Source of the DNA: Asticcacaulis tiandongensis | GTDB taxonomy: Bacteria > Pseudomonadota > Alphaproteobacteria > Caulobacterales > Caulobacteraceae | DNA: 64,000 nucleotides | Assembly: GCF_006475605.1 (NCBI RefSeq) | Contig: NZ_SSBC01000021.1 | Location: 62,001-126,000, forward strand | Direction: 5' to 3' | In this document: piece by piece, positions 1 through 64,000 of the stretch | Numbering within the stretch: position 1 is the stretch's first letter | How the letters are laid out: each line of letters starts with the position of its first letter | The notes under the pieces: generated by a model | Database searches by the model: none | The model's input: the letters and a program-made list of their open reading frames with translations, nothing else | What the model was told of the DNA's origin: nothing | Program-made: the position numbers and the translations under genes

Positions 1-64
1 CCCCGTCATCATAGGGCGAACCGTCTATCGGAATATCTGTGTCGGACATGTTCGCGGCATTCAT
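1..64 (-). CDS. Partial hypothetical protein at left edge
   Basis: On the minus strand an open frame starts at ATG 64, or at the in-frame ATG at 49, and runs off the left edge of the window. The visible residues from the second ATG are MSDTDIPIDGSPYDDG. Neither start has a clear Shine-Dalgarno sequence. It lies 25 bp downstream of the metallohydrolase gene on the same strand and could be the last part of the same transcription unit. There is too little sequence to recognise a family, so the call rests only on an open frame, strand and position. Confidence 0.35.
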   Translation of the reverse strand, partial: MNAANMSDTDIPIDGSPYDDG

Positions 65-89
65 GGATATATATATGAACAGACAGGCG

Positions 90-836
90 TTAATCTTGTG
101 TTGAGGGTATTGCCGCCTCAGGCGTGGCATAGACGAACAGGTTCTGCCCCTCACGCTTAAGCCATTGGCGAAAGGGCGCGTAGGGGCCGTAAAGCGCCTC
201 AACCTCGGCCCAGAACGCGGGACCGTGATGGGGATGCCTGAGGTGCGCCGCCTCATGGGCGCAGACATAGGCAAAGACCTCATCCGGGGCCATGATCAGA
301 CGCCAGCTATAGCGGATGGATTTACGCGCAGGTGTACACGACCCCCAGCGGCCCTTAGGGTCAATCAGGCTGACGCGCACACTGTTGAAACCAAGTGTTT
401 GCGCATAGAGCGCCGTGTGGTGTTCGGCAAAGCGCATGGCCTCAAGGCGCAGAAAACGCTCGATGCGCCGGTGATAGGCCGCGCCCTCACCGCCTGCGGA
501 CAGGCTGTCGCCTTCAAAATGTGCCGCTGCCCGCCCCTGGGACCGCGTGAGTCGCAAGGTGCGTCCGCGGAACGGAATATCCATATCCGGCTGAAACGGC
601 TGCACGTCCGGTCGGCTGGCCACATGCCCCGCGATCCAGTCCGAGCGGCTCAGGGCAAAATCCACCGCCTGAGGCAAGTCACGCACACGCGGGGCACTGA
701 CGATCGCTTCGCCGGTCTTGTTATCAAGCCTTAAAGAGATCCGCCGCGCGCGGGCATTGACCTTCAGGCGCAGCTGAAACGCACCGCAGTCAATCAATTG
801 GCCCGCGCTGTAGGTCTTTTGCGGTTTAAACCACAT
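90..836 (-). CDS. SprT/YgjP-like (DUF45) metal-dependent hydrolase
   Basis: Predicted zinc metallopeptidase-like protein of about 248 residues. The C-terminal half carries HEAAHLRHPHHGPAFW, which gives the HExxH zinc site and a downstream His, as in the YgjP/DUF45 family. WGSC and YSWRLIMAP just before it are also typical of the family. I chose the start at 836 (MWFKPQKTYSAG). The open frame extends further upstream, but that extension is a read-through of phaZ in another frame and has no protein-like character. The start overlaps the end of phaZ by 11 bp, which suggests translational coupling. The cellular role of the family is poorly defined; a protease or metal-binding quality-control role is inference. 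Confidence 0.85.
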   Translation of the reverse strand: MWFKPQKTYSAGQLIDCGAFQLRLKVNARARRISLRLDNKTGEAIVSAPRVRDLPQAVDFALSRSDWIAGHVASRPDVQPFQPDMDIPFRGRTLRLTRSQGRAAAHFEGDSLSAGGEGAAYHRRIERFLRLEAMRFAEHHTALYAQTLGFNSVRVSLIDPKGRWGSCTPARKSIRYSWRLIMAPDEVFAYVCAHEAAHLRHPHHGPAFWAEVEALYGPYAPFRQWLKREGQNLFVYATPEAAIPSTQD

Positions 837-2073
837 CGTTCCGGGCGACGAAATCGCGGATTTTCGGATAGATATGCTGGCGGAAGCGCTTGCCGTTAAA
901 CACCCCGTAATGACCCGCGCCATCCTGCACGTATAGCTCGCGCTTGTCGTCAGGGATATTCGGACACATGGTGTGCGCGGCCTGAGTCTGGCCGACACCA
1001 GAAATATCGTCTTTTTCGCCCTCAACCGTCATCAGGGCGATGTCGGTAATCGCCTCAAGGCGCACAGGGCGGCCATGATGGGTCAGATCCCCCTTGGGCA
1101 GGGCAAATTTCTGGAACACCAGATCAATGGTCTCAAGGTAGAATTCTTCGGTCAGATCAAGCACCGAAAGATATTCGTCATAGAATTCAAGGTGCTTGTC
1201 GATACCGTCACCATCATCTTCGACCAGCGAGTTGAAATAGGCCCAGTGCGCATCCTTATGACGCTCCTCGTTCATGCTCATGAACGAATAGAGCTGCACA
1301 AAGCCCGGATAGACCCGACGTCCGACCCCCGGATAGGGCGGCGGGACATTATGCACCATGTTTGACTTGAACCAGGCAAAAGGCCGGTCTTCGGCCAGTT
1401 GGTTGGTCACGGTCGGATTGAGCCGCGCATCGATGGGTGAACCCATAAAGGTCAGGGAGGCCGGACGGTTCGGGTCATTATCCTCGGCCATCAGGCAAGC
1501 GGCGGCCAGAACCGGCGGCCCCGGCTGACAGACGGCGACCACATGCACGCGCCCGCCAATCGCTTTAAGCATATCGCGGATGTGATCGACGAAACTGGCG
1601 AAATCAAACCGGCCCTCTAACACCGGCACCTGACGGGCATTCACCCAGTCGGTAATATAGACGTCATGATCGAGCAGGAATTCCTGCACCGTGCCGCGCA
1701 GAAGGGTGGCGTAGTGGCCCGACAGGGGCGCCACAATCAGCACCGCCGGTGCCGGTTTTTTCACACCTGCCTGACGCAAATCACGCGGATCACGCTGGAA
1801 CCGCAGCAAACGCACCCACGGCGTCGCCCAGTCCTCAATGACCTGAACGCGGACATCGTGGTCATTGATAGTAACGCTGTTGATGCGCCATTCCGGCTTG
1901 CCATATCGGCGCGTAACCGTGGAAAACAGTTCCGCAGAGGCAAAGAGCGTGCGCCCCAGAGCCGTATCCGATGCCGGATTAGCCTTGGACCCCCAGAAAT
2001 CCCGTGTCGCATTGGCCATCAGCCGCATAGGCGTTGCGGAATAATAGGCCATTTCGTGCATCATATAGAGCAT
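826..2073 (-). CDS. phaZ: Intracellular polyhydroxyalkanoate depolymerase
   Basis: PhaZ degrades stored poly-3-hydroxybutyrate granules to monomers or oligomers in the cytoplasm. The 415-residue length and the MLYxxHEM start are typical of the intracellular family. The alpha/beta-hydrolase segment has VVAVCQPGPPVLAAA, where Cys replaces the usual nucleophile Ser of the lipase box. The C-terminal GAGHYGVFNGKRF supplies the likely catalytic His. No signal peptide is visible, which fits an intracellular enzyme. The start has no strong Shine-Dalgarno, but the N-terminus matches family practice. It overlaps the following metallohydrolase gene by 11 bp. Its presence implies PHB storage; no PHB synthase is seen in this window. 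Confidence 0.93.
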   Translation of the reverse strand: MLYMMHEMAYYSATPMRLMANATRDFWGSKANPASDTALGRTLFASAELFSTVTRRYGKPEWRINSVTINDHDVRVQVIEDWATPWVRLLRFQRDPRDLRQAGVKKPAPAVLIVAPLSGHYATLLRGTVQEFLLDHDVYITDWVNARQVPVLEGRFDFASFVDHIRDMLKAIGGRVHVVAVCQPGPPVLAAACLMAEDNDPNRPASLTFMGSPIDARLNPTVTNQLAEDRPFAWFKSNMVHNVPPPYPGVGRRVYPGFVQLYSFMSMNEERHKDAHWAYFNSLVEDDGDGIDKHLEFYDEYLSVLDLTEEFYLETIDLVFQKFALPKGDLTHHGRPVRLEAITDIALMTVEGEKDDISGVGQTQAAHTMCPNIPDDKRELYVQDGAGHYGVFNGKRFRQHIYPKIRDFVARNDVV

Positions 2074-2192
2074 GTGTGGTTACGCTTATCCTCGATACGC
2101 ATGACTTGCGCTGTCATTACACCGCTAACCTATGCCTAAGAGGTAAATTGTGCCAACTGATTTAATCCGACATATAGCTGCATATGGAAAAT

Positions 2193-2203
2193 ATTCAATC
2201 AAT
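2193..2203. promoter_or_regulatory. Possible rhamnose-regulon site
   Basis: ATTCAATCAAT lies in the A+T-rich gap between phaZ and the SGNH esterase gene. The same core recurs near 6252, and in reverse near 10324, in the same pectin/rhamnose locus. Here it lies downstream of the esterase gene and upstream of phaZ, so its target is unclear. Operator function is inference from recurrence alone. Confidence 0.25.
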
Positions 2204-2264
2204 ACAGATTCTTACATATCTCACATTGCGATCACAATTTATTGTGCAGTGCAGCGAACACGCC

Positions 2265-3428
2265 TCAGAACAGATTAAGGTCTATCGCCGCCCCCATTGC
2301 CCGCTGTCCAGCCACGTTGGGATGCAGGTTGTCGCCGGTCTGTAACGGCCCCGCCAGCCGCGCCGGATCGGCCGGATCGGCGACAGCCGCTGCAAATCCG
2401 ATCAGACCATCAAACGCCCCCGAGTTGCGTATCCACTCATTGACCTCAAGGCGCACCTTTTCCTTGTCATCGGAGGCATAACCGGCCCCCAGAAACGGCA
2501 GGATTTCCGCGCCATAGATTTTCAGGCCCCGCGCATGGGTACGGGCAATAAGCTGCTTATAACCGGCAATCATATCCGCCGCCGTGACCGGATGTTCGAC
2601 GCTTGAGCCGCCAATATCATTGATACCAATCAGCACAATAACATGACTGACGTTCGGCACGCTTAAAACATCGCGCTCAAAGCGCGCCAGCGCACTGACG
2701 CCATAGGAATCACTTAAGAGACGATTACCGGAAATACCGGCATTGGCCACCGCATAGGGCTTACCCGCCGCCTGAAGGCGCTCGGCCAGAACCTCGCTCC
2801 AGCGGCACTGATCCGGCCCGATCGTGCAATCGGCATCGGTGATGGAATCGCCAAAGGCCACAATGGTCTTAAGCGGTGCTGCGGCCTCAACCTCAATGGC
2901 GGTGACGAACGGGCGATGACGAACGGATTGCGCCACCGGCAGGTCCGGGGTCTGCGTAAAATCCCCTGCCCCTGAAGTCAGGGCCGGATTGCGGTTATCG
3001 CCGTGCATGGTCGACAGCACGGCCTTTTCGGGAAAGTAGAGATTGACCTCCACCGCCTCAAGAAACCCGATGTCTGCGGCGACGGGATCACTTAAGACCG
3101 GTGCGCCCGCCGGTGCCGATATGCCGCTCTGACCGGAAAAGGTCAGGGGATAAAACTGCCCGTCAATGCGTACCGACGCCGCACCGATTTTCAGCGGCAC
3201 ATTGCCATGTTCGTTGGACACGCGCACCCTAAGGGCCTTGCCGCCCTGTGTCAGACGCAAGGTCTGGCGGATGGTCGCATTTTCCACCGTCGCCGCCTTG
3301 GCCGGATCAACATGGCGCGCGGCTGCCGCGGATGAACGCATCCAGTGCGAAGCCGTCTCTGCCCATACAGGCGTGAAGGCAAGCGCCCCCATAAGGGCAA
3401 TCAGGCTGATCTTTCCCCCGTTTCTCAT
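2265..3428 (-). CDS. Secreted SGNH/GDSL-family esterase
   Basis: Predicted periplasmic or secreted carbohydrate esterase of 387 residues, with a Sec signal peptide (hydrophobic ISLIALMGALAFTPVWA). The SGNH blocks appear in order: GDSITDAD (nucleophile Ser), GISGNRLL (Gly), GINDIGG (Asn) and HPNVAG (catalytic His, with Asp a few residues before). About 170 residues precede the hydrolase core and look like a beta-rich accessory domain. Its ATG overlaps the stop of the upstream PL26-like lyase gene (ATGA, 4 bp), so the two are translationally coupled. In this setting it most plausibly removes acetyl groups from rhamnogalacturonan. The substrate is inferred from context, since SGNH enzymes vary widely. 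Confidence 0.88.
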   Translation of the reverse strand: MRNGGKISLIALMGALAFTPVWAETASHWMRSSAAAARHVDPAKAATVENATIRQTLRLTQGGKALRVRVSNEHGNVPLKIGAASVRIDGQFYPLTFSGQSGISAPAGAPVLSDPVAADIGFLEAVEVNLYFPEKAVLSTMHGDNRNPALTSGAGDFTQTPDLPVAQSVRHRPFVTAIEVEAAAPLKTIVAFGDSITDADCTIGPDQCRWSEVLAERLQAAGKPYAVANAGISGNRLLSDSYGVSALARFERDVLSVPNVSHVIVLIGINDIGGSSVEHPVTAADMIAGYKQLIARTHARGLKIYGAEILPFLGAGYASDDKEKVRLEVNEWIRNSGAFDGLIGFAAAVADPADPARLAGPLQTGDNLHPNVAGQRAMGAAIDLNLF

Positions 3429-6148
3429 CCGATTATGCCTTCCTTCTTTGCCGCTTCCTCAAGCGTATCCCCAATCAGCGCCATATTCTGAATGGCCGCA
3501 AGCCCCCACTGCGCCGCGCCATTTGTGTACAGGGTCGCATCTTCGTCAATGGGCCGCAGGACCTTTGTCCCGTCTATGCGTGTCGTCTGGCGATTAAGGC
3601 CCGGGTGCGTTTCGCGCAACTCAAGCCCGAAGAACTCTGACCATGCTCGCAAGGCTAGCGCCCGATCCTTTTCATGATAGGCAGCGTAGGCTGTCAGGCG
3701 CGAATGGGCGTCACGCAGGTTGCGCCCGCGTGTCGGCTGCCCCAGAAGTGCCGCGACCTCGGCTTCGGGCGCATTATAATAGCGGCAATATTCCAGCCAG
3801 GCCTTGCGATAGGACGGCACATCCACAAGCTGAAACAACTCGGAATGGATTTCCACCGCGCCAAATACGGCATTGAGATGCGAAATGCCGACATAGTCGC
3901 CGTCGCCCTGAAATTTGCCGGTCTTAAGATCAAATGGTGCACCGCCAGCGAACCAGCGCTTTTTCATCGCGCCGATGGATTCCATGCCGTTGACAATGCG
4001 CTGACGCCACTGCTTGTCGCCGGTACGCTCCCATTCGGTCAACCATGCCGCAAGGAACGAGCTCCATGAGGTGCCGAAACCCGCCGATACCATGCCGCCA
4101 ACAATCTCATGTTGCGGAGCCGAGGCCAGCTTGCGCGAGATATTGACGCTCTCAAGCGTATATTCGGAATTGACGATATCGCGCATCAGGTCACCGACGC
4201 GTTCATCGCCGGTCAGGTAGTAATAGATGCGGCGATAGGCAGCGGTCGAAACCCGCGGTTGCTTCGACGAATCCGACCAGTGCTGCACCCCATGGCGCGT
4301 GCCAAAGCCTTTCCACGGCCCCAGATGATAGACATCAACCTCACCGGTATGGCGTGTCATGGCTTCAGCAAATTTGAACACATCCGCGCGCCCTGTCCGC
4401 AAATAGGTGTACCAAATCCACAGATCGGGAGAGAGCTCGGAATTGTCCCATGCATAGCCGCCAATATCATAGCGCCACATGTGCCGGTCGGCATCATAGG
4501 TGTGCATGACATCGCCATAATCCCAGAATCCGTACCAGCGGCGCTGCTCAACTTCGTTGATATAATGATCAATCTGATGCGTCAGGCGATCCTCAAGAAT
4601 TTTGCGCGCCGGCGTCGATGAATTGGCGACATCCCAATCCCCGAAGACACCGGCCTCATGGATACGTTCCGGTGTCAGCACCAGACGCTGCGGATTGGCC
4701 ACGCTTTCGGCAAAGGCACTAAAGCGGTCATGGGTCGGCGTGCCCTTCAGGACCCACAGATTAAGCTCAGAGGTCCGCGCCACCCCATAGGCGGAATCCC
4801 AGCCGGGTTCATAATCCTCGTAGGTGATGCCCATAGCTTCGATCTGTTTGGCGTGGGTATCAGAGCCATCAACCGAGCGATAAGGCCGCATATCCATGGC
4901 AGGCGCGTCCGGCGAATAGAGCCAGGCCGTGACTTCCGCCAGTTCCGTTTCCGCATTACGCACATCAAGCTGCGTCGGTGAACGCTGCCAGAAATCCTTG
5001 ACCCCCAGCGCGACACCGCCGGACGCCCCGCCAACATAGATCAGGCCCTTGGTGCGCGTGCCGCGATTGGACATGACCCAGGCATGATTTTCGCGCGTAC
5101 GCTTTTTAATCTCAAACCCGTCCGGCGTCAGTTGCGACAGGGTAAAATCACCCCATTCCGGAATCCATTTCAGCCCGTCCCGCAGGATCGGGTTCATGCC
5201 GCTCAGATCGGGGATGGCCTTGCCGTCAATCTGTGCAGCCTTAAAGGCATCACCGGGGTTCTGACGCAGCCCCGTCAGGGGCCTGACCGCCTCGCCCCAC
5301 ACGCCGACATCTTCGCCCGCTATACGGATATGACGGTCATAGGTCGCATCGGTCATAGGCGTTTTTGCCGTCACCCCAAGACCACGGATATAGTCCTTTG
5401 TAGTATCGCCATCAAAGATGAAACTGTGGACGATACGCACCTGCTCGGAACCGGCGTAAAAGTACAGACGTACCGAAAACGGCAGCCATTGCCGCGTTCC
5501 GTCTGTGTGAACGCCGTCGATTTTGACAACCGCCCGAACGGGGCCGGTCTGCTCAACAATGACCTTTTGCACGGCGCTGACGTAGCGGCTTTGTTTGATA
5601 GTTCCGGTTGCCTCAAGATCAGGCTGATCCTGCGTTAAGGCCACCAGCTTCATATCTTTTAGGGTCTCCCGACCCGAGCGACTGGCCGAAGCAATCAGAT
5701 GCTCACCCGAAGTCGGTATCCGCCACACCAGATCGCCGGAAGTGATGGTGATAAGCGCAGGTGTCTCGGTGACACTGACCGCTTCTGCCGGAGCCGCAGG
5801 CTTACCCGCCCCCAACGCAAATTGATCCCCCCTAATGCCCGCAGGCACCGCATGAGCTGACCATTTCAGCGACCCGTCGGGCCAGTAGGCCAGCGGCCAT
5901 GATTGCACAGCGACATTGCCCAACTGAAAATTCGTGTTGGCCTTCAACGTCCCCCGCGGCCAGGGAACCCCGAACGTCGCCCCGTCAAACTGAGCGGGTG
6001 CCGCGCCATCAAGCCATTGCAGGTCTGTGCCATTCACCGGCTTAGGCTTTACCGGTGCCGCCTGAGCCGCAAACGGCACCGCAGACATCGCCGCCAGAGC
6101 CGTGACCGATTGCAACAGATGACGACGCGAGAGTGAGTGAGATGGCAT
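3425..6148 (-). CDS. PcRGLX/YetA-like (PL26-type) rhamnogalacturonan exolyase
   Basis: Large exported protein of 907 residues. The N-terminus SRRHLLQSVTALAAM is a twin-arginine (Tat) signal. The remainder resembles the three-part PcRGLX/YetA family: an N-terminal RIFT-barrel-like part (about residues 40-270), a central catalytic (alpha/alpha)-toroid rich in Trp, Tyr and His (about 430-800), and a C-terminal part. Segments such as RRWYGFWDYGD and GPWKGFGTRHGVQHW suit such a toroid. Members studied in fungi (PL26) release unsaturated disaccharides from rhamnogalacturonan-I; bacterial YetA proteins sit in pectin clusters. Family assignment is by overall recognition, not by a mapped catalytic site. 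It is translationally coupled to the SGNH esterase. The Shine-Dalgarno (GGCGGA) is weak. Confidence 0.75.
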   Translation of the reverse strand: MPSHSLSRRHLLQSVTALAAMSAVPFAAQAAPVKPKPVNGTDLQWLDGAAPAQFDGATFGVPWPRGTLKANTNFQLGNVAVQSWPLAYWPDGSLKWSAHAVPAGIRGDQFALGAGKPAAPAEAVSVTETPALITITSGDLVWRIPTSGEHLIASASRSGRETLKDMKLVALTQDQPDLEATGTIKQSRYVSAVQKVIVEQTGPVRAVVKIDGVHTDGTRQWLPFSVRLYFYAGSEQVRIVHSFIFDGDTTKDYIRGLGVTAKTPMTDATYDRHIRIAGEDVGVWGEAVRPLTGLRQNPGDAFKAAQIDGKAIPDLSGMNPILRDGLKWIPEWGDFTLSQLTPDGFEIKKRTRENHAWVMSNRGTRTKGLIYVGGASGGVALGVKDFWQRSPTQLDVRNAETELAEVTAWLYSPDAPAMDMRPYRSVDGSDTHAKQIEAMGITYEDYEPGWDSAYGVARTSELNLWVLKGTPTHDRFSAFAESVANPQRLVLTPERIHEAGVFGDWDVANSSTPARKILEDRLTHQIDHYINEVEQRRWYGFWDYGDVMHTYDADRHMWRYDIGGYAWDNSELSPDLWIWYTYLRTGRADVFKFAEAMTRHTGEVDVYHLGPWKGFGTRHGVQHWSDSSKQPRVSTAAYRRIYYYLTGDERVGDLMRDIVNSEYTLESVNISRKLASAPQHEIVGGMVSAGFGTSWSSFLAAWLTEWERTGDKQWRQRIVNGMESIGAMKKRWFAGGAPFDLKTGKFQGDGDYVGISHLNAVFGAVEIHSELFQLVDVPSYRKAWLEYCRYYNAPEAEVAALLGQPTRGRNLRDAHSRLTAYAAYHEKDRALALRAWSEFFGLELRETHPGLNRQTTRIDGTKVLRPIDEDATLYTNGAAQWGLAAIQNMALIGDTLEEAAKKEGIIG

Positions 6149-6251
6149 GAGATTTCCGCCCTTTGGCTTATCTGAAACTCTGATCTTTGTCCGCGCCAGA
6201 GTAAGCGTAAATTATCGGCGCATCTGACAAAATCACGCACAAAAGGTCAAC

Positions 6252-6263
6252 ATCAATCAATGG
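6252..6263. promoter_or_regulatory. Possible rhamnose-regulon operator upstream of the PL26-like gene
   Basis: ATCAATCAATGG lies about 105 bp upstream of the PL26-like start, between it and the TonB-receptor terminator. It shares the TCAATCAAT core with sites near 2193 and, in reverse, 10324. The repeated core in promoter regions of one pathway suggests a binding site, perhaps for the DeoR-type regulator at 21212. This is inference. Confidence 0.35.
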
Positions 6264-6295
6264 AAAGTGATGACCTGCCCGCGCTTTTCAGACAT

Positions 6296-6336
6296 AAAAA
6301 AAACCGCCGCCTGAGAGAGACAGGCGACGGCTTTTA
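6296..6336 (-). terminator. Rho-independent terminator of TonB receptor gene
   Basis: On the minus strand a stem pairs GCCGTCGCCTG-type sequence with CAGGCGGCGG around a short loop, followed by a run of eight or more T. It starts about 20 bp after the receptor stop codon, so the receptor mRNA probably ends here rather than reading into the PL26-like gene. Confidence 0.85.
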
Positions 6337-6355
6337 GTTTGGCTAGAAGTTTGGT

Positions 6356-9300
6356 TTAGTTTCTGTACGTGAAGCCAACCATAACCCGACGACCGCCATA
6401 AGCGATTTCGAAAAGGTTCGCTTCGCCACCAGCAAAGGCATTATAGCTACCACCTGACCAGGTTTTAGCTTGTTTGGTCATGTTACGACCTTCGATGAAA
6501 AGCTCGACATTACGCGATGGAATCTTATGGGTGATTTTCGCATCGATGTATTTAGTTTCATCAGTAAACTTAGGATAGCCTGGGTTAAACGGCACTGTGT
6601 TTTGTCTGCCGTAAGGAATACCCGCATAGTTGTTGGTCGTATTATGCTGACATGAGGTAATACAGTCGAACGACTGACCGCGCGCCTGATAGGAAATACG
6701 GGCATTGGTTCTGCCATCATCATACCAGACTGAGAGGTTGGCAAAATAATCAGATTCACCGACCGGACGCATGACGTCACCGCTGTTTGGATCCACAATG
6801 GCATTCGCATTGCCACCGTCACCTTCAAGCTTTGAGTAGTTTAGATCAGCACCTGTATAGCGCAGATACCATGGCAGGAAAGTAAAGGCGGTCTTAGTGC
6901 TGAACTCCCAGCCCTTACGACCTTGACCATCACCATTCATAGCCAAACCGTATGCGAACTCCTGATTAAGAGGTGCGCCCGTTACCGGGTTCACTACATC
7001 AGTACCAGCAAAAAAGGCATTCGTGATATTTTCGTTGCCTTGGCGTCCTCCAATGCGCACATCAAGCTTGTGGTAAGCCAGAGAGAACATGGTGTCGCGG
7101 TTAGGATACCATTCGACGTTCAGGCTTTCGTTCCACGCAGTATAAGGGCGCAGGCCAGGGTTGCCCATAGCACCGCAGGTATCAGGCTCTCCAGCGGTAG
7201 CTGCACCCGAATTCGCTTCTCGACGCTCATCAATTGTACAGGTTGCGATTGGCAACATATCATTGGCGTTCGGACGAGATACAGTCTTTGAGGTGTAATA
7301 ACGTGCAACCAGTTCGTTAGGTATGAGCCACAGGTTAAAGTTATAGCTTGGCAACCAGTCAACAGAAGTTCTGCTGAAGCTTACATTCCGGCGCGTTGTT
7401 GTCGTCTGTGTATTCTGATCGGGGAAGTCAGGATCCCAGCCAGCGGTCTTACGAATAGTGTTAAACACCATTTGACCGGTACCAGATGTCTCTACCTCTA
7501 CGCGACGAACACCTACGTTACCATTGAAAACCAGACCTAAAGGAAGATCCTGTTCGAACTCAACCATATAGTAGCTAGCGAATGTCTTTTCATTGAAACT
7601 CTTCATAGGCTGGTCATAGACCTTGCCATCATTCGCCGTACAGGACTTCATACAATCGAAATTGAAGTTACGGGCCGCTTCAAGCAGGTTGAAGCGCTTT
7701 CGTACATCAATCCCTGGCCACCCCGACATCATGTCACCACGATCAGGATAGTCACCAAAGAATACAGAATCTGGTTCACGGAAAGTCGAACTGATGAGGT
7801 TACCATAGTCCTCAACGGTCATGACATGTACACCCGTCAGAGCGCCACCCAATTGATTCTGTATATAGACGTTATTATTCAGACCACCAGGATGGAAACC
7901 ATAGTTACACGGTTCAATTGAGGTCAGCGTCTCTTGGCAGCCATAAAAAATACCGCGCTGATTAAGCGTTGGTACGACGATAGGGGCTACATAGTCTGGA
8001 TTACGAACGGGCTCGTTCGTGACGGGGTCACGTACGACCGCAGTACCATTCATCATATAGTATGTACCTTGAGCGGATTGCACCTCGTAACCGCTACCTA
8101 CACCGGCACCCCACGCCCAAGTCGTGCCGTCGCGATACTGGGCACCTGCCTTAAACAGGGTAAAGAATGGCACCTTCTGTGAAAGGTCATAGCTTACATC
8201 GAACTTAGCGCTGAGCTCTTCATTTTCTTGTAAACGCGGTTCAAACGTAATAGCTGAACGGTTGGTGATGGCAGGACGTTGTGCGACAGTATAGGCTGGG
8301 CGATAAGGTGTTTGAACGTCGCCAATGACCTCCCCGGTGGCCGGAGACTGGAACAATTTCATATAATTTACTGGATCACCTTCAGTAAACCCTTCAGGCA
8401 AAGCCAGAGACCAAAGCCCACCCTGAGTTATACTAAACGTCACATCACCGACATATGCGGAACTACTGGTGCGCATATCGTCACGAGAATAAAGCCCCTT
8501 TGATTTGGCAGCCATAAACTCGACCTTAAGTGGTCCGTCATTATAGGTACCACCGAACTGCGCATATTCGGTCTTAATATCAACCTGCACATCGATTTCA
8601 TCGATAGTCATGTTGTTACCACCCAGCGTGAACTGTGTCACGTGATGGTTATCGTCCACGGTAACACTGCCAGGCTTAACATTGATAACGTTACCCCAGT
8701 GCGCAACCCCACCTGTGTTTGAAACGCCGGTGACATACTGATTAGGGATACCAAAACCCGAGGTGTGGTACCAGCCTTCTTCAGCCGTAGGCCTCAGATT
8801 ACGAATACGCACACCGTCAGCATTTACAGGTTCGTCTTCCCACTGTGCAGAACCACCAAAAACGATTTCACCAAAGCTTCGGTTAAGCGTACGCTCATGA
8901 ATATCGCGATTATTGAGATTGTATTTCGCATAAACCGTCAGGCGATCATTAACCCGATAGTCAAAACGCAGGTCTGCGGAGTAACGCTTTTCATTCTGGC
9001 CATTCATGAAGCTACGGTTCAGGGATGGCGTATAATCATTCCATTGATTTAAACAGGTTTGCTGCTCATAGATGCGCTGGTTCTTAACCGCTGCGGTCTC
9101 AGTACCCAGCAATAGCGGGAACGCTGACAAACAGGCATCCTTCGTAGCCGCTTGTGACGACATAGTCACAATCTGAAGCGGCGTATAGGAACTGTTAGTC
9201 ATTATCGTATTGGCCAGATCACCAGACACAGTCGAGGGGTTAAAGGTGAAGGTTTTGTCTGGCGAGTTGTCAAAGTCAAAGTCACGGGCGTAGCCTTCGG

Positions 9301-10033
9301 TGCCGCTAGTGACGTTCTGCATCTTGTGTGCGTTGTTCTGAAGATCGCTATAGGTACCATTGAAGATAACACCGAGGCGGTCATCGAGGAATTTACGCGA
9401 AGCAATCACGTTGAAGTTAGGCGTCCAGCGCTTACCCAACGAATTTTGTTGTGCACCGGCCCGGAAGGATAGGTAAGGCTTCCTGAAATCCAAACCGCTA
9501 CGCGTTGTGATCTGCACACCACCACCAATGGACCCTTCGGTCATGTCAGCGGTTTGTCCCTTGACCACATCAACACTCTTGATCAGATCGGTCGGCAACT
9601 CGGTAAGGCTTGCACCGCGGGCGTCACCGCCGCTGATGGCAAAATCACCGCGTGTACTCGCAACGCCCATGCCATCAAGTTCGACGCGCGTCTGACCGGG
9701 CTGATTACCCCGGATACTGATACCACCACCTTCACCGAAATCGTTACGGTCAAGCGCCACACCGGCGATACGCGAAATAGCTTCGTTAATGTTCCGATCC
9801 GGAAAATCACCAATGTCATCAGCGACAATCGATTCGGTTGGCGTTTTCGCACGTCGTTGACGATCAATCGCCGACTGCTGCGCGGCGCGGGCGCCAACAA
9901 TAACAACTTCGGTCACGTCATCGGCTGCCTCTTGCGCCTGAACGGCGACAGGTGCGGCGAAAGCGACCAGCATGGCCATGCCTGTGCCGCCCATAAGGTA
10001 CTTGGCATAAGACCTTTTTGGTGTGTTCTGCAT
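6356..10033 (-). CDS. TonB-dependent receptor, likely for rhamnogalacturonan oligosaccharides
   Basis: Outer-membrane active-transport receptor of 1225 residues. It has a signal peptide (GMAMLVAFAAPVAVQA), then a plug domain (about 45-190) with ESIVADDIGDFPDRNINEAISRIAGV, SIRGNQPGQTRVELDGM and GGGVQITTRSG, then a long beta-barrel ending in GGRRVMVGFTYRN. It has no N-terminal STN domain, so it probably does not signal to an anti-sigma factor itself. The length matches the large oligosaccharide receptors of Caulobacterales and Xanthomonadales. The Shine-Dalgarno GAGAGGAAC is well placed before the ATG. It is divergent from the PL11 lyase gene across an 871-bp A+T-rich gap. Its base composition is visibly lower in G+C than flanking enzyme genes. 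The substrate is inferred from neighbours. Confidence 0.93.
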   Translation of the reverse strand: MQNTPKRSYAKYLMGGTGMAMLVAFAAPVAVQAQEAADDVTEVVIVGARAAQQSAIDRQRRAKTPTESIVADDIGDFPDRNINEAISRIAGVALDRNDFGEGGGISIRGNQPGQTRVELDGMGVASTRGDFAISGGDARGASLTELPTDLIKSVDVVKGQTADMTEGSIGGGVQITTRSGLDFRKPYLSFRAGAQQNSLGKRWTPNFNVIASRKFLDDRLGVIFNGTYSDLQNNAHKMQNVTSGTEGYARDFDFDNSPDKTFTFNPSTVSGDLANTIMTNSSYTPLQIVTMSSQAATKDACLSAFPLLLGTETAAVKNQRIYEQQTCLNQWNDYTPSLNRSFMNGQNEKRYSADLRFDYRVNDRLTVYAKYNLNNRDIHERTLNRSFGEIVFGGSAQWEDEPVNADGVRIRNLRPTAEEGWYHTSGFGIPNQYVTGVSNTGGVAHWGNVINVKPGSVTVDDNHHVTQFTLGGNNMTIDEIDVQVDIKTEYAQFGGTYNDGPLKVEFMAAKSKGLYSRDDMRTSSSAYVGDVTFSITQGGLWSLALPEGFTEGDPVNYMKLFQSPATGEVIGDVQTPYRPAYTVAQRPAITNRSAITFEPRLQENEELSAKFDVSYDLSQKVPFFTLFKAGAQYRDGTTWAWGAGVGSGYEVQSAQGTYYMMNGTAVVRDPVTNEPVRNPDYVAPIVVPTLNQRGIFYGCQETLTSIEPCNYGFHPGGLNNNVYIQNQLGGALTGVHVMTVEDYGNLISSTFREPDSVFFGDYPDRGDMMSGWPGIDVRKRFNLLEAARNFNFDCMKSCTANDGKVYDQPMKSFNEKTFASYYMVEFEQDLPLGLVFNGNVGVRRVEVETSGTGQMVFNTIRKTAGWDPDFPDQNTQTTTTRRNVSFSRTSVDWLPSYNFNLWLIPNELVARYYTSKTVSRPNANDMLPIATCTIDERREANSGAATAGEPDTCGAMGNPGLRPYTAWNESLNVEWYPNRDTMFSLAYHKLDVRIGGRQGNENITNAFFAGTDVVNPVTGAPLNQEFAYGLAMNGDGQGRKGWEFSTKTAFTFLPWYLRYTGADLNYSKLEGDGGNANAIVDPNSGDVMRPVGESDYFANLSVWYDDGRTNARISYQARGQSFDCITSCQHNTTNNYAGIPYGRQNTVPFNPGYPKFTDETKYIDAKITHKIPSRNVELFIEGRNMTKQAKTWSGGSYNAFAGGEANLFEIAYGGRRVMVGFTYRN

Positions 10034-10323
10034 TTATATAGTTCCTCTCCGTGAACCACCGCGCGTGCGGCGATTACCCCTAAAAGTGCTCAATTCCTTT
10101 AAAGATTACTCAGAGAGCAGGCGCAGAAACTGCCACCTGTATGATCCTGAAAAGATCGAAGTATCTGCCTGAAAGCCGCCGCAGTCCGCATAACGATGTG
10201 ATTACATCGCGCGAATTACATCAACTTCTCGAGCGGATAAAACGTCTTCCTGGTACACTCCCCTGCCCGGACCCTTTGTTTTTTAGCGAGTCTCACGGCA
10301 CATAATCTTTTGGATGGATCAGC

Positions 10324-10338
10324 ATTCATTGATTGAAT
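10324..10338. promoter_or_regulatory. Dyad ATTCA-N5-TGAAT with TTGAT core
   Basis: On the minus strand this reads ATTCAATCAATGAAT, an inverted repeat (ATTCA/TGAAT) around ATCAA. The first 11 bases are identical to the site at 2193, and the TCAATCAATG core matches the site at 6252. It lies about 290 bp upstream of the receptor start in the divergent promoter region. A regulator-binding role is inference. Confidence 0.4.
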
Positions 10339-10785
10339 ATGATAAGTCAAGCCACATTTTGATCACATTCGCCATATTGTACGATATATTCGCCACTTTC
10401 AGGCAGACGCGTAACCTAAAAAGCACAATTCCAAACAGGATCATCCCTGTACGTCCATATAGGCATCACACAAGCCATTGCTGATACGGCTTTTAAGAAT
10501 CGAGCCAATGCATTGATTATAAATAATTTTTTATCATGCTATTTGCAATTTAAATCGCGATCAGAAGCGCCCATCAACCACGCCTTCAGCAATGGCGATT
10601 TTTGCTCACATCCTGAGACAATACCTTAATACTCGGACATAAGATCGCCAACACAGAGCACACCTTAAGCCCAAACCTCAGCAGAATGCCTATATAAAAC
10701 AATTTGATTTGAGCAGTTAAATTCAATGGTCCTAAAATATCATTACCGAAAAGCCGCAAAGACACCTGCGGTTGCTACACGCCGC

Positions 10786-10817
10786 ATTTGATCATAATTA
10801 ATCTAAAATAATCAAAT
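10786..10817. promoter_or_regulatory. Inverted repeat ATTTGAT-N18-ATCAAAT upstream of the PL11 gene
   Basis: The perfect 7-bp arms ATTTGAT (10786-10792) and ATCAAAT (10811-10817) are separated by 18 A+T-rich bases. They end about 87 bp before the PL11 lyase start. The arms share the TTGAT/ATCAA word with the other candidate sites of this locus. It is a plausible operator or promoter element, with no direct evidence. Confidence 0.35.
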
Positions 10818-10904
10818 TTAACCGCTTTTGGCATGACAACCCCCTCTCTGGTATGATAAATGGTTTGATACCGTCAGAAAAAAGCAAAAATACGGGGAAA
10901 TATT

Positions 10905-12863
10905 ATGCCTATCCTGAAACATAGCTCACGTTTGCGCCTTAATGGCTGGCTTGTGGGTGCCGCCGCCTGCGCTCTTGCCTCTGCAACTTCCGCACAGACG
11001 GTGCCTGCCGTTGAGTTTCTCGATCGAGGGGCTGTTGCCGTGACGGCAGACAGTGGCGTTCTGGTTAGCTGGCGGGCTCTCGCTGACGACCCCAGTGGCC
11101 TTGGGTTCAACATTTACCGCAACGGTCAGAAACTGAATGCCGCGCCGGTCAAAACCTCAAGCAACTTCCTTGACGCTCAGGGCGTCGCCGGGGCCAGCTA
11201 CGAAGTCCGCGCGATTCGCAACGGTAAGGAAGACGCAGGTCATAAGGCGCTGAACATCAGCGACTACCTGAACATCCCCCTGAATAAACCGGCAGGCGGC
11301 ACGACTCCGGGCGGCGAAACTTACGAATATACAGCCAATGACGCCAGTGTCGGCGATCTGGATGGCGATGGCCGTTACGAGATCATCCTGAAGTGGGACC
11401 CCACCAACGCCAAGGATAATGCTTTTGGCGGCTATACCGGCCCGACCCTGCTTGATGCCTATACGCTTGAAGGCAAGCAGTTGTGGCGCATTAATCTCGG
11501 CACCAATATCCGTTCCGGCGCGCACTACACGCAATTTATGGTCGCTGACTTTGACGGCGACGGCAAAGCGGAAATCGCCGTAAAGACGGCTGACGGTACG
11601 ATTGACGGTCAGGGCAAGGTGATTGGCGACCCTAATGCCAACTGGGTGTCCCCCGCAGGTGAGATCGAGCAGAACGACCGCACGGGTTCGCGCCGTACCG
11701 ATGATGGCAAGCTGATGGCCCAGCTTGAGGGGCGCATCGTTACCGGCCCTGAATATTTAAGCGTCTTCGATGGCCTGACCGGCGCCGTTATTGATACGGT
11801 TGACTATATACCCCAGCGTCACCCGGATACCCACAGCCCGACGGTTGACCAGATGAAAGAGCTCTGGGGCGATGGTTATGCCAACCGTTCCGACCGTTAT
11901 CTGGCGGGTGTCGCGCGCCTCGATGGCGAACACCCGAGCTTTGTTTTTGCGCGCGGCTATTATGCCCGTTCGGTGATAGCCGCTTTTGATCTGAAAGACG
12001 GCAAGATCGTTCATCGCTGGACGTTTGATTCGCGCGCCGCCCCTGCGGGCTATGCCGGTCAGGGCAATCACCAGTTAAGCGTCGCCGATGTCGATAATGA
12101 CGGGCGCGATGAGATTATCTACGGTTCGATGGCGATTGATGACAACGGCCAGCCCTTGTGGACGGCGCGTCTGGGTCATGGCGACGCCATGCACGTTGGT
12201 GATCTCGATCCGACCCGTCCAGGCCTTGAGCGTTTCGGCGTGCATGAGAGTATGCGCGACAGCGGCAACCGTGGCGCGGTCATGCTGGATGCGGGTACCG
12301 GTGAAATCCTGTGGTCCACAGCCGCAGATAAGGATACCGGTCGTGGCGTCGCCGCCGATATCGATCCGCGCTATGTCGGTGCCGAGGCCTGGGCGTCCAA
12401 TTCCGGCAAGCTTTATAATGCCCGTGGCCGCGTCATTTCTGACAGCCGCCCACGCCAGATGAACTTTGCCATTTGGTGGGACGGTGACCTGCTGCGCGAA
12501 ATCCTTGACGGCAACAAGATTTACAAGTGGGACTGGCAGGCAGGCGAAAGCCGCGTCATTCTGGATGCCAAGGGCGCGTCCTCCAACAATGGCAGCAAGG
12601 CCAATCCGACCCTTCAGGCTGACCTGTTCGGTGACTGGCGCGAAGAGGTGATCCTGCGCGCCGACGACAGCAGTGCGCTGCGCGTCTATTCGACCAACAT
12701 CCCAACCCAATATCGCATTACGACGCTGATGCACGATCCTCAGTATCGCTCTGCGGTCGCCTGGCAGAACACGGCCTATAACCAACCGCCGCATCCGTCT
12801 TTCTATTTAGGTGAAGGCATGTCGCCTCCACCTGAACCGCGGGTCAGAATCGTCAAACCCTGA
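10905..12863 (+). CDS. Rhamnogalacturonan endolyase, PL11 family
   Basis: Secreted polysaccharide lyase of 652 residues that should cleave the rhamnogalacturonan-I backbone by beta-elimination. A Sec signal peptide (WLVGAAACALASATSAQ) is followed by an Ig-like N-terminal region (LVSWRALADDPSGLGFNIYRNG) and an eight-bladed beta-propeller. The propeller shows the PL11/YesW hallmark calcium loops GDLDGDGRYE, ADFDGDGKAE and ADVDNDGRDE, and the segment GNHQLSVADVDNDG. The end LRVYSTNIPTQYRITTLMHDPQYR is characteristic of the family. The length fits a single-domain PL11 enzyme. It is divergent from the TonB receptor that probably imports its products, and is followed by a strong terminator, so it is likely monocistronic. 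Confidence 0.95.
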   Translation: MPILKHSSRLRLNGWLVGAAACALASATSAQTVPAVEFLDRGAVAVTADSGVLVSWRALADDPSGLGFNIYRNGQKLNAAPVKTSSNFLDAQGVAGASYEVRAIRNGKEDAGHKALNISDYLNIPLNKPAGGTTPGGETYEYTANDASVGDLDGDGRYEIILKWDPTNAKDNAFGGYTGPTLLDAYTLEGKQLWRINLGTNIRSGAHYTQFMVADFDGDGKAEIAVKTADGTIDGQGKVIGDPNANWVSPAGEIEQNDRTGSRRTDDGKLMAQLEGRIVTGPEYLSVFDGLTGAVIDTVDYIPQRHPDTHSPTVDQMKELWGDGYANRSDRYLAGVARLDGEHPSFVFARGYYARSVIAAFDLKDGKIVHRWTFDSRAAPAGYAGQGNHQLSVADVDNDGRDEIIYGSMAIDDNGQPLWTARLGHGDAMHVGDLDPTRPGLERFGVHESMRDSGNRGAVMLDAGTGEILWSTAADKDTGRGVAADIDPRYVGAEAWASNSGKLYNARGRVISDSRPRQMNFAIWWDGDLLREILDGNKIYKWDWQAGESRVILDAKGASSNNGSKANPTLQADLFGDWREEVILRADDSSALRVYSTNIPTQYRITTLMHDPQYRSAVAWQNTAYNQPPHPSFYLGEGMSPPPEPRVRIVKP

Positions 12864-13219
12864 CGCCTGATCCGGCTTCCTCCCGAAAACTGATTACCCC
12901 TGCGCCGTTTTGGTCGCAGGGGCTTTTTTTTATTCCGTTACAATTCCCCCTTACAATCCCCAGACGAAAACCTTGACAAGTGGCGCATCGGGACTAACCT
13001 ATAGATCATGAGCATCCGAGCCACATTACAGATCATTCTGGCCCTGAAGGGGTTTCCCGTCAAAGGAACCTAACCCGAAGTCAGGTACGCGCCCCTGCAC
13101 TTCGGTGACCGGCTTTAAAAAGCCCTTGCTCATCACCTGAACGGCGCACCCACCCTTCATTTTTTCATACGTTAGCGCCGCATCTGTCCGGCGTTCGCCT
13201 GTTCCTCACGTGAATCCCC
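12864..13219. other. Intergenic region with terminator, no gene seen
   Basis: The 356 bp between the PL11 gene and rnk begin with the PL11 terminator. The rest must hold the rnk promoter. A short GGCTTT-AA-AAAGCC hairpin lies at 13111-13124. A 21-codon open frame from 13008 lacks support. I see no RNA gene. Confidence 0.5.
12897..12931 (+). terminator. Rho-independent terminator after the PL11 gene
   Basis: A perfect 8-bp stem pairs CCCCTGCG (12897-12904) with CGCAGGGG (12915-12922), with a 10-base loop and then CTTTTTTTT. It lies 34 bp after the PL11 stop codon. Confidence 0.92.
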
Positions 13220-13627
13220 ATGACCACCAGAACCAAATCCGCAAAACTGCCACGCATCATTATCGGTGACGAAGATTTCAAGGCGCTGCGCCTGCTGGCT
13301 GACAATGTCGGCGGGCATCTGGCGGACGCGGCCGAACAACTGGTCAACGAACTGGAGCGCGCCAAACAGGTGGCACAGGCCAAGGTACCAGCCGGCACGG
13401 TTTCCATGGGCGATTACGTGTTCTTTGAGAATGCCGATAACACCAAGCGCCGCATTCAGCTGGTCTTCCCTGATCAGGCCGATATTGCCGAAGGGCGTAT
13501 TTCGGTACTGACGCCCGTTGGTGCCGCCCTGATCGGCCTGTCGGAAACCCAGTCGATCAGCTTCACGACGCCCAAGGGTGACACCCAGACCGTCACCGTT
13601 ATCAGGGTCGAAAAGCCTGAAGCCTGA
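13220..13627 (+). CDS. rnk: Nucleoside diphosphate kinase regulator Rnk (GreA/GreB-like)
   Basis: Small cytoplasmic protein of 135 residues of the Rnk family. An N-terminal coiled segment (IIIGDEDFKALRLLADN...LVNELERAKQV) is followed by a GreA/GreB C-terminal FKBP-like domain (VSMGDYVFFENADNTKRRIQLVFPDQADI...ISVLTPVGAALIGLSETQSI, given here in parts). Rnk binds RNA polymerase near the secondary channel without cleavage-factor activity, and was named for its effect on nucleoside diphosphate kinase levels in Pseudomonas. It is flanked by terminators on both sides, so it is a single-gene unit inserted in the pectin locus with no evident functional link. Confidence 0.9.
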   Translation: MTTRTKSAKLPRIIIGDEDFKALRLLADNVGGHLADAAEQLVNELERAKQVAQAKVPAGTVSMGDYVFFENADNTKRRIQLVFPDQADIAEGRISVLTPVGAALIGLSETQSISFTTPKGDTQTVTVIRVEKPEA

Positions 13628-13650
13628 AATACGGTGCCTGAAAAACAAAA

Positions 13651-13678
13651 ACGCCCGATGAACTGACCATCGGGCGTT
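13651..13678. terminator. Bidirectional terminator between rnk and oligogalacturonate-lyase gene
   Basis: A perfect 10-bp stem pairs ACGCCCGATG (13651-13660) with CATCGGGCGT (13669-13678). It is flanked by A-rich sequence on the left and TTTTCTTTT on the right, so it can serve both convergent genes. Confidence 0.9.
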
Positions 13679-13683
13679 TTCTT

Positions 13684-15030
13684 TTAGGCTTTGGTGACTT
13701 CAACGGCATAGACGTGGATCGGGCCGTGCATGTTCGACCGGAACACCAGCCACTTGCCGTCCGGTGTAAACTGAACGTTCGGCTCAACGCGGTAATCATG
13801 CGCCTTCATATTGACCAGCTTTTGCGCCCTCAGGACACCCGGACGCACCAGTTCGGCGGCGTTAGGGGCAGATACCCCAAGGTCCTCGATGATTTCCGGC
13901 TGATAAAGGTAAAGCCACTTACCATCCTTGGCGCGCGCGACCATATCTTCGTCGCCCCCGTCACCGGCAAAGATAGAACCATCGCGTGAAATCTGGAAGT
14001 GTACCGACCATTCATCGCGCTCCATGTGATACCAGATGCGCTTGTGCGTCTTAAGGTCATAGGAGGCGAGCCAGAAATCTTCGCCACGTGGCGTTTGCAG
14101 ATCATAGAGTATTTGCTGGCCATCGAATGAGAAGAACTCATGCCCGGCGATCTCCATATTCATCATGCGCTTGTGGACATTTTCCTTACCCGTGCCGTCG
14201 GTGCGGATCGTCCACACGCGATCAACCCCGTGCCAGGGGCCTTCATGGCAATACATGATGCGGTGCGGGTCAACCGGACAGAACTGAACGTGATTGAGCC
14301 AGTCGGTTGAGGCCGTGACCACCTTGCGTTCACCGGTCTCGATATTGAGCGTGAAGATTTCCATCGGAATCTGCGCCGCCAGACGCTCGGCCAGACGCAC
14401 CTCCTTGGCCGCCTGAAAGCTTAGGGGCTTGCCGTCAGGGCCTATGGCATTATAGCCGCCATCGGTATTGGCAATCTTTGGCCCCGGCTGAAGCTGATAT
14501 TCACGTTCGGCCCATTGCCCGACCAGAAGCGTATCGTCGGCATTGATTGAGGTAATGTACCCCTTAACGTTTTTGGCAATGGTGCGGATCTTGCCCGTAT
14601 CCATATTGATGGCGACATATTCCATGCCGCCAGCGCCCTTGTCATCGGCGGTACGGGCAACGGAGCCGGTTTTACGCGCATAACAGATGTTCTTGGTGCG
14701 CGAGACCATGATCGAGGTGTAGCCCTGCGGGGCCAGCGGGCTGATGCGGCGGGTTGCCCATTCAATCTTTTTTATGCCGGTCGGGGTATCGAACACCATC
14801 CATTTGCCATCGGCGGTGAAGGCACTGTCGTGGAAATAAAGCGAACGGGAATTATCTTCTTCCGACAGGCGGATAATGCGGTGTCCCGTATCGGCGTCGA
14901 CCCATTCACGGGGGATAGGGCCTGAGGCGGTTGAACCTGCTGCCGTCTGGCTCGTTGTCTGGGCCATCGCGCCCGCCGGTACAGCCAAAGCCGCCGCCGT
15001 AGCCCCCAGCAAAAATTCACGTTTATTCAT
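13684..15030 (-). CDS. Oligogalacturonate-lyase-like (PL22-type) beta-propeller protein, exported
   Basis: Protein of 448 residues resembling oligogalacturonate lyase, which breaks short unsaturated galacturonides. Typical features are HRIIRLSEEDNSRSLYFHD, HVQFCPVDPHRIMYCHEGPW, GHEFFSFDGQQILYD and a propeller with repeated DG(K/R)W blades, ending NVQFTPDGKWLVFRSNM. I start it at 15030 (MNKREFLLGATAAALAVPAGAMA), where AGGAAG lies 7 bp upstream; the open frame reaches further but without a ribosome site. That start gives a clear export signal, whereas classical Ogl is cytoplasmic. It is the last gene of the rhaEW-rhaI-yesU-like unit. It may act on rhamnogalacturonan fragments instead of homogalacturonan; the exact substrate is open. 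Confidence 0.82.
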   Translation of the reverse strand: MNKREFLLGATAAALAVPAGAMAQTTSQTAAGSTASGPIPREWVDADTGHRIIRLSEEDNSRSLYFHDSAFTADGKWMVFDTPTGIKKIEWATRRISPLAPQGYTSIMVSRTKNICYARKTGSVARTADDKGAGGMEYVAINMDTGKIRTIAKNVKGYITSINADDTLLVGQWAEREYQLQPGPKIANTDGGYNAIGPDGKPLSFQAAKEVRLAERLAAQIPMEIFTLNIETGERKVVTASTDWLNHVQFCPVDPHRIMYCHEGPWHGVDRVWTIRTDGTGKENVHKRMMNMEIAGHEFFSFDGQQILYDLQTPRGEDFWLASYDLKTHKRIWYHMERDEWSVHFQISRDGSIFAGDGGDEDMVARAKDGKWLYLYQPEIIEDLGVSAPNAAELVRPGVLRAQKLVNMKAHDYRVEPNVQFTPDGKWLVFRSNMHGPIHVYAVEVTKA

Positions 15031-15095
15031 TGTGCGCTTCCTGTGATTATGGTGCGGGCGAACCATAGCTGATCCGGCCCGACACTCAATCATCA

Positions 15096-15878
15096 TCACG
15101 CAGATTTGCGCAAAATCCGTCGCACTTCGAGGTCACTATATTCCGCAACCAACGGGGCCATCTGGCGGAACCCGATACTGCCTTCGGTGGGCCAGCGTCG
15201 CGCCGCATCACCGACCCAGTTGACGACCGGCAGGTCATTGATCAGGAAGTTGACCTCATTGCCCAGTTTACGCAGCTTGATGCGATAGGGCGGGGTCGCG
15301 TCCTCAACATCGGGCAAAGGATCAGGCCCCTGCGCCAGAAGCTCAAAGCCCGGTGCGGAACGTAAGTTAGACAGGTGGAAGGCCCGCTCTTCGGGCCAGC
15401 GGCGGCGGAAATAGGCAATCTGAAGCGCACGCACATCGCTTTGGGTATATTGATCATAGATACCGGCCCGCGGCTTAAGCGCCGGTGACAATATATGCTC
15501 ACCATTGACCCCGCCTGCGGCAAAGAACAGGATACACAAGCCCGGTTCTGCGATGGGATAAAAATTCCAGCTTATTTCGACATTGTCCGGAAAGACCTCA
15601 GCGCACCAGAATACGAAATTCGACGCCTGTCCTTCGGCGGCATCACGCAAAGCGCTCAGACGCATACGGCCATTGGGGAAATCAACCGACGCATCGCCTT
15701 CCATTTTGAAATTCGCCACATCCGCCGCACTCCTGAGCGGGTTGGCATAGACCAGTTCCCCCACCTCAGTCAGGGCAACGGCCCCCGCGGTTGCACAGGC
15801 ACTCAAAGCCCCGGCCACAGGCACAGCACCGGCTAGACCGGCCCCAAGAAGATGTCGGCGGTTCACAGTCATACACAT
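15096..15878 (-). CDS. YesU-like (DUF1961) protein, probable lipoprotein
   Basis: Protein of 260 residues resembling DUF1961/YesU, a concanavalin-like fold found in rhamnogalacturonan clusters. Supporting segments are FVFWCAEVFPDNVEISWNF, AGIYDQYTQSDVRALQIAYF and GSIGFRQMAPLVAEYSDLEVR. The N-terminus has NRRHLLG and a hydrophobic stretch ending LSAC, which suggests an exported lipoprotein anchored at Cys. Function is not established; carbohydrate binding or hydrolysis of rhamnogalacturonan fragments is inferred from fold and neighbours. It lies 54 bp after rhaI and 65 bp before the PL22-like gene on the same strand, so it is probably part of one operon. Confidence 0.8.
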   Translation of the reverse strand: MCMTVNRRHLLGAGLAGAVPVAGALSACATAGAVALTEVGELVYANPLRSAADVANFKMEGDASVDFPNGRMRLSALRDAAEGQASNFVFWCAEVFPDNVEISWNFYPIAEPGLCILFFAAGGVNGEHILSPALKPRAGIYDQYTQSDVRALQIAYFRRRWPEERAFHLSNLRSAPGFELLAQGPDPLPDVEDATPPYRIKLRKLGNEVNFLINDLPVVNWVGDAARRWPTEGSIGFRQMAPLVAEYSDLEVRRILRKSA

Positions 15879-15932
15879 ACTCTCTTTCGTCAGTTTCGTA
15901 TCCGAGGCCTGAGCGTATCAGGGCCTGAAGCC

Positions 15933-17258
15933 TTATACGATGCCACCGCTCAAAATCGGTCGCGGCTTGCGCGTGCGGGATTTCTCGGCCCGATAGCCTG
16001 AGGCACGATAATTGGCGATAGGGTCAATGGCCCCGCCCTTGCGCAGACGGGCCATGGCCAGCGCCGGACGTACATCGGTTTCAAACGCCAGACGCAGACA
16101 ATTGTGCGCCATGATGACGTCGTTGTTTTCCTGATATTCGCGCAAGGCCTTGCGATCCACGATCAGCGCCTTGACATAGGCACCGGCAATGGCGCGCGCC
16201 GAATTGAGCAGGCTTTCGATCGGATCGGTGACGTTGTGCGACTGATCCATCATATAGGCCGGATTGAACGTCGTCTTGCGTTCAAGGGCGCGACGTTCGG
16301 CATAGACCAGTTCGTTGAATACCAGAAACAGCTGGAACGGATTGATAGAACCGGAATCCAGATCGTCATCACCATATTTGGAGTCATTGAAATGGAAGCC
16401 ACCCAGCTTACCAAACTGCGCCAGACGGGCGACGATCATCTCAATATTGGTGCCCTGCGCATGGTGGCCCAGATCGACCAGACATTGCGCCTTTGGCCCG
16501 AGTGTCTGGGCGCAGAGGATCGAGGTGCCCCAGTCCTGCACAACCGTCGAATAGAAGGCGGGTTCAAACATCTTGTGTTCGATCAGCAATCGCCAGCTAT
16601 CGGGCACCGCATCGTATACAACCCGCAAGCTATCGAGATAGCGTTCCAGTGTGTCGGTAAATTCGACCTGACCGGGGAAATTCGACCCGTCGCCAATCCA
16701 CACCGTCAGGGCTTCGGAACCCAGCACCTTGCCGATTTCGATACATTCGAGATTATGCTCGATAGCCTGCTGACGCGTAGCGGGGTTGGCGTGGCTTAAG
16801 GAGCCGAACTTATAGGACTGTTTCTGGTCAGCCTGATCCTGAAACGTATTGGAATTGATGGCGTCAAAGCCCATGCCCAGTTCTTCGGCATATTGGCGCA
16901 ACGCCAGATAATCATCGCTGCGATCCCACGGAAAATGCAACGACACACGCGGCGTCAGGCCCGCCAGCTGATTGACAACCGAACAGTCCTCAATCTTCTC
17001 AAAGACATTATTAGGCTCACCAGGCAGCGGAAAACGCGCAAAGCGCGTACCGCCTGATACCATACCCCAGCTCGGCAGACCGACCTCAAGCGTCAGAAGT
17101 TTTTCGACCACATCCTCAATATCGATGCTCGAACGGGCCAGACGCGCCCCCAGAGCGGCATAGTCTTCGAGGTGGGCAGCCATAAGACGCTGGTTGTCAC
17201 GATCAATGGCGTCCTGAGATACCGCAAAAAGCGTCTGATCGTGTGTCATATATCCCAT
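15933..17258 (-). CDS. rhaI: L-rhamnose isomerase (RhaI type)
   Basis: Cytoplasmic isomerase of 441 residues converting L-rhamnose to L-rhamnulose. It belongs to the xylose-isomerase-like TIM-barrel group (Pseudomonas stutzeri type), not the E. coli RhaA type. Metal- and substrate-site segments are visible: LTVWIGDGSNFPGQ, LLIEHKMFEPAFY, LVDLGHHAQGTNIE and GFHFNDSKYGDDDLDSG. GGGAG lies 7 bp upstream of the ATG. It follows rhaEW by 94 bp on the same strand, and both should be driven from the divergent promoter region at 19453-19618. Confidence 0.95.
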   Translation of the reverse strand: MGYMTHDQTLFAVSQDAIDRDNQRLMAAHLEDYAALGARLARSSIDIEDVVEKLLTLEVGLPSWGMVSGGTRFARFPLPGEPNNVFEKIEDCSVVNQLAGLTPRVSLHFPWDRSDDYLALRQYAEELGMGFDAINSNTFQDQADQKQSYKFGSLSHANPATRQQAIEHNLECIEIGKVLGSEALTVWIGDGSNFPGQVEFTDTLERYLDSLRVVYDAVPDSWRLLIEHKMFEPAFYSTVVQDWGTSILCAQTLGPKAQCLVDLGHHAQGTNIEMIVARLAQFGKLGGFHFNDSKYGDDDLDSGSINPFQLFLVFNELVYAERRALERKTTFNPAYMMDQSHNVTDPIESLLNSARAIAGAYVKALIVDRKALREYQENNDVIMAHNCLRLAFETDVRPALAMARLRKGGAIDPIANYRASGYRAEKSRTRKPRPILSGGIV

Positions 17259-17352
17259 GGATCACTCCCGCGCGGCACCTGTTATTTTTATCTGATAACA
17301 AACTGCGCCGGAACAGACAAATAGTCAAATTACCTAAGCGGGAAGACACCGG

Positions 17353-19452
17353 TTACCTTGTAAAAGAAGCCGCATGACCGGCATCGACATTGAGAATATT
17401 GCCCGTTGATTTGGCCGAAACGTCACTGACCAGAAAGGCCACCGCCTCAGCGACATCCTGCGGAAAAACCTCACGTTTCAGCAAACTGCGCTGCTGATAG
17501 AAGGCCTCAAGCTTCTCAGGCGCCAGCCCGTAGGCCCCTGCCCGCTCAGCCCGCCATTGTCCGTCCCATATGTGGGAATCGCGCAACACTGCATCGGGGT
17601 TGACGACATTGACGCGGATGCCGTGCGGCGCCCCTTCGACCGCCAGACAGCGCGCCAGATGCAGTTGCGCCGCCTTGGCGGCATTATAGGCCGCTGATCC
17701 CGCCGATGGCGACAGGGCATTCTTGGAGACAATAAACACCATCGCCCCGCCGCGGGCTTTCATGGCCTTAAAGGCTTCGCGCGCCCCCAGAAAATAGCCC
17801 TGAGTCAGACCGGTAAAATCGCTCTGCCACTGCGCCAGCGAAATATCTTCTATGGCCGCCGCCGCCGCATGACCGGCATTGTTGACGAAGATATCTACCC
17901 CGCCATAGTCAAACGCGACCTGCCCATAGGCCGCCGCCACTGCCGCCTCATCCGCCGCATCAGACAACAGCCCCCGCACCCGATCTTCGCCATGGGCCGC
18001 CACCAGCGCCTGACACACCGCCTCAAGCCGCACCGCCTCGATGTCGGTAATGACGACATTGGCCCCGTCACGCAACAAACGCTCGGCCACGGCACGGCCT
18101 ATGCCCCCGGCCCCGCCGGTAATCAGGGCCACCTTGCCCGCCAGCGGTTTCGGGAGCGGCTGGCGTTTCAGCTTGGCTTCCTCAAGCGCCCAGTATTCAA
18201 TGCGGAAGGCCTCGCGCTCATCTAATCCCTGATAGGTGCCGACGGCTTCGGCGCCGCGCATGACATGAATGGCATGGCTATAATATTCCGCCGCCAGCCG
18301 CGCCGCCGTTTTGTCGGCCGCAAAGCTGACCAGACCATAACCCGCCACCAGAATAATCACCGGATCGGCGTCACGCACCGGCGGGCTCTCGGGTTCAGCG
18401 TGGCGGTCATAATAGGCCCGATAGGCGGTGCGATAGGCCTCAAGCGCCGTGTGCAGACCGTCATCAGACAGATCATCCGGCGACAGGATGAGCGGCAGCC
18501 GCTTGGTGCGCAGAAAATGATCGGGACAGGCCGTGCCCATGGCCGCCAGCCGCGCCATATCCGCCGCGCAGACAAATTGCAGCACCTCAGGGCTATCGAC
18601 GACGTGAGCAATCTTGGGCGCGACGTCACGGGCCATCAGTGCCCGTAGCCGTGGGTTCAGTTCAGCAAAAAACGCCTGACGCTCAGCGATATTCGCCGCT
18701 TCGGTCAGAGGCCCGCCAAAAGACGGTGTCCCCACACCCGTATTATTCAGATAGTCCGCCGCCTGAGAGATCAGCGAAAGCGTATTGTCATAGCAGTCTT
18801 TTGACGTCTCGCCCCAGCTAAACAGGCCATGCCCCTCAAGGACGATGCCACGCAAATGAGGCTTTTGCGCCACCATTGCCTCTAGCTTCAGCCCCAGATC
18901 AAAGCCCGGCCTTTGCCAACCCAGCCAGCCGACCGTATCACCATAGATGGCCTTTGTGAGCGCCTCGGACTGCGCCGTCGTGGCAATGGCTAAAACCGCA
19001 TCGGGATGCACATGATCGACATGCTTAAACGGTAAAAAGGCATGGAGCGGCGTATCGATGCTGGCGGCGCGGCCATTCAGCCCAAAGGTACAATGCGGCA
19101 GGAAATCCACCATCTCATCTTCGGCCTCAAGGCCACGATACCGGGGTTTTAGCGCTACCAATTTTGACAAATAAAGACTGGCAAATCCATCAAGCCGCAT
19201 CGACCCCAGATCACCGCCTGACCCCTTGACCCACAAGACCTCAACCGCTTCACCGGTCAGGGGATCGGCTTCCATAATCTTGGCCGAGGTATTGCCGCCG
19301 CCAAAGTTGGTAATCGATAAATCCGCCCCCAGCAGATTGGAACGATAGAGTAATGCCTCAGGCTCAGTCATTTCGCCTGTATGCTGCCATTGTGAGCGCA
19401 ACACGGCGAACGGGGCCTTGGAGACAAAGGTGTCCGAAGATAGAGGCTTCAT
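17353..19452 (-). CDS. rhaEW: Bifunctional rhamnulose-1-phosphate aldolase / short-chain dehydrogenase
   Basis: Fusion enzyme of 699 residues (YuxG/RhaEW type). The N-terminal part (about 25-400) is a class II aldolase/adducin domain, with SITNFGGGNTSAKI and the metal-binding HVDHVHPDAVLA. It should split L-rhamnulose-1-phosphate into DHAP and L-lactaldehyde. The C-terminal part (about 435-695) is a short-chain dehydrogenase with the Rossmann motif TGGAGGIGRAVAERL, the NNAGHAAAAAIED block and YNAAKAAQ (YxxxK). It is expected to act on lactaldehyde. Full length and intact motifs suggest both activities. It is the first gene of the minus-strand catabolic unit, divergent from rhaB across 166 bp. 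Confidence 0.94.
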   Translation of the reverse strand: MKPLSSDTFVSKAPFAVLRSQWQHTGEMTEPEALLYRSNLLGADLSITNFGGGNTSAKIMEADPLTGEAVEVLWVKGSGGDLGSMRLDGFASLYLSKLVALKPRYRGLEAEDEMVDFLPHCTFGLNGRAASIDTPLHAFLPFKHVDHVHPDAVLAIATTAQSEALTKAIYGDTVGWLGWQRPGFDLGLKLEAMVAQKPHLRGIVLEGHGLFSWGETSKDCYDNTLSLISQAADYLNNTGVGTPSFGGPLTEAANIAERQAFFAELNPRLRALMARDVAPKIAHVVDSPEVLQFVCAADMARLAAMGTACPDHFLRTKRLPLILSPDDLSDDGLHTALEAYRTAYRAYYDRHAEPESPPVRDADPVIILVAGYGLVSFAADKTAARLAAEYYSHAIHVMRGAEAVGTYQGLDEREAFRIEYWALEEAKLKRQPLPKPLAGKVALITGGAGGIGRAVAERLLRDGANVVITDIEAVRLEAVCQALVAAHGEDRVRGLLSDAADEAAVAAAYGQVAFDYGGVDIFVNNAGHAAAAAIEDISLAQWQSDFTGLTQGYFLGAREAFKAMKARGGAMVFIVSKNALSPSAGSAAYNAAKAAQLHLARCLAVEGAPHGIRVNVVNPDAVLRDSHIWDGQWRAERAGAYGLAPEKLEAFYQQRSLLKREVFPQDVAEAVAFLVSDVSAKSTGNILNVDAGHAASFTR

Positions 19453-19541
19453 AATGCCTGCCTGTAGAAAACATGATTATTGTTGCCGCTCATTGTAAAA
19501 TCCGGCGGTTTTTCTTATGTAGGGAAGCTAAAACGAAAATG

Positions 19542-19590
19542 AAAAAAACTCAATCTCGTTCGATCAAATTCAATCGATCAATTTTGAGTA
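19542..19590. promoter_or_regulatory. Candidate operator between rhaEW and rhaB
   Basis: The divergent region has a 14-bp-spaced direct repeat, CGATCAAATT and CGATCAATTT (from 19561 and 19575), with ATTCAATCGATCAAT across the centre. ATTCAATC matches the first eight bases of the 2193 site and the start of the 21127 site before the regulator gene. A preceding A-rich stretch (AAACGAAAATGAAAAAAACT) has a counterpart upstream of the regulator gene. It probably controls both divergent rhamnose units; the regulator is inferred to be the DeoR protein. Confidence 0.5.
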
Positions 19591-19618
19591 AATCTGCACA
19601 AAACTAGGGAATCACCGC

Positions 19619-21064
19619 GTGCCTATCACACCTGCCGTACCGGCGGCCTCAGCCGACACGCCGCTTGATACCTGTGTGGTTTTTGATGTCGGCAAGACCA
19701 ATACCAAGGCGAGCATCATAAACGCTGACGGCCAGATTCTTTATCGCGTTCAAACCGCGACGCCCTATCTGCATACCCGCCTCTATGCCGCTATGGATGT
19801 CGATACGCTGTTTGACTGGTTCATCGCCCAGCTGAAGATTCTGGGGACCAGCTACCCCATCGGGCGTATCATCAGCGTGGCGCATGGCGCGGCCTGTGCG
19901 CTTCTGGATGCCGACGGCAAGCTGGTGCAGCCGGTGCAGGATTATGAATCCAGCATCCCCCTGCCCTATCTCAATGCCTATCGTGACATAAGGCCGGACT
20001 TTGCCGAAACCCTGTCGCCGCTTTTGCCCAACGGGCTAAATCTGGGGGCGCAGATATTCTGGCACGCACGCCGCGACCCGAAGCTGTTCGAGAAGGTGCG
20101 CTACATCGTCCCCTATGCCCAGTACTGGACCTGGCGGCTAAGTGGCGTGCTTTGCTCCGAAGTCACCTCACTCGGCTGCCATACCGATCTGTGGAACCCC
20201 AATGCCGCCACCTTCTCAAGCCTCGCGCTCACCGAAGGCTGGGCCGAACGCTTCCCGCCTATGCGCAAGGCATGGGAAACCGCAGGCCATTTGCGTCCTG
20301 AGCTGGCCGCCATTACCGGACTTTCTGAAAAGACCTGCATCTGCGTCGGCCTGCACGATTCCAACGCCGCTCTGGCCCTGATCATTGCCCGCCACAGTGA
20401 CAAGACCGGCATCGATCTGCCGGTGATCCTGACAACCGGCACCTGGTACGTGGCCATGGCCCCCGGTGCCGAGACCCCGCCGCCGCCCGAAGACCTGAAT
20501 GCCGCCCGTGACTGCCTGATCAATATCGATGTGTTCGGCCATGCCGTGCCGTGCGCGCGTTTTATGGGCGGACGCGCACTTGATCTGATTACCAATGGCG
20601 CCCTCGATACAGACGTCAGCCTTGATACCGTGCGTGAAGTGATCCTCAGCGGGGCCATGGCCTTGCCGAGCTTTGTTGACGCCGGCGGCCCCTTCCCCGG
20701 ACGGCGCGGCGAAATTCGCGGTTTGCAATCCGACAGCCCCGAGACGCGCATGGCACTGGGCCTGATCTATGTCGCCCTGATTTCCACCGTGTCGCTTGAG
20801 ATGATCACCCCTTCGGATCGACCTTTGCTGATCGAAGGCCCGGCCGCGCATAATACGGCCTTCTGCACCCTTATGGCGGCGTTACGCTCTGGCGATGTCT
20901 TCTTTTGTGAGTCCTCAAGCGGCGTGACACGCGGCGCAGGTGCCATGGCCTTTCTGAATGACCATACCCCGCCGCCGCCTACCTATCACCGCGTTGAACC
21001 GCATCTGATCACAGAGATTTCGCAATATCGCGCAAACTGGCTGACGGCCCTGCAATCGCGATAA
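19619..21064 (+). CDS. rhaB: FGGY-family rhamnulokinase
   Basis: Cytoplasmic sugar kinase of 481 residues expected to phosphorylate L-rhamnulose at C1. The FGGY N-terminal ATPase segment VVFDVGKTNTKASIINADG is intact. The second domain has VGLHDSNAALA, ILTTGTWYVAM and the C-terminal SSSGVTRGAGAMAFL. Start is GTG at 19619, preceded by AGGGAA at a good distance. It belongs to the alternative rhamnulokinase group that accompanies RhaI and the fused aldolase. A fuculokinase-like activity cannot be excluded from sequence, but the neighbours argue for rhamnulose. The DeoR gene follows 147 bp downstream. Confidence 0.88.
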   Translation: MPITPAVPAASADTPLDTCVVFDVGKTNTKASIINADGQILYRVQTATPYLHTRLYAAMDVDTLFDWFIAQLKILGTSYPIGRIISVAHGAACALLDADGKLVQPVQDYESSIPLPYLNAYRDIRPDFAETLSPLLPNGLNLGAQIFWHARRDPKLFEKVRYIVPYAQYWTWRLSGVLCSEVTSLGCHTDLWNPNAATFSSLALTEGWAERFPPMRKAWETAGHLRPELAAITGLSEKTCICVGLHDSNAALALIIARHSDKTGIDLPVILTTGTWYVAMAPGAETPPPPEDLNAARDCLINIDVFGHAVPCARFMGGRALDLITNGALDTDVSLDTVREVILSGAMALPSFVDAGGPFPGRRGEIRGLQSDSPETRMALGLIYVALISTVSLEMITPSDRPLLIEGPAAHNTAFCTLMAALRSGDVFFCESSSGVTRGAGAMAFLNDHTPPPPTYHRVEPHLITEISQYRANWLTALQSR

Positions 21065-21126
21065 GTATTTCAATTTTCGGATTACCCGTAATTGCGGTTC
21101 ACAAACGAAAAAAACGTGCTTATATG

Positions 21127-21145
21127 ATTCAATCATAATCGATCA
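21127..21145. promoter_or_regulatory. Candidate autoregulatory operator upstream of the DeoR gene
   Basis: ATTCAATCATAATCGATCA lies 66 bp before the regulator start. It combines the ATTCAATC and CGATCA words seen in the rhaEW/rhaB divergent region. This suggests that the regulator controls its own gene. Inference from word sharing only. Confidence 0.4.
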
Positions 21146-21211
21146 CGGACGCATCATACAGGGGGTGCGGCCGATGTCTTTCAACCGTAAAAACAATAAA
21201 CGAGACTTGGT

Positions 21212-22060
21212 ATGCATCTTCAGGATCGCTGGAAGCTGATAATTGACGAACTCAACCACGACCGCGTAACATCGGTCGATGAACTGACCGAGCGTCTGGG
21301 GGTATCACCGGCAACCATACGCCGCGATCTGAACGAATTGCATGAACTGGGGCATCTGCTTCGCGTGCGCGGCGGGGCCATGCGCATCGAAGGTAAGCAT
21401 TTCTCAGGTAAACCCGCTGCCGATGACCGCCGCACGCAGGGCCTTCAGGGACAATCAAGCTTCCTCGACAGCTCGATTGTCAATGCCGCCGCCAAACACG
21501 CCATTGCCCGCACCGCCCTTGATTATCTTAAACCCGGCGCGTCAATGATCATTGATGGCGGGACGACGACCTTTACCATGGCCTCGCTGATGGCCAACGA
21601 ATCCTATCATGTTCTGACCACCTCTATCCCTATCCTGCAACGCCTGCTTGACCGCTCGAAGGTGCGCGTCACCCTGCCGGGCGGGGAGTTGTTCCGCGAG
21701 CAGCGGATCATCCTCAACCCTTACGAAGACGGCATGCTGCAAAACTTTTCAGCGGCGCGCATCTTCATTGGCTGTCAGGCCCTGACCAAGAACGGCCTGA
21801 TGCAGTCCGATACGCTTCTGGTTCAGTCCGAACGCCGCCTGATTGAACGTGCCGATCAGGTGATTGTGCTGGCGGATTCCTCCAAGATCGACGCACCTGC
21901 CTCGCTTTCGGTCTGCCCCTTGAGCATGATCGACGTGGTCATTACGGATGACGGCATCAGTCAGGCGGCTAAGGGCTGGCTTGAAGCGGCGGGCATTACC
22001 GTGCGGATCGCCTCTGTCGAAGCTGAGGACATCAAGGCCACCGAGGCATCAAAGCGCTAA
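21212..22060 (+). CDS. DeoR/GlpR-family regulator, probable rhamnose regulator
   Basis: Transcription factor of 282 residues. The N-terminal winged helix-turn-helix (about 5-58) shows the family signature VDELTERLGVSPATIRRDL. The C-terminal DeoRC sugar-phosphate sensor domain (about 85-260) shows MIIDGGTTTFTMASLM, TSIPILQRLLD, IFIGCQALTKNGLMQSD and VIVLADSSKID. About 35 residues between the domains form a linker. It lies directly after rhaB and is the only regulator in the rhamnose locus, so it likely represses these genes until a rhamnulose phosphate-type inducer appears. Target and inducer are inferred. Confidence 0.92.
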   Translation: MHLQDRWKLIIDELNHDRVTSVDELTERLGVSPATIRRDLNELHELGHLLRVRGGAMRIEGKHFSGKPAADDRRTQGLQGQSSFLDSSIVNAAAKHAIARTALDYLKPGASMIIDGGTTTFTMASLMANESYHVLTTSIPILQRLLDRSKVRVTLPGGELFREQRIILNPYEDGMLQNFSAARIFIGCQALTKNGLMQSDTLLVQSERRLIERADQVIVLADSSKIDAPASLSVCPLSMIDVVITDDGISQAAKGWLEAAGITVRIASVEAEDIKATEASKR

Positions 22061-22066
22061 GCGCAA

Positions 22067-22088
22067 GCCTCAGGTCACCGCCTGAGGC
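22067..22088. terminator. Hairpin between convergent deoR-type and alkA genes
   Basis: A perfect 8-bp stem pairs GCCTCAGG (22067-22074) with CCTGAGGC (22081-22088) around six bases. It overlaps the alkA stop codon. There is no strong T run on either side, so bidirectional terminator function is only likely. Confidence 0.45.
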
Positions 22089-22699
22089 AAACGCCACAGA
22101 TACCATGACGCCACCGTGCGATGGGGTGACCAGACTTGCCCGATCTCGCGCAACTGCGCCGGTTTCGGGCGATCAGACAGGCCTTTGAGACGCCGATAAC
22201 CTTCCTGCACGCCCATATCATCCACCGGCAATATATCCGGTCGCTCAAGCGTAAAGATCAGCAGCATCTCGACCGTCCAACGGCCGATCCCCCGTATCGT
22301 CGTCAGGCGCGCAATCAAATCGTCATCGCTTAAGGCCTGCGCTTCGCGGCGCGTCGGCACCAGCCCGCTCAAAGTGCCCTCGGCAATCAGCTTTATCGTG
22401 GCGATCTTGCGTGCCGAAAATCCACAGGCCCGTAAGGTGTCAAATTCCGTGGCAACAATATCTTCCGGCGTCGGAAACGGGCCATCGGGAGATAGCGCCT
22501 TCAGTCGCGCAATCAGCACATCACCGACACGCGTGGACAATTGCTGATAGGCAATGGCCCGCGTCAGGGCCTCAAACGGCTCGCGCGCCGCACGGATATC
22601 CAGACGACACGGGCCGACACGCTCAATCGCCTGCGCCCAGTCGGCATCCAGATTTCTGAGAAAATCCACCGCGTCAATATAGGGGTCTGAAACCGTCAT
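22070..22699 (-). CDS. alkA: DNA-3-methyladenine glycosylase II
   Basis: HhH-GPD base-excision repair glycosylase of 209 residues that removes alkylated purines. The fold signatures LTRAIAYQQLSTR, IRGIGRWTVEMLLIF (helix-hairpin-helix) and PDILPVDDMGVQEGYRRL with the catalytic Asp are all present. There is no Fe-S cluster Cys set. I place the start at 22699 (MTVSDPYIDAV), where AGGAGG lies 7 bp upstream. The open frame extends another 139 codons upstream, through the ada promoter and gene start, and that part is not protein-like. It is divergent from ada across 100 bp, a natural pairing for the alkylation response. Confidence 0.92.
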   Translation of the reverse strand: MTVSDPYIDAVDFLRNLDADWAQAIERVGPCRLDIRAAREPFEALTRAIAYQQLSTRVGDVLIARLKALSPDGPFPTPEDIVATEFDTLRACGFSARKIATIKLIAEGTLSGLVPTRREAQALSDDDLIARLTTIRGIGRWTVEMLLIFTLERPDILPVDDMGVQEGYRRLKGLSDRPKPAQLREIGQVWSPHRTVASWYLWRLPQAVT

Positions 22700-22799
22700 A
22701 AGCGCCTCCTGATCCGGTTTATAGAACATCTGAGTTATCAGGGCGCTCCGTTTCTGATCATGGATCAGGTGAAAAACGAATTTAAAAGCAAGGATCAGG

Positions 22800-23918
22800 A
22801 TGAGATCACCCCGCAACCGGACTATAGTGAATCTTATGAAGCCCAAACGCACGCTATCGGTGGCCCCTGACCTCGGCGATTCGCGCCTGAAGGCCGTTCT
22901 GTCAAAGGACGCGTCTGCCGACGGGTCGTTTATTTTTGCCGTTAAAACCACAGGCATATATTGCCGCCCGTCCTGTCCGGCCCGCCCGCCCAAGCCTGAG
23001 AATATCCGCTTTTTTGAAACCTCGTCTGAGGCACAGGCCGCAGGTTTCAGGGCCTGCAAACGCTGCCATCCCGATGCGGCCTCACCTGACCTCCGCATAG
23101 CCACGCTTATAACCAAGGCCTGCCGCCTGATTGAAACAGCAGAGACGCCGCCCGACCTGAACCGGCTGGCGGCTGAGGCGGGCCTGAGCGCTTCGCATTT
23201 CCACCGTCAGTTCAAGGCCGCCTGCGGCCTGACACCCAAAGCCTATGCCGACGCCCATCGCGCAAACAGAATGCGTCAGGTGCTGTCTAACCCTGACATC
23301 ACAGTGACAGACGCTGTCTATGACGCCGGTTATGCGGCCAGCAGCCGCTTTTATGCGGTAACCAATGAGGTATTAGGCATGACGCCCACAACCTATAAAC
23401 AAGGCGGCACGGACACGGACATCCATTTCGCTGTCGGGGAATGTTCTTTGGGGGCGATACTGATCGCCTGCAGCCCCAAAGGTATCTGCGCCATCACACT
23501 CGGCGACAGCCCTGAGCCACTTATCCATGATCTTCAGGATCGCTTCCCCAGAGCCAATCTGATCGGCGACGACGCAGGCTATGAGCAATGGATTGCGACG
23601 GTCATAGGCTTTGTCGATGCCCCGCATATCGGCCTCAACCTGCCGCTCGATATTCGCGGCACCGCTTTTCAGCAGCGGGTCTGGCAGGCGCTGCGGGATA
23701 TTCCGGCAGGCACAACCGCCAGCTATAGCGACATCGCCCGCAGCCTGGGCACCCCCAAGGCAGTGCGCGCCGTGGCCCGCGCCTGCGCCGCCAATGCGCT
23801 GGCGGTGGTAATCCCTTGCCACCGCGTCGTGCGTACGGACGGCAGCTTATCCGGCTATCGCTGGGGTGTGGAACGCAAGCGGCAACTGCTGCTGACTGAG
23901 GCTAAGACCGGTCGTTGA
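22800..23918 (+). CDS. ada: Ada: methylated-DNA sensor, activator and O6-methylguanine methyltransferase
   Basis: Protein of 372 residues with the full Ada architecture. The N-terminal Zn/methylphosphotriester domain (about 30-100) has the four Cys in GIYCRPSCP and ACKRCHP. An AraC-type helix-turn-helix region (about 110-195) has LAAEAGLSASHFHRQFKAA. The C-terminal methyltransferase domain (about 205-370) has the suicidal Cys in VIPCHRVV. Such proteins repair O6-methylguanine and, once methylated, activate their own gene and alkA. An alternative start lies at 22836; I keep 22800 because AAGGA precedes it at 5 bp. AATT-N5-GCAA at 22779-22791 resembles half of an Ada box but overlaps the ribosome site, so it is doubtful. 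Confidence 0.93.
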   Translation: MRSPRNRTIVNLMKPKRTLSVAPDLGDSRLKAVLSKDASADGSFIFAVKTTGIYCRPSCPARPPKPENIRFFETSSEAQAAGFRACKRCHPDAASPDLRIATLITKACRLIETAETPPDLNRLAAEAGLSASHFHRQFKAACGLTPKAYADAHRANRMRQVLSNPDITVTDAVYDAGYAASSRFYAVTNEVLGMTPTTYKQGGTDTDIHFAVGECSLGAILIACSPKGICAITLGDSPEPLIHDLQDRFPRANLIGDDAGYEQWIATVIGFVDAPHIGLNLPLDIRGTAFQQRVWQALRDIPAGTTASYSDIARSLGTPKAVRAVARACAANALAVVIPCHRVVRTDGSLSGYRWGVERKRQLLLTEAKTGR

Positions 23919-24046
23919 AGCCGCCCGGGCCGTTTACGCGGCGGCGGCCCCATATCCCTATGGATTTTTTATACGCCTCAAAGGCTTGTAACATTTTCAG
24001 GTAGTGTTAAGCCTGACAGCACCGCCAGGCACCATGGGGATACACA

Positions 24047-24922
24047 GTGACAACGACGCAACAGAACAAGACGCTCTACAGCGCTATCGAAACCGATCAG
24101 GCGAACATCCTCACCGAATGGATCGCCGAGCAGAAAAAAATGATGAGCCAGTACGGGCAAGCCAAAGAGCAGGAACTGACCCAACAGTGCCAGACCTTCC
24201 TGCAGCATTTCCTTGCGGCAATCCGTGAAGGCAATCTCGACAACATGCAGTCGCCGGAATGGCGCGCCACCTATGCCGTGCTTGAGGATGTCGCCACAAT
24301 ACGCGGCGAAATGGGGCTGTCACCTTCAGAAACAGCGACCTTTGTCTTCTCGTTCAAACGTCCCCTGTTTGCCTCGCTGGCCCGTATGGCCGATGGCAAT
24401 GCCGAGGCGCTGGCGGCTGCGGTCTGGGAAGCGACCACCTTGCTTGATCGCCTCGGACTTTATACGACCGAAGTCTATACGAAGATCCGTGAAGGCGTCA
24501 TCGCCCGCCAGCAGGAAGACATGCTGGAACTATCCACGCCTGTGGTCACGCTGGCGCCCGGCATTCTGGCCCTGCCCCTGATCGGCACGCTTGACAGTGC
24601 GCGGACACAGGTGGTCATGGAGACCCTGCTCCAGACGATTATGGAGACCGGATCGACCATCGCCATCATTGATATTACCGGCGTGCCGACGGTTGATACG
24701 CTTGTGGCACAGCATCTGCTCAAGACGGTGACCGCAGCACGGCTGATGGGAGCGGATTGCATCATCAGCGGCATTCGCCCGCAGATCGCTCAGACCATTG
24801 TCCATCTGGGGGTCGAGCTGGGCGATATAGCCACCAAGGCCACACTGGCCGGTGCCTTCAAGCTGGCGCTTGACCGAAGCGGTCTCAGCATCGTCAAAAC
24901 CAAGCCAGCATTGCAGATCTAA
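24047..24922 (+). CDS. rsbR: RsbR-type stressosome sensor protein
   Basis: Cytoplasmic protein of 291 residues with GTG start (GGGGA upstream). The N-terminal 150 residues are helical and should be the sensory part (RsbR non-haem-globin-like). The C-terminal STAS domain (about 165-280) has IIDITGVPTVDT and GIRPQIAQTIVHLG. In RsbR paralogues these two segments hold the Thr residues phosphorylated by RsbT. RsbR and RsbS form the large stressosome that holds RsbT until stress. It starts the operon: rsbS follows 10 bp after its stop. What it senses is not visible. Confidence 0.9.
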   Translation: MTTTQQNKTLYSAIETDQANILTEWIAEQKKMMSQYGQAKEQELTQQCQTFLQHFLAAIREGNLDNMQSPEWRATYAVLEDVATIRGEMGLSPSETATFVFSFKRPLFASLARMADGNAEALAAAVWEATTLLDRLGLYTTEVYTKIREGVIARQQEDMLELSTPVVTLAPGILALPLIGTLDSARTQVVMETLLQTIMETGSTIAIIDITGVPTVDTLVAQHLLKTVTAARLMGADCIISGIRPQIAQTIVHLGVELGDIATKATLAGAFKLALDRSGLSIVKTKPALQI

Positions 24923-24932
24923 GGGCGCGCAC

Positions 24933-25328
24933 ATGGAACGTATTCCCATTTTGCGCATGGGGGACTATCTCCTTGTCACCATCCAGGTGGACATGCACGA
25001 CCGGCTGGCGATGGCCTTACAGGATGACCTGACCGCACGCATCGCAAAAACCGGTGCTCAGGGTGTGCTGATCGATATTTCCTCCCTTGAGATTGTCGAT
25101 TCTTTCATTGGTCGGATTATCTCCAATATTTCCGGCATGTCACGCATACTGGACGCCCACACGGTCATCGTTGGCATGCAACCCGCCGTCGCTATTACGC
25201 TGGTTGAGCTGGGCCTCACCCTGCCCGGCGTCCTGACCGCCCTTGATGTCGAAAAAGGCATGGCCCTGCTCAGACGCCTTGTCGACGTCCCCGAAGAAGG
25301 GGATGACGAAGACAATGCGGAATTCTGA
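24933..25328 (+). CDS. rsbS: RsbS-type STAS scaffold protein
   Basis: Single STAS-domain protein of 131 residues, the core scaffold of the stressosome. It contains LIDISSLEIVDSFIGRII, in which Ser57 corresponds to the site RsbT phosphorylates in RsbS. GMQPAVAITLVELG forms the second STAS motif. I start it at 24933 (MERIPILRMGDY); the open frame upstream is rsbR in another frame. A short acidic tail (PEEGDDEDNAEF) ends the protein. It overlaps rsbT by 14 bp, which indicates translational coupling and a fixed stoichiometry. Confidence 0.92.
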   Translation: MERIPILRMGDYLLVTIQVDMHDRLAMALQDDLTARIAKTGAQGVLIDISSLEIVDSFIGRIISNISGMSRILDAHTVIVGMQPAVAITLVELGLTLPGVLTALDVEKGMALLRRLVDVPEEGDDEDNAEF

Positions 25329-25713
25329 AACCCTTCCGTTGACGAATGAATCCGATATTATTTTTGCCCGCCGTGAAGTGCGCTCACGCGGATCGGAAAT
25401 CGGTCTCAGTCTGGTAGATGTCACCAAGCTGGTGACGGCCTGCAGCGAGCTGGCACGCAATACGGTGGTTTATGGCGGCGGCGGGACGGTGACCATAGAG
25501 CCGCTGTCCAACGGTGTGCGCAAAGGCTTGCGCCTGATTTTTGAAGATCAGGGGCCGGGCATTGCCGACCTCAATCTGGCGCTGACCGACGGTTACACCA
25601 GTGGCTCTGGCATGGGCCTTGGCCTGAGCGGTGCCCGACGCCTGTGCAACGAATTTGAAATTGTCTCCGTTGTAGGTCAGGGCACTAAGGTCACGGTGGC
25701 GAAATGGAAGTAA
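25315..25713 (+). CDS. rsbT: RsbT-type serine/threonine kinase (GHKL ATPase)
   Basis: Protein of about 132 residues that should phosphorylate RsbR and RsbS and then leave the complex to activate a partner. ATP-site motifs are intact: ELARNTVVYGGGG (N box), DQGPGIADL (G1) and GSGMGLGLSGARRL (G2). I use ATG 25315 (MRNSETLPLTN). An in-frame ATG at 25303 is close behind GAAGGGG and is also possible. It overlaps rsbS at its start and the phosphatase gene at its end (10 bp), so the operon is tightly packed. Confidence 0.92.
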   Translation: MRNSETLPLTNESDIIFARREVRSRGSEIGLSLVDVTKLVTACSELARNTVVYGGGGTVTIEPLSNGVRKGLRLIFEDQGPGIADLNLALTDGYTSGSGMGLGLSGARRLCNEFEIVSVVGQGTKVTVAKWK

Positions 25714-26705
25714 ACCCTTTTCGCCAGTCTATCCTGCTGCGAATTCGCGCCCAGACCGAGGTCGGCAATGCCCGCCGTCAGGCCACAGCGCTGTCCACGC
25801 GTCTCGGCTTCTCCGAAACCGAGGCCGGTAAGGTGGCCATTGTGGCGACCGAGCTGGCGACCAATCTGGTGAAACATGCCGGCGGCGGCGAGCTTATTCT
25901 GCGCGGCCTTGATGGGCCCACCGCAGGCATTGAGCTTATGTCCCTGGACAAGGGGCCGGGTTTTGATGCCCAGATCGCCCTGCAGGACGGCTATTCGACC
26001 GTAGGCAGCGCTGGCACCGGCATGGGGGCCATAGAGCGCCTGTCCGAAAGCTTCTATACCTACAGCCTGCCCGCCCGCGGCAGTGTTCAGGTTGCCACGC
26101 TCTGGCGCACGGGCAAGGGACCAACCCCGCATGACTGCGCGGCAGTCTGTGTGCCGATCAAAGGTGAGACACACTGTGGTGACGCGTGGATGATCAGGGA
26201 TACCGGCGACGGTCTTCAGATCATGGTCTGTGACGGACTGGGACACGGTATCTTTGCGGCCGAAGCCAGCAACCGGGCGCTGGCAACCTTCGCAGCACGT
26301 GAAGGTATTCCGGCCAATCAGCTGCTGCGCCAGTTGCATAGCGCCTTACAGTCTACACGCGGCGCGGCCATATCGGTGGCTGATCTGGGGCCTCAGTCGG
26401 TCGTCTATTGCGGTGTCGGTAATATTGGCGGACATATCTATACCGGTACGCGGTCACGCGGTATGGTTTCGCACAATGGAATCGTCGGGCATCAGGCACC
26501 GCGCATCTCCGATTTCACCTATCCGCTGGTGGCCAATGACCTTGTGGTGATGCATTCGGACGGGCTGGCCCCGCACTGGAAGATCGAGGACTATCCGGGA
26601 CTGATTTACCGCCCCTGTTCGGTTATTGCCGGTGTGTTCTTCCGTGATTTCCGGCGCGCCAGAGATGACGCGACAATCGTGGTCGTGCGTCGGAGTGCGA
26701 CATGA
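25704..26705 (+). CDS. RsbT-like ATPase fused to PP2C (RsbX/SpoIIE-like) phosphatase
   Basis: Two-domain protein of 333 residues. Residues 1-135 form a GHKL ATPase domain (ELATNLVKHAGGG, DKGPGFDAQ, GTGMGAIERL). Residues 140-333 form a PP2C-type phosphatase with the metal-binding Asp sites GDAWMI, VCDGLGHGIFAA, MHSDGLAPHW and DDATIVVV. Phosphatases of this group (RsbX) reset stressosomes by removing phosphates from RsbR and RsbS. Fusion of an ATPase to the reset phosphatase is established for some bacterial stressosome loci. Its start overlaps rsbT and its end overlaps the next gene by 4 bp. Confidence 0.9.
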   Translation: MEVNPFRQSILLRIRAQTEVGNARRQATALSTRLGFSETEAGKVAIVATELATNLVKHAGGGELILRGLDGPTAGIELMSLDKGPGFDAQIALQDGYSTVGSAGTGMGAIERLSESFYTYSLPARGSVQVATLWRTGKGPTPHDCAAVCVPIKGETHCGDAWMIRDTGDGLQIMVCDGLGHGIFAAEASNRALATFAAREGIPANQLLRQLHSALQSTRGAAISVADLGPQSVVYCGVGNIGGHIYTGTRSRGMVSHNGIVGHQAPRISDFTYPLVANDLVVMHSDGLAPHWKIEDYPGLIYRPCSVIAGVFFRDFRRARDDATIVVVRRSAT

Positions 26706-28504
26706 AAATCGTTCTGGTAAAAGTCGAAATTCGCTACGAACAGGACGTGGTGCTGGCCCGCCGCCGAACGCGCCAGATTGCCCAGTTTCTGCGCTTCGAC
26801 GTTCAGGATCAGATCCGTATCGCCACGGCGGTATCTGAACTGGCGCGCAATGTATATCAATATACCTCAGGCGGCCGCGTCGAATTTTCCGTAGAATCCG
26901 CGCAATCTCGCGCAACGTCCGGTCAGCTCATTGTGACGGTATCTGATCGCGGGCGTGGCATTGCCAATCTGAAGGAAATACTGGCTGGTGATTACAGGTC
27001 TAAGACCGGCATGGGCCTTGGGATTATGGGGGCCCGCCGCCTGACTGACCATTTCGATATCGAAACCGGCAGCGAGGGCACGGTGATCTCAATCCGGTCG
27101 GCCCTGCCCCGTTCGGCACCGGAAATAAGCGGCCCGCTTGCGGCCACCCTTTCCAAAACCCTGATGCAGGAAGACCCGCAAAATCCTTTCGAAGAAATGC
27201 AAAAGCAGAATCAGGAACTGCTGGCCGCGCTTGATGAGGTGGAGCGTCAGAAAGCCCGCCTGACCGAGTTGAATGTCGAGCTTGAAGAAACCAATCAGGG
27301 CGTCATGGCCCTGTCCGGAGAACTGGAACAACGCGCCAATTTTCAGAAACGCGCCTCAGAGCTCAAGTCCGAATTTCTCTCTAATATTACCCATGAACTT
27401 CGCACACCGTTGAATTCAATCATCAGCATTTCCGGCATACTGCTTGAGCGTCTGGATGGTGACCTGACCAGTGAACAGGAAAAGCAGATAGGTTTCATTC
27501 AGAACAGTGCGCGCGGCCTCTCCGAACTGGTCAATGATGTGCTTGATCTGGCAAAGGTCGAAGCCGGCAAGGTGACTATCCGCACCTCACATTTCGAAGT
27601 CAGTGATGTGTTCCGCGTTCTGCGCGGCATGTTGCGCCCGTTACTGAAAAACGACAACTCGGTTGAGCTGGTCTTTGAGGACATGGCGGATCTGCCGATG
27701 CTGGAAACCGACGAGGACAAGGTATCGCAGATTTTGCGCAACTTCATTTCCAACAGCCTGAAATTCACCTGTCGGGGCGAGGTTCGGGTCTCTGTTGAGA
27801 CCGGCCCGGACGATACGATTATCTTCAGTGTACGTGACACCGGTATAGGCATTGCCGAAGCCGATCAGGAACGCATCTTCGGCGAATTCACCCAGGTCGA
27901 AGGCTCGCATCAGTCCCAACTTCACGGCACGGGGCTCGGGCTGCCTCTTTCGCTCAAACTGGCTCAGTTGCTTGGGGGTGATATTCGTGTGGAAAGCACG
28001 GTGGGTGTCGGCTCGACCTTTTCTCTGATCCTGCCTCGCAAATACGGGGGCGCAGAAGAAATGCCGTTCCATGACACAGGTCCGACAGAAAACCGGCCTT
28101 TTAATCGCGTGCTGATTATCGATGACCGCGAATCGGATCGCTATATCCTCAAGAAATGCCTTGCCGATCAGACCGGCGTCATCCTTGAGGCGGCGACCGG
28201 TATTGAGGGCTTACAGGCCATCCGCGAACATCGGCCCGATGTGATCTTCCTCGATCTGGTTCTGCCGGACATTTCCGGTGAAGCCATTCTGCACGAGATA
28301 AGGCGCGACGCCGATCTTGCGCACCTGCCCGTCATTATCCACAGCAGCCGAACCCTGACCCCCGAAGAGCACAGCATCCTCTTGTCCAGATCATCGGCGA
28401 TTATATCCAAGTCACTGCCCCGCACAGAACGCCGGATCGAAATCGACCGCCTGTTCCGGCAGCTTCACCAGAACCTCCGGCCGCAGGAGACGGTCAATGC
28501 CTGA
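26702..28504 (+). CDS. Hybrid histidine kinase with N-terminal RsbT-like ATPase domain
   Basis: Cytoplasmic protein of 600 residues without membrane segments. Order: RsbT-like GHKL domain (1-135; ELARNVYQYTSGG, DRGRGIANL, GMGLGIMGARRL); coiled coil (about 160-215; QKQNQELLAALDEVERQKARL); HisKA with FLSNITHELRTPLNSI (phospho-acceptor His about 230); HATPase_c (RDTGIGIAEAD, GTGLGLPLSLKLAQ); C-terminal receiver (about 475-590) with DVIFLDLVLPD holding the phospho-Asp. The N-terminal domain makes it a likely direct partner of the RsbR/RsbS complex, linking stressosome output to phosphorelay. It overlaps the genes on both sides by 4 and 8 bp. Confidence 0.9.
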   Translation: MKIVLVKVEIRYEQDVVLARRRTRQIAQFLRFDVQDQIRIATAVSELARNVYQYTSGGRVEFSVESAQSRATSGQLIVTVSDRGRGIANLKEILAGDYRSKTGMGLGIMGARRLTDHFDIETGSEGTVISIRSALPRSAPEISGPLAATLSKTLMQEDPQNPFEEMQKQNQELLAALDEVERQKARLTELNVELEETNQGVMALSGELEQRANFQKRASELKSEFLSNITHELRTPLNSIISISGILLERLDGDLTSEQEKQIGFIQNSARGLSELVNDVLDLAKVEAGKVTIRTSHFEVSDVFRVLRGMLRPLLKNDNSVELVFEDMADLPMLETDEDKVSQILRNFISNSLKFTCRGEVRVSVETGPDDTIIFSVRDTGIGIAEADQERIFGEFTQVEGSHQSQLHGTGLGLPLSLKLAQLLGGDIRVESTVGVGSTFSLILPRKYGGAEEMPFHDTGPTENRPFNRVLIIDDRESDRYILKKCLADQTGVILEAATGIEGLQAIREHRPDVIFLDLVLPDISGEAILHEIRRDADLAHLPVIIHSSRTLTPEEHSILLSRSSAIISKSLPRTERRIEIDRLFRQLHQNLRPQETVNA

Positions 28505-30023
28505 AACCATTCTGATCATCGATGATAACGAGATCAACCGTTACACCTTCTCGCGCCTGCTGACCAAGGCGGGGTTCGATACACTCGAAGCCACCGACAT
28601 GCGCGGTGGCTATGAGGCTCTGGCGGCGCAGAGTATTGATCTGATTATTCTTGATGTTCAGTTACGTGACGAAAACGGTTTCGACATCTGTCTGAGGTTA
28701 AAAAGTGACGATCACTTCAACCATATCCCTATTCTCCTGACCTCTGCGGCCTTTATCGAAGGGCGAGACCGGGCCATGGGCTTCGATTGCGGCGCCGAAG
28801 GCTATCTGACGACCCCTATCGATTCCCTTGAACTCACCGCCAGCGTCAAGGCGCTCCTGCGCATCCGTTCAGCCGAACACGCCATGCGGCAGGCCCTGCA
28901 CAAGGCCGAGCAGGCCAATCTGGCCAAAACCCAGTTTCTGGCCAATATGAGCCACGAAATCCGTACGCCTATGAATGCGATTGTCGGCCTGACCGCCTTG
29001 CTGGGCCAGACCTCTCTCGATGACAAGCAGACAAAATTCGTATCGACCCTGCAACAAAGCGCCGACTCGCTGACCATGCTGGTCAATGATCTGCTGGATA
29101 TCAGCAAAATCGAAGACAATAAGCTGGAGCTGGAAACATTACCGTTTCATCTCGCTGAACTTGTGACCCGTGTGGTCGATATCATGGGCGTCAGCGCCAC
29201 TAAAAAAGGCGTTACGCTGGAGTGCAAAGCCCATGGTGCCGATCGCTATTTTCTGGGCGACGCGCAGCGCATTCACCAGATTCTGCTTAATCTGGTGTCC
29301 AATGCCATCAAATTCACCGAAACCGGTGGGGTTGTCGTAACTATTCATGCCGCTAAAAGCAGCGTCACCATCACGGTGGCAGATACCGGCATCGGCATTC
29401 CGCCGGACAAGATCGACACGATCTTTGACAAGTTTGTTCAGGCCGACAGCTCCACGACGCGCCGGTTTGGCGGCACGGGTCTGGGCCTGTCCATTTCCCG
29501 CAGTCTGGCGGAACTGATGCACGGCACTCTGAGCGCCGAAAGCCGGTTCGGAGAAGGCTCGGTATTTACACTTCACCTGCCCCTGATGCTCAGCACAGAC
29601 GCGCAGTCACAGCCTGATGAGCCTCAGACAGCCGACATCGCCGCTGGCAAGGATATGCGCATACTGGTGGTCGAAGATAATGACGCCAACCTTCTGGTGG
29701 CGCAGTCTTATCTTGAGCAGATGGGCTTTAGCGTCATCATCGCCCATAGCGGCGCCGAAGCGCTCGAACGCATCAAGGCTGGCGGAATACAGGCCATACT
29801 GATGGACATACAGATGGAAGGTCTGGATGGCCTTGAGACGACCCGCCGCATCCGTCAGTGGGAAAAAGACACAGCGCAGACCGCTCTCCCGATTGTCGCC
29901 ATGACGGCATTTGGCATGGCCGACGATCGGGAAAAATGTCTGGCGGCCGGCATGGACGACTTCCTGTCAAAGCCCATCAACATCCCGCACTTCAAAGCCG
30001 TGATGTCGCGTTATGCCCACTGA
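28497..30023 (+). CDS. Receiver - histidine kinase - receiver hybrid protein
   Basis: Soluble protein of 508 residues: N-terminal receiver (1-120; ILIIDDNEINR, LIILDVQLRDENG), HisKA with FLANMSHEIRTPMNAI (about 150-215), HATPase_c (NLVSNAIKFT, ADTGIGIPPD, GGTGLGLSIS), and C-terminal receiver (about 385-505; ILVVEDNDANLL, ILMDIQMEGLDG, MTAFG). It has no DNA-binding or GGDEF output, so a further partner outside this operon must carry the signal on. It is the last gene of the six-gene rsb operon; a hairpin follows immediately, then a convergent gene. Confidence 0.9.
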   Translation: MPETILIIDDNEINRYTFSRLLTKAGFDTLEATDMRGGYEALAAQSIDLIILDVQLRDENGFDICLRLKSDDHFNHIPILLTSAAFIEGRDRAMGFDCGAEGYLTTPIDSLELTASVKALLRIRSAEHAMRQALHKAEQANLAKTQFLANMSHEIRTPMNAIVGLTALLGQTSLDDKQTKFVSTLQQSADSLTMLVNDLLDISKIEDNKLELETLPFHLAELVTRVVDIMGVSATKKGVTLECKAHGADRYFLGDAQRIHQILLNLVSNAIKFTETGGVVVTIHAAKSSVTITVADTGIGIPPDKIDTIFDKFVQADSSTTRRFGGTGLGLSISRSLAELMHGTLSAESRFGEGSVFTLHLPLMLSTDAQSQPDEPQTADIAAGKDMRILVVEDNDANLLVAQSYLEQMGFSVIIAHSGAEALERIKAGGIQAILMDIQMEGLDGLETTRRIRQWEKDTAQTALPIVAMTAFGMADDREKCLAAGMDDFLSKPINIPHFKAVMSRYAH

Positions 30024-30036
30024 GACAGGTGGGCAT
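30013..30036. terminator. Hairpin between convergent kinase and GH2 genes
   Basis: A perfect 8-bp stem pairs ATGCCCAC (30013-30020) with GTGGGCAT (30029-30036). It covers the kinase stop codon. No T run follows, so it is a weak or Rho-assisted terminator candidate for the two convergent genes. Confidence 0.45.
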
Positions 30037-30053
30037 AAACATCGCCTGCCTTC

Positions 30054-32369
30054 TTACTTCAGTGCCTCCGATACACCCTTCCATGTGGCCCGAATCTGCC
30101 CCTTGTCTGCCTTAACCCGCACCAGAAGGCTGGCTATGCCGGCCTCTGTTGTCACGGTCGAAGGGCCGAGAATGTCATAGCCACCCGTCACCGTAAACGT
30201 GACCTCCTGACCGGATACCGGAACCACCCTGCCCGAGGCATCCACGACCTGCGCCCGTACAAAGACAGTGTCGCCGGTTGTTGGCTTAACCCCATGGTCA
30301 TCGATCCAAAGCTTAAGCCCCGTCGCCTCACCGGCAGTGACCAAAACATCTTCGGCGACAGCCTTACCGCCGATATAGGCGACCGCTTTCAATTCGCCGG
30401 GCTGGAACGCGCCCGCATCAAACGTCAGGGGTGGATTTTTCAGATTAGGGTGCTTGGCTGAGGGCGCGCCTTTCTTGCCGAGGCTTTTGCCGTTGAGGAA
30501 CAGTTCAACTTCTTCGGCGTTAGAAAATACCCGCACCTGCGGAGACGATTCTGCATTCCAGTAACTGGCGATCTCGACCATTGCCCCACCACCCCAGACA
30601 GGTGAAGATTCATCAGCCGGACGCTGTGACCGGAAGAAGGCTTCGGCAAACTTTGGCAGGCGATCAATGCTCATGGCACCGGATGCTTCGAGATCAGGCG
30701 CATAGCCACGGCCGTAATCGAACATGACCCAATAGCCGTCAGCAAAAGCCTTGGTGTTGAAATTGTCGTCATGGGCTTCGGCGAGGTTGGACGCCATTTG
30801 CAGCAAACGCGTCTCACCGCTGCCGAGCAATTGACGGCTGGAACGATCATCCGGTTTCAGATCGGCCCAGTCCGACTGATTGAAACCGGCGTTCATGGCA
30901 TAGTATTCCCAATCACCGTATTCCGATACGATCAGCGGTTTATCAGGCAAAGCTTCTTTATGACCAATGCGGTGCTGACGGGCCTGCAGATAGATGTCAT
31001 AAGTCTCAGGCTTCCAGCCTGCCGACCATCCCTGATCACCCGGATATTCGGTTTTAACTGTGCTGTGGAGCGCCTGCATCAGTTCGGCGGGCATCTGCGT
31101 CTCGTTCAGCGAACATTCCCATGCCAGCACGCTGGCATGATTGCGGTCACGCCGGATCATATCGCTACAGGTCTTGATAGCCTGCGTACTAAAGGCCGGG
31201 TCCTTGTTAAAATACTGCCAGCCCGGAATGGCATCCAGAACGATCAGACCCAGTTCATCGGCCGCATCCATAAAGGATTTTGAATGCGGATAATGCGACA
31301 GGCGAACATAGTCGAACCCGGCACGCTTGATCAGCAGCGCATCGCGGTAGTTGGCGGCATCCGACAAGGCATAGCCAATATACGGATATTCCTGATGGCG
31401 GTTCACGCCGCGCAGGAACGTCTCTTCGCCATTAATCAGAAGCTTGTCGCCATTAAACGCGAAGCGGCGGATACCAATGCGGGTCTTCGCCTCGTCCGTG
31501 TCCTTGCCCGAAGCAACGGTTGTTTTCAGATCATAGAGCGCGGGCGACTTAGGCGACCACAACTGAGGCTTCGGGACCTCTATATCCACCTCAAAGTGCC
31601 GCCGCTCACCGGCGTTCAGCGTTGCCGACACTTGCTTTGTAGCAAGCGTTTTTCCCTGCCAGACAATGGCGTGACTGACACTCACGGATCTGGAGACATT
31701 AGCGCTGTTATATACTTCGGCCTTGACCCGAACGGTCGCTGACTGGGTGTCCGCCTTGGGGTAGGTCACAAAGATACCGCCTCCGGCAGGTGTGTCCGAC
31801 CACATTTCGTCAGTCAGATGCACCGCAGGTTTTACGGTGAGTGAAACCCCGCGATACAGGCCGCCATACTGGATATAATCCAGATCTTTCAGAGGCTTTG
31901 GCCCGGTTATGACATTGTCTTCGTTGTTAATGCGCACCTGCAATTCACCGCGGCCATCCGCCAGCGCGTCGGTCACATCATAGGTAAAGGGCAAATAGCC
32001 ACCCAGATGCTGCCCCAGATGCTTGCCATCCAACCAGACGTCGGCAACATTCATTGCACCCTCAAAGCGCAAATAGGCCCGCTCACCCGGCTTAAGGGTC
32101 TTAACAATTGAGCGTTTGTAAAAGGCCGTGCCCTGCCAGGCGTTGGTAGGAATGCGGTCTTCAATACGTGCCGTGTGCGGTAGCGAAACCTGCGTCCAGC
32201 CATCAGATGGCACCTCATCCGGCGTTTTAATACCTGTGCCATCATCCCGATGAAATGACCAGCTGTCAGTCAGGATATGGACCTCGCCGCCCAGGGCCGG
32301 TGCGCCTGTCAAAACTAACATCGACATGGCGGCGCCCATAAGCGCGTTTCGTAAGTTCAGGTTCGGCAT
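30054..32369 (-). CDS. GH2-family beta-galactosidase-like enzyme, exported
   Basis: Glycoside hydrolase of 771 residues with a Sec signal (NALMGAAMSMLVLTGAPALG). Order: jelly-roll sugar-binding domain (about 30-195; RFEGAMNVADVWLDGKHLGQHLGGYLPFTYDV), Ig-like domain (about 200-300), TIM barrel (about 305-590; GVNRHQEYPYIG, acid/base Glu in AWECSLNETQ, nucleophile Glu in LIVSEYGDWE), then C-terminal Ig-like domains. Substrate may be beta-galactoside side chains, fitting the neighbouring alpha-galactosidase. I start it at 32369 (MPNLNLRNALMG), with GAGGAAC 8 bp upstream. It is separated from the upstream GH43 gene by 347 bp and may have its own promoter. Confidence 0.88.
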   Translation of the reverse strand: MPNLNLRNALMGAAMSMLVLTGAPALGGEVHILTDSWSFHRDDGTGIKTPDEVPSDGWTQVSLPHTARIEDRIPTNAWQGTAFYKRSIVKTLKPGERAYLRFEGAMNVADVWLDGKHLGQHLGGYLPFTYDVTDALADGRGELQVRINNEDNVITGPKPLKDLDYIQYGGLYRGVSLTVKPAVHLTDEMWSDTPAGGGIFVTYPKADTQSATVRVKAEVYNSANVSRSVSVSHAIVWQGKTLATKQVSATLNAGERRHFEVDIEVPKPQLWSPKSPALYDLKTTVASGKDTDEAKTRIGIRRFAFNGDKLLINGEETFLRGVNRHQEYPYIGYALSDAANYRDALLIKRAGFDYVRLSHYPHSKSFMDAADELGLIVLDAIPGWQYFNKDPAFSTQAIKTCSDMIRRDRNHASVLAWECSLNETQMPAELMQALHSTVKTEYPGDQGWSAGWKPETYDIYLQARQHRIGHKEALPDKPLIVSEYGDWEYYAMNAGFNQSDWADLKPDDRSSRQLLGSGETRLLQMASNLAEAHDDNFNTKAFADGYWVMFDYGRGYAPDLEASGAMSIDRLPKFAEAFFRSQRPADESSPVWGGGAMVEIASYWNAESSPQVRVFSNAEEVELFLNGKSLGKKGAPSAKHPNLKNPPLTFDAGAFQPGELKAVAYIGGKAVAEDVLVTAGEATGLKLWIDDHGVKPTTGDTVFVRAQVVDASGRVVPVSGQEVTFTVTGGYDILGPSTVTTEAGIASLLVRVKADKGQIRATWKGVSEALK

Positions 32370-32716
32370 TTTTTTGTTCCTCACGGATTGTCGTACCAAT
32401 GGCAAATTGAGGTCGTTTGTTCACATACACGCAGAATTTGGACACACCTCCTGACTCTGCAAATGCAGATTCAGGAAAATCGGAGGGTCTGAAAAGAAGA
32501 ATTGGCGCGCTAAACTGTCACCTGCGTGCATAGGCAGGACATTTAGCAAGTCATCTGGAATCGGGTGCCGCCATTATTCTCCCTGTTGAGGATCCGCAAG
32601 CGCGGATCTCTTTAATGACTTTGATTATAGCCTTATGATGCCTTTCTGCCCCGCTTGCGTCAACTGATGGCACCATAAATATAATACAATTAAACAGGCT
32701 TATTTTGGGCGACAGC
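32370..32716. other. Intergenic region between the double-GH43 and GH2 genes
   Basis: No gene is seen in these 347 bp. A perfect stem GATCCGC (32591-32597) / GCGGATC (32602-32608) with a 4-base loop lies about 109 bp past the GH43 stop, but lacks a clear T run in the minus direction. CCTGC-N8-GCAGG lies at 32521-32538. The region probably ends the GH43 message and starts the GH2 one. Confidence 0.5.
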
Positions 32717-34675
32717 CTATGGGGCAATGCGGCCCCTGCCATTGACAATAGGCTCACCGACATCACCAGGCTTGAATGGAACGACCATCGGGTCCATCGG
32801 CCTGATGCTGCCGTCGGGATTGAATTCCATACGCGCCAGAACCGTCTGGCGCTGATAGCCACCACCTTCGGGCAGAGCATGACGGTGATAGGCAACATAC
32901 CAGCGGTCCGTCCCCGGCACATTGACCACACTGTGGTGCGCCGTGCCCACGGCCGGGCCGTTTCTTTGCAGCACGATGAAGTCCTTGTCAGGGGTTACAA
33001 CCGGCCCGAGCGGAGACTCGGCCACGCCCCAGCCGACGCGGTAATTCGGGCTTCGGGCATCATCAATCGACCACATGAAGTAATATTGGCCATTGCGTTT
33101 AAAGACGACGGGGCCTTCGCGGTGGTCTTTCAGTTCAATAGTCATGACCGGCCCATCGACCGTGATCATGTCGCGCTTAAGCTTAACGACATTACCCAGT
33201 CGTCCATTGCCATAATAGAGATAGGCTTGCCCATCCTCATCGATGAACGGATAGGGGTCTATGGTGTTGGTTTCGATACCTGTGCCTTTAGCGAGCAAGG
33301 GTTTGCCCAATGCATCGACAAAGGGGCCGGTCGGGGATTTCGACGTGGCCACACCGATATTTCCTTCGGCGCAGAAATAGAAATAATAGGTGCCGTCACG
33401 TTCGATGGCATCTGGTGCCCAGGCCTGAATCTTACCCCAGCCAAGGTCATTGGCCACATCGAGGATCATGGCCTCACGCTTCCAGTCCACAAGGTTTTTG
33501 GATGACCAGACCGAAAAATCCGTGGTCTGCCAGTTAGGCTTATCGGAGGTGGGATAGATATAATAGGTGTCACCGAATACACGGATGGATGGGTCCGCCG
33601 TAAAGCCGTCAAGTGCGGCTGGCGGGGCCGGAACCACAGTCACCGGAGTCCCGGACGGCTTAGCGGTTTCCATTTCCCTGACCAGCCAGGCCGGCGCACT
33701 GAGGACCGTGCCGTGGCGTTGGCCCTTGGCAACGGTGACCTCAGCGGACACATCCGCCCAGTTGACCCAGTCGGTCGTTTCGAAAACGCCGTAACGGCCA
33801 TCGGCATAATAATCTACATAGAGACGGGTCTTGCCGTCCTGCGTCCTCAGGGTCGGCCCTTCGGCGCGCTGACCCGACACCAGCGGGTTTGGCATGAGCC
33901 TGTATGGCCCCAGCACAGTATCGGCCACGGCCCAGCGAATGGCCCCCCATTGCTGGCTCGCCTGACGATCGCCTTCCTTGAAGACCGCAATATAGCGCTC
34001 ACCGTCTTTGATCAGGGTGGTGTCAATATGATCAAAGCCCGGATCGATCAGCAGCTTCGGCGCGCTGAAGGTCTCGAAATCCTTCGTGGTGACATAATAG
34101 GTGCGGTTGTTCATCCGCTCATCTGAGCGGGCTTCGGCAAAGCGCCCGTCTATGTCCGACGACCAGGTGATGACATATTGTCCCGTGGCCTCGTCATAAA
34201 AGGTTTCCGGCGCCCAGGCGTTGTGGGTGCCGTCAACGCCTTCAAAAAAGGGCAGATAGGTCTGCTGTGACCAGTTGACCAGATCGGTCGAGGCGGCATA
34301 ACCGATGCCCTTGTCTTTCCAGCCCGTCGTCCACACCAGACGAAATACCCCGTCGGGGCCGCGCGTCAGGTGCGGGTCGCGCATCAGGCCACTGCCCAGC
34401 GCAGGCTTTAGGAAGACCTTTCCCATATCCTGCCATGTGCGCCCGTCATCTTCGCTGAACGACAGGTGCAGGCCGTCGCCGCTGCCCCTGAAAGAGGTGA
34501 ACAACAGGTTGCTGATCGGCCAACGCGGGCGGGTTTGGGGTGCCTGAATTTCCGTCTGAGTCTGTGCCTGCGCAGGCGGCGTAATGGGTGCGGCAGGCTG
34601 CGCCACCGCCGCCGAGGCATAGGCGAGCCACATACCGGCAAGGCCCGATCTCAGGCAGGTGTCAAGGGTGGGCAT
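32717..34675 (-). CDS. Double GH43-like beta-propeller protein, exported
   Basis: Exported protein of 652 residues (hydrophobic GLAGMWLAYASAAVAQ) carrying two consecutive GH43-type five-bladed propellers. The first (about 50-330) has LMRDPHLTRGPDGVFRLVWT, HNAWAPETFYDEATGQYVI and RAEGPTLRTQDG. The second (about 350-652) has FTADPSIRVFGDTYYIYPTSD, IQAWAPDAIERDGTYYFYF, IDPYPFIDEDGQAYLYYG, REGPVVFKRNGQYYF and AHHSVVNVPGTDRWYVAYHRH. The second half keeps the Asp, Asp and Glu pattern expected of an active GH43 (arabinofuranosidase/xylosidase or exo-galactanase). The first resembles domains found fused to GH43 and may be an enzyme or a binding module. GGAG lies 8 bp before the ATG. Confidence 0.85.
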   Translation of the reverse strand: MPTLDTCLRSGLAGMWLAYASAAVAQPAAPITPPAQAQTQTEIQAPQTRPRWPISNLLFTSFRGSGDGLHLSFSEDDGRTWQDMGKVFLKPALGSGLMRDPHLTRGPDGVFRLVWTTGWKDKGIGYAASTDLVNWSQQTYLPFFEGVDGTHNAWAPETFYDEATGQYVITWSSDIDGRFAEARSDERMNNRTYYVTTKDFETFSAPKLLIDPGFDHIDTTLIKDGERYIAVFKEGDRQASQQWGAIRWAVADTVLGPYRLMPNPLVSGQRAEGPTLRTQDGKTRLYVDYYADGRYGVFETTDWVNWADVSAEVTVAKGQRHGTVLSAPAWLVREMETAKPSGTPVTVVPAPPAALDGFTADPSIRVFGDTYYIYPTSDKPNWQTTDFSVWSSKNLVDWKREAMILDVANDLGWGKIQAWAPDAIERDGTYYFYFCAEGNIGVATSKSPTGPFVDALGKPLLAKGTGIETNTIDPYPFIDEDGQAYLYYGNGRLGNVVKLKRDMITVDGPVMTIELKDHREGPVVFKRNGQYYFMWSIDDARSPNYRVGWGVAESPLGPVVTPDKDFIVLQRNGPAVGTAHHSVVNVPGTDRWYVAYHRHALPEGGGYQRQTVLARMEFNPDGSIRPMDPMVVPFKPGDVGEPIVNGRGRIAP

Positions 34676-34752
34676 GGTGTCACTCCGTATATATCAGACG
34701 TCACTGTAAACATTCAGGCGCTTGGCGACGCGCCCAAGCGCGCGTTCTCGTC

Positions 34753-36666
34753 CTATTTCGTAAGCGCGGCATTGCCCCAGGTCACGGGCAATGTCGCTCC
34801 GGCATCTTTCGCATCGCTCTGGACGCGGGCAACCAGTTCGATAAGTCTGACACCCTCAACCGATACAACCATTTTCTCAGTGGCTTCGCCGAAGGCTTTG
34901 GGGCCTGAGCGCGTGAGCAACCGGCCGTCGCCATAGACCTCAAAGATAACAGGCGCATTGCGGTTCACCGCCGTGTCATCGATGCCTACCTCTGCCGTGA
35001 AGCTTTTATAGCCGTGGTTCTGAACCTCCAGACGCGAATTCCCCAGCACACCCAGACCGGTGTCAAAAGGCTTTCCGCCGACACGCAGCGGTTCTCCGAA
35101 GGGTGTACGATCTGCCTGCGCACCGCCCCAGCCGCCATATTGCGGATGATCACCGGGGCCGCGTGAATGCCAGGCGGTCCGGTGAATGAAGGGGTCATGC
35201 TGAGGCACAACAACGCCGTCTTCCGCCGGATTCACATTCCCCGGCTGCTCCGACAGATAAAGCCCGTCAGCCAGTACGCGCTCGCCTGAAACCTTATATA
35301 TAAGCGTTTCCCGCGGCGCGAGCTGAAGCCTTTGCTCGCCCCTGAATTCCGTTTTTTCACCGTCCCACAGACTGGTCAAAGTGATCGTGACATCATCACG
35401 CAATTTCAGATGACCGGCCGTCAGAATGGCGTTGAAAGGCACAAGACCACGATTGAACAGCACAAGGCCCTTTTCGCCAGTGCTCAGGGTTTTTACGAAG
35501 ATTTGCAGATCACCCGACTGATGGGCCAGCACCGCCTGATGTCCGGCAGGGTCCTGATTCAGAGCAACGATTTCGGCATTGCCAAATAAGGCCATCTGTT
35601 CCGGTGTCGCCTTACGCAGATCATAACCGATGATCAGAGGCGCATTCAGTATGGCCCATAGCGCGAAGTGAGAGCGGGCCTCTGTCATATGGTTGCTATC
35701 AAAATCACCGGCACCGATAAACAGCATGTCAGGATCATTCCATGATCCCGGATGGGCATACAGTGCACGGGTGGAGGCGGTATCGAGATTGGTGAGCATA
35801 CGCGACCAGTTGGACGTAATATCATCGCTGGTGCGCGACATATTGCCCATATCCTTGCCCCAGGCCCGAACATCAGCCGACCCCCACAGACAGAGCGAAT
35901 AGACATAATCCCCATCAGGATTATAGCGCTGCAAGGCCTCATCAACCTCGGTATACAGTTCACGCACCTTTGCGATATCGGTTCGCCCCAGCGCGCCCAT
36001 TTCGATCAGAGGCTTAAATTCCCTGTAATTGCCCGAAGTGACATGTTTCGTGTCTGCCCCCAAACCCCGAATGCCGCAGGCATCCACCTTGATGAAGTCA
36101 AAGCCCCATTCTTCGAAATAAAGCCGGATATCTTTATCGACATGGCCATGCAGGCCAACTTCGCGTTCCGCAAGACTGCCTTCGGGCTGATTGGCAAAAT
36201 GGGGCGTATAGACCTGCCCGCACGAATTGCGGCCAATATCCGAATAGATGCCCGCCTTAAGCCCCATCGCATGCAGCCGGTCCGTCAGGGGGCGAAAGCT
36301 CGTCAGGTCATCCGGCCCGATGTTGGCCGAAGGGAACTTGTCGGTACGTATGACCATCCGCCCATCCGATTGCCGCCGCTTCATCCACCAGCCATCGTCA
36401 ATATTTACATACCGGTAGCCAAGTTCCGCAAGACCACTGTCCACCAGTATCTGCGCCGAAGCCAGAACCTTGGTTTCGTCGATATCGCTATAGAACGCGT
36501 TCCAGCTATTCCAGCCCATAGGCGGGACCGGCGCACGGCCGTTGGTGTTGGCGCTCCACTGACCCGTAGGCTCCAGATCAAGCGATTGCGCCATCACGGG
36601 CGTGACTGAAAGAACCGACGCTGCGGTCAGGCTGAGAATGGCTTTGGCGAATCGTGCGGGAAACAT
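34753..36666 (-). CDS. GH27 alpha-galactosidase with C-terminal NPCBM-like domain
   Basis: Exported enzyme of 637 residues removing alpha-1,6-linked galactose from galactomannan-type side chains or oligosaccharides. Signal peptide AILSLTAASVLSVTPVMAQ. The GH27 barrel (about 40-340) has PPMGWNSWNAFYSDI, YVNIDDGWW, the nucleophile Asp in DFIKVDACG, and RTSDDITSNW with the acid/base Asp. A beta-sandwich follows (about 345-450). The last 170 residues carry an NPCBM-like binding module (DTGLGVLGNSRLEVQNHGYKSF, given here within the family pattern). It lies 56 bp downstream of the esterase gene and 77 bp upstream of the double-GH43 gene, so it is part of one operon. Confidence 0.92.
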   Translation of the reverse strand: MFPARFAKAILSLTAASVLSVTPVMAQSLDLEPTGQWSANTNGRAPVPPMGWNSWNAFYSDIDETKVLASAQILVDSGLAELGYRYVNIDDGWWMKRRQSDGRMVIRTDKFPSANIGPDDLTSFRPLTDRLHAMGLKAGIYSDIGRNSCGQVYTPHFANQPEGSLAEREVGLHGHVDKDIRLYFEEWGFDFIKVDACGIRGLGADTKHVTSGNYREFKPLIEMGALGRTDIAKVRELYTEVDEALQRYNPDGDYVYSLCLWGSADVRAWGKDMGNMSRTSDDITSNWSRMLTNLDTASTRALYAHPGSWNDPDMLFIGAGDFDSNHMTEARSHFALWAILNAPLIIGYDLRKATPEQMALFGNAEIVALNQDPAGHQAVLAHQSGDLQIFVKTLSTGEKGLVLFNRGLVPFNAILTAGHLKLRDDVTITLTSLWDGEKTEFRGEQRLQLAPRETLIYKVSGERVLADGLYLSEQPGNVNPAEDGVVVPQHDPFIHRTAWHSRGPGDHPQYGGWGGAQADRTPFGEPLRVGGKPFDTGLGVLGNSRLEVQNHGYKSFTAEVGIDDTAVNRNAPVIFEVYGDGRLLTRSGPKAFGEATEKMVVSVEGVRLIELVARVQSDAKDAGATLPVTWGNAALTK

Positions 36667-36722
36667 CTGGTCACCGTAAAGAAATATGCGTTTGAGACGT
36701 CGGAGGCGGATCAGCCCTCTGA

Positions 36723-37775
36723 TCAGAACTTGAGATGCTCTGAAAAGAACGGCATGACCTTTTCCTCGAAGCGCGAAGACACGCCGCTACCATGGTCACC
36801 GTCATAGACCTCGAACACATGCCTGATGCCGAAGCGCTCAAAGGCTTCATGCAGGGCCGTATTATCCACAATAAGGCTGTCGCGGTCGCCGACATCAATG
36901 GCAATCGCCTTATAACGGCGCAGGTTACGCGTATATTGCGGCACCATGGCCAGAGGCGCATTGGCCGCCCATTCGGCGATTACGCTGTCCTGCACCACGC
37001 CGTCCCTGGTCGGAAGATCGACAAAAAATGGCGGCTTGCCGGGGTTTGGCGACCAGCTTGAGGCGACCGCCAGCGTGGCGCGGATCATGAAGTTGCCGGC
37101 CACGGCCTGTTCTTTGGTGGTGATGTCTTCGACGGTGCGGCCCATTTCCGGACTTATGTCGCGTGCCGACAGGCAGCAGCCGCTCATGGCATAAAGGCTT
37201 GAGAAGACATCGGGATATTTCATACCGATGCGGGTCGTTCCGTATCCCCCCATCGAATGCCCCATCAGCCCACGGCTGTCACGGTGAGCCAGTGTACGGT
37301 ACTTCGCATCGATATGACTAACCAGATCACGGGTAATATAGGTTTCCCAGTCCCCCGTAGTGTCCGAAACGGAATACATGCTACCGCCATGAAGCGTATA
37401 GGCGTTGGGAAAGACCAGTATCATTTCCTTCGTCCCGGCAGCGAAAGCGCTGTTGATCCGGTCTTCCAGCTTATCCGCCTTGAACCAGCTTTCCGGAGAA
37501 CCCGTATAGCCATGCAGCGCATAGACGACCGGATAACGGCGGCTGGTATCGGTGCCATAGCCAGGCGGCAGCACGACCCAAACCTCACGACTGGGGTCAT
37601 TACCCTCCAGATTGCCCTCAAGCGATTTGCCGTGCACCTGAATACGCTCGATAGTGATCCCGTCCGAGACTTTTGGGGCCGCTGTCTGGGCTACGGCCTG
37701 CGATGTCACAAGCGCCGGAAAGGCCACACCTGAGGCCAATAACAGTGCGCAAAGCCCCGCCTTTAATCTGAGCAT
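36723..37775 (-). CDS. Esterase-D-like alpha/beta-hydrolase, exported
   Basis: Secreted hydrolase of 350 residues of the CE1/esterase-D-like group. Signal peptide AGLCALLLASGVAFPALVTSQAVAQ. Core segments are YPVVYALHGYTGSPESW (oxyanion region), the nucleophile elbow GHSMGGYGTTRIGMKYP and the terminal catalytic His in VYDGDHGSGVSSRF. Enzymes of this group remove feruloyl or acetyl esters from arabinoxylan or pectin; which ester is cut here is unknown. CAGGGAG lies upstream of the ATG. It is preceded by a 46-codon ORF 20 bp upstream and followed by GH27, in what appears to be one operon. Confidence 0.87.
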   Translation of the reverse strand: MLRLKAGLCALLLASGVAFPALVTSQAVAQTAAPKVSDGITIERIQVHGKSLEGNLEGNDPSREVWVVLPPGYGTDTSRRYPVVYALHGYTGSPESWFKADKLEDRINSAFAAGTKEMILVFPNAYTLHGGSMYSVSDTTGDWETYITRDLVSHIDAKYRTLAHRDSRGLMGHSMGGYGTTRIGMKYPDVFSSLYAMSGCCLSARDISPEMGRTVEDITTKEQAVAGNFMIRATLAVASSWSPNPGKPPFFVDLPTRDGVVQDSVIAEWAANAPLAMVPQYTRNLRRYKAIAIDVGDRDSLIVDNTALHEAFERFGIRHVFEVYDGDHGSGVSSRFEEKVMPFFSEHLKF

Positions 37776-37795
37776 TCCTGTTCTCCCTGATGTAA

Positions 37796-37936
37796 TTAGT
37801 GTTTGTTCCCGTGGCTGAAATAAGCATTCAGTCGTTTGGCGTCTTCCGGCGTGATGGCAATGACCGCATGCTTCGGATTAAAGCGGGCGCCAAGCCAGAG
37901 ACCCGCACGGACAGATGGGGCGCGCTCACCGTTCAT
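37796..37936 (-). CDS. Small 46-residue ORF heading the glycosidase operon
   Basis: A short open frame reads MNGERAPSVRAGLWLGARF, continues NPKHAVIAITPEDAKRL, and ends NAYFSHGNKH. It has an AGG-type Shine-Dalgarno 6 bp before its ATG, lies 20 bp upstream of the esterase gene on the same strand, and has coding-like third positions. I recognise no family. It has no signal peptide or membrane segment. It could be a real small cytoplasmic protein, a translated leader, or a remnant of a longer gene. The segment AKRLN also appears in frame in the short gap after the GH27 gene (near 34715), which may be chance. Confidence 0.45.
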   Translation of the reverse strand: MNGERAPSVRAGLWLGARFNPKHAVIAITPEDAKRLNAYFSHGNKH

Positions 37937-38349
37937 GTTTAACCTGTTTCAATTATCAGTGCGCTGCCCTGCATTATCTGCCTGTATCTACGGCAGCCGT
38001 TTCCCGGATTATATGTCTGAGTAAATATCAGCCAACACGGCAATGCAACCCATAAATACCATATGTGATCATTATAAATGATCATTTTTTACTGGTTATG
38101 TTCGATAAAGCTCAAAAGCCACAATGAATATGGCCTTATTTGCATGAGAATATCTGAACTTCGGAGCCAGCAACAATTGCCGTCTATTGAGGGGTTAGAC
38201 GCATATACCGATCAATAAAATCGTAGCAGCGGCGATCCATCTGAGCCTGCCAAGGTTGTTACAACGCATAAAGGCCGCTTTTTAGGGGTTTTGTATACTG
38301 AAACCCCGGAAATCAAATGGTCCAGCTATTTGATATATCTGCGGTGACC
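37937..38349. other. Intergenic promoter region, no gene seen
   Basis: These 413 bp lie between the glycosidase operon start (minus strand) and the end of the EAL-protein gene (minus strand). The sequence becomes A+T-rich from about 38040 and contains the palindrome at 38066-38084. It most likely holds the promoter of the small-ORF/esterase/GH27/GH43 operon. I see no RNA gene. Confidence 0.55.
38066..38084. promoter_or_regulatory. Perfect 19-bp palindromic operator candidate
   Basis: TGATCATT-ATA-AATGATCA is a perfect inverted repeat with 8-bp arms, lying about 130 bp upstream of the glycosidase operon. A run of six T follows on the plus strand, but the stem is too A+T-rich for a good terminator. 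An operator for an unlinked repressor or activator is the more likely reading. Confidence 0.5.
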
Positions 38350-40536
38350 CTAAGCCCGTCGCCCTGTGAGCATACCCACGCCGGACAGAAGGCGCTCAAA
38401 TTCGGACGCCCGTACCGGTTTTCCGAAAAGGAAGCCCTGACCCTCTTCGCACCCCTTGTCATTCAGCCAGTCGCGTTGCTGCACCGTTTCGACGCCTTCT
38501 GCAACGACATCCAGTTCGCAACCCTGTGCCATCGCAATCAGGCTCGAGACGATCGCGTCATCCTTCGCTGCCTCGCACATGGTGCTGACAAACGACCGGT
38601 CTATCTTTATACGCGTCAACGGGTAGCGCTTGAGCAGACTCAATGAGCCATAGCCGGTGCCAAAATCATCAAAGGCAATGCCCACACCTGCGGCATGTAA
38701 TTTTTGCAACGGTTCAAGAACGAGATCATCCCGATCGAGAATGATGTTCTCGGTGATTTCCAGTTCCAGCAGGCCGGGTGGCAGATCATATGTCCTGAGC
38801 GCCGTCATGACGCGGGACACGAGATCGTCGGCACGGAACTGCGCGGCAAAGAGGTTGACGCCCATACGAATCTGGTGCCCCTGCCTCTGCCATACCGCCG
38901 CCTGGGCACAGGCCGTGTCCAGCACCCAGGTACCGACGGAAGCCGCCAGAGGACTGACCTCAAGGGCCGGTAAAAACGCGGACGGCAGCAACAGCCCCCG
39001 ATCCGGGTGCCGCCATCTGATAAGCGCTTCGGCACCAACCAGCTTTTGATCCTTGAGACGAATCTGCGGTTGGTAGAAGAGTTCGAACGCTTCGTTCTCG
39101 ACCGCCCTGTGCAACTCGACATCGTACATTCGCCGCGCCTGCGCCGCCATGCGCATGGCCGTTACGAACACGCTGACCGCACCATGGCCGCTCTTCTTCG
39201 CTTCGAACAAGGCGAGATCGGCATTTGCCATCAGCTCATCGGGGTCGGTGGAATGCGACGGACAGATGGCCACGCCGCAGCCAGCCGTGATACGAATTTC
39301 ATTGCCATCCAGTATAATCGGCCTGGCCAGAGCCGCCATAACGTCATTGGCGCCTGACGTGGCGCTGAAAACATCCCCGACACCTGAAAGCAGTACACCA
39401 AACGTATCGCCGCTTATGCGGGATACCAGATCGCACGCCCTCAGCACAGTCTTCAGTCGTTCGCCGACTTCCTGAAGGATGGCGTCGCCTATGCCATAGC
39501 CAAGCGTGTCATTGATATCCTTAAAGCCGTCTATGTCGATCACAAGCACAGACGCTGGCCTGTTTGCCTTTAAATGATCGGCAAGCGCCTCCACAAAAGC
39601 GGTCCGGTTTGACAGGCCGGTCAGGTCATCGAAGTGCGCAATACGCATCAACGCTTCGGCCTGCTGGCGACGTTCGGTGACATCCAGCAGTATTGCTCCG
39701 AAATGAAGCCGGCCGCCCTCCTCCCAGCACGAAGGTGAGAACTCTATCGGAAACCTCGTACCGTCCTGCCTGAGGCCGGTTACCTCCTTCACAGCGGAAT
39801 TGACCGCTGGCACACCGGAGGCAACGATCCGCTCGATGTCCTGACGGAACGCCAACTGATTGCTCTCAGGCATAAGCATTTCGACTTGCCGATCGACCGC
39901 TTCGTTTTCGCTATAGCCGAACATGAGTGTCGCTGCGCGATTCCAGGCGGTGATTTTAAGGTCCTGATCGAAACAGACGATGGCGTTTGGCGAACTGACA
40001 GCAATCTTCTGAAAATCCGACTTGCCCTGTCCGGTAGCCACCTCAAGACGGCGGAGCTCAAGCTTATCGACAGCCAGACTGGCCAGACCTTTCAGGTTCT
40101 CACGTTCCTGTTGCCGGAAAGCCTGCCGCGGCTTCCCGTCGATTACGCATAACACGCCGATGGCATGGCCGTCTGGCGAGCGCAACGGCACGCCTGCGTA
40201 AAAGCGGATATTGGCTGGGCCCGTCACAAGTGGGTTGTCATGAAAGCGCTCGTCGAGATGGGTATCGGGCACGACTAACACGTCATCCTGCGTAATGGCA
40301 TGGGCACAGAAGGAGACGTCACGGCTGTTATCGAAGTCGCCAACCCCATGGTTCGCTGCCAGGAAAACCGTATCGCTTCCGATCATGTTTACCGCAGCCG
40401 CCGGTATGTCGAACATCTGCGCCGCAATCCGAACAACCGAATCCAGACTGGGCAGTGGACTTCCGTCTTTCAGGCCATATTGGTTCAACGCGTGTATGCG
40501 CTGATTTTCGTCTCTGATCTGGCTCGGACAACGCAC
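38350..40536 (-). CDS. GAF-PAS-GGDEF-EAL protein, likely c-di-GMP phosphodiesterase
   Basis: Soluble signalling protein of 728 residues. Order: GAF (about 20-165; NMIGSDTVFLAANHGVGDF), PAS (about 175-300; ITAWNRAATLMFGYSENEAVDRQ), GGDEF (about 310-470), EAL (about 480-720). The GGDEF signature is SGDTF, so cyclase activity is probably lost. The EAL domain keeps EALIRWRHP, ELEITEN and FDDFGTGYGSLSLLKRYPL, so c-di-GMP hydrolysis is likely. GTG start with GGGAGG 6 bp upstream. It lacks membrane segments, so it senses a cytoplasmic ligand or partner. It is divergent from the ECF sigma gene; a link to that system is not shown. Confidence 0.92.
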   Translation of the reverse strand: MRCPSQIRDENQRIHALNQYGLKDGSPLPSLDSVVRIAAQMFDIPAAAVNMIGSDTVFLAANHGVGDFDNSRDVSFCAHAITQDDVLVVPDTHLDERFHDNPLVTGPANIRFYAGVPLRSPDGHAIGVLCVIDGKPRQAFRQQERENLKGLASLAVDKLELRRLEVATGQGKSDFQKIAVSSPNAIVCFDQDLKITAWNRAATLMFGYSENEAVDRQVEMLMPESNQLAFRQDIERIVASGVPAVNSAVKEVTGLRQDGTRFPIEFSPSCWEEGGRLHFGAILLDVTERRQQAEALMRIAHFDDLTGLSNRTAFVEALADHLKANRPASVLVIDIDGFKDINDTLGYGIGDAILQEVGERLKTVLRACDLVSRISGDTFGVLLSGVGDVFSATSGANDVMAALARPIILDGNEIRITAGCGVAICPSHSTDPDELMANADLALFEAKKSGHGAVSVFVTAMRMAAQARRMYDVELHRAVENEAFELFYQPQIRLKDQKLVGAEALIRWRHPDRGLLLPSAFLPALEVSPLAASVGTWVLDTACAQAAVWQRQGHQIRMGVNLFAAQFRADDLVSRVMTALRTYDLPPGLLELEITENIILDRDDLVLEPLQKLHAAGVGIAFDDFGTGYGSLSLLKRYPLTRIKIDRSFVSTMCEAAKDDAIVSSLIAMAQGCELDVVAEGVETVQQRDWLNDKGCEEGQGFLFGKPVRASEFERLLSGVGMLTGRRA

Positions 40537-40792
40537 CCAAAACCTCCCGGTTTGTATGTTTACCTGTCGGACTTCCGAAACCCTATCGGGAATTTATGAT
40601 CGATACCTTAACAACCTGCGCGGGCACTCCCTACCCACAATGCCGGCTGGTGTAGAAGAACATCAAGGCACGGGCCTCCGTGTTGACGAAATGCGACCGT
40701 GTGCTACGCTTTGGGCATAATAAAAAAAGATGAGCGAACGGCCTGCCCTTTCCGGTTACCAGATCAGAAAGCATGCCGGTCAGGAGGGGCTA

Positions 40793-41317
40793 ATGACACC
40801 GCATCCACATAAGACCCCCACAGGGGAAACGGCCTCTCTTTCGCACCTCTATAAGCAATACAACCTCAGTCTGCAAAAGTTCTTCATGCGCCGCGTCAGA
40901 AGTCGTGAAGAAGCGCAGGATATGACCCATGATCTTCTGCTGAAGCTGGCGCGACAGTCGGACATAGAGAAGATGGAAAACCCCGAAGGCTACCTTTTTA
41001 CCGCAGCCTCTAACGCGCTTAAAGATCGCGCACGGCACAACCATATTGCGACACGTTACCTCTCCGAGACCCTGAGCACCGAAAAAAATATTGAGGCACT
41101 TTCACCTGAACGCGTTCTAATTAGTAAACAGTCACTTGAGCGGATAATGCTGGCTCTGGAGAAACTTGATGAAAGAGCGCGAGAGGTATTCATTCTGCAC
41201 AGGCTCGAAAGCATGAAATATGCTGATATTGCCCGCATGTATGGTCTGTCCGTCTCCTCTATCGAAAAGGACATGATCCGTGCTATTGCCCACCTCGCCC
41301 GTTATGCAGAATTTTAA
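40793..41317 (+). CDS. FecI-like ECF sigma factor
   Basis: RNA polymerase sigma factor of 174 residues. Region 2 (about 15-85) has LYKQYNLSLQKFFMRRVRSREEAQDMTHDLLLKL and NPEGYLFTAASNALKDRAR (given within the FecI pattern). Region 4 (about 115-170) has LEKLDERAREVFILHRLESMKYADIARMYGLSVSSIEKDM, a classic FecI helix-turn-helix. I start it at 40793, where AGGAGG lies 6 bp upstream; the open frame extends 21 codons further without a ribosome site. The FecR-like gene follows after 12 bp and a FecA-type receptor after that, the standard surface-signalling trio. Confidence 0.93.
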   Translation: MTPHPHKTPTGETASLSHLYKQYNLSLQKFFMRRVRSREEAQDMTHDLLLKLARQSDIEKMENPEGYLFTAASNALKDRARHNHIATRYLSETLSTEKNIEALSPERVLISKQSLERIMLALEKLDERAREVFILHRLESMKYADIARMYGLSVSSIEKDMIRAIAHLARYAEF

Positions 41318-41329
41318 GGCCTGAGACAC

Positions 41330-42322
41330 TTGCCCTCGAATCTCCCTCCTCTGGCCCTCCCTCCGGACATTCTGACTGCCGCTGCCGACTGGCTGCAAAA
41401 GCGTCAGACAGATGCCTTGTTTGATGAGGTCGCGTTTACCCAATGGCTGGCCGAAGATCCGCGCCATGAAGATGCCTGGCTGCGGGTACAATCCATGTGG
41501 GCAAGCTTCGACGATTACCAGACGGCACCGGAATTGCTGGCCTTACGCACGCGTGTCCTGCAACGCGCCTACCAGCGCAAACAACGCCGGTGGTCTAAGG
41601 GGGAATTGGGTCGCCGCAGCCTGCTGTTTGGCGGCGGCGCGGCAGCCGCAGCGGTTATAGGTGCGGGCCTGTTTCTTTATGGCAGCCATCATCAGACGTT
41701 TTCAACAGGCATCGGAGAGATGCGTACCCTTGTCCTCTCCGACAGATCGCTGATCACACTGGACGCCAATTCCAGACTTATCGTCAGCTATAGCCATGAC
41801 CTGCGACGCCTCGAACTGATACAGGGACGTGCGCACTTCGATGTGGCCCACGACCCTTCCCGACCCTTTCAGGTCGAGGCCCGTCATCAGACCGTGACCG
41901 CTCTCGGTACGGATTTTACCGTTGAGCTCCGCCCGCGCGCCCTGACCGTAGCGCTTTTCAAAGGCAAGGTCAGCGTCGGCGAAGCGTCCGGCAAATTACA
42001 TCAGCTCACCCCGCTTCAGGAACTGAGGTTACACAGCGATCTGCCCGAAGGGTTTGCCATACGCCCCCTGAATGCGACGCAGGATCTGGCCTGGCGTGAA
42101 GGGCGGCTGATTTTTAATAATGAACGTTTGGCAGATGCCGCCGAACGGATGAGCAACTATACGCAAACCCGCATCAGCGTCGACAGGGATGTCGCAGATA
42201 TGAGAATTTCGGGTATGTTCATGGTCGGGCAGACCAACGCCTTTATCGATGCCCTGCAGGCCTATTACCCCCTACAGGCAGACATTTCACCTAATCGCGT
42301 AACTATTCGATCAAGCTTATAA
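41330..42322 (+). CDS. FecR-like anti-sigma / sigma regulator
   Basis: Inner-membrane protein of 330 residues. N-terminal cytoplasmic DUF4880-type segment (AADWLQKRQTDALFDEVAFTQWL), one transmembrane helix (about 102-122; LLFGGGAAAAAVIGAGLFLYG), periplasmic FecR domain (about 130-225; GEMRTLVLSDRSLITLDANSRL, QGRAHFDVAHDPSRPFQVEA) and a C-terminal STN-like segment (SGMFMVGQTNAFIDALQAYYPL). It receives the signal from the receptor's STN domain and controls the sigma factor encoded 12 bp upstream. The start is TTG at 41330, with AAGG upstream; no better in-frame start is nearby. Confidence 0.9.
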   Translation: MPSNLPPLALPPDILTAAADWLQKRQTDALFDEVAFTQWLAEDPRHEDAWLRVQSMWASFDDYQTAPELLALRTRVLQRAYQRKQRRWSKGELGRRSLLFGGGAAAAAVIGAGLFLYGSHHQTFSTGIGEMRTLVLSDRSLITLDANSRLIVSYSHDLRRLELIQGRAHFDVAHDPSRPFQVEARHQTVTALGTDFTVELRPRALTVALFKGKVSVGEASGKLHQLTPLQELRLHSDLPEGFAIRPLNATQDLAWREGRLIFNNERLADAAERMSNYTQTRISVDRDVADMRISGMFMVGQTNAFIDALQAYYPLQADISPNRVTIRSSL

Positions 42323-42461
42323 CAAGAAACGGCCCTCATCTGGTAATATATCCGGCCACAACCGGCCAATCAGATGACAGAAGGCCCAGAAGTAAAAAAC
42401 AAGTTGGCCTGAGTCTGGCGGATGAAACCAGCGACTGACAGGCCAGCGACAGGGATGAGGG

Positions 42462-45400
42462 ATGAAAAACGGGAAGTCAGGCAGCGGCCTTTTCCTGCTG
42501 ACATGCTTTTGCATGTGCAGCCTCTTGCTCCTTGCCTCGCCTGCTACAGCACAGAATACGCGGCAACGTTTCGATATCGAAGCCCAGTCACTCGATCAGG
42601 CGCTGGATGCCTTTGCAGCTTTGGCGCAGACGCCGGTTTTGTTTGATCGCGCGCTGGTTAACAAGCGAAACAGCACCGCCGTACGCGGCCATTTCACAGA
42701 CAAGGATGCCGTAGCCAGATTACTGAGAGGCACCGGTCTGACCTACAGGATCACTCAGGGTGGTGTTATTCTGATCGTGCCGGAACCGGAACCAAAGACG
42801 ACGAAAGCCGCCCCCGCGACGGCTGTGGCCGCCCACCCGGACGAGAGGGACGAATACGAAGAATATATTGAACCTGTCACCGAAGTGGTCGTTACCGGTT
42901 TTCGCACCAGCCTTGGTCAGGCCCTTTCTCTCAAGCGGCACAGTGAAGCGAATATAGATGCGATCTTCGCCGAAGATGTGGCAAAATTCCCCAATACCAA
43001 TCTGGCTGGAGCCATGCAGCGCATACCGTCCGTTACCTTGATCATCGGTGATGGCGGCGAAGGCAGGAACATAACGGTTCGCGGATTAGGCCCTATGTTC
43101 TCACGTGTACGCATAAACGGTATGGAGGCCGCTTCCCAAACGGGGGCCTCTGATAAATTCGGGCCGAACAACAATTCCCGCAGTTTTGATTTCAACGTCT
43201 TCTCAAGCGATATTTTTTCCGCGCTGATCGTTACCAAATCGGCCGTCAGTGATGTCGAGGAAGGCTCTCTCGGGGCGACGGTCGACCTTCATGTGCCCAA
43301 GCCTTTCGATTTCGAGGCAGACAGGGTGATCTCAGTATCGACCCGCACCAGCCGCAATACCATAAGTCAGTTACGGGATGGCCGGGCTTCTGTACTTGTG
43401 TCGCAAAAATTCGGCGGCGGACGCTTCGGCTTACTGGCTACCGCTTCACATCAGAATGGCCATACACGTGAAGTCGGCTATTCGGCTGCGGATATTTTAT
43501 CGGCGGGTCTGAGCGGCAACGGCACAGGCACCGGCGCTGAGGTTCAGCCCTTTTGCACGCCCATGGGTTATCCGGTCATAAGTCCCAATCCGGCCCTTTT
43601 TGTCCCTAAGGGTACAAGCGAACTTTTCTGCTCGACCGGCAACCCCCGGACCGGCAGTCTGTCTGCCTATAAGACGATTATGGATTTACGCAGCCCCATC
43701 GCCCCGCACGTGCCGGCCAGTGGTGCGTTTTTCCCGCGCCTGCCGCGATACCTCAACTCTACACAGCGCGAGATCCGTACGGCAGGAACATTCAGTTTCC
43801 AGTACCGTCCGGACATGGATACCGACATCGGCTTCGACGTAATCTATACCCGTTATGATAATTTGCGTCAGGACAACTATATCGAGGCGATTTCTTTCGC
43901 CCGATCCGCCACCGCAAATGGTCAGCCCATGATGTCCGTAAAAGACATCAGGTTCACCTCTGACGGCTCCCTGCTGTATGGCCTTTTCGACGGGGTTGAT
44001 ATCCGCTCCGAAGGCTTGACGGATAAGTTTTCAACGACCTTCACCCAGTCCAACCTCTCCTTTCGCCGTCGATTTACGCCGACGTTGGAGGTCACCGGTT
44101 TTCTGGGCGCGTCTGACACGGTTTATGACAATCCAAAGCGATTGCAATTGTTTATGGACGCCATTGATACGGTTGATTTCGCAATCGATTTTCACGGCAA
44201 TAACCGTGGCGTTCCACACCTCTCCTTTGGTCCGCTGGATGTGAACGACATCGGGTCGTTCCACTATCAACCGCCGCTGACGGATGGCACGGTTCTTGGC
44301 GGGTTTTCCACACAAAGCAAACCCCTGACCACTACCCTCGTCAATCGCACACTGGCGGCAGATGCCAAATGGACGCCATGGACGTCCTTTTCTATCAAAG
44401 CCGGGTATGAGCATCGTACAGAGGCCTACTCAAGTCGATATTTCAGCCTGATACCTGCGCAAACGCCCGTGCTGTCCAAACTTGATCTGAGCCACATGGC
44501 GATGGGAATATCGGGCCTTGATAAGCTTTGGGGTCATGGCGCACCATCGCGCTGGGTCGCCATTGACCCTGAAAAATGGGCGCAGGCCGTCGACTGGAAC
44601 AGCTTTAAATATTGCAGTCTGGAATGTGGCACCTCTGATAATGACATCAGGGAGACGACATCGGCGGTTTACGCCATGCTGATGTTTGACACGAAGTCAG
44701 TGGCCCCTGTGCCCATACGCGGCAATATCGGGATCAGATACTTTCATACCGACCAGCTAACCATCGGATACATTCCGGTCACGGCCCCGGAGGGATCAGT
44801 TCATCCGTTGACGAGCGAACGGGTCGTGGCTGAGCGCAGTTATCAGGACCTGTTGCCTTCCGCCAATATTGTATTTGATATTTCAGACACTGCGCTTGTG
44901 CGCGTTTCAGCGGCAAAGGTGATATCGCGTCCTGACCTTTATACCCTGACACCCAATGCCGTCGTAAATGCCATTCCCCGTATTGCCACAGTCAACAATC
45001 CGTATCTCAAACCCATTCAGGCGACGACCTTCGACCTGTCTCTGGAGTGGTACTTCTCAGCAACATCGCTGTTTTCCGCAGGCGTATTTCATAAGAATAT
45101 TTCCTCATACATCCAAAGAATAAACAGTCAGGCCACCTTTGAATCCCTGGGCTTGCCGACGTCACTTCTCAATAACAGCAACAGCTTGCCCACCGATATA
45201 TTCACCGTCTCCCAGCTCGCCAACACATCCGGTGGCCCCTTAACCGGTCTGGAACTTAACCTTCAGGCTGATCTGGATTTTCTGCCCGGTTTCTGGAGGC
45301 ATTTTGGTGTGCTCGCGAACTACACCCGTACACAGTCACGTATTAACTATATTCTCTCCAGCGAAAACAGTCTGGCCAGCACAAGCGTGACGGCTGACCT

Positions 45401-45725
45401 GATTGGCTTGTCGCGCCACTCCTCAAGCGCAACAATCTATTATGAAAACAAGACCTTCAGTGCCCGACTGATGGGCACCTACAAAAGCGGTTACATCCGC
45501 CGCATTCCGTCCGGCCCGGGCAGTGACATACAGGGAAACGCCCCTACCTTTTTCCTTGATGCGTCGGCCTCATACGACCTGACCCCAGGCGTACGCATAT
45601 TCTTCGAGGCCCAGAACCTGACCGATGAGCATAACCGGCAATATATAGACAGTGTACGTCAGGATACGGTTTACGACACGCGTTCCGGTCGGACGGTCAG
45701 CTTTGGCCTGACCATGCGCTATTAG
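42462..45725 (+). CDS. FecA-type TonB-dependent receptor with STN signalling domain
   Basis: Outer-membrane receptor of 1087 residues. Signal peptide FLLTCFCMCSLLLLASPATAQ. STN domain (about 33-110; FDIEAQSLDQALDAFAALAQTPVLFD, GLTYRITQGGVILI). Plug (about 150-290; VVVTGFRTSLGQALSLKR, FPNTNLAGAMQRIPSV, ITVRGLGPMFSRVRINGMEA). Beta-barrel to the end (SGRTVSFGLTMRY). The STN domain and the upstream sigma/FecR pair mean it both imports and signals. The neighbouring GH39 and GH43 genes suggest xylo- or arabino-oligosaccharides as substrate, not iron. It is a paralogue of the next receptor. Confidence 0.94.
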   Translation: MKNGKSGSGLFLLTCFCMCSLLLLASPATAQNTRQRFDIEAQSLDQALDAFAALAQTPVLFDRALVNKRNSTAVRGHFTDKDAVARLLRGTGLTYRITQGGVILIVPEPEPKTTKAAPATAVAAHPDERDEYEEYIEPVTEVVVTGFRTSLGQALSLKRHSEANIDAIFAEDVAKFPNTNLAGAMQRIPSVTLIIGDGGEGRNITVRGLGPMFSRVRINGMEAASQTGASDKFGPNNNSRSFDFNVFSSDIFSALIVTKSAVSDVEEGSLGATVDLHVPKPFDFEADRVISVSTRTSRNTISQLRDGRASVLVSQKFGGGRFGLLATASHQNGHTREVGYSAADILSAGLSGNGTGTGAEVQPFCTPMGYPVISPNPALFVPKGTSELFCSTGNPRTGSLSAYKTIMDLRSPIAPHVPASGAFFPRLPRYLNSTQREIRTAGTFSFQYRPDMDTDIGFDVIYTRYDNLRQDNYIEAISFARSATANGQPMMSVKDIRFTSDGSLLYGLFDGVDIRSEGLTDKFSTTFTQSNLSFRRRFTPTLEVTGFLGASDTVYDNPKRLQLFMDAIDTVDFAIDFHGNNRGVPHLSFGPLDVNDIGSFHYQPPLTDGTVLGGFSTQSKPLTTTLVNRTLAADAKWTPWTSFSIKAGYEHRTEAYSSRYFSLIPAQTPVLSKLDLSHMAMGISGLDKLWGHGAPSRWVAIDPEKWAQAVDWNSFKYCSLECGTSDNDIRETTSAVYAMLMFDTKSVAPVPIRGNIGIRYFHTDQLTIGYIPVTAPEGSVHPLTSERVVAERSYQDLLPSANIVFDISDTALVRVSAAKVISRPDLYTLTPNAVVNAIPRIATVNNPYLKPIQATTFDLSLEWYFSATSLFSAGVFHKNISSYIQRINSQATFESLGLPTSLLNNSNSLPTDIFTVSQLANTSGGPLTGLELNLQADLDFLPGFWRHFGVLANYTRTQSRINYILSSENSLASTSVTADLIGLSRHSSSATIYYENKTFSARLMGTYKSGYIRRIPSGPGSDIQGNAPTFFLDASASYDLTPGVRIFFEAQNLTDEHNRQYIDSVRQDTVYDTRSGRTVSFGLTMRY

Positions 45726-45810
45726 GGCCTTGCCTTAAGTATGATTATTTCTTCCGAAGACAGTAAATTCTTTGAGGGGTTTTTCGCCCTGATCGTCTGA
45801 TCTTATGTAG

Positions 45811-45827
45811 GGCCAGATTATCTGGCC
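45811..45827. promoter_or_regulatory. Perfect hairpin GGCCAGA-TTA-TCTGGCC between receptor genes
   Basis: This 7-bp perfect inverted repeat lies 28 bp before the second receptor start and 85 bp after the first receptor stop. With no T run it is not a clear terminator. It could be an operator or an RNA hairpin near the ribosome site (GAGGAG at about 45846). Confidence 0.4.
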
Positions 45828-45855
45828 TCAATAAGAAAAGTGTCAGAGGAGACCC

Positions 45856-48800
45856 ATGAGACCATATCCCCAACCTATTAATGCCCCGCGCCTGAAGCAG
45901 ATACTGTTCGTTACAGTTGCCGTGGCTGGCCTGACGGCATCCGTGCCCGGATTCGCACTCGCTCAGGATAGCGGCGTCGCGGCAGATGAACCCATTACCG
46001 AAGTGATCGTCACAGGCTTCCGTGGCAGTTTGCGCAGCGCCCTGAGCGTCAAGCGCACCAGCGCGGCGACGGTCGATTCCATTCTGTCCGAAGATATCGC
46101 CAAATTCCCGGACACCAATCTGGCTGAATCCATGCAGCGTATTCCGGGCGTCGCGCTGCAACGCGGTGACGGCGGCGAAGGCAAGAGTATTTCCGTTCGC
46201 GGTCTCGGGGCAGGGTTCACACGCGTGCGCCTGAACGGCATGGAAGGCGCGGCTCAGACGGGCGCTTCGGACATCTATGGCGCAGGCAACAGTGGTCGCG
46301 GCTTTGATTTCAACGTCTTCCCGTCAGAAATTTTTTCGTCGCTTACAACGCGCAAAACCAGTTCAGCTGATGTCGAAGAAGGCTCATTAGGGGCAACCGT
46401 CGATCTGCGTTCGCCGCGCGCCTTCGATTATCGTGATGATCAGGTACTGAGCGTCACCGCCAAAGGCGTTTATAACGAACTGTCGAAATCCACCGATCCA
46501 CGCCTCTCCCTGCTGGCAGCCAAAAAGTTCGGTGATGGTCAATTCGGCATTCTCGGCACCCTGACCTATCAGAAGCGTAATATTCGTGAGGTGGGTTTCT
46601 CGTCCCATACCTTCGTGTCGGGCGCGACAAACTCGGCACCGGCTATTTTGCGCGACTCAGCCGGCAATCCGGTTCTGGATGGCAGTGGTAATATCCAGAC
46701 GCGCAACATTCCTTTCTGTTCGCCCATTGGCTGGACCACGCCTGATGGCTTTTATGTTAACAGCCCCGATCAAACCACTTATGCGTCCAAGGGGGCCACG
46801 GCGACAAATTGCTCGACCGGCAATCCACGCACCTCGGACGCTACCGCCTTCAACACCATCTATAATCTTCGCAGCACCAACGCACAGGGGGTTCAGGGTG
46901 GCCCCGGCAGCGGCGCCTATTTCCCACGTATTCCACGTTACCTGAATTCCGAGCAGGAAACAGAACGTATGGGCGGCAGCCTCTCCCTGCAATGGCGCCC
47001 AGGCTCGAATACGGAACTGGGAGTCGATATCCTCTATTCCAAATATGAAGTGGAACGCCGCGACAACTACATCGCCGGTATTTCCTTTGCACGGAACATC
47101 GGCAATAACGGCTCCCCCATGACCTCCGTGCGGGCGATTGAGTTCAATGAGCACGGTTCGCTGCGTTACGGGCTGTTCGATGGCGTGGACGTACGTTCCG
47201 AAGCTCTGCTGGATGTGTTCTCAACAGAATTCAAACAGATTAACCTGCACGGGCGGCACCGTTTCAGCGACAACTTCGAAATTAACGGCTATCTGGGCGT
47301 CTCTGAGTCCGTCTACGACAGCCCCATGCGTCTGACCGTATCCATGGATGCCATTGACGTAGATAATGTCAGCATTGATTACCGCGATGGCGGCTCCACC
47401 CCGGTCATAGATTTTGGCATGGATGTCTCAAATCCGGCTAATTTCTCTTATTCTCCGGGCCTGTCTGACGGAACGGTACTGGGTCTGTTTAACACCGCAG
47501 GCAAACCCGGTCGTAACGAGACAAAAAACACCACCTTCGCCCTTAACGGCATCTATGGTCTCAATGATAATTTCACCCTGAAATTTGGTGGCCAGTATCG
47601 CGTAAGCCACTTTCAGGCCGACTGGGTTGATCATGCGGTCACAGGGCAAAATGCCCTCAAGGCTCTGCCTGCGGGCACCTCTCTCGCCAGCCTGACCCGT
47701 CAGATTTCCGGTATGGACGACCTTTGGGGACGTGGTGCGCCGGCAAGCTGGGCCGCTATCGACCATAGTAAGTGGATGGATGCTGTCGGTTACGACAACT
47801 TCAAATGGTGTGGTGTCGAATGTGGGGCTGGCCACAACGAGGTGCGTGAAGAGGTCAAGAGCACCTATCTCATGACCGAATTCAATTTCGACAGCTGGTT
47901 ACCCGTACCGGTCCGTGGTGATTTTGGCGTTCGCTCCGTCTACACGAAACAGCATTCGGTAGGGCATATTCCCGTGAATGCCCCCGCCGGTTCAGCCTAC
48001 GCGCGCGTGGGTCTGAAAAACGAGGTCGAGCGCGACTATCATGACCTGCTCCCCTCGGCCAATGTGGTGTTTGAACTGACACCCGACCTGCTGGCCCGTG
48101 TATCCGCAGCCAAGGTGATGTCGCGTCCTGAACTCGGGGTCCTGATTCCAACCACAACCGTCAATCCGGTCACCCGTATCGGCGGCGTAAATAATCCGTT
48201 CATTGAACCGTTCCGCGCCAAGACGTTTGATGCGGCCCTTGAATGGTACTATCGTCCGGGATCGGTTGTATCGGTGGCCTATTTCTATAAGGACATTGAC
48301 ACCTATATTCAGACCGTCAATGAACAGGTGCCATATAATCAGCTTGGCTTGCCTGACTCGCTTCTGGATGTTCCGGGCGGGGCGGCACCGACGGAACTCT
48401 TCTCCGTCAGTCGTCCGGTCAATACGCCGGGTGGCCCTCTGCACGGCATCGAGCTGAACCTTCAGGCCGAGCTTGATTTCCTGCCGGGTATCTGGAGCAA
48501 TTTCGGGGTCCTGGGTAACATCACCTACATTACTTCCGAAATCGACTACGTACTGGCCAGCAGCGGCGGTGTCCCGACCCTGACCACCACTGACGACCTT
48601 CTGGGGCTATCGCGCCGGACGGCCTCAGGGACACTCTATTACGAAGATGAAAAGCTCAGCGTGCGCTTCACGGGGTCTTACCGCGACAAGTTCATGTACA
48701 ATATCCCGCCTGAAGGGGGTGGGGTTGGCAATATGAACGGGAATGATTCCAGCTTCTATCTGGATGGCTCCGCTTCCTATGCCGTATCTGACAAGCTTAA

Positions 48801-48930
48801 GTTCACCGTCGAAGCGTCGAATCTGACCGATGAACAAAAGCGCCTGTATATCGACAGTACGCGTGAGGATACAATCTTTGAGACCCGCGTCGGTCGAACG
48901 GTAATCTTCGGATTATCCTATAAATACTAA
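45856..48930 (+). CDS. TonB-dependent receptor (paralogue without STN domain)
   Basis: Outer-membrane receptor of 1024 residues with a signal peptide (FVTVAVAGLTASVPGFALAQ), plug (about 45-190; VIVTGFRGSLRSALSVKR, FPDTNLAESMQRIPGVAL, SVRGLGAGFTRVRLNGMEG) and beta-barrel ending VGRTVIFGLSYKY. It aligns along its whole length with the preceding receptor (shared AAQTGASD, DVEEGSLGATVDL, YFPRIPRYLNS, WGRGAPASWAAID), pointing to tandem duplication. It lacks the STN signalling domain, so it is likely the bulk importer whose expression the first receptor induces. GAGGAG precedes the ATG. A strong terminator follows. Confidence 0.94.
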   Translation: MRPYPQPINAPRLKQILFVTVAVAGLTASVPGFALAQDSGVAADEPITEVIVTGFRGSLRSALSVKRTSAATVDSILSEDIAKFPDTNLAESMQRIPGVALQRGDGGEGKSISVRGLGAGFTRVRLNGMEGAAQTGASDIYGAGNSGRGFDFNVFPSEIFSSLTTRKTSSADVEEGSLGATVDLRSPRAFDYRDDQVLSVTAKGVYNELSKSTDPRLSLLAAKKFGDGQFGILGTLTYQKRNIREVGFSSHTFVSGATNSAPAILRDSAGNPVLDGSGNIQTRNIPFCSPIGWTTPDGFYVNSPDQTTYASKGATATNCSTGNPRTSDATAFNTIYNLRSTNAQGVQGGPGSGAYFPRIPRYLNSEQETERMGGSLSLQWRPGSNTELGVDILYSKYEVERRDNYIAGISFARNIGNNGSPMTSVRAIEFNEHGSLRYGLFDGVDVRSEALLDVFSTEFKQINLHGRHRFSDNFEINGYLGVSESVYDSPMRLTVSMDAIDVDNVSIDYRDGGSTPVIDFGMDVSNPANFSYSPGLSDGTVLGLFNTAGKPGRNETKNTTFALNGIYGLNDNFTLKFGGQYRVSHFQADWVDHAVTGQNALKALPAGTSLASLTRQISGMDDLWGRGAPASWAAIDHSKWMDAVGYDNFKWCGVECGAGHNEVREEVKSTYLMTEFNFDSWLPVPVRGDFGVRSVYTKQHSVGHIPVNAPAGSAYARVGLKNEVERDYHDLLPSANVVFELTPDLLARVSAAKVMSRPELGVLIPTTTVNPVTRIGGVNNPFIEPFRAKTFDAALEWYYRPGSVVSVAYFYKDIDTYIQTVNEQVPYNQLGLPDSLLDVPGGAAPTELFSVSRPVNTPGGPLHGIELNLQAELDFLPGIWSNFGVLGNITYITSEIDYVLASSGGVPTLTTTDDLLGLSRRTASGTLYYEDEKLSVRFTGSYRDKFMYNIPPEGGGVGNMNGNDSSFYLDGSASYAVSDKLKFTVEASNLTDEQKRLYIDSTREDTIFETRVGRTVIFGLSYKY

Positions 48931-48937
48931 AATCTGT

Positions 48938-48972
48938 GTCGGTCTGATTTTAATCAGACCGACATTTTTTTT
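48938..48972 (+). terminator. Strong Rho-independent terminator after receptor gene
   Basis: A perfect 12-bp stem, GTCGGTCTGATT / AATCAGACCGAC, closes on a 2-base loop and is followed by ATTTTTTTT. It lies 7 bp after the receptor stop and separates the receptors from the GH39 gene. Confidence 0.95.
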
Positions 48973-49197
48973 GCGCCGCGGAACATTCCACCTGACGGCA
49001 CGATCCCAACACTTCCCCCCTTAAAAAGCATCCCCAATACCGCGCGCCACCCGCATATTCTGTATGCGCTAACGAAAAAGATACCGCTAACATTATCGAT
49101 TGGTATGATTTTAAATCATATGTATGGTTGTCGAAGGCGGCACAGATCGCCCGAATACACAACAGTTCGGATGCGCTCCAACATACAGGGAAATTTC

Positions 49198-50790
49198 ATG
49201 AATTTGCTATCCCGACGCACGGTCGTTTCAACCCTCGCTCTTGGCGCCGCAGGCCTGTCCAGCGGCGCTCTGGCCACCGGTGCCCTGGCCCAGACCCGAT
49301 CCCCAAGACAGGTGGATCTTGATATTCGTCAGGCGACGCAACCCGTTGACCGCTTTTTTGATCTGTCTGTCGGGGCCGACTATCCGGGCGTTACGATCCG
49401 TGAGGCGAATCTGGCGCAACTGCGCACCGCCACTAAGGAATTAGGCTTCCGCTACATCCGTTTCCACGACATCTTTCACGATGAACTGGGCACCGTGAAA
49501 ATGGTCGATAACAAGCTGGTCTATGACTGGACGAAGATCGATTATCTTTACGACAACTTCCTGAAAATGGGCATCAAACCGTTCATCGAACTGGGCTTCA
49601 CGCCAACGGTCATGCGGACGTCGGAACAGACCCTGTTTTACTGGAAAGGCAATACCTCGCACCCTCGCTTTGATCTGTGGAAGCAACTGATTGACGCCTT
49701 TGCCCGTCATCTGATCGGACGTTACGGCCTTGAGGAGGTACGCAGCTGGTATTTCGAGGTCTGGAACGAACCCAATCTTGACGGCTTCTGGCAATATGCC
49801 GATCAGGAAGCCTATTTCGCGCTCTATGGCGTCACCGCGCGCACCATCAAAGCCATCGATCCGCAATTGCGCGTCGGCGGCCCCTCGACCGCCGGTGCGG
49901 CATGGGTCCCTGAGCTTCTGGCCTATTGCAAACAGACCAACACGCCCATCGATTTTGCCACCACCCATACCTATGGTGTCGATTACGGCTACCTCGATGA
50001 AGAAGGCAAGATGGATTTGCAACTGTCGCAAAACCCGGACGCCATCATCGGCGATGTGCGCAAGGTGCGTAACGAGATTGAGGCCTCGCATAAGCCGGGC
50101 CTGCCGCTGTTCTTCACCGAATGGAGCACCAGCTATAATCCCCGCGATCTCAGCCACGACTCCTATGTGGCCGCCCCCTATATTATCAGCAAGCTGAGAG
50201 GCACGCAGGGACTGGTGCAGGGTATGAGCTACTGGGTCTATTCTGACCTGTTCGAAGAACCCGGCCCGCCCAGCACGCCTTTCCACGGCGGTTTCGGCCT
50301 GATGACCAAAGATGGTATCCGTAAGGCTTCATGGTTTACCTACAAATACCTGAATGCACTTACAGGCAATGAGATCCCGACATCCGACACGCAGGTCTGG
50401 GCCGCTGTCGATCAGGGCCGGGTCAACGCCGTTGTCTGGGACTTTCAGTTGCCCGATCAGAAGGGCCGCAGCAATGGCACCTTCTTCAGCAAGCTGGTGC
50501 CCAATAGCGCCTCTGCACCGGTCAAGCTAAAGCTGAACGGCCTGTCATCCGGTCGTCACCGGCTGAAAATCAACCGCACCGGTTATAAAAACAATGACGC
50601 CCATAGCCTGTATATTGAAATGGGCTCGCCTGCCGAACTGAATGCGTCACAACTGAAAACGCTGCAAAATGCGACGCGCGATCTGCCTGAACGTGAGCAA
50701 ACCCTTACGGTCGGCCGCAGCGGAACGGTCGAAATCAGCCTGAATATGCATAGCAATGATATTGTTCTGGTCGGACTTGAGCCGGTCTGA
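49198..50790 (+). CDS. GH39-family beta-xylosidase-like enzyme, exported
   Basis: Exported glycosidase of 530 residues. N-terminus SRRTVVSTLALGAAGLSSGAL is a Tat-like signal. The TIM barrel carries GFRYIRFHDIFHDELG, the acid/base Glu in YFEVWNEPNLDGFW and the nucleophile Glu in PLFFTEWSTSYNP, the GH39 pattern. A C-terminal beta-sandwich follows (about 420-530). It should release xylose from xylo-oligosaccharides. I start it at 49198, with AGGGA 8 bp upstream; the open frame extends upstream without a ribosome site. It precedes the GH43 gene by 46 bp and forms an operon with it. Confidence 0.92.
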   Translation: MNLLSRRTVVSTLALGAAGLSSGALATGALAQTRSPRQVDLDIRQATQPVDRFFDLSVGADYPGVTIREANLAQLRTATKELGFRYIRFHDIFHDELGTVKMVDNKLVYDWTKIDYLYDNFLKMGIKPFIELGFTPTVMRTSEQTLFYWKGNTSHPRFDLWKQLIDAFARHLIGRYGLEEVRSWYFEVWNEPNLDGFWQYADQEAYFALYGVTARTIKAIDPQLRVGGPSTAGAAWVPELLAYCKQTNTPIDFATTHTYGVDYGYLDEEGKMDLQLSQNPDAIIGDVRKVRNEIEASHKPGLPLFFTEWSTSYNPRDLSHDSYVAAPYIISKLRGTQGLVQGMSYWVYSDLFEEPGPPSTPFHGGFGLMTKDGIRKASWFTYKYLNALTGNEIPTSDTQVWAAVDQGRVNAVVWDFQLPDQKGRSNGTFFSKLVPNSASAPVKLKLNGLSSGRHRLKINRTGYKNNDAHSLYIEMGSPAELNASQLKTLQNATRDLPEREQTLTVGRSGTVEISLNMHSNDIVLVGLEPV

Positions 50791-50836
50791 TCCGATATCG
50801 ATACACTTATAAAAACTGTTCTGGGGAAGCCGTAAT

Positions 50837-52462
50837 ATGTCTAAACTTTCACGTCGCCACCTGTTTCAGTCGGCACTGGCTGGTGCCGCCCTCGCACCGG
50901 GTGTCGCTCTGGCGCAGACGAAAGCGCCCGCGCCTACTCAAGCCTGTATAAGGCCTGAAGACATAACATGGGGCAAGGGCATCGAAGGCCAGCGCAAGGC
51001 TGATCTGGGTAACGGCTTCTTCCAGAACCCGATCGTTCCGGGCGACCACCCTGACCCGACCATCCTCAAGGACGGCGAGAACTACTATATGACGTTCTCG
51101 TCCTTCTATTCCTATCCGGGGCTGATCATCTGGCATTCCACCGATCTGGTGAACTGGGCACCGGTCGGGCCATCCCTGTTCAAGCCGCTGGGGACGATCT
51201 GGGCGGTGGATATCTGCAAGCACAATGATCGTTACTTCATCTATATTCCCGCGGCCCCAGATGGCGGCGAATGGTCGATCTATGCCATCTGGGCCGACGA
51301 CATCAAAGGCCCGTGGAGCGATCCGGTCGATCTGAAAATCAGGGGCAGCATTGATCCGGGCCATATGGTCGGTGAAGACGGCAAGCGCTATCTGTTCGTC
51401 AATGGTATCCGTAAAATCCGCCTGACAGACGACGGGCTGGCCACCGATGGCCAGATGGAAGACGCCTATAGCCCGTGGTTATATCCGGATCACTGGATCA
51501 CCGAGAACTTCGCTCCCGAAGGTCCAAAGCTATTGCGGCGGGGTGAATATTTCTACCTTGTGACCGCCGTAGGGGGAACCGCCGGGCCGGTGACCGGACA
51601 TATGGTCATTGCCGCCCGCTCCAAATCCATTCACGGGCCTTGGGAGCATCACCCGCAAAACCCGCTGATACGTTCCGAGAGCGAGGATGAACCGTGGTGG
51701 TCACGCGGCCACGCCACCCTTATCGAAGGTCCCGCCGGTGACTGGTGGACGGTCTATCACGGTTATGAAAAAGGCTACCGGACACTGGGTCGCCAGACCT
51801 TGCTGGAACCGATAGAATGGACACCGGACGGCTGGTTCAAGGCGACGGGCGGCGACCTCTCAGCCCCCCTGCCCAAACCAAAGGGCGGCAAAACCAGCCC
51901 CAACGGACAGGCGCTATCTGACGACTTCTCAACCAATCGCTTCGGCATTCAGTGGGCGTTTCATGACCCCAAGCCGGATGAGATGTCACGTGTAACCCGT
52001 GTGAACAAAAGCCTGACCCTGACCGGTCGCGGCACGTCACCAATCGATAGCTCTCCCCTGACCTGTGGCGTACCTGACCGCGCCTATGAGGTTGAGGTCA
52101 CCCTTGAGCTTGAGGGGGATGTCCATGCCGGTATCCTGCTGTTTTATAACCCCAAGGCCTTTGTCGGCCTTGGCTTTGACGGCAAGGAAACCCGAACCTG
52201 GCAATATGCCGAGGATCAGGGCTGGAACCGGCAAAAAATCGAAGCCCGTCGCGTTCGGGTACGTCTGACCAATGATGACAATGTCATCACCTATCACTAT
52301 TCGAGTGACAACGGGCAGAACTGGATCAGACACCCTACACGCATGGAAGTCTCAGGCATGCACCATAATGTCTTTGGCGGCTTCCTTAGCCTCAAGGTCG
52401 GGATTTACTGCGCCGGACAAGGGCAGGTGCGCCTGACGGACTTTACCTATAAGGCGATCTGA
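50837..52462 (+). CDS. GH43-family xylosidase/arabinofuranosidase, exported
   Basis: Exported enzyme of 541 residues with a Tat-type signal (LSRRHLFQSALAGAALAPGVALA). The five-bladed propeller (about 55-340) shows the GH43 Asp in GDHPDPTILKDGENYYMTFS, IWAVDICKHNDRYFIY and the acid Glu in FAPEGPKLLRRGEYFYL. A C-terminal concanavalin-like beta-sandwich (about 360-541; FSTNRFGIQWAFHDP, AGILLFYNPKAFVGLGFDG) is the X2/DUF1349-type domain common in GH43 xylosidases. It acts with GH39 on arabinoxylan fragments. GGGGAAG precedes the ATG, and a terminator follows. Confidence 0.93.
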   Translation: MSKLSRRHLFQSALAGAALAPGVALAQTKAPAPTQACIRPEDITWGKGIEGQRKADLGNGFFQNPIVPGDHPDPTILKDGENYYMTFSSFYSYPGLIIWHSTDLVNWAPVGPSLFKPLGTIWAVDICKHNDRYFIYIPAAPDGGEWSIYAIWADDIKGPWSDPVDLKIRGSIDPGHMVGEDGKRYLFVNGIRKIRLTDDGLATDGQMEDAYSPWLYPDHWITENFAPEGPKLLRRGEYFYLVTAVGGTAGPVTGHMVIAARSKSIHGPWEHHPQNPLIRSESEDEPWWSRGHATLIEGPAGDWWTVYHGYEKGYRTLGRQTLLEPIEWTPDGWFKATGGDLSAPLPKPKGGKTSPNGQALSDDFSTNRFGIQWAFHDPKPDEMSRVTRVNKSLTLTGRGTSPIDSSPLTCGVPDRAYEVEVTLELEGDVHAGILLFYNPKAFVGLGFDGKETRTWQYAEDQGWNRQKIEARRVRVRLTNDDNVITYHYSSDNGQNWIRHPTRMEVSGMHHNVFGGFLSLKVGIYCAGQGQVRLTDFTYKAI

Positions 52463-52788
52463 TCATACAGATTACGGGCCGCAGGGTACATCCTGCGACC
52501 CCTGATTTTTGCGCTCCGCTATCATGCGCAGGCCTTGCCAATAATTTACAACGTTAACCTTTATAACAACAATATACTTACTGCGGGTTTGATACTCATT
52601 TTACCGCCAAAATATTGATGAGCAAGGTAAAATCAAACCAGCTCATCGCGTAAGTATTGTCTGCGTGCGCAGGACATAACGCTTCAGGCGTTAACCTGAA
52701 TTCAGTTCATTTTTAGATTTTTCAACGCATTACAGAGCGGGCTTTGATCCGCCATTGCAGGCCTTGTTTGCCCGCAGAAGGAACCGTC
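52463..52788. other. Intergenic region with several dyads upstream of the ECF sigma gene
   Basis: No gene is seen in these 326 bp. After the GH43 terminator there are three dyads: GGTTTGAT/ATCAAACC arms at 52586-52639, TAACGC-TTCAG-GCGTTA at 52677-52693 and the palindrome CTGAATTCAG at 52696-52705. CTGCG-TG-CGCAG lies at about 52661-52672. The region should contain the promoter of the sigma/outer-membrane-protein operon, and the dyads may be operators. Confidence 0.5.
52477..52511 (+). terminator. Rho-independent terminator after GH43 gene
   Basis: GGG-C-CGCAGG pairs with CCTGCG-A-CCC (one mismatch) around a 6-base loop, then CTGATTTTT follows. It lies 14 bp after the GH43 stop codon. Confidence 0.7.
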
Positions 52789-53343
52789 ATGTCCTCAGCG
52801 TTCCATGACGCCATTGTGGCGAATATCCCCGACTTGCGCCTGTTTGCAATCAGGCTGGCGGGTCCCAACGACGCCGATGATCTTACTCAGGAGGCTCTGG
52901 CAAGGGCCCTGAGATACAGCGGAAGCTTTGTCGCCGGCACGGATATGAAAGCCTGGCTGTGTCGCATCGCTCAGAACTGCGCCTACCGCCGCTGGCACCG
53001 GCAAAAAGACACCATACAGGATGTCGAGGGACAATGCGCCGCCAGACAGTCCGTCGCCGCCTCTCAGGAATGGTCTCTCGAAGCCAGAGATACCCTGACG
53101 GCGCTGGACAGCTTACCAGAGGAAACGCGTGGTGCGCTGGTAATGACGGCCATTGGAGGCCTGTCCTATCAGGAAGCGGCGCAGGCGGCCCATTGCCCTG
53201 TGGGCACACTCAAAAGCCGCATCAACCGCGCCCGCGAACAGCTTAGTGAACTGGGTTATGGCCCGCCCCATCCTGAAAAGCTGTCTGCGAATACCAAAGC
53301 TCACCCGACCAACTGTATTTTGATTGAGGTACCTGCCGAATGA
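52789..53343 (+). CDS. ECF sigma factor coupled to outer-membrane pore gene
   Basis: Sigma factor of 184 residues. Region 2 has LAGPNDADDLTQEALARALRY and AWLCRIAQNCAYRRWHRQ. Region 4 has LDSLPEETRGALVMTAIGGLSYQEAAQAAHCPVGTLKSR. About 25 extra residues follow region 4. I start it at 52789 (MSSAFHDAIVANIP), with AAGGAA 7 bp upstream. Its stop overlaps the next ATG (ATGA), so the sigma factor is translationally coupled to the beta-barrel gene. No anti-sigma gene is adjacent. It resembles the alphaproteobacterial EcfG-like group in region 4, but the assignment to a subgroup is uncertain. It probably drives the downstream secreted-protein genes. Confidence 0.9.
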   Translation: MSSAFHDAIVANIPDLRLFAIRLAGPNDADDLTQEALARALRYSGSFVAGTDMKAWLCRIAQNCAYRRWHRQKDTIQDVEGQCAARQSVAASQEWSLEARDTLTALDSLPEETRGALVMTAIGGLSYQEAAQAAHCPVGTLKSRINRAREQLSELGYGPPHPEKLSANTKAHPTNCILIEVPAE

Positions 53344-54623
53344 CATTCCGCCTGTTTCGACGCCCCGCTCTTTCCGGTATTTTATTGTCAGGCACCTGCC
53401 TTCTGGCCCTGCATACCTCTGCCTTTGCACAAACCTCAGAGGCACGGATGGCGGCCATTGAGCAGAGGCTTGAGGCGCAGGAAAAACAACTGTCGGAACA
53501 GCAGGCCGAGCTTGATCGGCTAAAGGCCGAGCGTGACGCCTTATGGGATCTGGTACGCGCCGGTCAGGCGGTTAATCCGGCAAATATTGGCCCCGAATCT
53601 AATGCCGCCATATCGCCGCGCCCACAAACTGTCGTTGCACAAAATAATGCCCCGACATCTGAAAACCTTCCCGCGCGCCCTGTTGGCGAAGCGCCCCCCT
53701 CAGAGCGTCAGGTGCGCGATGTCGCCGCCCTCCCTGAACGGGCAGGCGTTCTGACGCCTAAGGGCCGCTTCGTCCTGACCCCCTCATTCGAATATGTCCG
53801 CACCAGTAATAACCGTCTGGTTTTCCGGGGCGTTGAAATCGTGCCGGGCATTCAGCTTGGGGTGATCGAGGCCAATGACGCCGACCGCGATTCACTGGTG
53901 GCCACCGCTGCCCTGAGATATGGTCTGACGCGACGGCTGGAGGTTGAGGCCCGCATTCCCTATGTCTATCGCCATGACCGTGTCACCACGGTCGCCCAGC
54001 GCGATGAGACCATAACCCGCACCATGGAACTGGAAGGTCAGGATATTGGCGATGTCGAATTTTCGATGCGCTATCAGCTGAATGAGCTTGAGCCCGGCCG
54101 CCCCATCTTTGTCGGCAATGCGCGTGTCAAACCGCCTACCGGACTAGGGCCTTATGATGTTCGCTATGACGAGGCCGGAATTGCCACGACACTGGCGACG
54201 GGTTCAGGGTTCTGGGCGGTCGAAAGCGGCGTAAGCATGCTTTACCCCACCGATCCGGCGGTGATCTTTGCGGGCCTCACCTATCTGCATAATATTCCGC
54301 GCGATGTCGATAAAACCATCGGCGAGGTTCTCATCGGACGGGTAGAGCCTGGTGACTCCATCGGCGCTAATCTCGGGTTCGGCCTGTCCTTAAATCCGCG
54401 CTTTTCGGTCTCGCTTGGTTATAGTCATAACTATATTTTCCCCACCAAAACCCAGATCGGCGGCACATGGCAGGAATCCAACAGCCTTCAGGTCGGGTCG
54501 ATGTTTATGGGCTGGTCATATCGCCTGACCGAACACCATACACTGAGCACCAATTTTGAATTTGGCGTAACCAGTGATGCACCGGATATGCGCGTCGTTT
54601 TCAGTGCCCCCTATCGCTTTTAA
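53340..54623 (+). CDS. Coiled-coil plus beta-barrel outer-membrane protein, FapF-like architecture
   Basis: Protein of 427 residues with a signal peptide (GILLSGTCLLALHTSAFAQ). A heptad coiled coil follows (about 34-75; RMAAIEQRLEAQEKQLSEQ, AELDRLKAERDALWDLV), then a Pro/Ala-rich linker (about 80-135), then a 290-residue beta-barrel with alternating hydrophobic strands ending VVFSAPYRF, with the C-terminal Phe typical of outer-membrane proteins. In Pseudomonas, FapF has the same order (N-terminal trimeric coiled coil, then barrel) and exports amyloid subunits. Here the following genes encode secreted repeat proteins and a C39 peptidase, so an export pore is the best guess. Sequence homology to FapF was not tested. 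Confidence 0.75.
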   Translation: MTFRLFRRPALSGILLSGTCLLALHTSAFAQTSEARMAAIEQRLEAQEKQLSEQQAELDRLKAERDALWDLVRAGQAVNPANIGPESNAAISPRPQTVVAQNNAPTSENLPARPVGEAPPSERQVRDVAALPERAGVLTPKGRFVLTPSFEYVRTSNNRLVFRGVEIVPGIQLGVIEANDADRDSLVATAALRYGLTRRLEVEARIPYVYRHDRVTTVAQRDETITRTMELEGQDIGDVEFSMRYQLNELEPGRPIFVGNARVKPPTGLGPYDVRYDEAGIATTLATGSGFWAVESGVSMLYPTDPAVIFAGLTYLHNIPRDVDKTIGEVLIGRVEPGDSIGANLGFGLSLNPRFSVSLGYSHNYIFPTKTQIGGTWQESNSLQVGSMFMGWSYRLTEHHTLSTNFEFGVTSDAPDMRVVFSAPYRF

Positions 54624-54644
54624 GGGGGTTGAATATAGATAGCG

Positions 54645-54661
54645 GTGTCGCCTTGCGGCAC
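54645..54661 (+). terminator. Hairpin after the outer-membrane protein gene
   Basis: GTGTCGC (54645-54651) pairs with GCGGCAC (54655-54661), with one G-U pair, around CTT. It lies 22 bp after the stop. The T-rich sequence further on (ATTTTGTCACTTTTTT) is 11 bp away, so it is a weak terminator or attenuator. Confidence 0.35.
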
Positions 54662-54810
54662 TGCACACTAATTTTGTCACTTTTTTATATATTTGTATTT
54701 AAAAAGTTTTTTCTGATTTTAACTAAAATTTCACCGAACATTTTATCGCGATCGGGATTGTATGATCTGGAGGAGAGGCCTCCATTAACTCATGCATGAG
54801 GTTTAGGCTA

Positions 54811-55803
54811 ATGTACAAGACAACACCCAAAATGCTGGTCTCCGCGTCGGCGCTCGCAATCGGACTGGCTCTGGCCAGCGGCAGCATGGCGCAGGAAATT
54901 AATGACAGCACCGTAACCCTGACGGCCACCGACAGTTCCGATAATTCATCCACCGATTCCTCAACCCGTACCCGTACGACCGACAATTCGGATAATTCGA
55001 CACGGTCGTGGGCGGATAATTCGGATAATTCAAGCTGGGCCGATAATTCCGACAACTCAACGTCAGACAGTTCTGATAATTCGACGACAGATAATTCAGA
55101 CAACAGCAACCACAGCGACAATTCGGATAATTCAAGCTGGGCGGACAATTCCGACAACTCAACGTCAGACAGCTCTGATAATTCGACATCGGACAGTTCC
55201 GATAACTCAACCACTGACAATTCCAATAACAGCGACAATTCGTCCTGGGCTGACAATTCAGACAATTCGACGACGGATAACTCAGATAACAGTGACAACT
55301 CGGACAACAGCGATAACTCGGATAACTCAAGCTGGGCGGATAATTCCAACCATTCCAATAACTCGGATAACAGCAATAATTCTGACAACAGCAATACGTC
55401 CGATAGTTCAGACAACTCAAGCTGGGCGGACAACTCGGATAACTCCGATAACAGTGACAATTCTGATAACTCGGATAATTCGGACAACAGCAACAACAGC
55501 GACAACTCAAATCGCTCGACCTGGGCTGACAACTCGGACAACTCCGATAATTCCGATAATTCTGTAACCTATTCCAGCCTGTCCTTGCAGGAGCTTGACG
55601 CCAGCGTTACCGGCACCACCGTAGCCCTTGGCGGTGAAGCTCAGGAAGGCAGCCTGAACACCGGCGAGATTACGGCTTCCGGCGGCTCCTATGCCAACTT
55701 TGCCGGCATCCAGACCAATAGCCAGAACACAGGCGTTGGCTCGATCAATCAGGCCGCCACCGCCGTTTCCGCTAATGCCAATATTTCGTTCGGCAGCAAC
55801 TAA
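54811..55803 (+). CDS. Secreted Asp-Asn-Ser tandem-repeat protein
   Basis: Protein of 330 residues. Signal peptide (MLVSASALAIGLALASGSMAQ, cleaved after Gln28 or nearby), a Thr/Ser-rich stretch, then about 190 residues (about 60-250) built of DNS triplets with variants TSDSSDNS, TTDNSDNS and seven copies of WADNS. There is no Cys or Lys in the repeat and very few Arg, so it is strongly acidic. The C-terminal 80 residues differ: L257-SLQELDASVT-G268 fits the double-glycine leader consensus, followed by 62 residues rich in Gly, Asn, Ser and Ala (GIQTNSQNTGVGSINQ). Start at 54811 has GAGG at 9 bp. No family recognised; a surface or matrix fibre subunit, possibly amyloid-like, is inferred. Confidence 0.8.
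   Translation: MYKTTPKMLVSASALAIGLALASGSMAQEINDSTVTLTATDSSDNSSTDSSTRTRTTDNSDNSTRSWADNSDNSSWADNSDNSTSDSSDNSTTDNSDNSNHSDNSDNSSWADNSDNSTSDSSDNSTSDSSDNSTTDNSNNSDNSSWADNSDNSTTDNSDNSDNSDNSDNSDNSSWADNSNHSNNSDNSNNSDNSNTSDSSDNSSWADNSDNSDNSDNSDNSDNSDNSNNSDNSNRSTWADNSDNSDNSDNSVTYSSLSLQELDASVTGTTVALGGEAQEGSLNTGEITASGGSYANFAGIQTNSQNTGVGSINQAATAVSANANISFGSN
54990..55563 (+). repeat. Degenerate coding tandem repeat (DNS triplets)
   Basis: The DNA is a run of GA(C/T)-AA(C/T)-Ser-codon units interrupted by (A)GCTGGGC(G/C)GA-type blocks encoding SWADNS. Serine is spelled by TCG, TCA, TCC, AGC and AGT in mixed order. The protein repeat is therefore kept while the DNA has diverged, which argues for selection on the protein and against a recent slippage array. 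It is not a CRISPR: there are no unique spacers and the frame is intact. Confidence 0.9.
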
Positions 55804-55814
55804 GCCCACAGGCT

Positions 55815-55839
55815 CCGGGTCGGCATAAGGCCGGCCCGG
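55815..55839 (+). promoter_or_regulatory. Intergenic hairpin after the repeat-protein gene
   Basis: CCGGGTCGG (55815-55823) pairs with CCGGCCCGG (55831-55839), with one G-U pair, around seven bases. It is 12 bp after the stop and has no T run. Such hairpins often stabilise the upstream message or reduce read-through, giving more of a major subunit than of later genes. That role is inference. Confidence 0.5.
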
Positions 55840-55885
55840 ACGCCAAACGTTTAGATGGAGCCAAATGTTTCAGATGGAGAATCTG

Positions 55886-56299
55886 ATGCCCAGTCAGACC
55901 TTATCGCGCCTTGCCCCCGCCGTTATGCTGCTCACCCTGAGCCTGTCGGCGCCCGGCCATGCCGCCGATCCCATACGGGTGACACCGCTTCAGCCCGAAC
56001 GCCCCGATCCGGTCAGTGACCTCAAGCCAGCGGCTCTGGATCCGGAAGAACTGAGCACCATCAGCGCCGGTGCAGATACCCACATTGATGTGATCACCCA
56101 GCAGGACCTTACCGCTGTGAACAGCGGCAATTCCATTTCCGCAGACAGCGTCGGTTCCGGCAGCATCAACCTTACCAGCGGGGCATTGCAGGGCTATAAC
56201 GGGGTGGGCAATTTCGTCATGAACACCGGCCACAACAACAATCTGCAAGGCACGGTCAGTGTGACGGTGATTAATACCGCCGACCTTCCCCGTCAGTGA
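55886..56299 (+). CDS. Small secreted protein with double-glycine-type motif
   Basis: Protein of 137 residues. Signal peptide (APAVMLLTLSLSAPGHA, cleavage near residue 27), a Pro-rich linker, then L51-DPEELSTISA-G62, which matches the double-glycine leader consensus at exact spacing. Cleavage there would free a 75-residue C-terminal piece with SGSINLTSGALQGYNGV and GNFVMNTGHNNNLQG. This piece shares the pattern GS[IL]N..., Y..[FV][AG].[IF].[TM]N[ST] with the C-terminus of the repeat protein. I use ATG 55886. An ATG at 55865 is also possible, since AGATGGAG occurs before both (55853 and 55872). It is probably a minor subunit or nucleator; no known family was recognised. Confidence 0.75.
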   Translation: MPSQTLSRLAPAVMLLTLSLSAPGHAADPIRVTPLQPERPDPVSDLKPAALDPEELSTISAGADTHIDVITQQDLTAVNSGNSISADSVGSGSINLTSGALQGYNGVGNFVMNTGHNNNLQGTVSVTVINTADLPRQ

Positions 56300-56306
56300 G
56301 CGGGCC

Positions 56307-57041
56307 ATGACCACCACATATGTGAAACCACTTATGAAACCTCTGGGATTTGCGCTTCTTGCCGCCGCCATTGCGTTTGCGGCAAACGGCCCCGCCTTGT
56401 CACAAAGTTTTCTGAGCGATGGCGATACGCTCTATAATCTGCCCGTCACCTCAATGCGCGACATTCCGTTCCGTACCGTTGTGCGCCAGCAGTACGACTA
56501 TAGCTGCGGCTCCGCTGCCGTGGCTACACTACTGCACCATCATTACGGCGTAGGGGTCAGTGAAGCCGAGGTCTTCAAAGCCATGTATGCGGTCGGCGAT
56601 CAGGCCAAAATCCGCAAGGTCGGATTTTCGTTACTCGACATCAAACGCTATCTGACCACACAGGGTTTTGATTCCGACGGCTACCGCGCCACCTATGATC
56701 AGCTGGCCCGCACTAACCGACCGGCCATAGCGGTGATAACGGTGGGCACCTATCGACATTTTGTGGTTATCAAAGGGGTGCGTGAGGATGCAGTACTGGT
56801 GGGGGATCCGGCGCTGGGGCTTAAAACCTACAGCCGTGATGAATTTTCACGGGTCTGGAACGGCATAATCTTTGTTATTCAGAGCGGCCCCGAGGATTTG
56901 CTTGCCTATAATGACACCGCCGAATGGCAGCCTTGGGCCACAGCGCCACTGGGGCAGGCCATGGGCAACGCGTCTCTCTCGGGCTTTACCCGCGATCTTC
57001 CGCCCATCTATCAGGTGTCACCGATGCTCGGCACCCCCTGA
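56307..57041 (+). CDS. Periplasmic C39-family cysteine peptidase (FapD-like)
   Basis: Protein of 244 residues with a signal peptide (LGFALLAAAIAFAANGPALSQ) and one C39 peptidase domain (about 50-195). The catalytic set is complete: Gln61 or Gln62 in RQQYDYSCGSAAVATLL, Cys67, His151 in YRHFVVIKGV and Asp167 in VGDPALGLK. C39 enzymes cleave after double-glycine leaders. Usually they are the N-terminal domain of a peptide ABC transporter; here the enzyme stands alone and is exported, as FapD is in the Pseudomonas Fap operon. It follows its presumed substrate gene by 7 bp. About 50 C-terminal residues beyond the domain are unassigned. Confidence 0.88.
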   Translation: MTTTYVKPLMKPLGFALLAAAIAFAANGPALSQSFLSDGDTLYNLPVTSMRDIPFRTVVRQQYDYSCGSAAVATLLHHHYGVGVSEAEVFKAMYAVGDQAKIRKVGFSLLDIKRYLTTQGFDSDGYRATYDQLARTNRPAIAVITVGTYRHFVVIKGVREDAVLVGDPALGLKTYSRDEFSRVWNGIIFVIQSGPEDLLAYNDTAEWQPWATAPLGQAMGNASLSGFTRDLPPIYQVSPMLGTP

Positions 57042-57054
57042 CCTGTATTGCGAG

Positions 57055-57552
57055 ATGAACATGCGCCCTTCGCTATATTATGCCATCTGCCTGTTATGTC
57101 TGACCTCGGCCCCGTCGGGGGCTCAGGAGCGTCTGGACGCGCAGGAACTGGCGGCGCAGACAGGTGGCTTGCGCACCCCTACAGGTATCGAATTTAATTT
57201 TGGGGCGACGGTCGATACCTATGTGGACGGTGAAATGGCCCTGCAAACGCGCCTCACCTGGACGGAGCAAGGCATTGTGCAGACCCAGACCCCCTATTCC
57301 GGCGACTTGAGCGCAGGCGGCGTCACCCTGCCCGGCCTGAATGGGGAAACGGTTATCATTCATGACATAGCCGACCAGCGCATCGCCAGTCTGGTGCTCA
57401 ACAGTGCCGATGGCCGCGATATTCGTCAGGATACGGCGGTCACCCTGAGCATACCGGAACTCACAGGCCTTCAGTCTGAATTTTCCGGTCAACGTGTAGA
57501 GATGCAACTCAACAGCGCGGTCGGACGCGCTTTGACAGATGCCGTGCGTTAG
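57055..57552 (+). CDS. Secreted protein with N-terminal double-glycine leader motif
   Basis: Protein of 165 residues. Signal peptide (YYAICLLCLTSAPSGA, cleavage near residue 23) followed almost at once by L27-DAQELAAQTG-G38, an excellent fit to the double-glycine leader consensus LSxxELxxIxGG. The remaining 127 residues look beta-rich (GIEFNFGATVDTYVDGE, LQTRLTWTEQGIVQTQ). No family is recognised with certainty; small secreted proteins with an L-D-x-x-E-L-x4-G motif after the signal are known in other proteobacteria. It lies 13 bp after the C39 gene and ends the operon. An ATG at 57061 is an alternative start. Confidence 0.72.
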   Translation: MNMRPSLYYAICLLCLTSAPSGAQERLDAQELAAQTGGLRTPTGIEFNFGATVDTYVDGEMALQTRLTWTEQGIVQTQTPYSGDLSAGGVTLPGLNGETVIIHDIADQRIASLVLNSADGRDIRQDTAVTLSIPELTGLQSEFSGQRVEMQLNSAVGRALTDAVR

Positions 57553-57594
57553 CCGATGCGGCGCATATTGGATGCAATACGCGCCGCTTAGGTT

Positions 57595-59184
57595 TTACTC
57601 AGGGTCTTCGGCATTTTCCTTCGCCAGACGCGAATGCCAGAAGCCATAGGCGGCATAGATCGCCGCACCGGTCACCGCATAGCCACCCAGCAACATCAGC
57701 GGCAGCGGATTATCGTTCATGGCGTGCTGGATCATCGGCACAAAGTTGAAGGCCGCCAACCCCAGACAGGCGATAATGCCCGCCCCTGCCGTATAGACAC
57801 CCCCCGGCACCCGAAACGGACGCTCAAGCTCCGGATGGGTGATCCGCAGATAGATGACCGAGAAACAGACAATGGCAAAGGCCAGCGCTGTGCCCATCGA
57901 GACCAGATCCCCCAGAATACGGATCGGCAGGAAAGACGCCGCAATGGTAATCAGCATCCCCAGCACAATGGTACCCGTCCACGGCGTTTGCAGCTTCGGA
58001 TGCACATTGGCAAATACCTTCGGCAGCAAACCGTCACGGGCCATAGTATAGAAGATACGCGTCTGGCCATAGACCAGCACCAGCATCACCGACCCAAGGC
58101 CGAGAACCGCCCCAAGCTTGATCATCAGGCTGACGGCATTAAGCGAACCACCCTCGACCCACGGCGCAGAAAAATCCGCCCATGTCAGCGCCATACGGTC
58201 AATCGCCACGGCGATCGGTGCCGGACTGGCCAGTTCAGGATAGGGCACGATACCGGTCATGACCGCGGCCACCACCATATAGATCAGCGTACAGACAATC
58301 AGCGCCCCCAATATACCCACCGGCACATCACGTGACGGATTCTTGGATTCAGCCGCTGCGGTTGAAACCGCTTCAAAGCCCAGATAGGCATAGAAGATGA
58401 TCGCCGCGCCACGCAGCACGCCGCCATATCCGAACTGATCCCATGTCTGACCTGCGGGCGGAATAAACGGCTGCCAGTTGGCCGGATTGATATAGGCAAT
58501 ACCCACGGCAATAAAGGCCAGCAGCACCAGAACCTTGATGACCACAATGGCGTTGTTCACATTGGCGGATTCCTTGATGCCCATCACCAGAAGTGCTGTC
58601 ACCGAAGCAATACCTATGGCCGCCATCAGATTGAACGTGCCGGTAAACGGAAAGCTGCCCTGACCGTTTTCGTCGGTCACATACTGAATGAGCGGCGTGG
58701 CCCACATGTGACCTTCGCGTCCCGCATATTCTATGGGCGGGAACAGGTGCTGGCTGACGCCAAAATCATTGAGGATCGACACCATATAGCCTGACCAGCC
58801 CACCGCAACAGACGCGGCCGACACGCCATATTCGAGCACCAGCAACCAGCCCATGACCCAGGCGGCGATCTCCCCCATGGAACCATAGGCATAGGTATAG
58901 GCGGAGCCTGAAACCGGCATGGTCGAGGCCAGTTCGGCATAGCAAAGCCCGGCCAGCGCGCAGGCAAAACCGGCCAGCACAAAAGAAATGATAACCGCAG
59001 GGCCGGCATAGCCCGAAGCGACCTCGCCGGTGATGACAAATATCCCCGCCCCGATGATCGCGCCCACCCCAAGCGAGATAAGATTTAACGGGCCAAGTGT
59101 CCGTTTAAGCGGACTTCCGGCGGCTTCCGCCTGAATCCGGGCAATGGGTTTTTTCATCCCCAGACGGGTTAAGAGGTTCGACAT
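57595..59184 (-). CDS. APC-superfamily amino-acid permease (CAT/YfnA-like)
   Basis: Inner-membrane transporter of 529 residues with about 12-14 hydrophobic helices. The first helix has LISLGVGAIIGAGIFVITG, the helix-breaking motif of APC transporters. CYAELASTMPVSGSAYTYAY, FFAYLGFEAVSTAAAESKNP-like FYAYLGFEAVSTAAAE and GQTRIFYTMARDGLLP are typical of the CAT/YfnA branch. It likely takes up amino acids with protons. It lies downstream of the M14 peptidase gene on the same strand but behind a strong terminator. Substrate cannot be told from sequence; use of peptide-derived amino acids fits the neighbours. Confidence 0.92.
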   Translation of the reverse strand: MSNLLTRLGMKKPIARIQAEAAGSPLKRTLGPLNLISLGVGAIIGAGIFVITGEVASGYAGPAVIISFVLAGFACALAGLCYAELASTMPVSGSAYTYAYGSMGEIAAWVMGWLLVLEYGVSAASVAVGWSGYMVSILNDFGVSQHLFPPIEYAGREGHMWATPLIQYVTDENGQGSFPFTGTFNLMAAIGIASVTALLVMGIKESANVNNAIVVIKVLVLLAFIAVGIAYINPANWQPFIPPAGQTWDQFGYGGVLRGAAIIFYAYLGFEAVSTAAAESKNPSRDVPVGILGALIVCTLIYMVVAAVMTGIVPYPELASPAPIAVAIDRMALTWADFSAPWVEGGSLNAVSLMIKLGAVLGLGSVMLVLVYGQTRIFYTMARDGLLPKVFANVHPKLQTPWTGTIVLGMLITIAASFLPIRILGDLVSMGTALAFAIVCFSVIYLRITHPELERPFRVPGGVYTAGAGIIACLGLAAFNFVPMIQHAMNDNPLPLMLLGGYAVTGAAIYAAYGFWHSRLAKENAEDPE

Positions 59185-59212
59185 TGAACTGACACTCTCA
59201 TCGTAAATTTAG

Positions 59213-59251
59213 GAAAAAAAGAAGCGGCCCATGACGCTTCCCGGGCCGCTT
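59213..59251 (-). terminator. Rho-independent terminator of the M14 peptidase gene
   Basis: On the minus strand AAGCGGCCC (59243-59251 complement) pairs with GGGCCGCTT (59222-59230 complement), followed by CTTTTTTTCC. It lies about 90 bp after the peptidase stop codon and just before the permease gene. Confidence 0.85.
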
Positions 59252-59338
59252 GCTGAAGTGTAACAGCGAAGTTTTATCAAACGCCCCGCGCACGCTTTGA
59301 GGGGAGGAAACAGAGATGTGCGCGGAGCGTTGATTCGG

Positions 59339-61882
59339 TCACTTATAGAAAGCGTTGAAGACAAATTTATATGTGTTGTGGCTCTGGCCGCGCCATTGCG
59401 GTTCAAAACCGTAGAGCAGTATCTTGCCCTTACCATATTCGACCTCAAGTGCGGCAACCTTGCCCTGAATTTTCTCAGGATGGATGGCCACACCGCTCTT
59501 CAGCGGGCTTTGGTCGTCGCTGTACTTCGCCAGAACCTTGCCCTTGAAGCCATCTTTAACCTCAAAGACCGGGCTGTACTGGAACATGACGACGGGCTTC
59601 GCTGACAGGCCTGCCGTGAACGGAGAGGCTTCCGCCAGCTCAACCTCAAACAAAGTACCGGCGCTGAAGAACTCGTCTCGCGTCAGGCCCTTGGCAAAGT
59701 TGCTGACCGGCAGATCGAACAGTTCGATAACCCCGTCGGACGCCCCGTTCATGGCCACCAGCGTACCGCCTTCGGCAACAAAGCGCTTAAGGGCTTCACC
59801 ACCAGCGTCACCAATACCACCGGCATATTCCGGCGGTGCCTGCTCTTCGCTCAGACCATTTTTCATGACCTCAAGCGCCGAGCGGCCACGACCGCCCATA
59901 TCCGGCAGGATGATGGTGTCATATTTCGACGAAAGCTTGCCGGTGACATCCTTGTTGTACAGGCTTGTCAGGGCATAGTCGTGCTGCTCAAGCACCCAGC
60001 GCGACCAGCCTTCATCCATGTTGGAACCCCACGGACGATACATGCCGATACGCGCAGGCTTGACCGCCGTCGCTTCCGGTGCCGCCGAAAGGGCTGTGAA
60101 ATCGACGCTGTACTTGACGGCAATCGGGTTCAGTTTCGCCGCATTCAGACCCGACACCACAAAGCTTTCCCCATCAGGCGTGGCCGACAACTTACCGCCC
60201 GCCTTCACAATGGCATTGGTCGCCGCATAAGAGGCATTGACCTTACGGCTCAGGCTATAGACCTTACCCTCACCCGTGACACTGCCCTTGGCTTCCGCCT
60301 TGGTGATACGTGTCAGGGCTGCCCGCTCGGCGGTGCCCACCGGTGCCTTGATGGCCTCAGACGTCACGCCCATCTGCATGGGCAGGGTCCAGCCGGTCGC
60401 GTCATATGGCAGGTCAGCCGGTGTGCCGCCCTGACCGCTCAGAACGATGTCAGGATATTTCTGCACCTCCAGAAGTTCCGGCAGCAGACCGGAATAGGCC
60501 TGATCGGTCAACATGACATAAGACCCCGCCGGATAGGTCTTGCCCCCCAGCGTGATGTCCGAAGCCGCCTGATGCACCTCAAGGCCGTGATCGATGAAGA
60601 TTTGCGCCAGTTGCGCGGTTTCCACCATGTCGGTCTGACCGGCAGGCAGGACATAACCATGCAGCCCGTCATCGACATATTTGCGGATATTGTCACGACC
60701 GGCCTGATAGCGGTTATACAGCAATACTTCACGATACTTTACACCGGTATCGAGGATAGCCATGGACGAGGTCACACCGTAATCGACCGAATCCTTCAGA
60801 CGCCACCAGCCGCCCTTCCACGGGTTTGGATACATGATCTGAGGCGCGAAATCCTTACGATTTTCCGGGAAATCCTTCGGATCGTAGAACTTGGGTGTCG
60901 CCGAATCGTGGGCAATTTCCGTGAAGAAGGAAATGGTGTTGCGGAACACGTGCGTATAATCAAGGAAGCCCGCATACCAGTTATCAAAGCGTGCCTGCGC
61001 AATCGCGCCCGGCTTATTTTCATGCTCGAAACGCGCCATCATGTTGGTACCCAGCGCATTGGTCCAGATACGCATGTTCTGGTGCACATTATTTGACACC
61101 GGATCAGCGAACGGCGGCACCCAGATACGGGCAGGCGTTGGTGCAACCTGGTGGTGCGACACCCAGATCACCGGATCATAAACCTGCACCGCTTCATAGA
61201 CCGTGCGGCTTTCGGTCATGTTCAGCATATAGCCGTCACGGTTGTTATCGTGGCCGACATATTCCTGATAGAGGTACGGCATACGTGAGGTTTCGTACTT
61301 GGTGCCGAGGTTCTGTTTGTACCAGTCAACGATCCAGTTCTGACCGTCAGGGTTCAGCGACGGCCACAGGATCAGGATGACATCATTAAGAATAGCGTCA
61401 ACTTCCGCATCCCCTTGCGTGGCGACCATCTTGTAGGCCAGCGCCAGAGCCGTCTGGTGTGCCGCCACTTCTGACGGGTGCATACCGCCATCTATGTGGA
61501 TGATGATCTTGCCTTCTGCCGCCAGTGCCTTCGCATCAGCATCCGTAAGGCCACGCGCATTGGCCAGTTGCTTGGAAATGGCAATGTGACGGTCAAGATT
61601 GGCGATGTTTTCCGGCGAGGAAATAACCGCATATTGCAGGGTTTGACCGTGGGTCGATTTACCGACCTCAAACATCTTGATACGGTCTGAACTGGCCTCA
61701 AGCGCCTTCATATATTTGATGGCTTCCTTGAAATCAGCCACCTTATAGTCATCACCGATTTCATAACCGAGCACGGCGGTTGCGGTCGGCACCTCGGCCT
61801 GCGCCAGCGGCGCAGACAGGGCCAGAGCCAGAACCGATGCGGCCATGAGCGAACCGGTCTTGAAGCTAAAGTGTTTCGTCAT
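59339..61882 (-). CDS. Large exported M14-family zinc metallopeptidase
   Basis: Exported protein of 847 residues with a signal peptide (SLMAASVLALALSAPLAQA). The M14 domain (about 45-370) shows the zinc site HPSE in GGMHPSEVAAHQTALA, the third ligand in WVSHHQVAPTP and the catalytic Glu in FFTEIAHDSATP. The remaining 450 residues include a glutamine-amidotransferase-like fold (about 630-760; TIILPDMGGRGRSALEVM, EGGTLVAMNGASDG) and end QWRGQSHNTYKFVFNAFYK. Proteins of this layout are periplasmic carboxypeptidase-like enzymes. I start it at 61882 (MTKHFSFKTG), with AAGGAAA upstream. The TonB receptor lies 111 bp upstream on the same strand, so peptide uptake and breakdown may be linked. Confidence 0.9.
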   Translation of the reverse strand: MTKHFSFKTGSLMAASVLALALSAPLAQAEVPTATAVLGYEIGDDYKVADFKEAIKYMKALEASSDRIKMFEVGKSTHGQTLQYAVISSPENIANLDRHIAISKQLANARGLTDADAKALAAEGKIIIHIDGGMHPSEVAAHQTALALAYKMVATQGDAEVDAILNDVILILWPSLNPDGQNWIVDWYKQNLGTKYETSRMPYLYQEYVGHDNNRDGYMLNMTESRTVYEAVQVYDPVIWVSHHQVAPTPARIWVPPFADPVSNNVHQNMRIWTNALGTNMMARFEHENKPGAIAQARFDNWYAGFLDYTHVFRNTISFFTEIAHDSATPKFYDPKDFPENRKDFAPQIMYPNPWKGGWWRLKDSVDYGVTSSMAILDTGVKYREVLLYNRYQAGRDNIRKYVDDGLHGYVLPAGQTDMVETAQLAQIFIDHGLEVHQAASDITLGGKTYPAGSYVMLTDQAYSGLLPELLEVQKYPDIVLSGQGGTPADLPYDATGWTLPMQMGVTSEAIKAPVGTAERAALTRITKAEAKGSVTGEGKVYSLSRKVNASYAATNAIVKAGGKLSATPDGESFVVSGLNAAKLNPIAVKYSVDFTALSAAPEATAVKPARIGMYRPWGSNMDEGWSRWVLEQHDYALTSLYNKDVTGKLSSKYDTIILPDMGGRGRSALEVMKNGLSEEQAPPEYAGGIGDAGGEALKRFVAEGGTLVAMNGASDGVIELFDLPVSNFAKGLTRDEFFSAGTLFEVELAEASPFTAGLSAKPVVMFQYSPVFEVKDGFKGKVLAKYSDDQSPLKSGVAIHPEKIQGKVAALEVEYGKGKILLYGFEPQWRGQSHNTYKFVFNAFYK

Positions 61883-61940
61883 CTGGGGTTTCCTTAAACA
61901 CATCCGTATTCAAACAGGATGAGCATCAAAATCTTAGCGG

Positions 61941-61982
61941 AAAAGTACCGCCCGAAGGGAGAGAGAGCGCCCCTCCGGGCGG
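61941..61982 (-). terminator. Terminator after the right-edge TonB receptor gene
   Basis: CCGCCCG (61948-61954) pairs with CGGGCGG (61976-61982), extended inside by AGGG/CCCT. On the minus strand a short T run (TACTTTTCC) follows. It lies about 11 bp after the receptor stop and may partly separate it from the M14 gene. Confidence 0.55.
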
Positions 61983-61992
61983 GGTAGTTGAC

Positions 61993-64000
61993 TTAGTTGA
62001 AGCGCTTGGTCAGGCTTACGCCCACAGTGCGCGGCATGGCGCTGGTGGCAGACCCGCCGAGTGGCGTCGTCGATGAGTTGGTCAGACGCACAATCGCCAC
62101 ATCATTCAGAAGGTTGTTGATGTAGAGCGAGGCTTCCCAGTCACCGGCATCGTTCACGACACCACCGCGCAGGTTCACCAGCGTATAGGCCGGGTTCTTC
62201 ATGGCGTAGGTGTCGTTCGGATTAAGGGTCGAGAAGGACGGGCCAACATAGTTGACGTCTGCCCGCAGGAAGCCTTCATATGCCCCCGTCAGCGGGAACT
62301 GATAGTTGCCTGAGATCGCGGCCTTGTGCTTGGGGATAAAGGTGATGCGGTCGCCCTTGCGGCCGGCCGAAGTCACATAGTCGTTGATCTGGTCTTCGGT
62401 CAGTTGCGCATCATTATAGCTGTAGTTGGCATTGATGGTCACGCCCTGCGCCGGCACATAGGTGCCCTCAAGCTCAAAGCCCTTGACCTCGGCCTTACCG
62501 GCGTTGGAAATAAAGCTGAAAGCGCCGTTCGGCGTACGGCCCGACACCTGCATATTATCCCACTGCACCAGATAGACCGCACCGTTCAGCACCAGACTGC
62601 GGTTAAACCACATGGTCTTGAAACCGGCCTCATAGTTGGTCAGGCTGTCAGAACCATAAGGGATCAGCGCATCCGGCAGACCAAAGGTCTGGTTGACGCC
62701 ACCCGGACGGAAGCCTTCGGACACGTTACCGTAGACCATGATGTCAGAATTGACGTCATAGCTCAGATTGGCCTTGAAGATGGTGCCATCTTCCTTGGTG
62801 TTGCGCTCATAATAGGGACGCAGATTTGCCCCGATCAGATCCCACGGAATAACGGTCTCGCCGCCAACCATTTTTTCGTATTCGAAATAGCGACCACCCA
62901 ATGTCAGCTTCAGCTTGTCGGTGAAATCATAGGTCATTTCACCGAACAGGGCCTTTTGCTTCAGTTCATCGACCACATAGCGGTAGTAGATGTACTTGAT
63001 CGGCTCAAGCAGCAGGCCGGTTTCCAGATCACCGAGAACGTCCGAGCCTACGGTATCCTGATTACGGTCTTCGTAATAAGCACCAACGGTAAAGTTGAAG
63101 TTGCCTTCAAAATTGGACGACAGGCGCAGTTCGTTCGTCCAGTTACGTACCTCATCCGGATAATAGATCGCGGCCGGATAATAGCTGTTCACGTAATCAA
63201 GATAGTCCGCATATTGCTGCGTACCATCCACGCAGGTGACTCCGAGAAACGCCGAGCATCTGGCCACGGTACGGTAGCTTGCGACATAGTTCGTATCATC
63301 AGCGGCATAAACCGAGTTGGCACGGAAATAGCTGGTATTGCCGGTCAGGGTGTAGTTCCCCAGATCCCAGTTCGCCGTCAGGGAATAGATCTTGGTATCT
63401 TCGGTATAGGGCAGGATCAGCTTGTTGTCGGTCTGATATTCACCGATCCCCGGGAACCAGGTGTTGTTACCCACCGCGTCGGTCTTCTGGGTATAGAAAC
63501 CGGCATCGATCGTCAGGGCATCGGTGGCGTTGTAACGCAGCAGGATGCGCCCGCCCTTTACGTTGCTGGTGTTATAATCCTCCTTACCCAGGAAGACGTT
63601 ATCAAGGTAACCGCCCTGATCACGTTCATAGAGCACAACGCGCGCGGCCAGCTTGTCTTCGATCAGCGGCACGTTGGCCATGACGTTGTAATTATAGCTG
63701 TCACCACCGCCATCGGTAGTCTGGTAACCGGCGCTGAAAGAGCCTTCATATACCTGCCGTGGCTTTTTCATGATCATGCGCACCGCGCCGCCCATGGTCG
63801 AACCGCCAAACAGTGTCCCCTGAGGCCCGCGCAGAACTTCGATACGTTCAACATCCGAAGCCGTCGTATCGGGGTTACGGCCACCGGCGTCCGAAGACAC
63901 GCCGACCGAACCGGTGATCGGCGTTTCGTCGTAGAATACGCCAACCAGCGCTTCACCCGTGCCCTGAATACCCCGAAGACTGACGCGGCCACGACCGGGG
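61993..64000 (-). CDS. TonB-dependent receptor, N-terminus beyond right edge (partial)
   Basis: The reading frame is open from the stop at 61993 to the window edge. The 669 visible residues start inside the plug domain, at PGRGRVSLRGIQGTGEALVG, followed by VFYDETPITGSVGVSSDAG, VERIEVLRGPQGTLFGGSTMGGA (in parts) and then the barrel, ending GVSLTKRFN. A GTG at 63900 could be read as a start but lies inside the plug, so it is not the real one. The RGPQGTLFG signature is typical of receptors for organic ligands. Proximity to the M14 peptidase and the permease suggests peptide-related cargo, which is inference. Confidence 0.93.
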   Translation of the reverse strand, partial: PGRGRVSLRGIQGTGEALVGVFYDETPITGSVGVSSDAGGRNPDTTASDVERIEVLRGPQGTLFGGSTMGGAVRMIMKKPRQVYEGSFSAGYQTTDGGGDSYNYNVMANVPLIEDKLAARVVLYERDQGGYLDNVFLGKEDYNTSNVKGGRILLRYNATDALTIDAGFYTQKTDAVGNNTWFPGIGEYQTDNKLILPYTEDTKIYSLTANWDLGNYTLTGNTSYFRANSVYAADDTNYVASYRTVARCSAFLGVTCVDGTQQYADYLDYVNSYYPAAIYYPDEVRNWTNELRLSSNFEGNFNFTVGAYYEDRNQDTVGSDVLGDLETGLLLEPIKYIYYRYVVDELKQKALFGEMTYDFTDKLKLTLGGRYFEYEKMVGGETVIPWDLIGANLRPYYERNTKEDGTIFKANLSYDVNSDIMVYGNVSEGFRPGGVNQTFGLPDALIPYGSDSLTNYEAGFKTMWFNRSLVLNGAVYLVQWDNMQVSGRTPNGAFSFISNAGKAEVKGFELEGTYVPAQGVTINANYSYNDAQLTEDQINDYVTSAGRKGDRITFIPKHKAAISGNYQFPLTGAYEGFLRADVNYVGPSFSTLNPNDTYAMKNPAYTLVNLRGGVVNDAGDWEASLYINNLLNDVAIVRLTNSSTTPLGGSATSAMPRTVGVSLTKRFN

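Follow-up and report, generated by a model that had tools for sequence, protein, structure and literature searches.

A conserved leader-type element beside an exported, FapD-like C39 peptidase in a Fap/Fil-like operon of Asticcacaulis tiandongensis

Double-glycine-type cutting tags are normally found on bacteriocins. In the window analysed here, that is the whole stretch of 64,000 nucleotides of Asticcacaulis tiandongensis, a C39 peptidase with a Sec-like signal is encoded among secreted proteins containing strings that resemble such tags, which raises the question of which of its neighbours it cuts, and at which bond. A sequence-only reading had proposed that three of these proteins bear a double-glycine leader at identical spacing and are all processed in the periplasm. 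The three 12-residue strings, LSLQELDASVTG, LDPEELSTISAG and LDAQELAAQTGG, were indeed verified at their positions and in open frames; the identical spacing holds inside the 12-mer only, their start residues being 262, 58 and 27, respectively. Sec-like N-termini, called with a crude hydropathy rule, were likewise recognised in the three host proteins and in the peptidase.

The operon and its stand-alone C39 peptidase

According to the ORF list, positions 52744-57552 of the window hold six genes, all on the (+) strand. These genes, and the three elements inside them, are the following.

52744..53343, +, ECF-type sigma factor gene (Pfam Sigma70_r4_2, E 5e-13; Sigma70_r2, E 2e-9)
53340..54623, +, FapF-like outer-membrane channel (NCBIfam FapF NF058560, E 3e-41; FilC NF050079, E 1e-18)
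54796..55803, +, DNS-repeat protein with a signal peptide and a C-terminal fibre-type domain (ORF list, hhalign)
55579..55614, +, LSLQELDASVTG, judged to open the fibre-type domain as its first strand and to be no leader (alignments, position counts)
55865..56299, +, small secreted protein with a signal peptide, a leader-like element and possibly a Fap-repeat-like core (ORF list, relatives)
56036..56071, +, LDPEELSTISAG, probable leader (score 12.3; GG-bearing homologues in genus g18)
56307..57041, +, FapD-like C39 cysteine peptidase, predicted to be periplasmic (PF03412, FapD NF058616, FilB NF050078)
57055..57552, +, secreted protein in the FapE position, predicted substrate (ORF list, profiles, predicted model)
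57133..57168, +, LDAQELAAQTGG, double-glycine-type leader (matrix score 15.7; kept in relatives)

The sigma factor gene and the FapF-like gene overlap by 4 bases, and the ECF-type sigma factor is possibly the regulator of the operon. The FapF-like channel is laid out as signal peptide, coiled coil and barrel, and scores 141.6 bits against the FapF model, below the equivalog cut-off of 700. The peptidase, a stand-alone ORF of 244 aa, matches PF03412 with 85.1 bits (E 5e-24; curated cut-off 22), while its scores against FapD (155.2 bits, E 1.5e-45) and FilB (132.9 bits, E 1.3e-38) lie under the respective cut-offs of 330 (equivalog) and 475 bits. As all the matches to FapF, FilC, FapD and FilB stay below the equivalog or exception cut-offs, we describe the locus as Fap/Fil-like and as a certified member of neither system. 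Its nearest named relative is Asticcacaulis solisilvae, with a peptidase identity of 68%.

With the Fap system of Pseudomonas (FapABCDEF) the locus shares an exported C39 peptidase, a FapF-type channel, Sec-exported parts, fibre-type proteins and a leader-bearing protein encoded right after the peptidase. It differs in lying under the FapD and FapF equivalog cut-offs, in possessing a DNS-repeat protein and an ECF sigma factor in addition, and in a leader ending in GG, whereas the Fap leader ends in RGR or RGK. The resemblance to the Fil system (NCBIfam FilB and FilC) consists in a FilB-type peptidase and a FilC-type channel as next-best matches, and, for five of the six loci that we took as Fil-like (L126-L131), in a related element with the ending TGQ on a secreted protein encoded upstream; unlike the window, those six showed no FapE-position protein, and the window peptidase misses the FilB cut-off. 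The Fap/Fil relation of the operon, as well as the published periplasmic FapD, had been missed by the sequence-only reading.

Residues Gln61 (the oxyanion residue), Cys67, His151 and Asp167 of the peptidase are invariant in 27 aligned sequences. Its predicted structure (mean pLDDT 84) matches the fold of the PCAT1 and LahT peptidase domains, that of LahT with its leader. In the groove block GFSLLDMK, the 27 sequences never vary at G, F, S and the second L; by our own reading of a phmmer alignment, its Gly and Leu correspond to A55 and I59 of PCAT1, which were mutated as hydrophobic partners of the leader (PMC6959990). The fold, the catalytic residues and the leader consensus at positions -12, -8, -7, -2 and -1 are common to PCAT1, LahT and ComA. 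Unlike these, the window peptidase stands alone behind a Sec-like signal, outside the definition of a PCAT, whose peptidase domain is fused to an ABC transporter. It is also the only protein of the genome to match PF03412 at E <= 0.001, so that a C39-type ABC exporter was not found at this threshold. Such an arrangement is not new, since FapD has been published as a periplasmic C39 peptidase on which secretion depends: it has a Sec signal, acts in the periplasm and requires its Cys38 for FapC secretion, which is abolished by C38A (PMC5557850). FapD and FapF have been considered likely members of larger families (PMC3792158).

The element of the FapE-position protein and its conservation beside the peptidase

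As criteria for a double-glycine leader we used L-12, E-8, L-7, G-2 and G/A/S-1 (PMC6959990, PMC6363468), the PCAT consensus being L(-12)xxxE(-8)L(-7)xxxxGG (PMC6959990). The element LDAQELAAQTGG of the 165-residue FapE-position protein fits them in full, and a cut after Gly38 is predicted to release a mature protein of 127 residues. The predicted model of this protein (mean pLDDT 85) shows a beta-rich core and a C-terminal helix; the modelled leader is helical from -10 to -4, as in the PCAT1 complex, at low confidence, and mean pLDDT is 53 over the first ten residues.

Chance occurrence was assessed with a matrix of 12 positions, trained on 64 motifs from relatives outside the window's own family, and with 1333 control signal-peptide ORFs. 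These controls came from 1.51 Mb of the 3.22-Mb genome, a sample of which 52 kb are the window outside the locus. The FapE-position protein scored 15.7, and none of the 1333 controls reached at least 15. For the small protein, with 12.3, a score of at least 12 was found in 3/1333 controls anywhere and in 1/1333 inside the first 80 residues. The DNS-repeat protein scored 8.9, and since 33/1333 controls reach at least 8 and 9/1333 at least 10, LSLQELDASVTG is not distinctive.

An order-level survey of 299 genomes gave 31 with a peptidase match at E <= 1e-8, the window's own counted. The peptidase gene is usually followed directly by one for a signal-peptide protein that carries the motif, for example MSVEDLEAHRGG, LSDEELLDARGG and MSEAELDEARGG. 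A FapF-like match lay in the fetched stretch of 21/33 order-level entries (window counted); those of eight g18 loci showed none, which counts against the reading that we prefer, cleavage of the leader by the peptidase. At phylum level, 398 genomes searched with the FapD model yielded 39 matches at E <= 1e-15, 8 of them above the equivalog cut-off. All 40 fetched FapD-family loci contained a FapF-like match, weak or partial in two. In 8/8 equivalog-level loci (seven fetched neighbourhoods, plus an eighth from the short locus L068) the motif follows the signal peptide of the directly downstream protein, each time ending in RGR or RGK, with no literal GG (LKDAEMAELRGR and similar). At the 17 peptidase places of L094-L109, partly training-set loci, the downstream protein scored at least 12 in 17/17 cases, the directly upstream protein never at least 12 and once at least 8. 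Over both sets, downstream signal-peptide ORFs scored at least 8 in 123/149 and at least 12 in 115/149, a tally that is partly circular because some of these ORFs trained the matrix.

All of the 121 distinct 12-mers scoring at least 8 have G at -2. In 120 of them L or M stands at -7, and in 115 R stands at -3; position -1 holds G in 100 cases, R in 12 and K in 6, and F or Y directly follows the motif in 104. The Arg at -3 and the aromatic residue at +1, typical in relatives, set the element apart from double-glycine leaders. Glu at -8 occurs in 61/121, which weighs against the preferred reading. The ending is RGG in 99/105 entries outside L094-L110, and in the 18 entries of L094-L110 it is RGR (12), RGK (4), HGK (1) or TGK (1).

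Eighty loci fetched later, by a different route, were then scored with the matrix fixed. Three that overlapped earlier loci were left out, and in 76 of the other 77 a signal-peptide ORF lay downstream; as controls we took 898 signal-peptide ORFs situated over 2.5 kb away within the 80 loci. Scores of at least 12 were obtained for 58/76 downstream proteins versus 3/898 controls, and of at least 15 for 51/76 versus 1/898. The 18/76 loci under the cut-off of 12 count against the preferred reading as well; some of them resemble start-site or ORF-choice errors. The downstream element of A. solisilvae, LATEELEREVGG, scores only 6.0, which again weighs against the preferred reading. In a motif-blind test, profiles built from the core of the window protein alone, with the leader excluded, collected 108 segments from 106 loci at iteration 2; a 12-mer scoring at least 8 lay no more than 12 residues from where the core starts in 93/108, versus 89/20000 random positions. 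Conservation of the motif beside the peptidase, by which the sequence-only reading was to stand or fall, was thus found for the downstream protein in most relatives examined.

Also counted against it is the absence of significant similarity between the downstream cores of window type and canonical FapE cores: 20 of the former compared with 17 canonical-type cores gave an hhalign probability of 0.2, although a mixed-seed profile, with seeds that had been chosen by motif, matched both types. Because the canonical FapE leader ends in RGR or RGK and not in GG, another bond may be cut there, or the element may only dock. In the latter case, the conserved block would be a docking or targeting tag, bound by the C39 protein or by the FapF coiled coil, with no cut at the GG. 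We judge this unlikely, while granting it some weight: certain C39-like domains serve as tethers or chaperones without catalysis (PMC6173800, PMC6363468), and the R or K at -1 of canonical FapE poorly suits the narrow cleft of PCAT (PMC6959990), but the invariance of Gln, Cys, His and Asp in the 27 sequences argues for catalysis, as do the block of FapC secretion by C38A and the missing N-terminal FapE peptides, the first ~70 residues of FapE being without any (PMC5557850).

The literature has also pointed to another target. The 2017 paper states that the FapD target 'remains unclear' and that canonical C39 sequences are absent from Fap proteins, and proposes FapF, with a GG before the barrel, as plausible (PMC5557850); in PMC6173800 the substrate is given as yet undetermined, and a 2025 review gives the N-terminus of FapE, along with FapF, as presumed targets of FapD (PMC12822426). 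If FapF were the true target, the FapE element would be structural. In its favour, a 12-mer scoring at least 8 occurs in 3/61 FapF-like ORFs (at least 12 in two, L036 and L109, that of L109, LAPDDLVTMRGR, scoring 14.5), and two of the three control matches of the later-fetched loci (L233, L238) resemble coiled-coil FapF-type proteins. However, 58/61 FapF-like ORFs lack any 12-mer that reaches 8, and that of the window peaks at 1.0. With so few bearers, FapF is not the usual carrier of the element, except perhaps in a few systems, and we give FapF as the true target a slim chance. The core of the FapE-position protein and the fibre-type core of the small protein show no clear homology (hhalign probability 5.7); the same leader before two such cores agrees better with a module for one common enzyme than with a structural strand.

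The two upstream proteins

In the small protein (144 aa), LDPEELSTISAG has A at -2 and agrees only in part with the double-glycine criteria. Its g18 homologues carry LSLEDMxALSGG and similar elements, and the window's own small-protein family retains the hydrophobic and acidic leader positions. The element ends in AG in the window, where several of its close relatives have AE, AQ, AR, GE or GW. LDPEELSTISAG is probably a leader whose cut site is degenerate among close relatives. A cut after residue 69 (Gly62 in the sequence-only reading) is possible, and may be shifted by one residue. Its core may resemble the amyloid repeats of FapB and FapC, but from canonical FapE cores the small protein was reached only at iteration 7 (E 1.4e-4), where profile drift is possible.

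The DNS-repeat protein presents a different picture. Its element lies far from the signal peptide and has T at -2. Among N/S/D-rich ORFs, the window's counted, 22/23 have the element. Of these 22, 20 carry S or T at -2, one carries A and one G; at -1, nine carry G, seven D, five N and one S. The C-terminal domains of the DNS protein and eight relatives aligned with small-protein cores (hhalign probability 92), and LTNQDLAASVTG of relative L032 pairs with ITQQDLTAVNSG, a core strand of the window's small protein located C-terminal to its leader. Since the LSLQELDASVTG element aligns with a core strand and not with the leader, the proposed cut would fall inside the fibre-type domain, and we rejected it. 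This alignment, and Gly at -2 in only 1/22, speak against LSLQELDASVTG as a cleavage leader.

Cleavage of all three strings, which would divide the DNS protein between its repeats and a piece of 62 residues, is accordingly very improbable. The window's LSLQELDASVTG does have L-12, E-8, L-7 and G-1, but its relatives depart from the leader at -2 and -1, its score is attained by control ORFs, and in Pseudomonas FapB and FapC are reported intact, with no sign of processing in the peptides of FapA to FapD (PMC5557850). Of the periplasmic double-glycine processing first proposed, the exported C39 peptidase with a leader-bearing Sec partner is supported and the third site is not; as for the pro-segment leaders of the two smaller proteins, LDAQELAAQTGG is conserved, and LDPEELSTISAG, ending in AG, is weak.

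Proposed processing and its implications

Taken together, these data make it probable that the Fap/Fil-like operon combines Sec export with cleavage of the FapE-position leader by the FapD-like peptidase, the small protein being probably a second substrate and the DNS-repeat protein being uncut at the proposed site. Specifically, the operon proteins would pass the inner membrane via Sec and shed their signal peptides. The FapE-position protein would then keep a short leader, with Leu at -12 and -7, Glu at -8 and GG at -2/-1, which the exported C39 peptidase would bind in its conserved groove and cut after the GG in the periplasm. Removal of the leader would mature the FapE-position protein, and would allow or trigger its export via the FapF-like channel. 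We infer the cut itself, the exact bond and the effect on secretion.

The new point would be the putative leader-type recognition element of FapE-position proteins, equivalog-level ones included. No leader motif is reported in the accessible parts of PMC3792158, PMC3684753, PMC5135000 and PMC10638192, and no FapE leader motif is described in the titles and abstract openings searched. Made visible by relatives with a literal RGG, the element offers a specific bond and specific residues as a candidate FapD target and, as it recurs in relatives, the target of the FapD protease family becomes directly testable.

More broadly, we lean, by a narrow balance, towards the FapD family as a second, periplasmic and ATP-independent branch of double-glycine processing across Proteobacteria, with FapE-type proteins as the common substrate and an RG[R/K] cut of the Pseudomonas type; a Sec signal and a double-glycine leader would then be stacked in one precursor. 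If true, the RG[R/K] form, an unusual C39 specificity, would be what hid the canonical FapE site. The export of biofilm amyloid would be tied to the bacteriocin leader code, and the element would serve as a sequence handle by which other secreted substrates of the FapD family could be found and annotated.

Sigma factor gene and reverse-strand frame in the window

At the start of the operon, an ECF-type sigma factor gene (window 52744-53343) runs 4 bases into the beginning of the FapF-like gene. This arrangement, considered at the window locus alone, suggests that the operon has its own regulator, namely the ECF-type sigma factor. Opposite the DNS repeat lies a further frame, which we took as a by-product of that repeat:

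54723-55541 (window), reverse strand: long open frame rich in Leu-Ser-Glu

Peptidase copies and leader proteins in related loci

Among the loci of relatives, one cluster (L101) contains a pair of FapD-like peptidases, and each of the two has a separate downstream protein that bears LSDSEL[AG]QQRGR. In another locus (L112), the peptidase is present in two copies, 2.9 kb apart and flanked by the same leader proteins, apparently as a result of recent tandem duplication. In family f5 (L046-L051), the downstream leader proteins carry low-complexity repeats, for example FGDNGVFG or FGEEGVFGE, placed behind a short N-terminal part.

Leader-like elements outside FapE-position proteins

No FapE-position protein was found in the six loci taken as Fil-like (L126-L131). 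In L127-L131, the secreted protein upstream of the FilB-type peptidase has a related element ending in TGQ, such as MDDAALSGVTGQ, and none was seen in L126; this ending perhaps represents a third form of leader site. As an exception among 61 FapF-like ORFs, that of L109 carries LAPDDLVTMRGR ahead of the barrel (matrix score 14.5). Leader-like starts (LSDAQLGAVAAG, LTDAQLGTVTAG and LDDAQLDTATGG) were also observed in further secreted proteins adjoining FapD-like peptidases:

L058 and L059, upstream ORF: secreted protein with leader-like start
L062, 9122-9448: secreted protein with leader-like start

Therefore, substrates may reach beyond FapE-type proteins.
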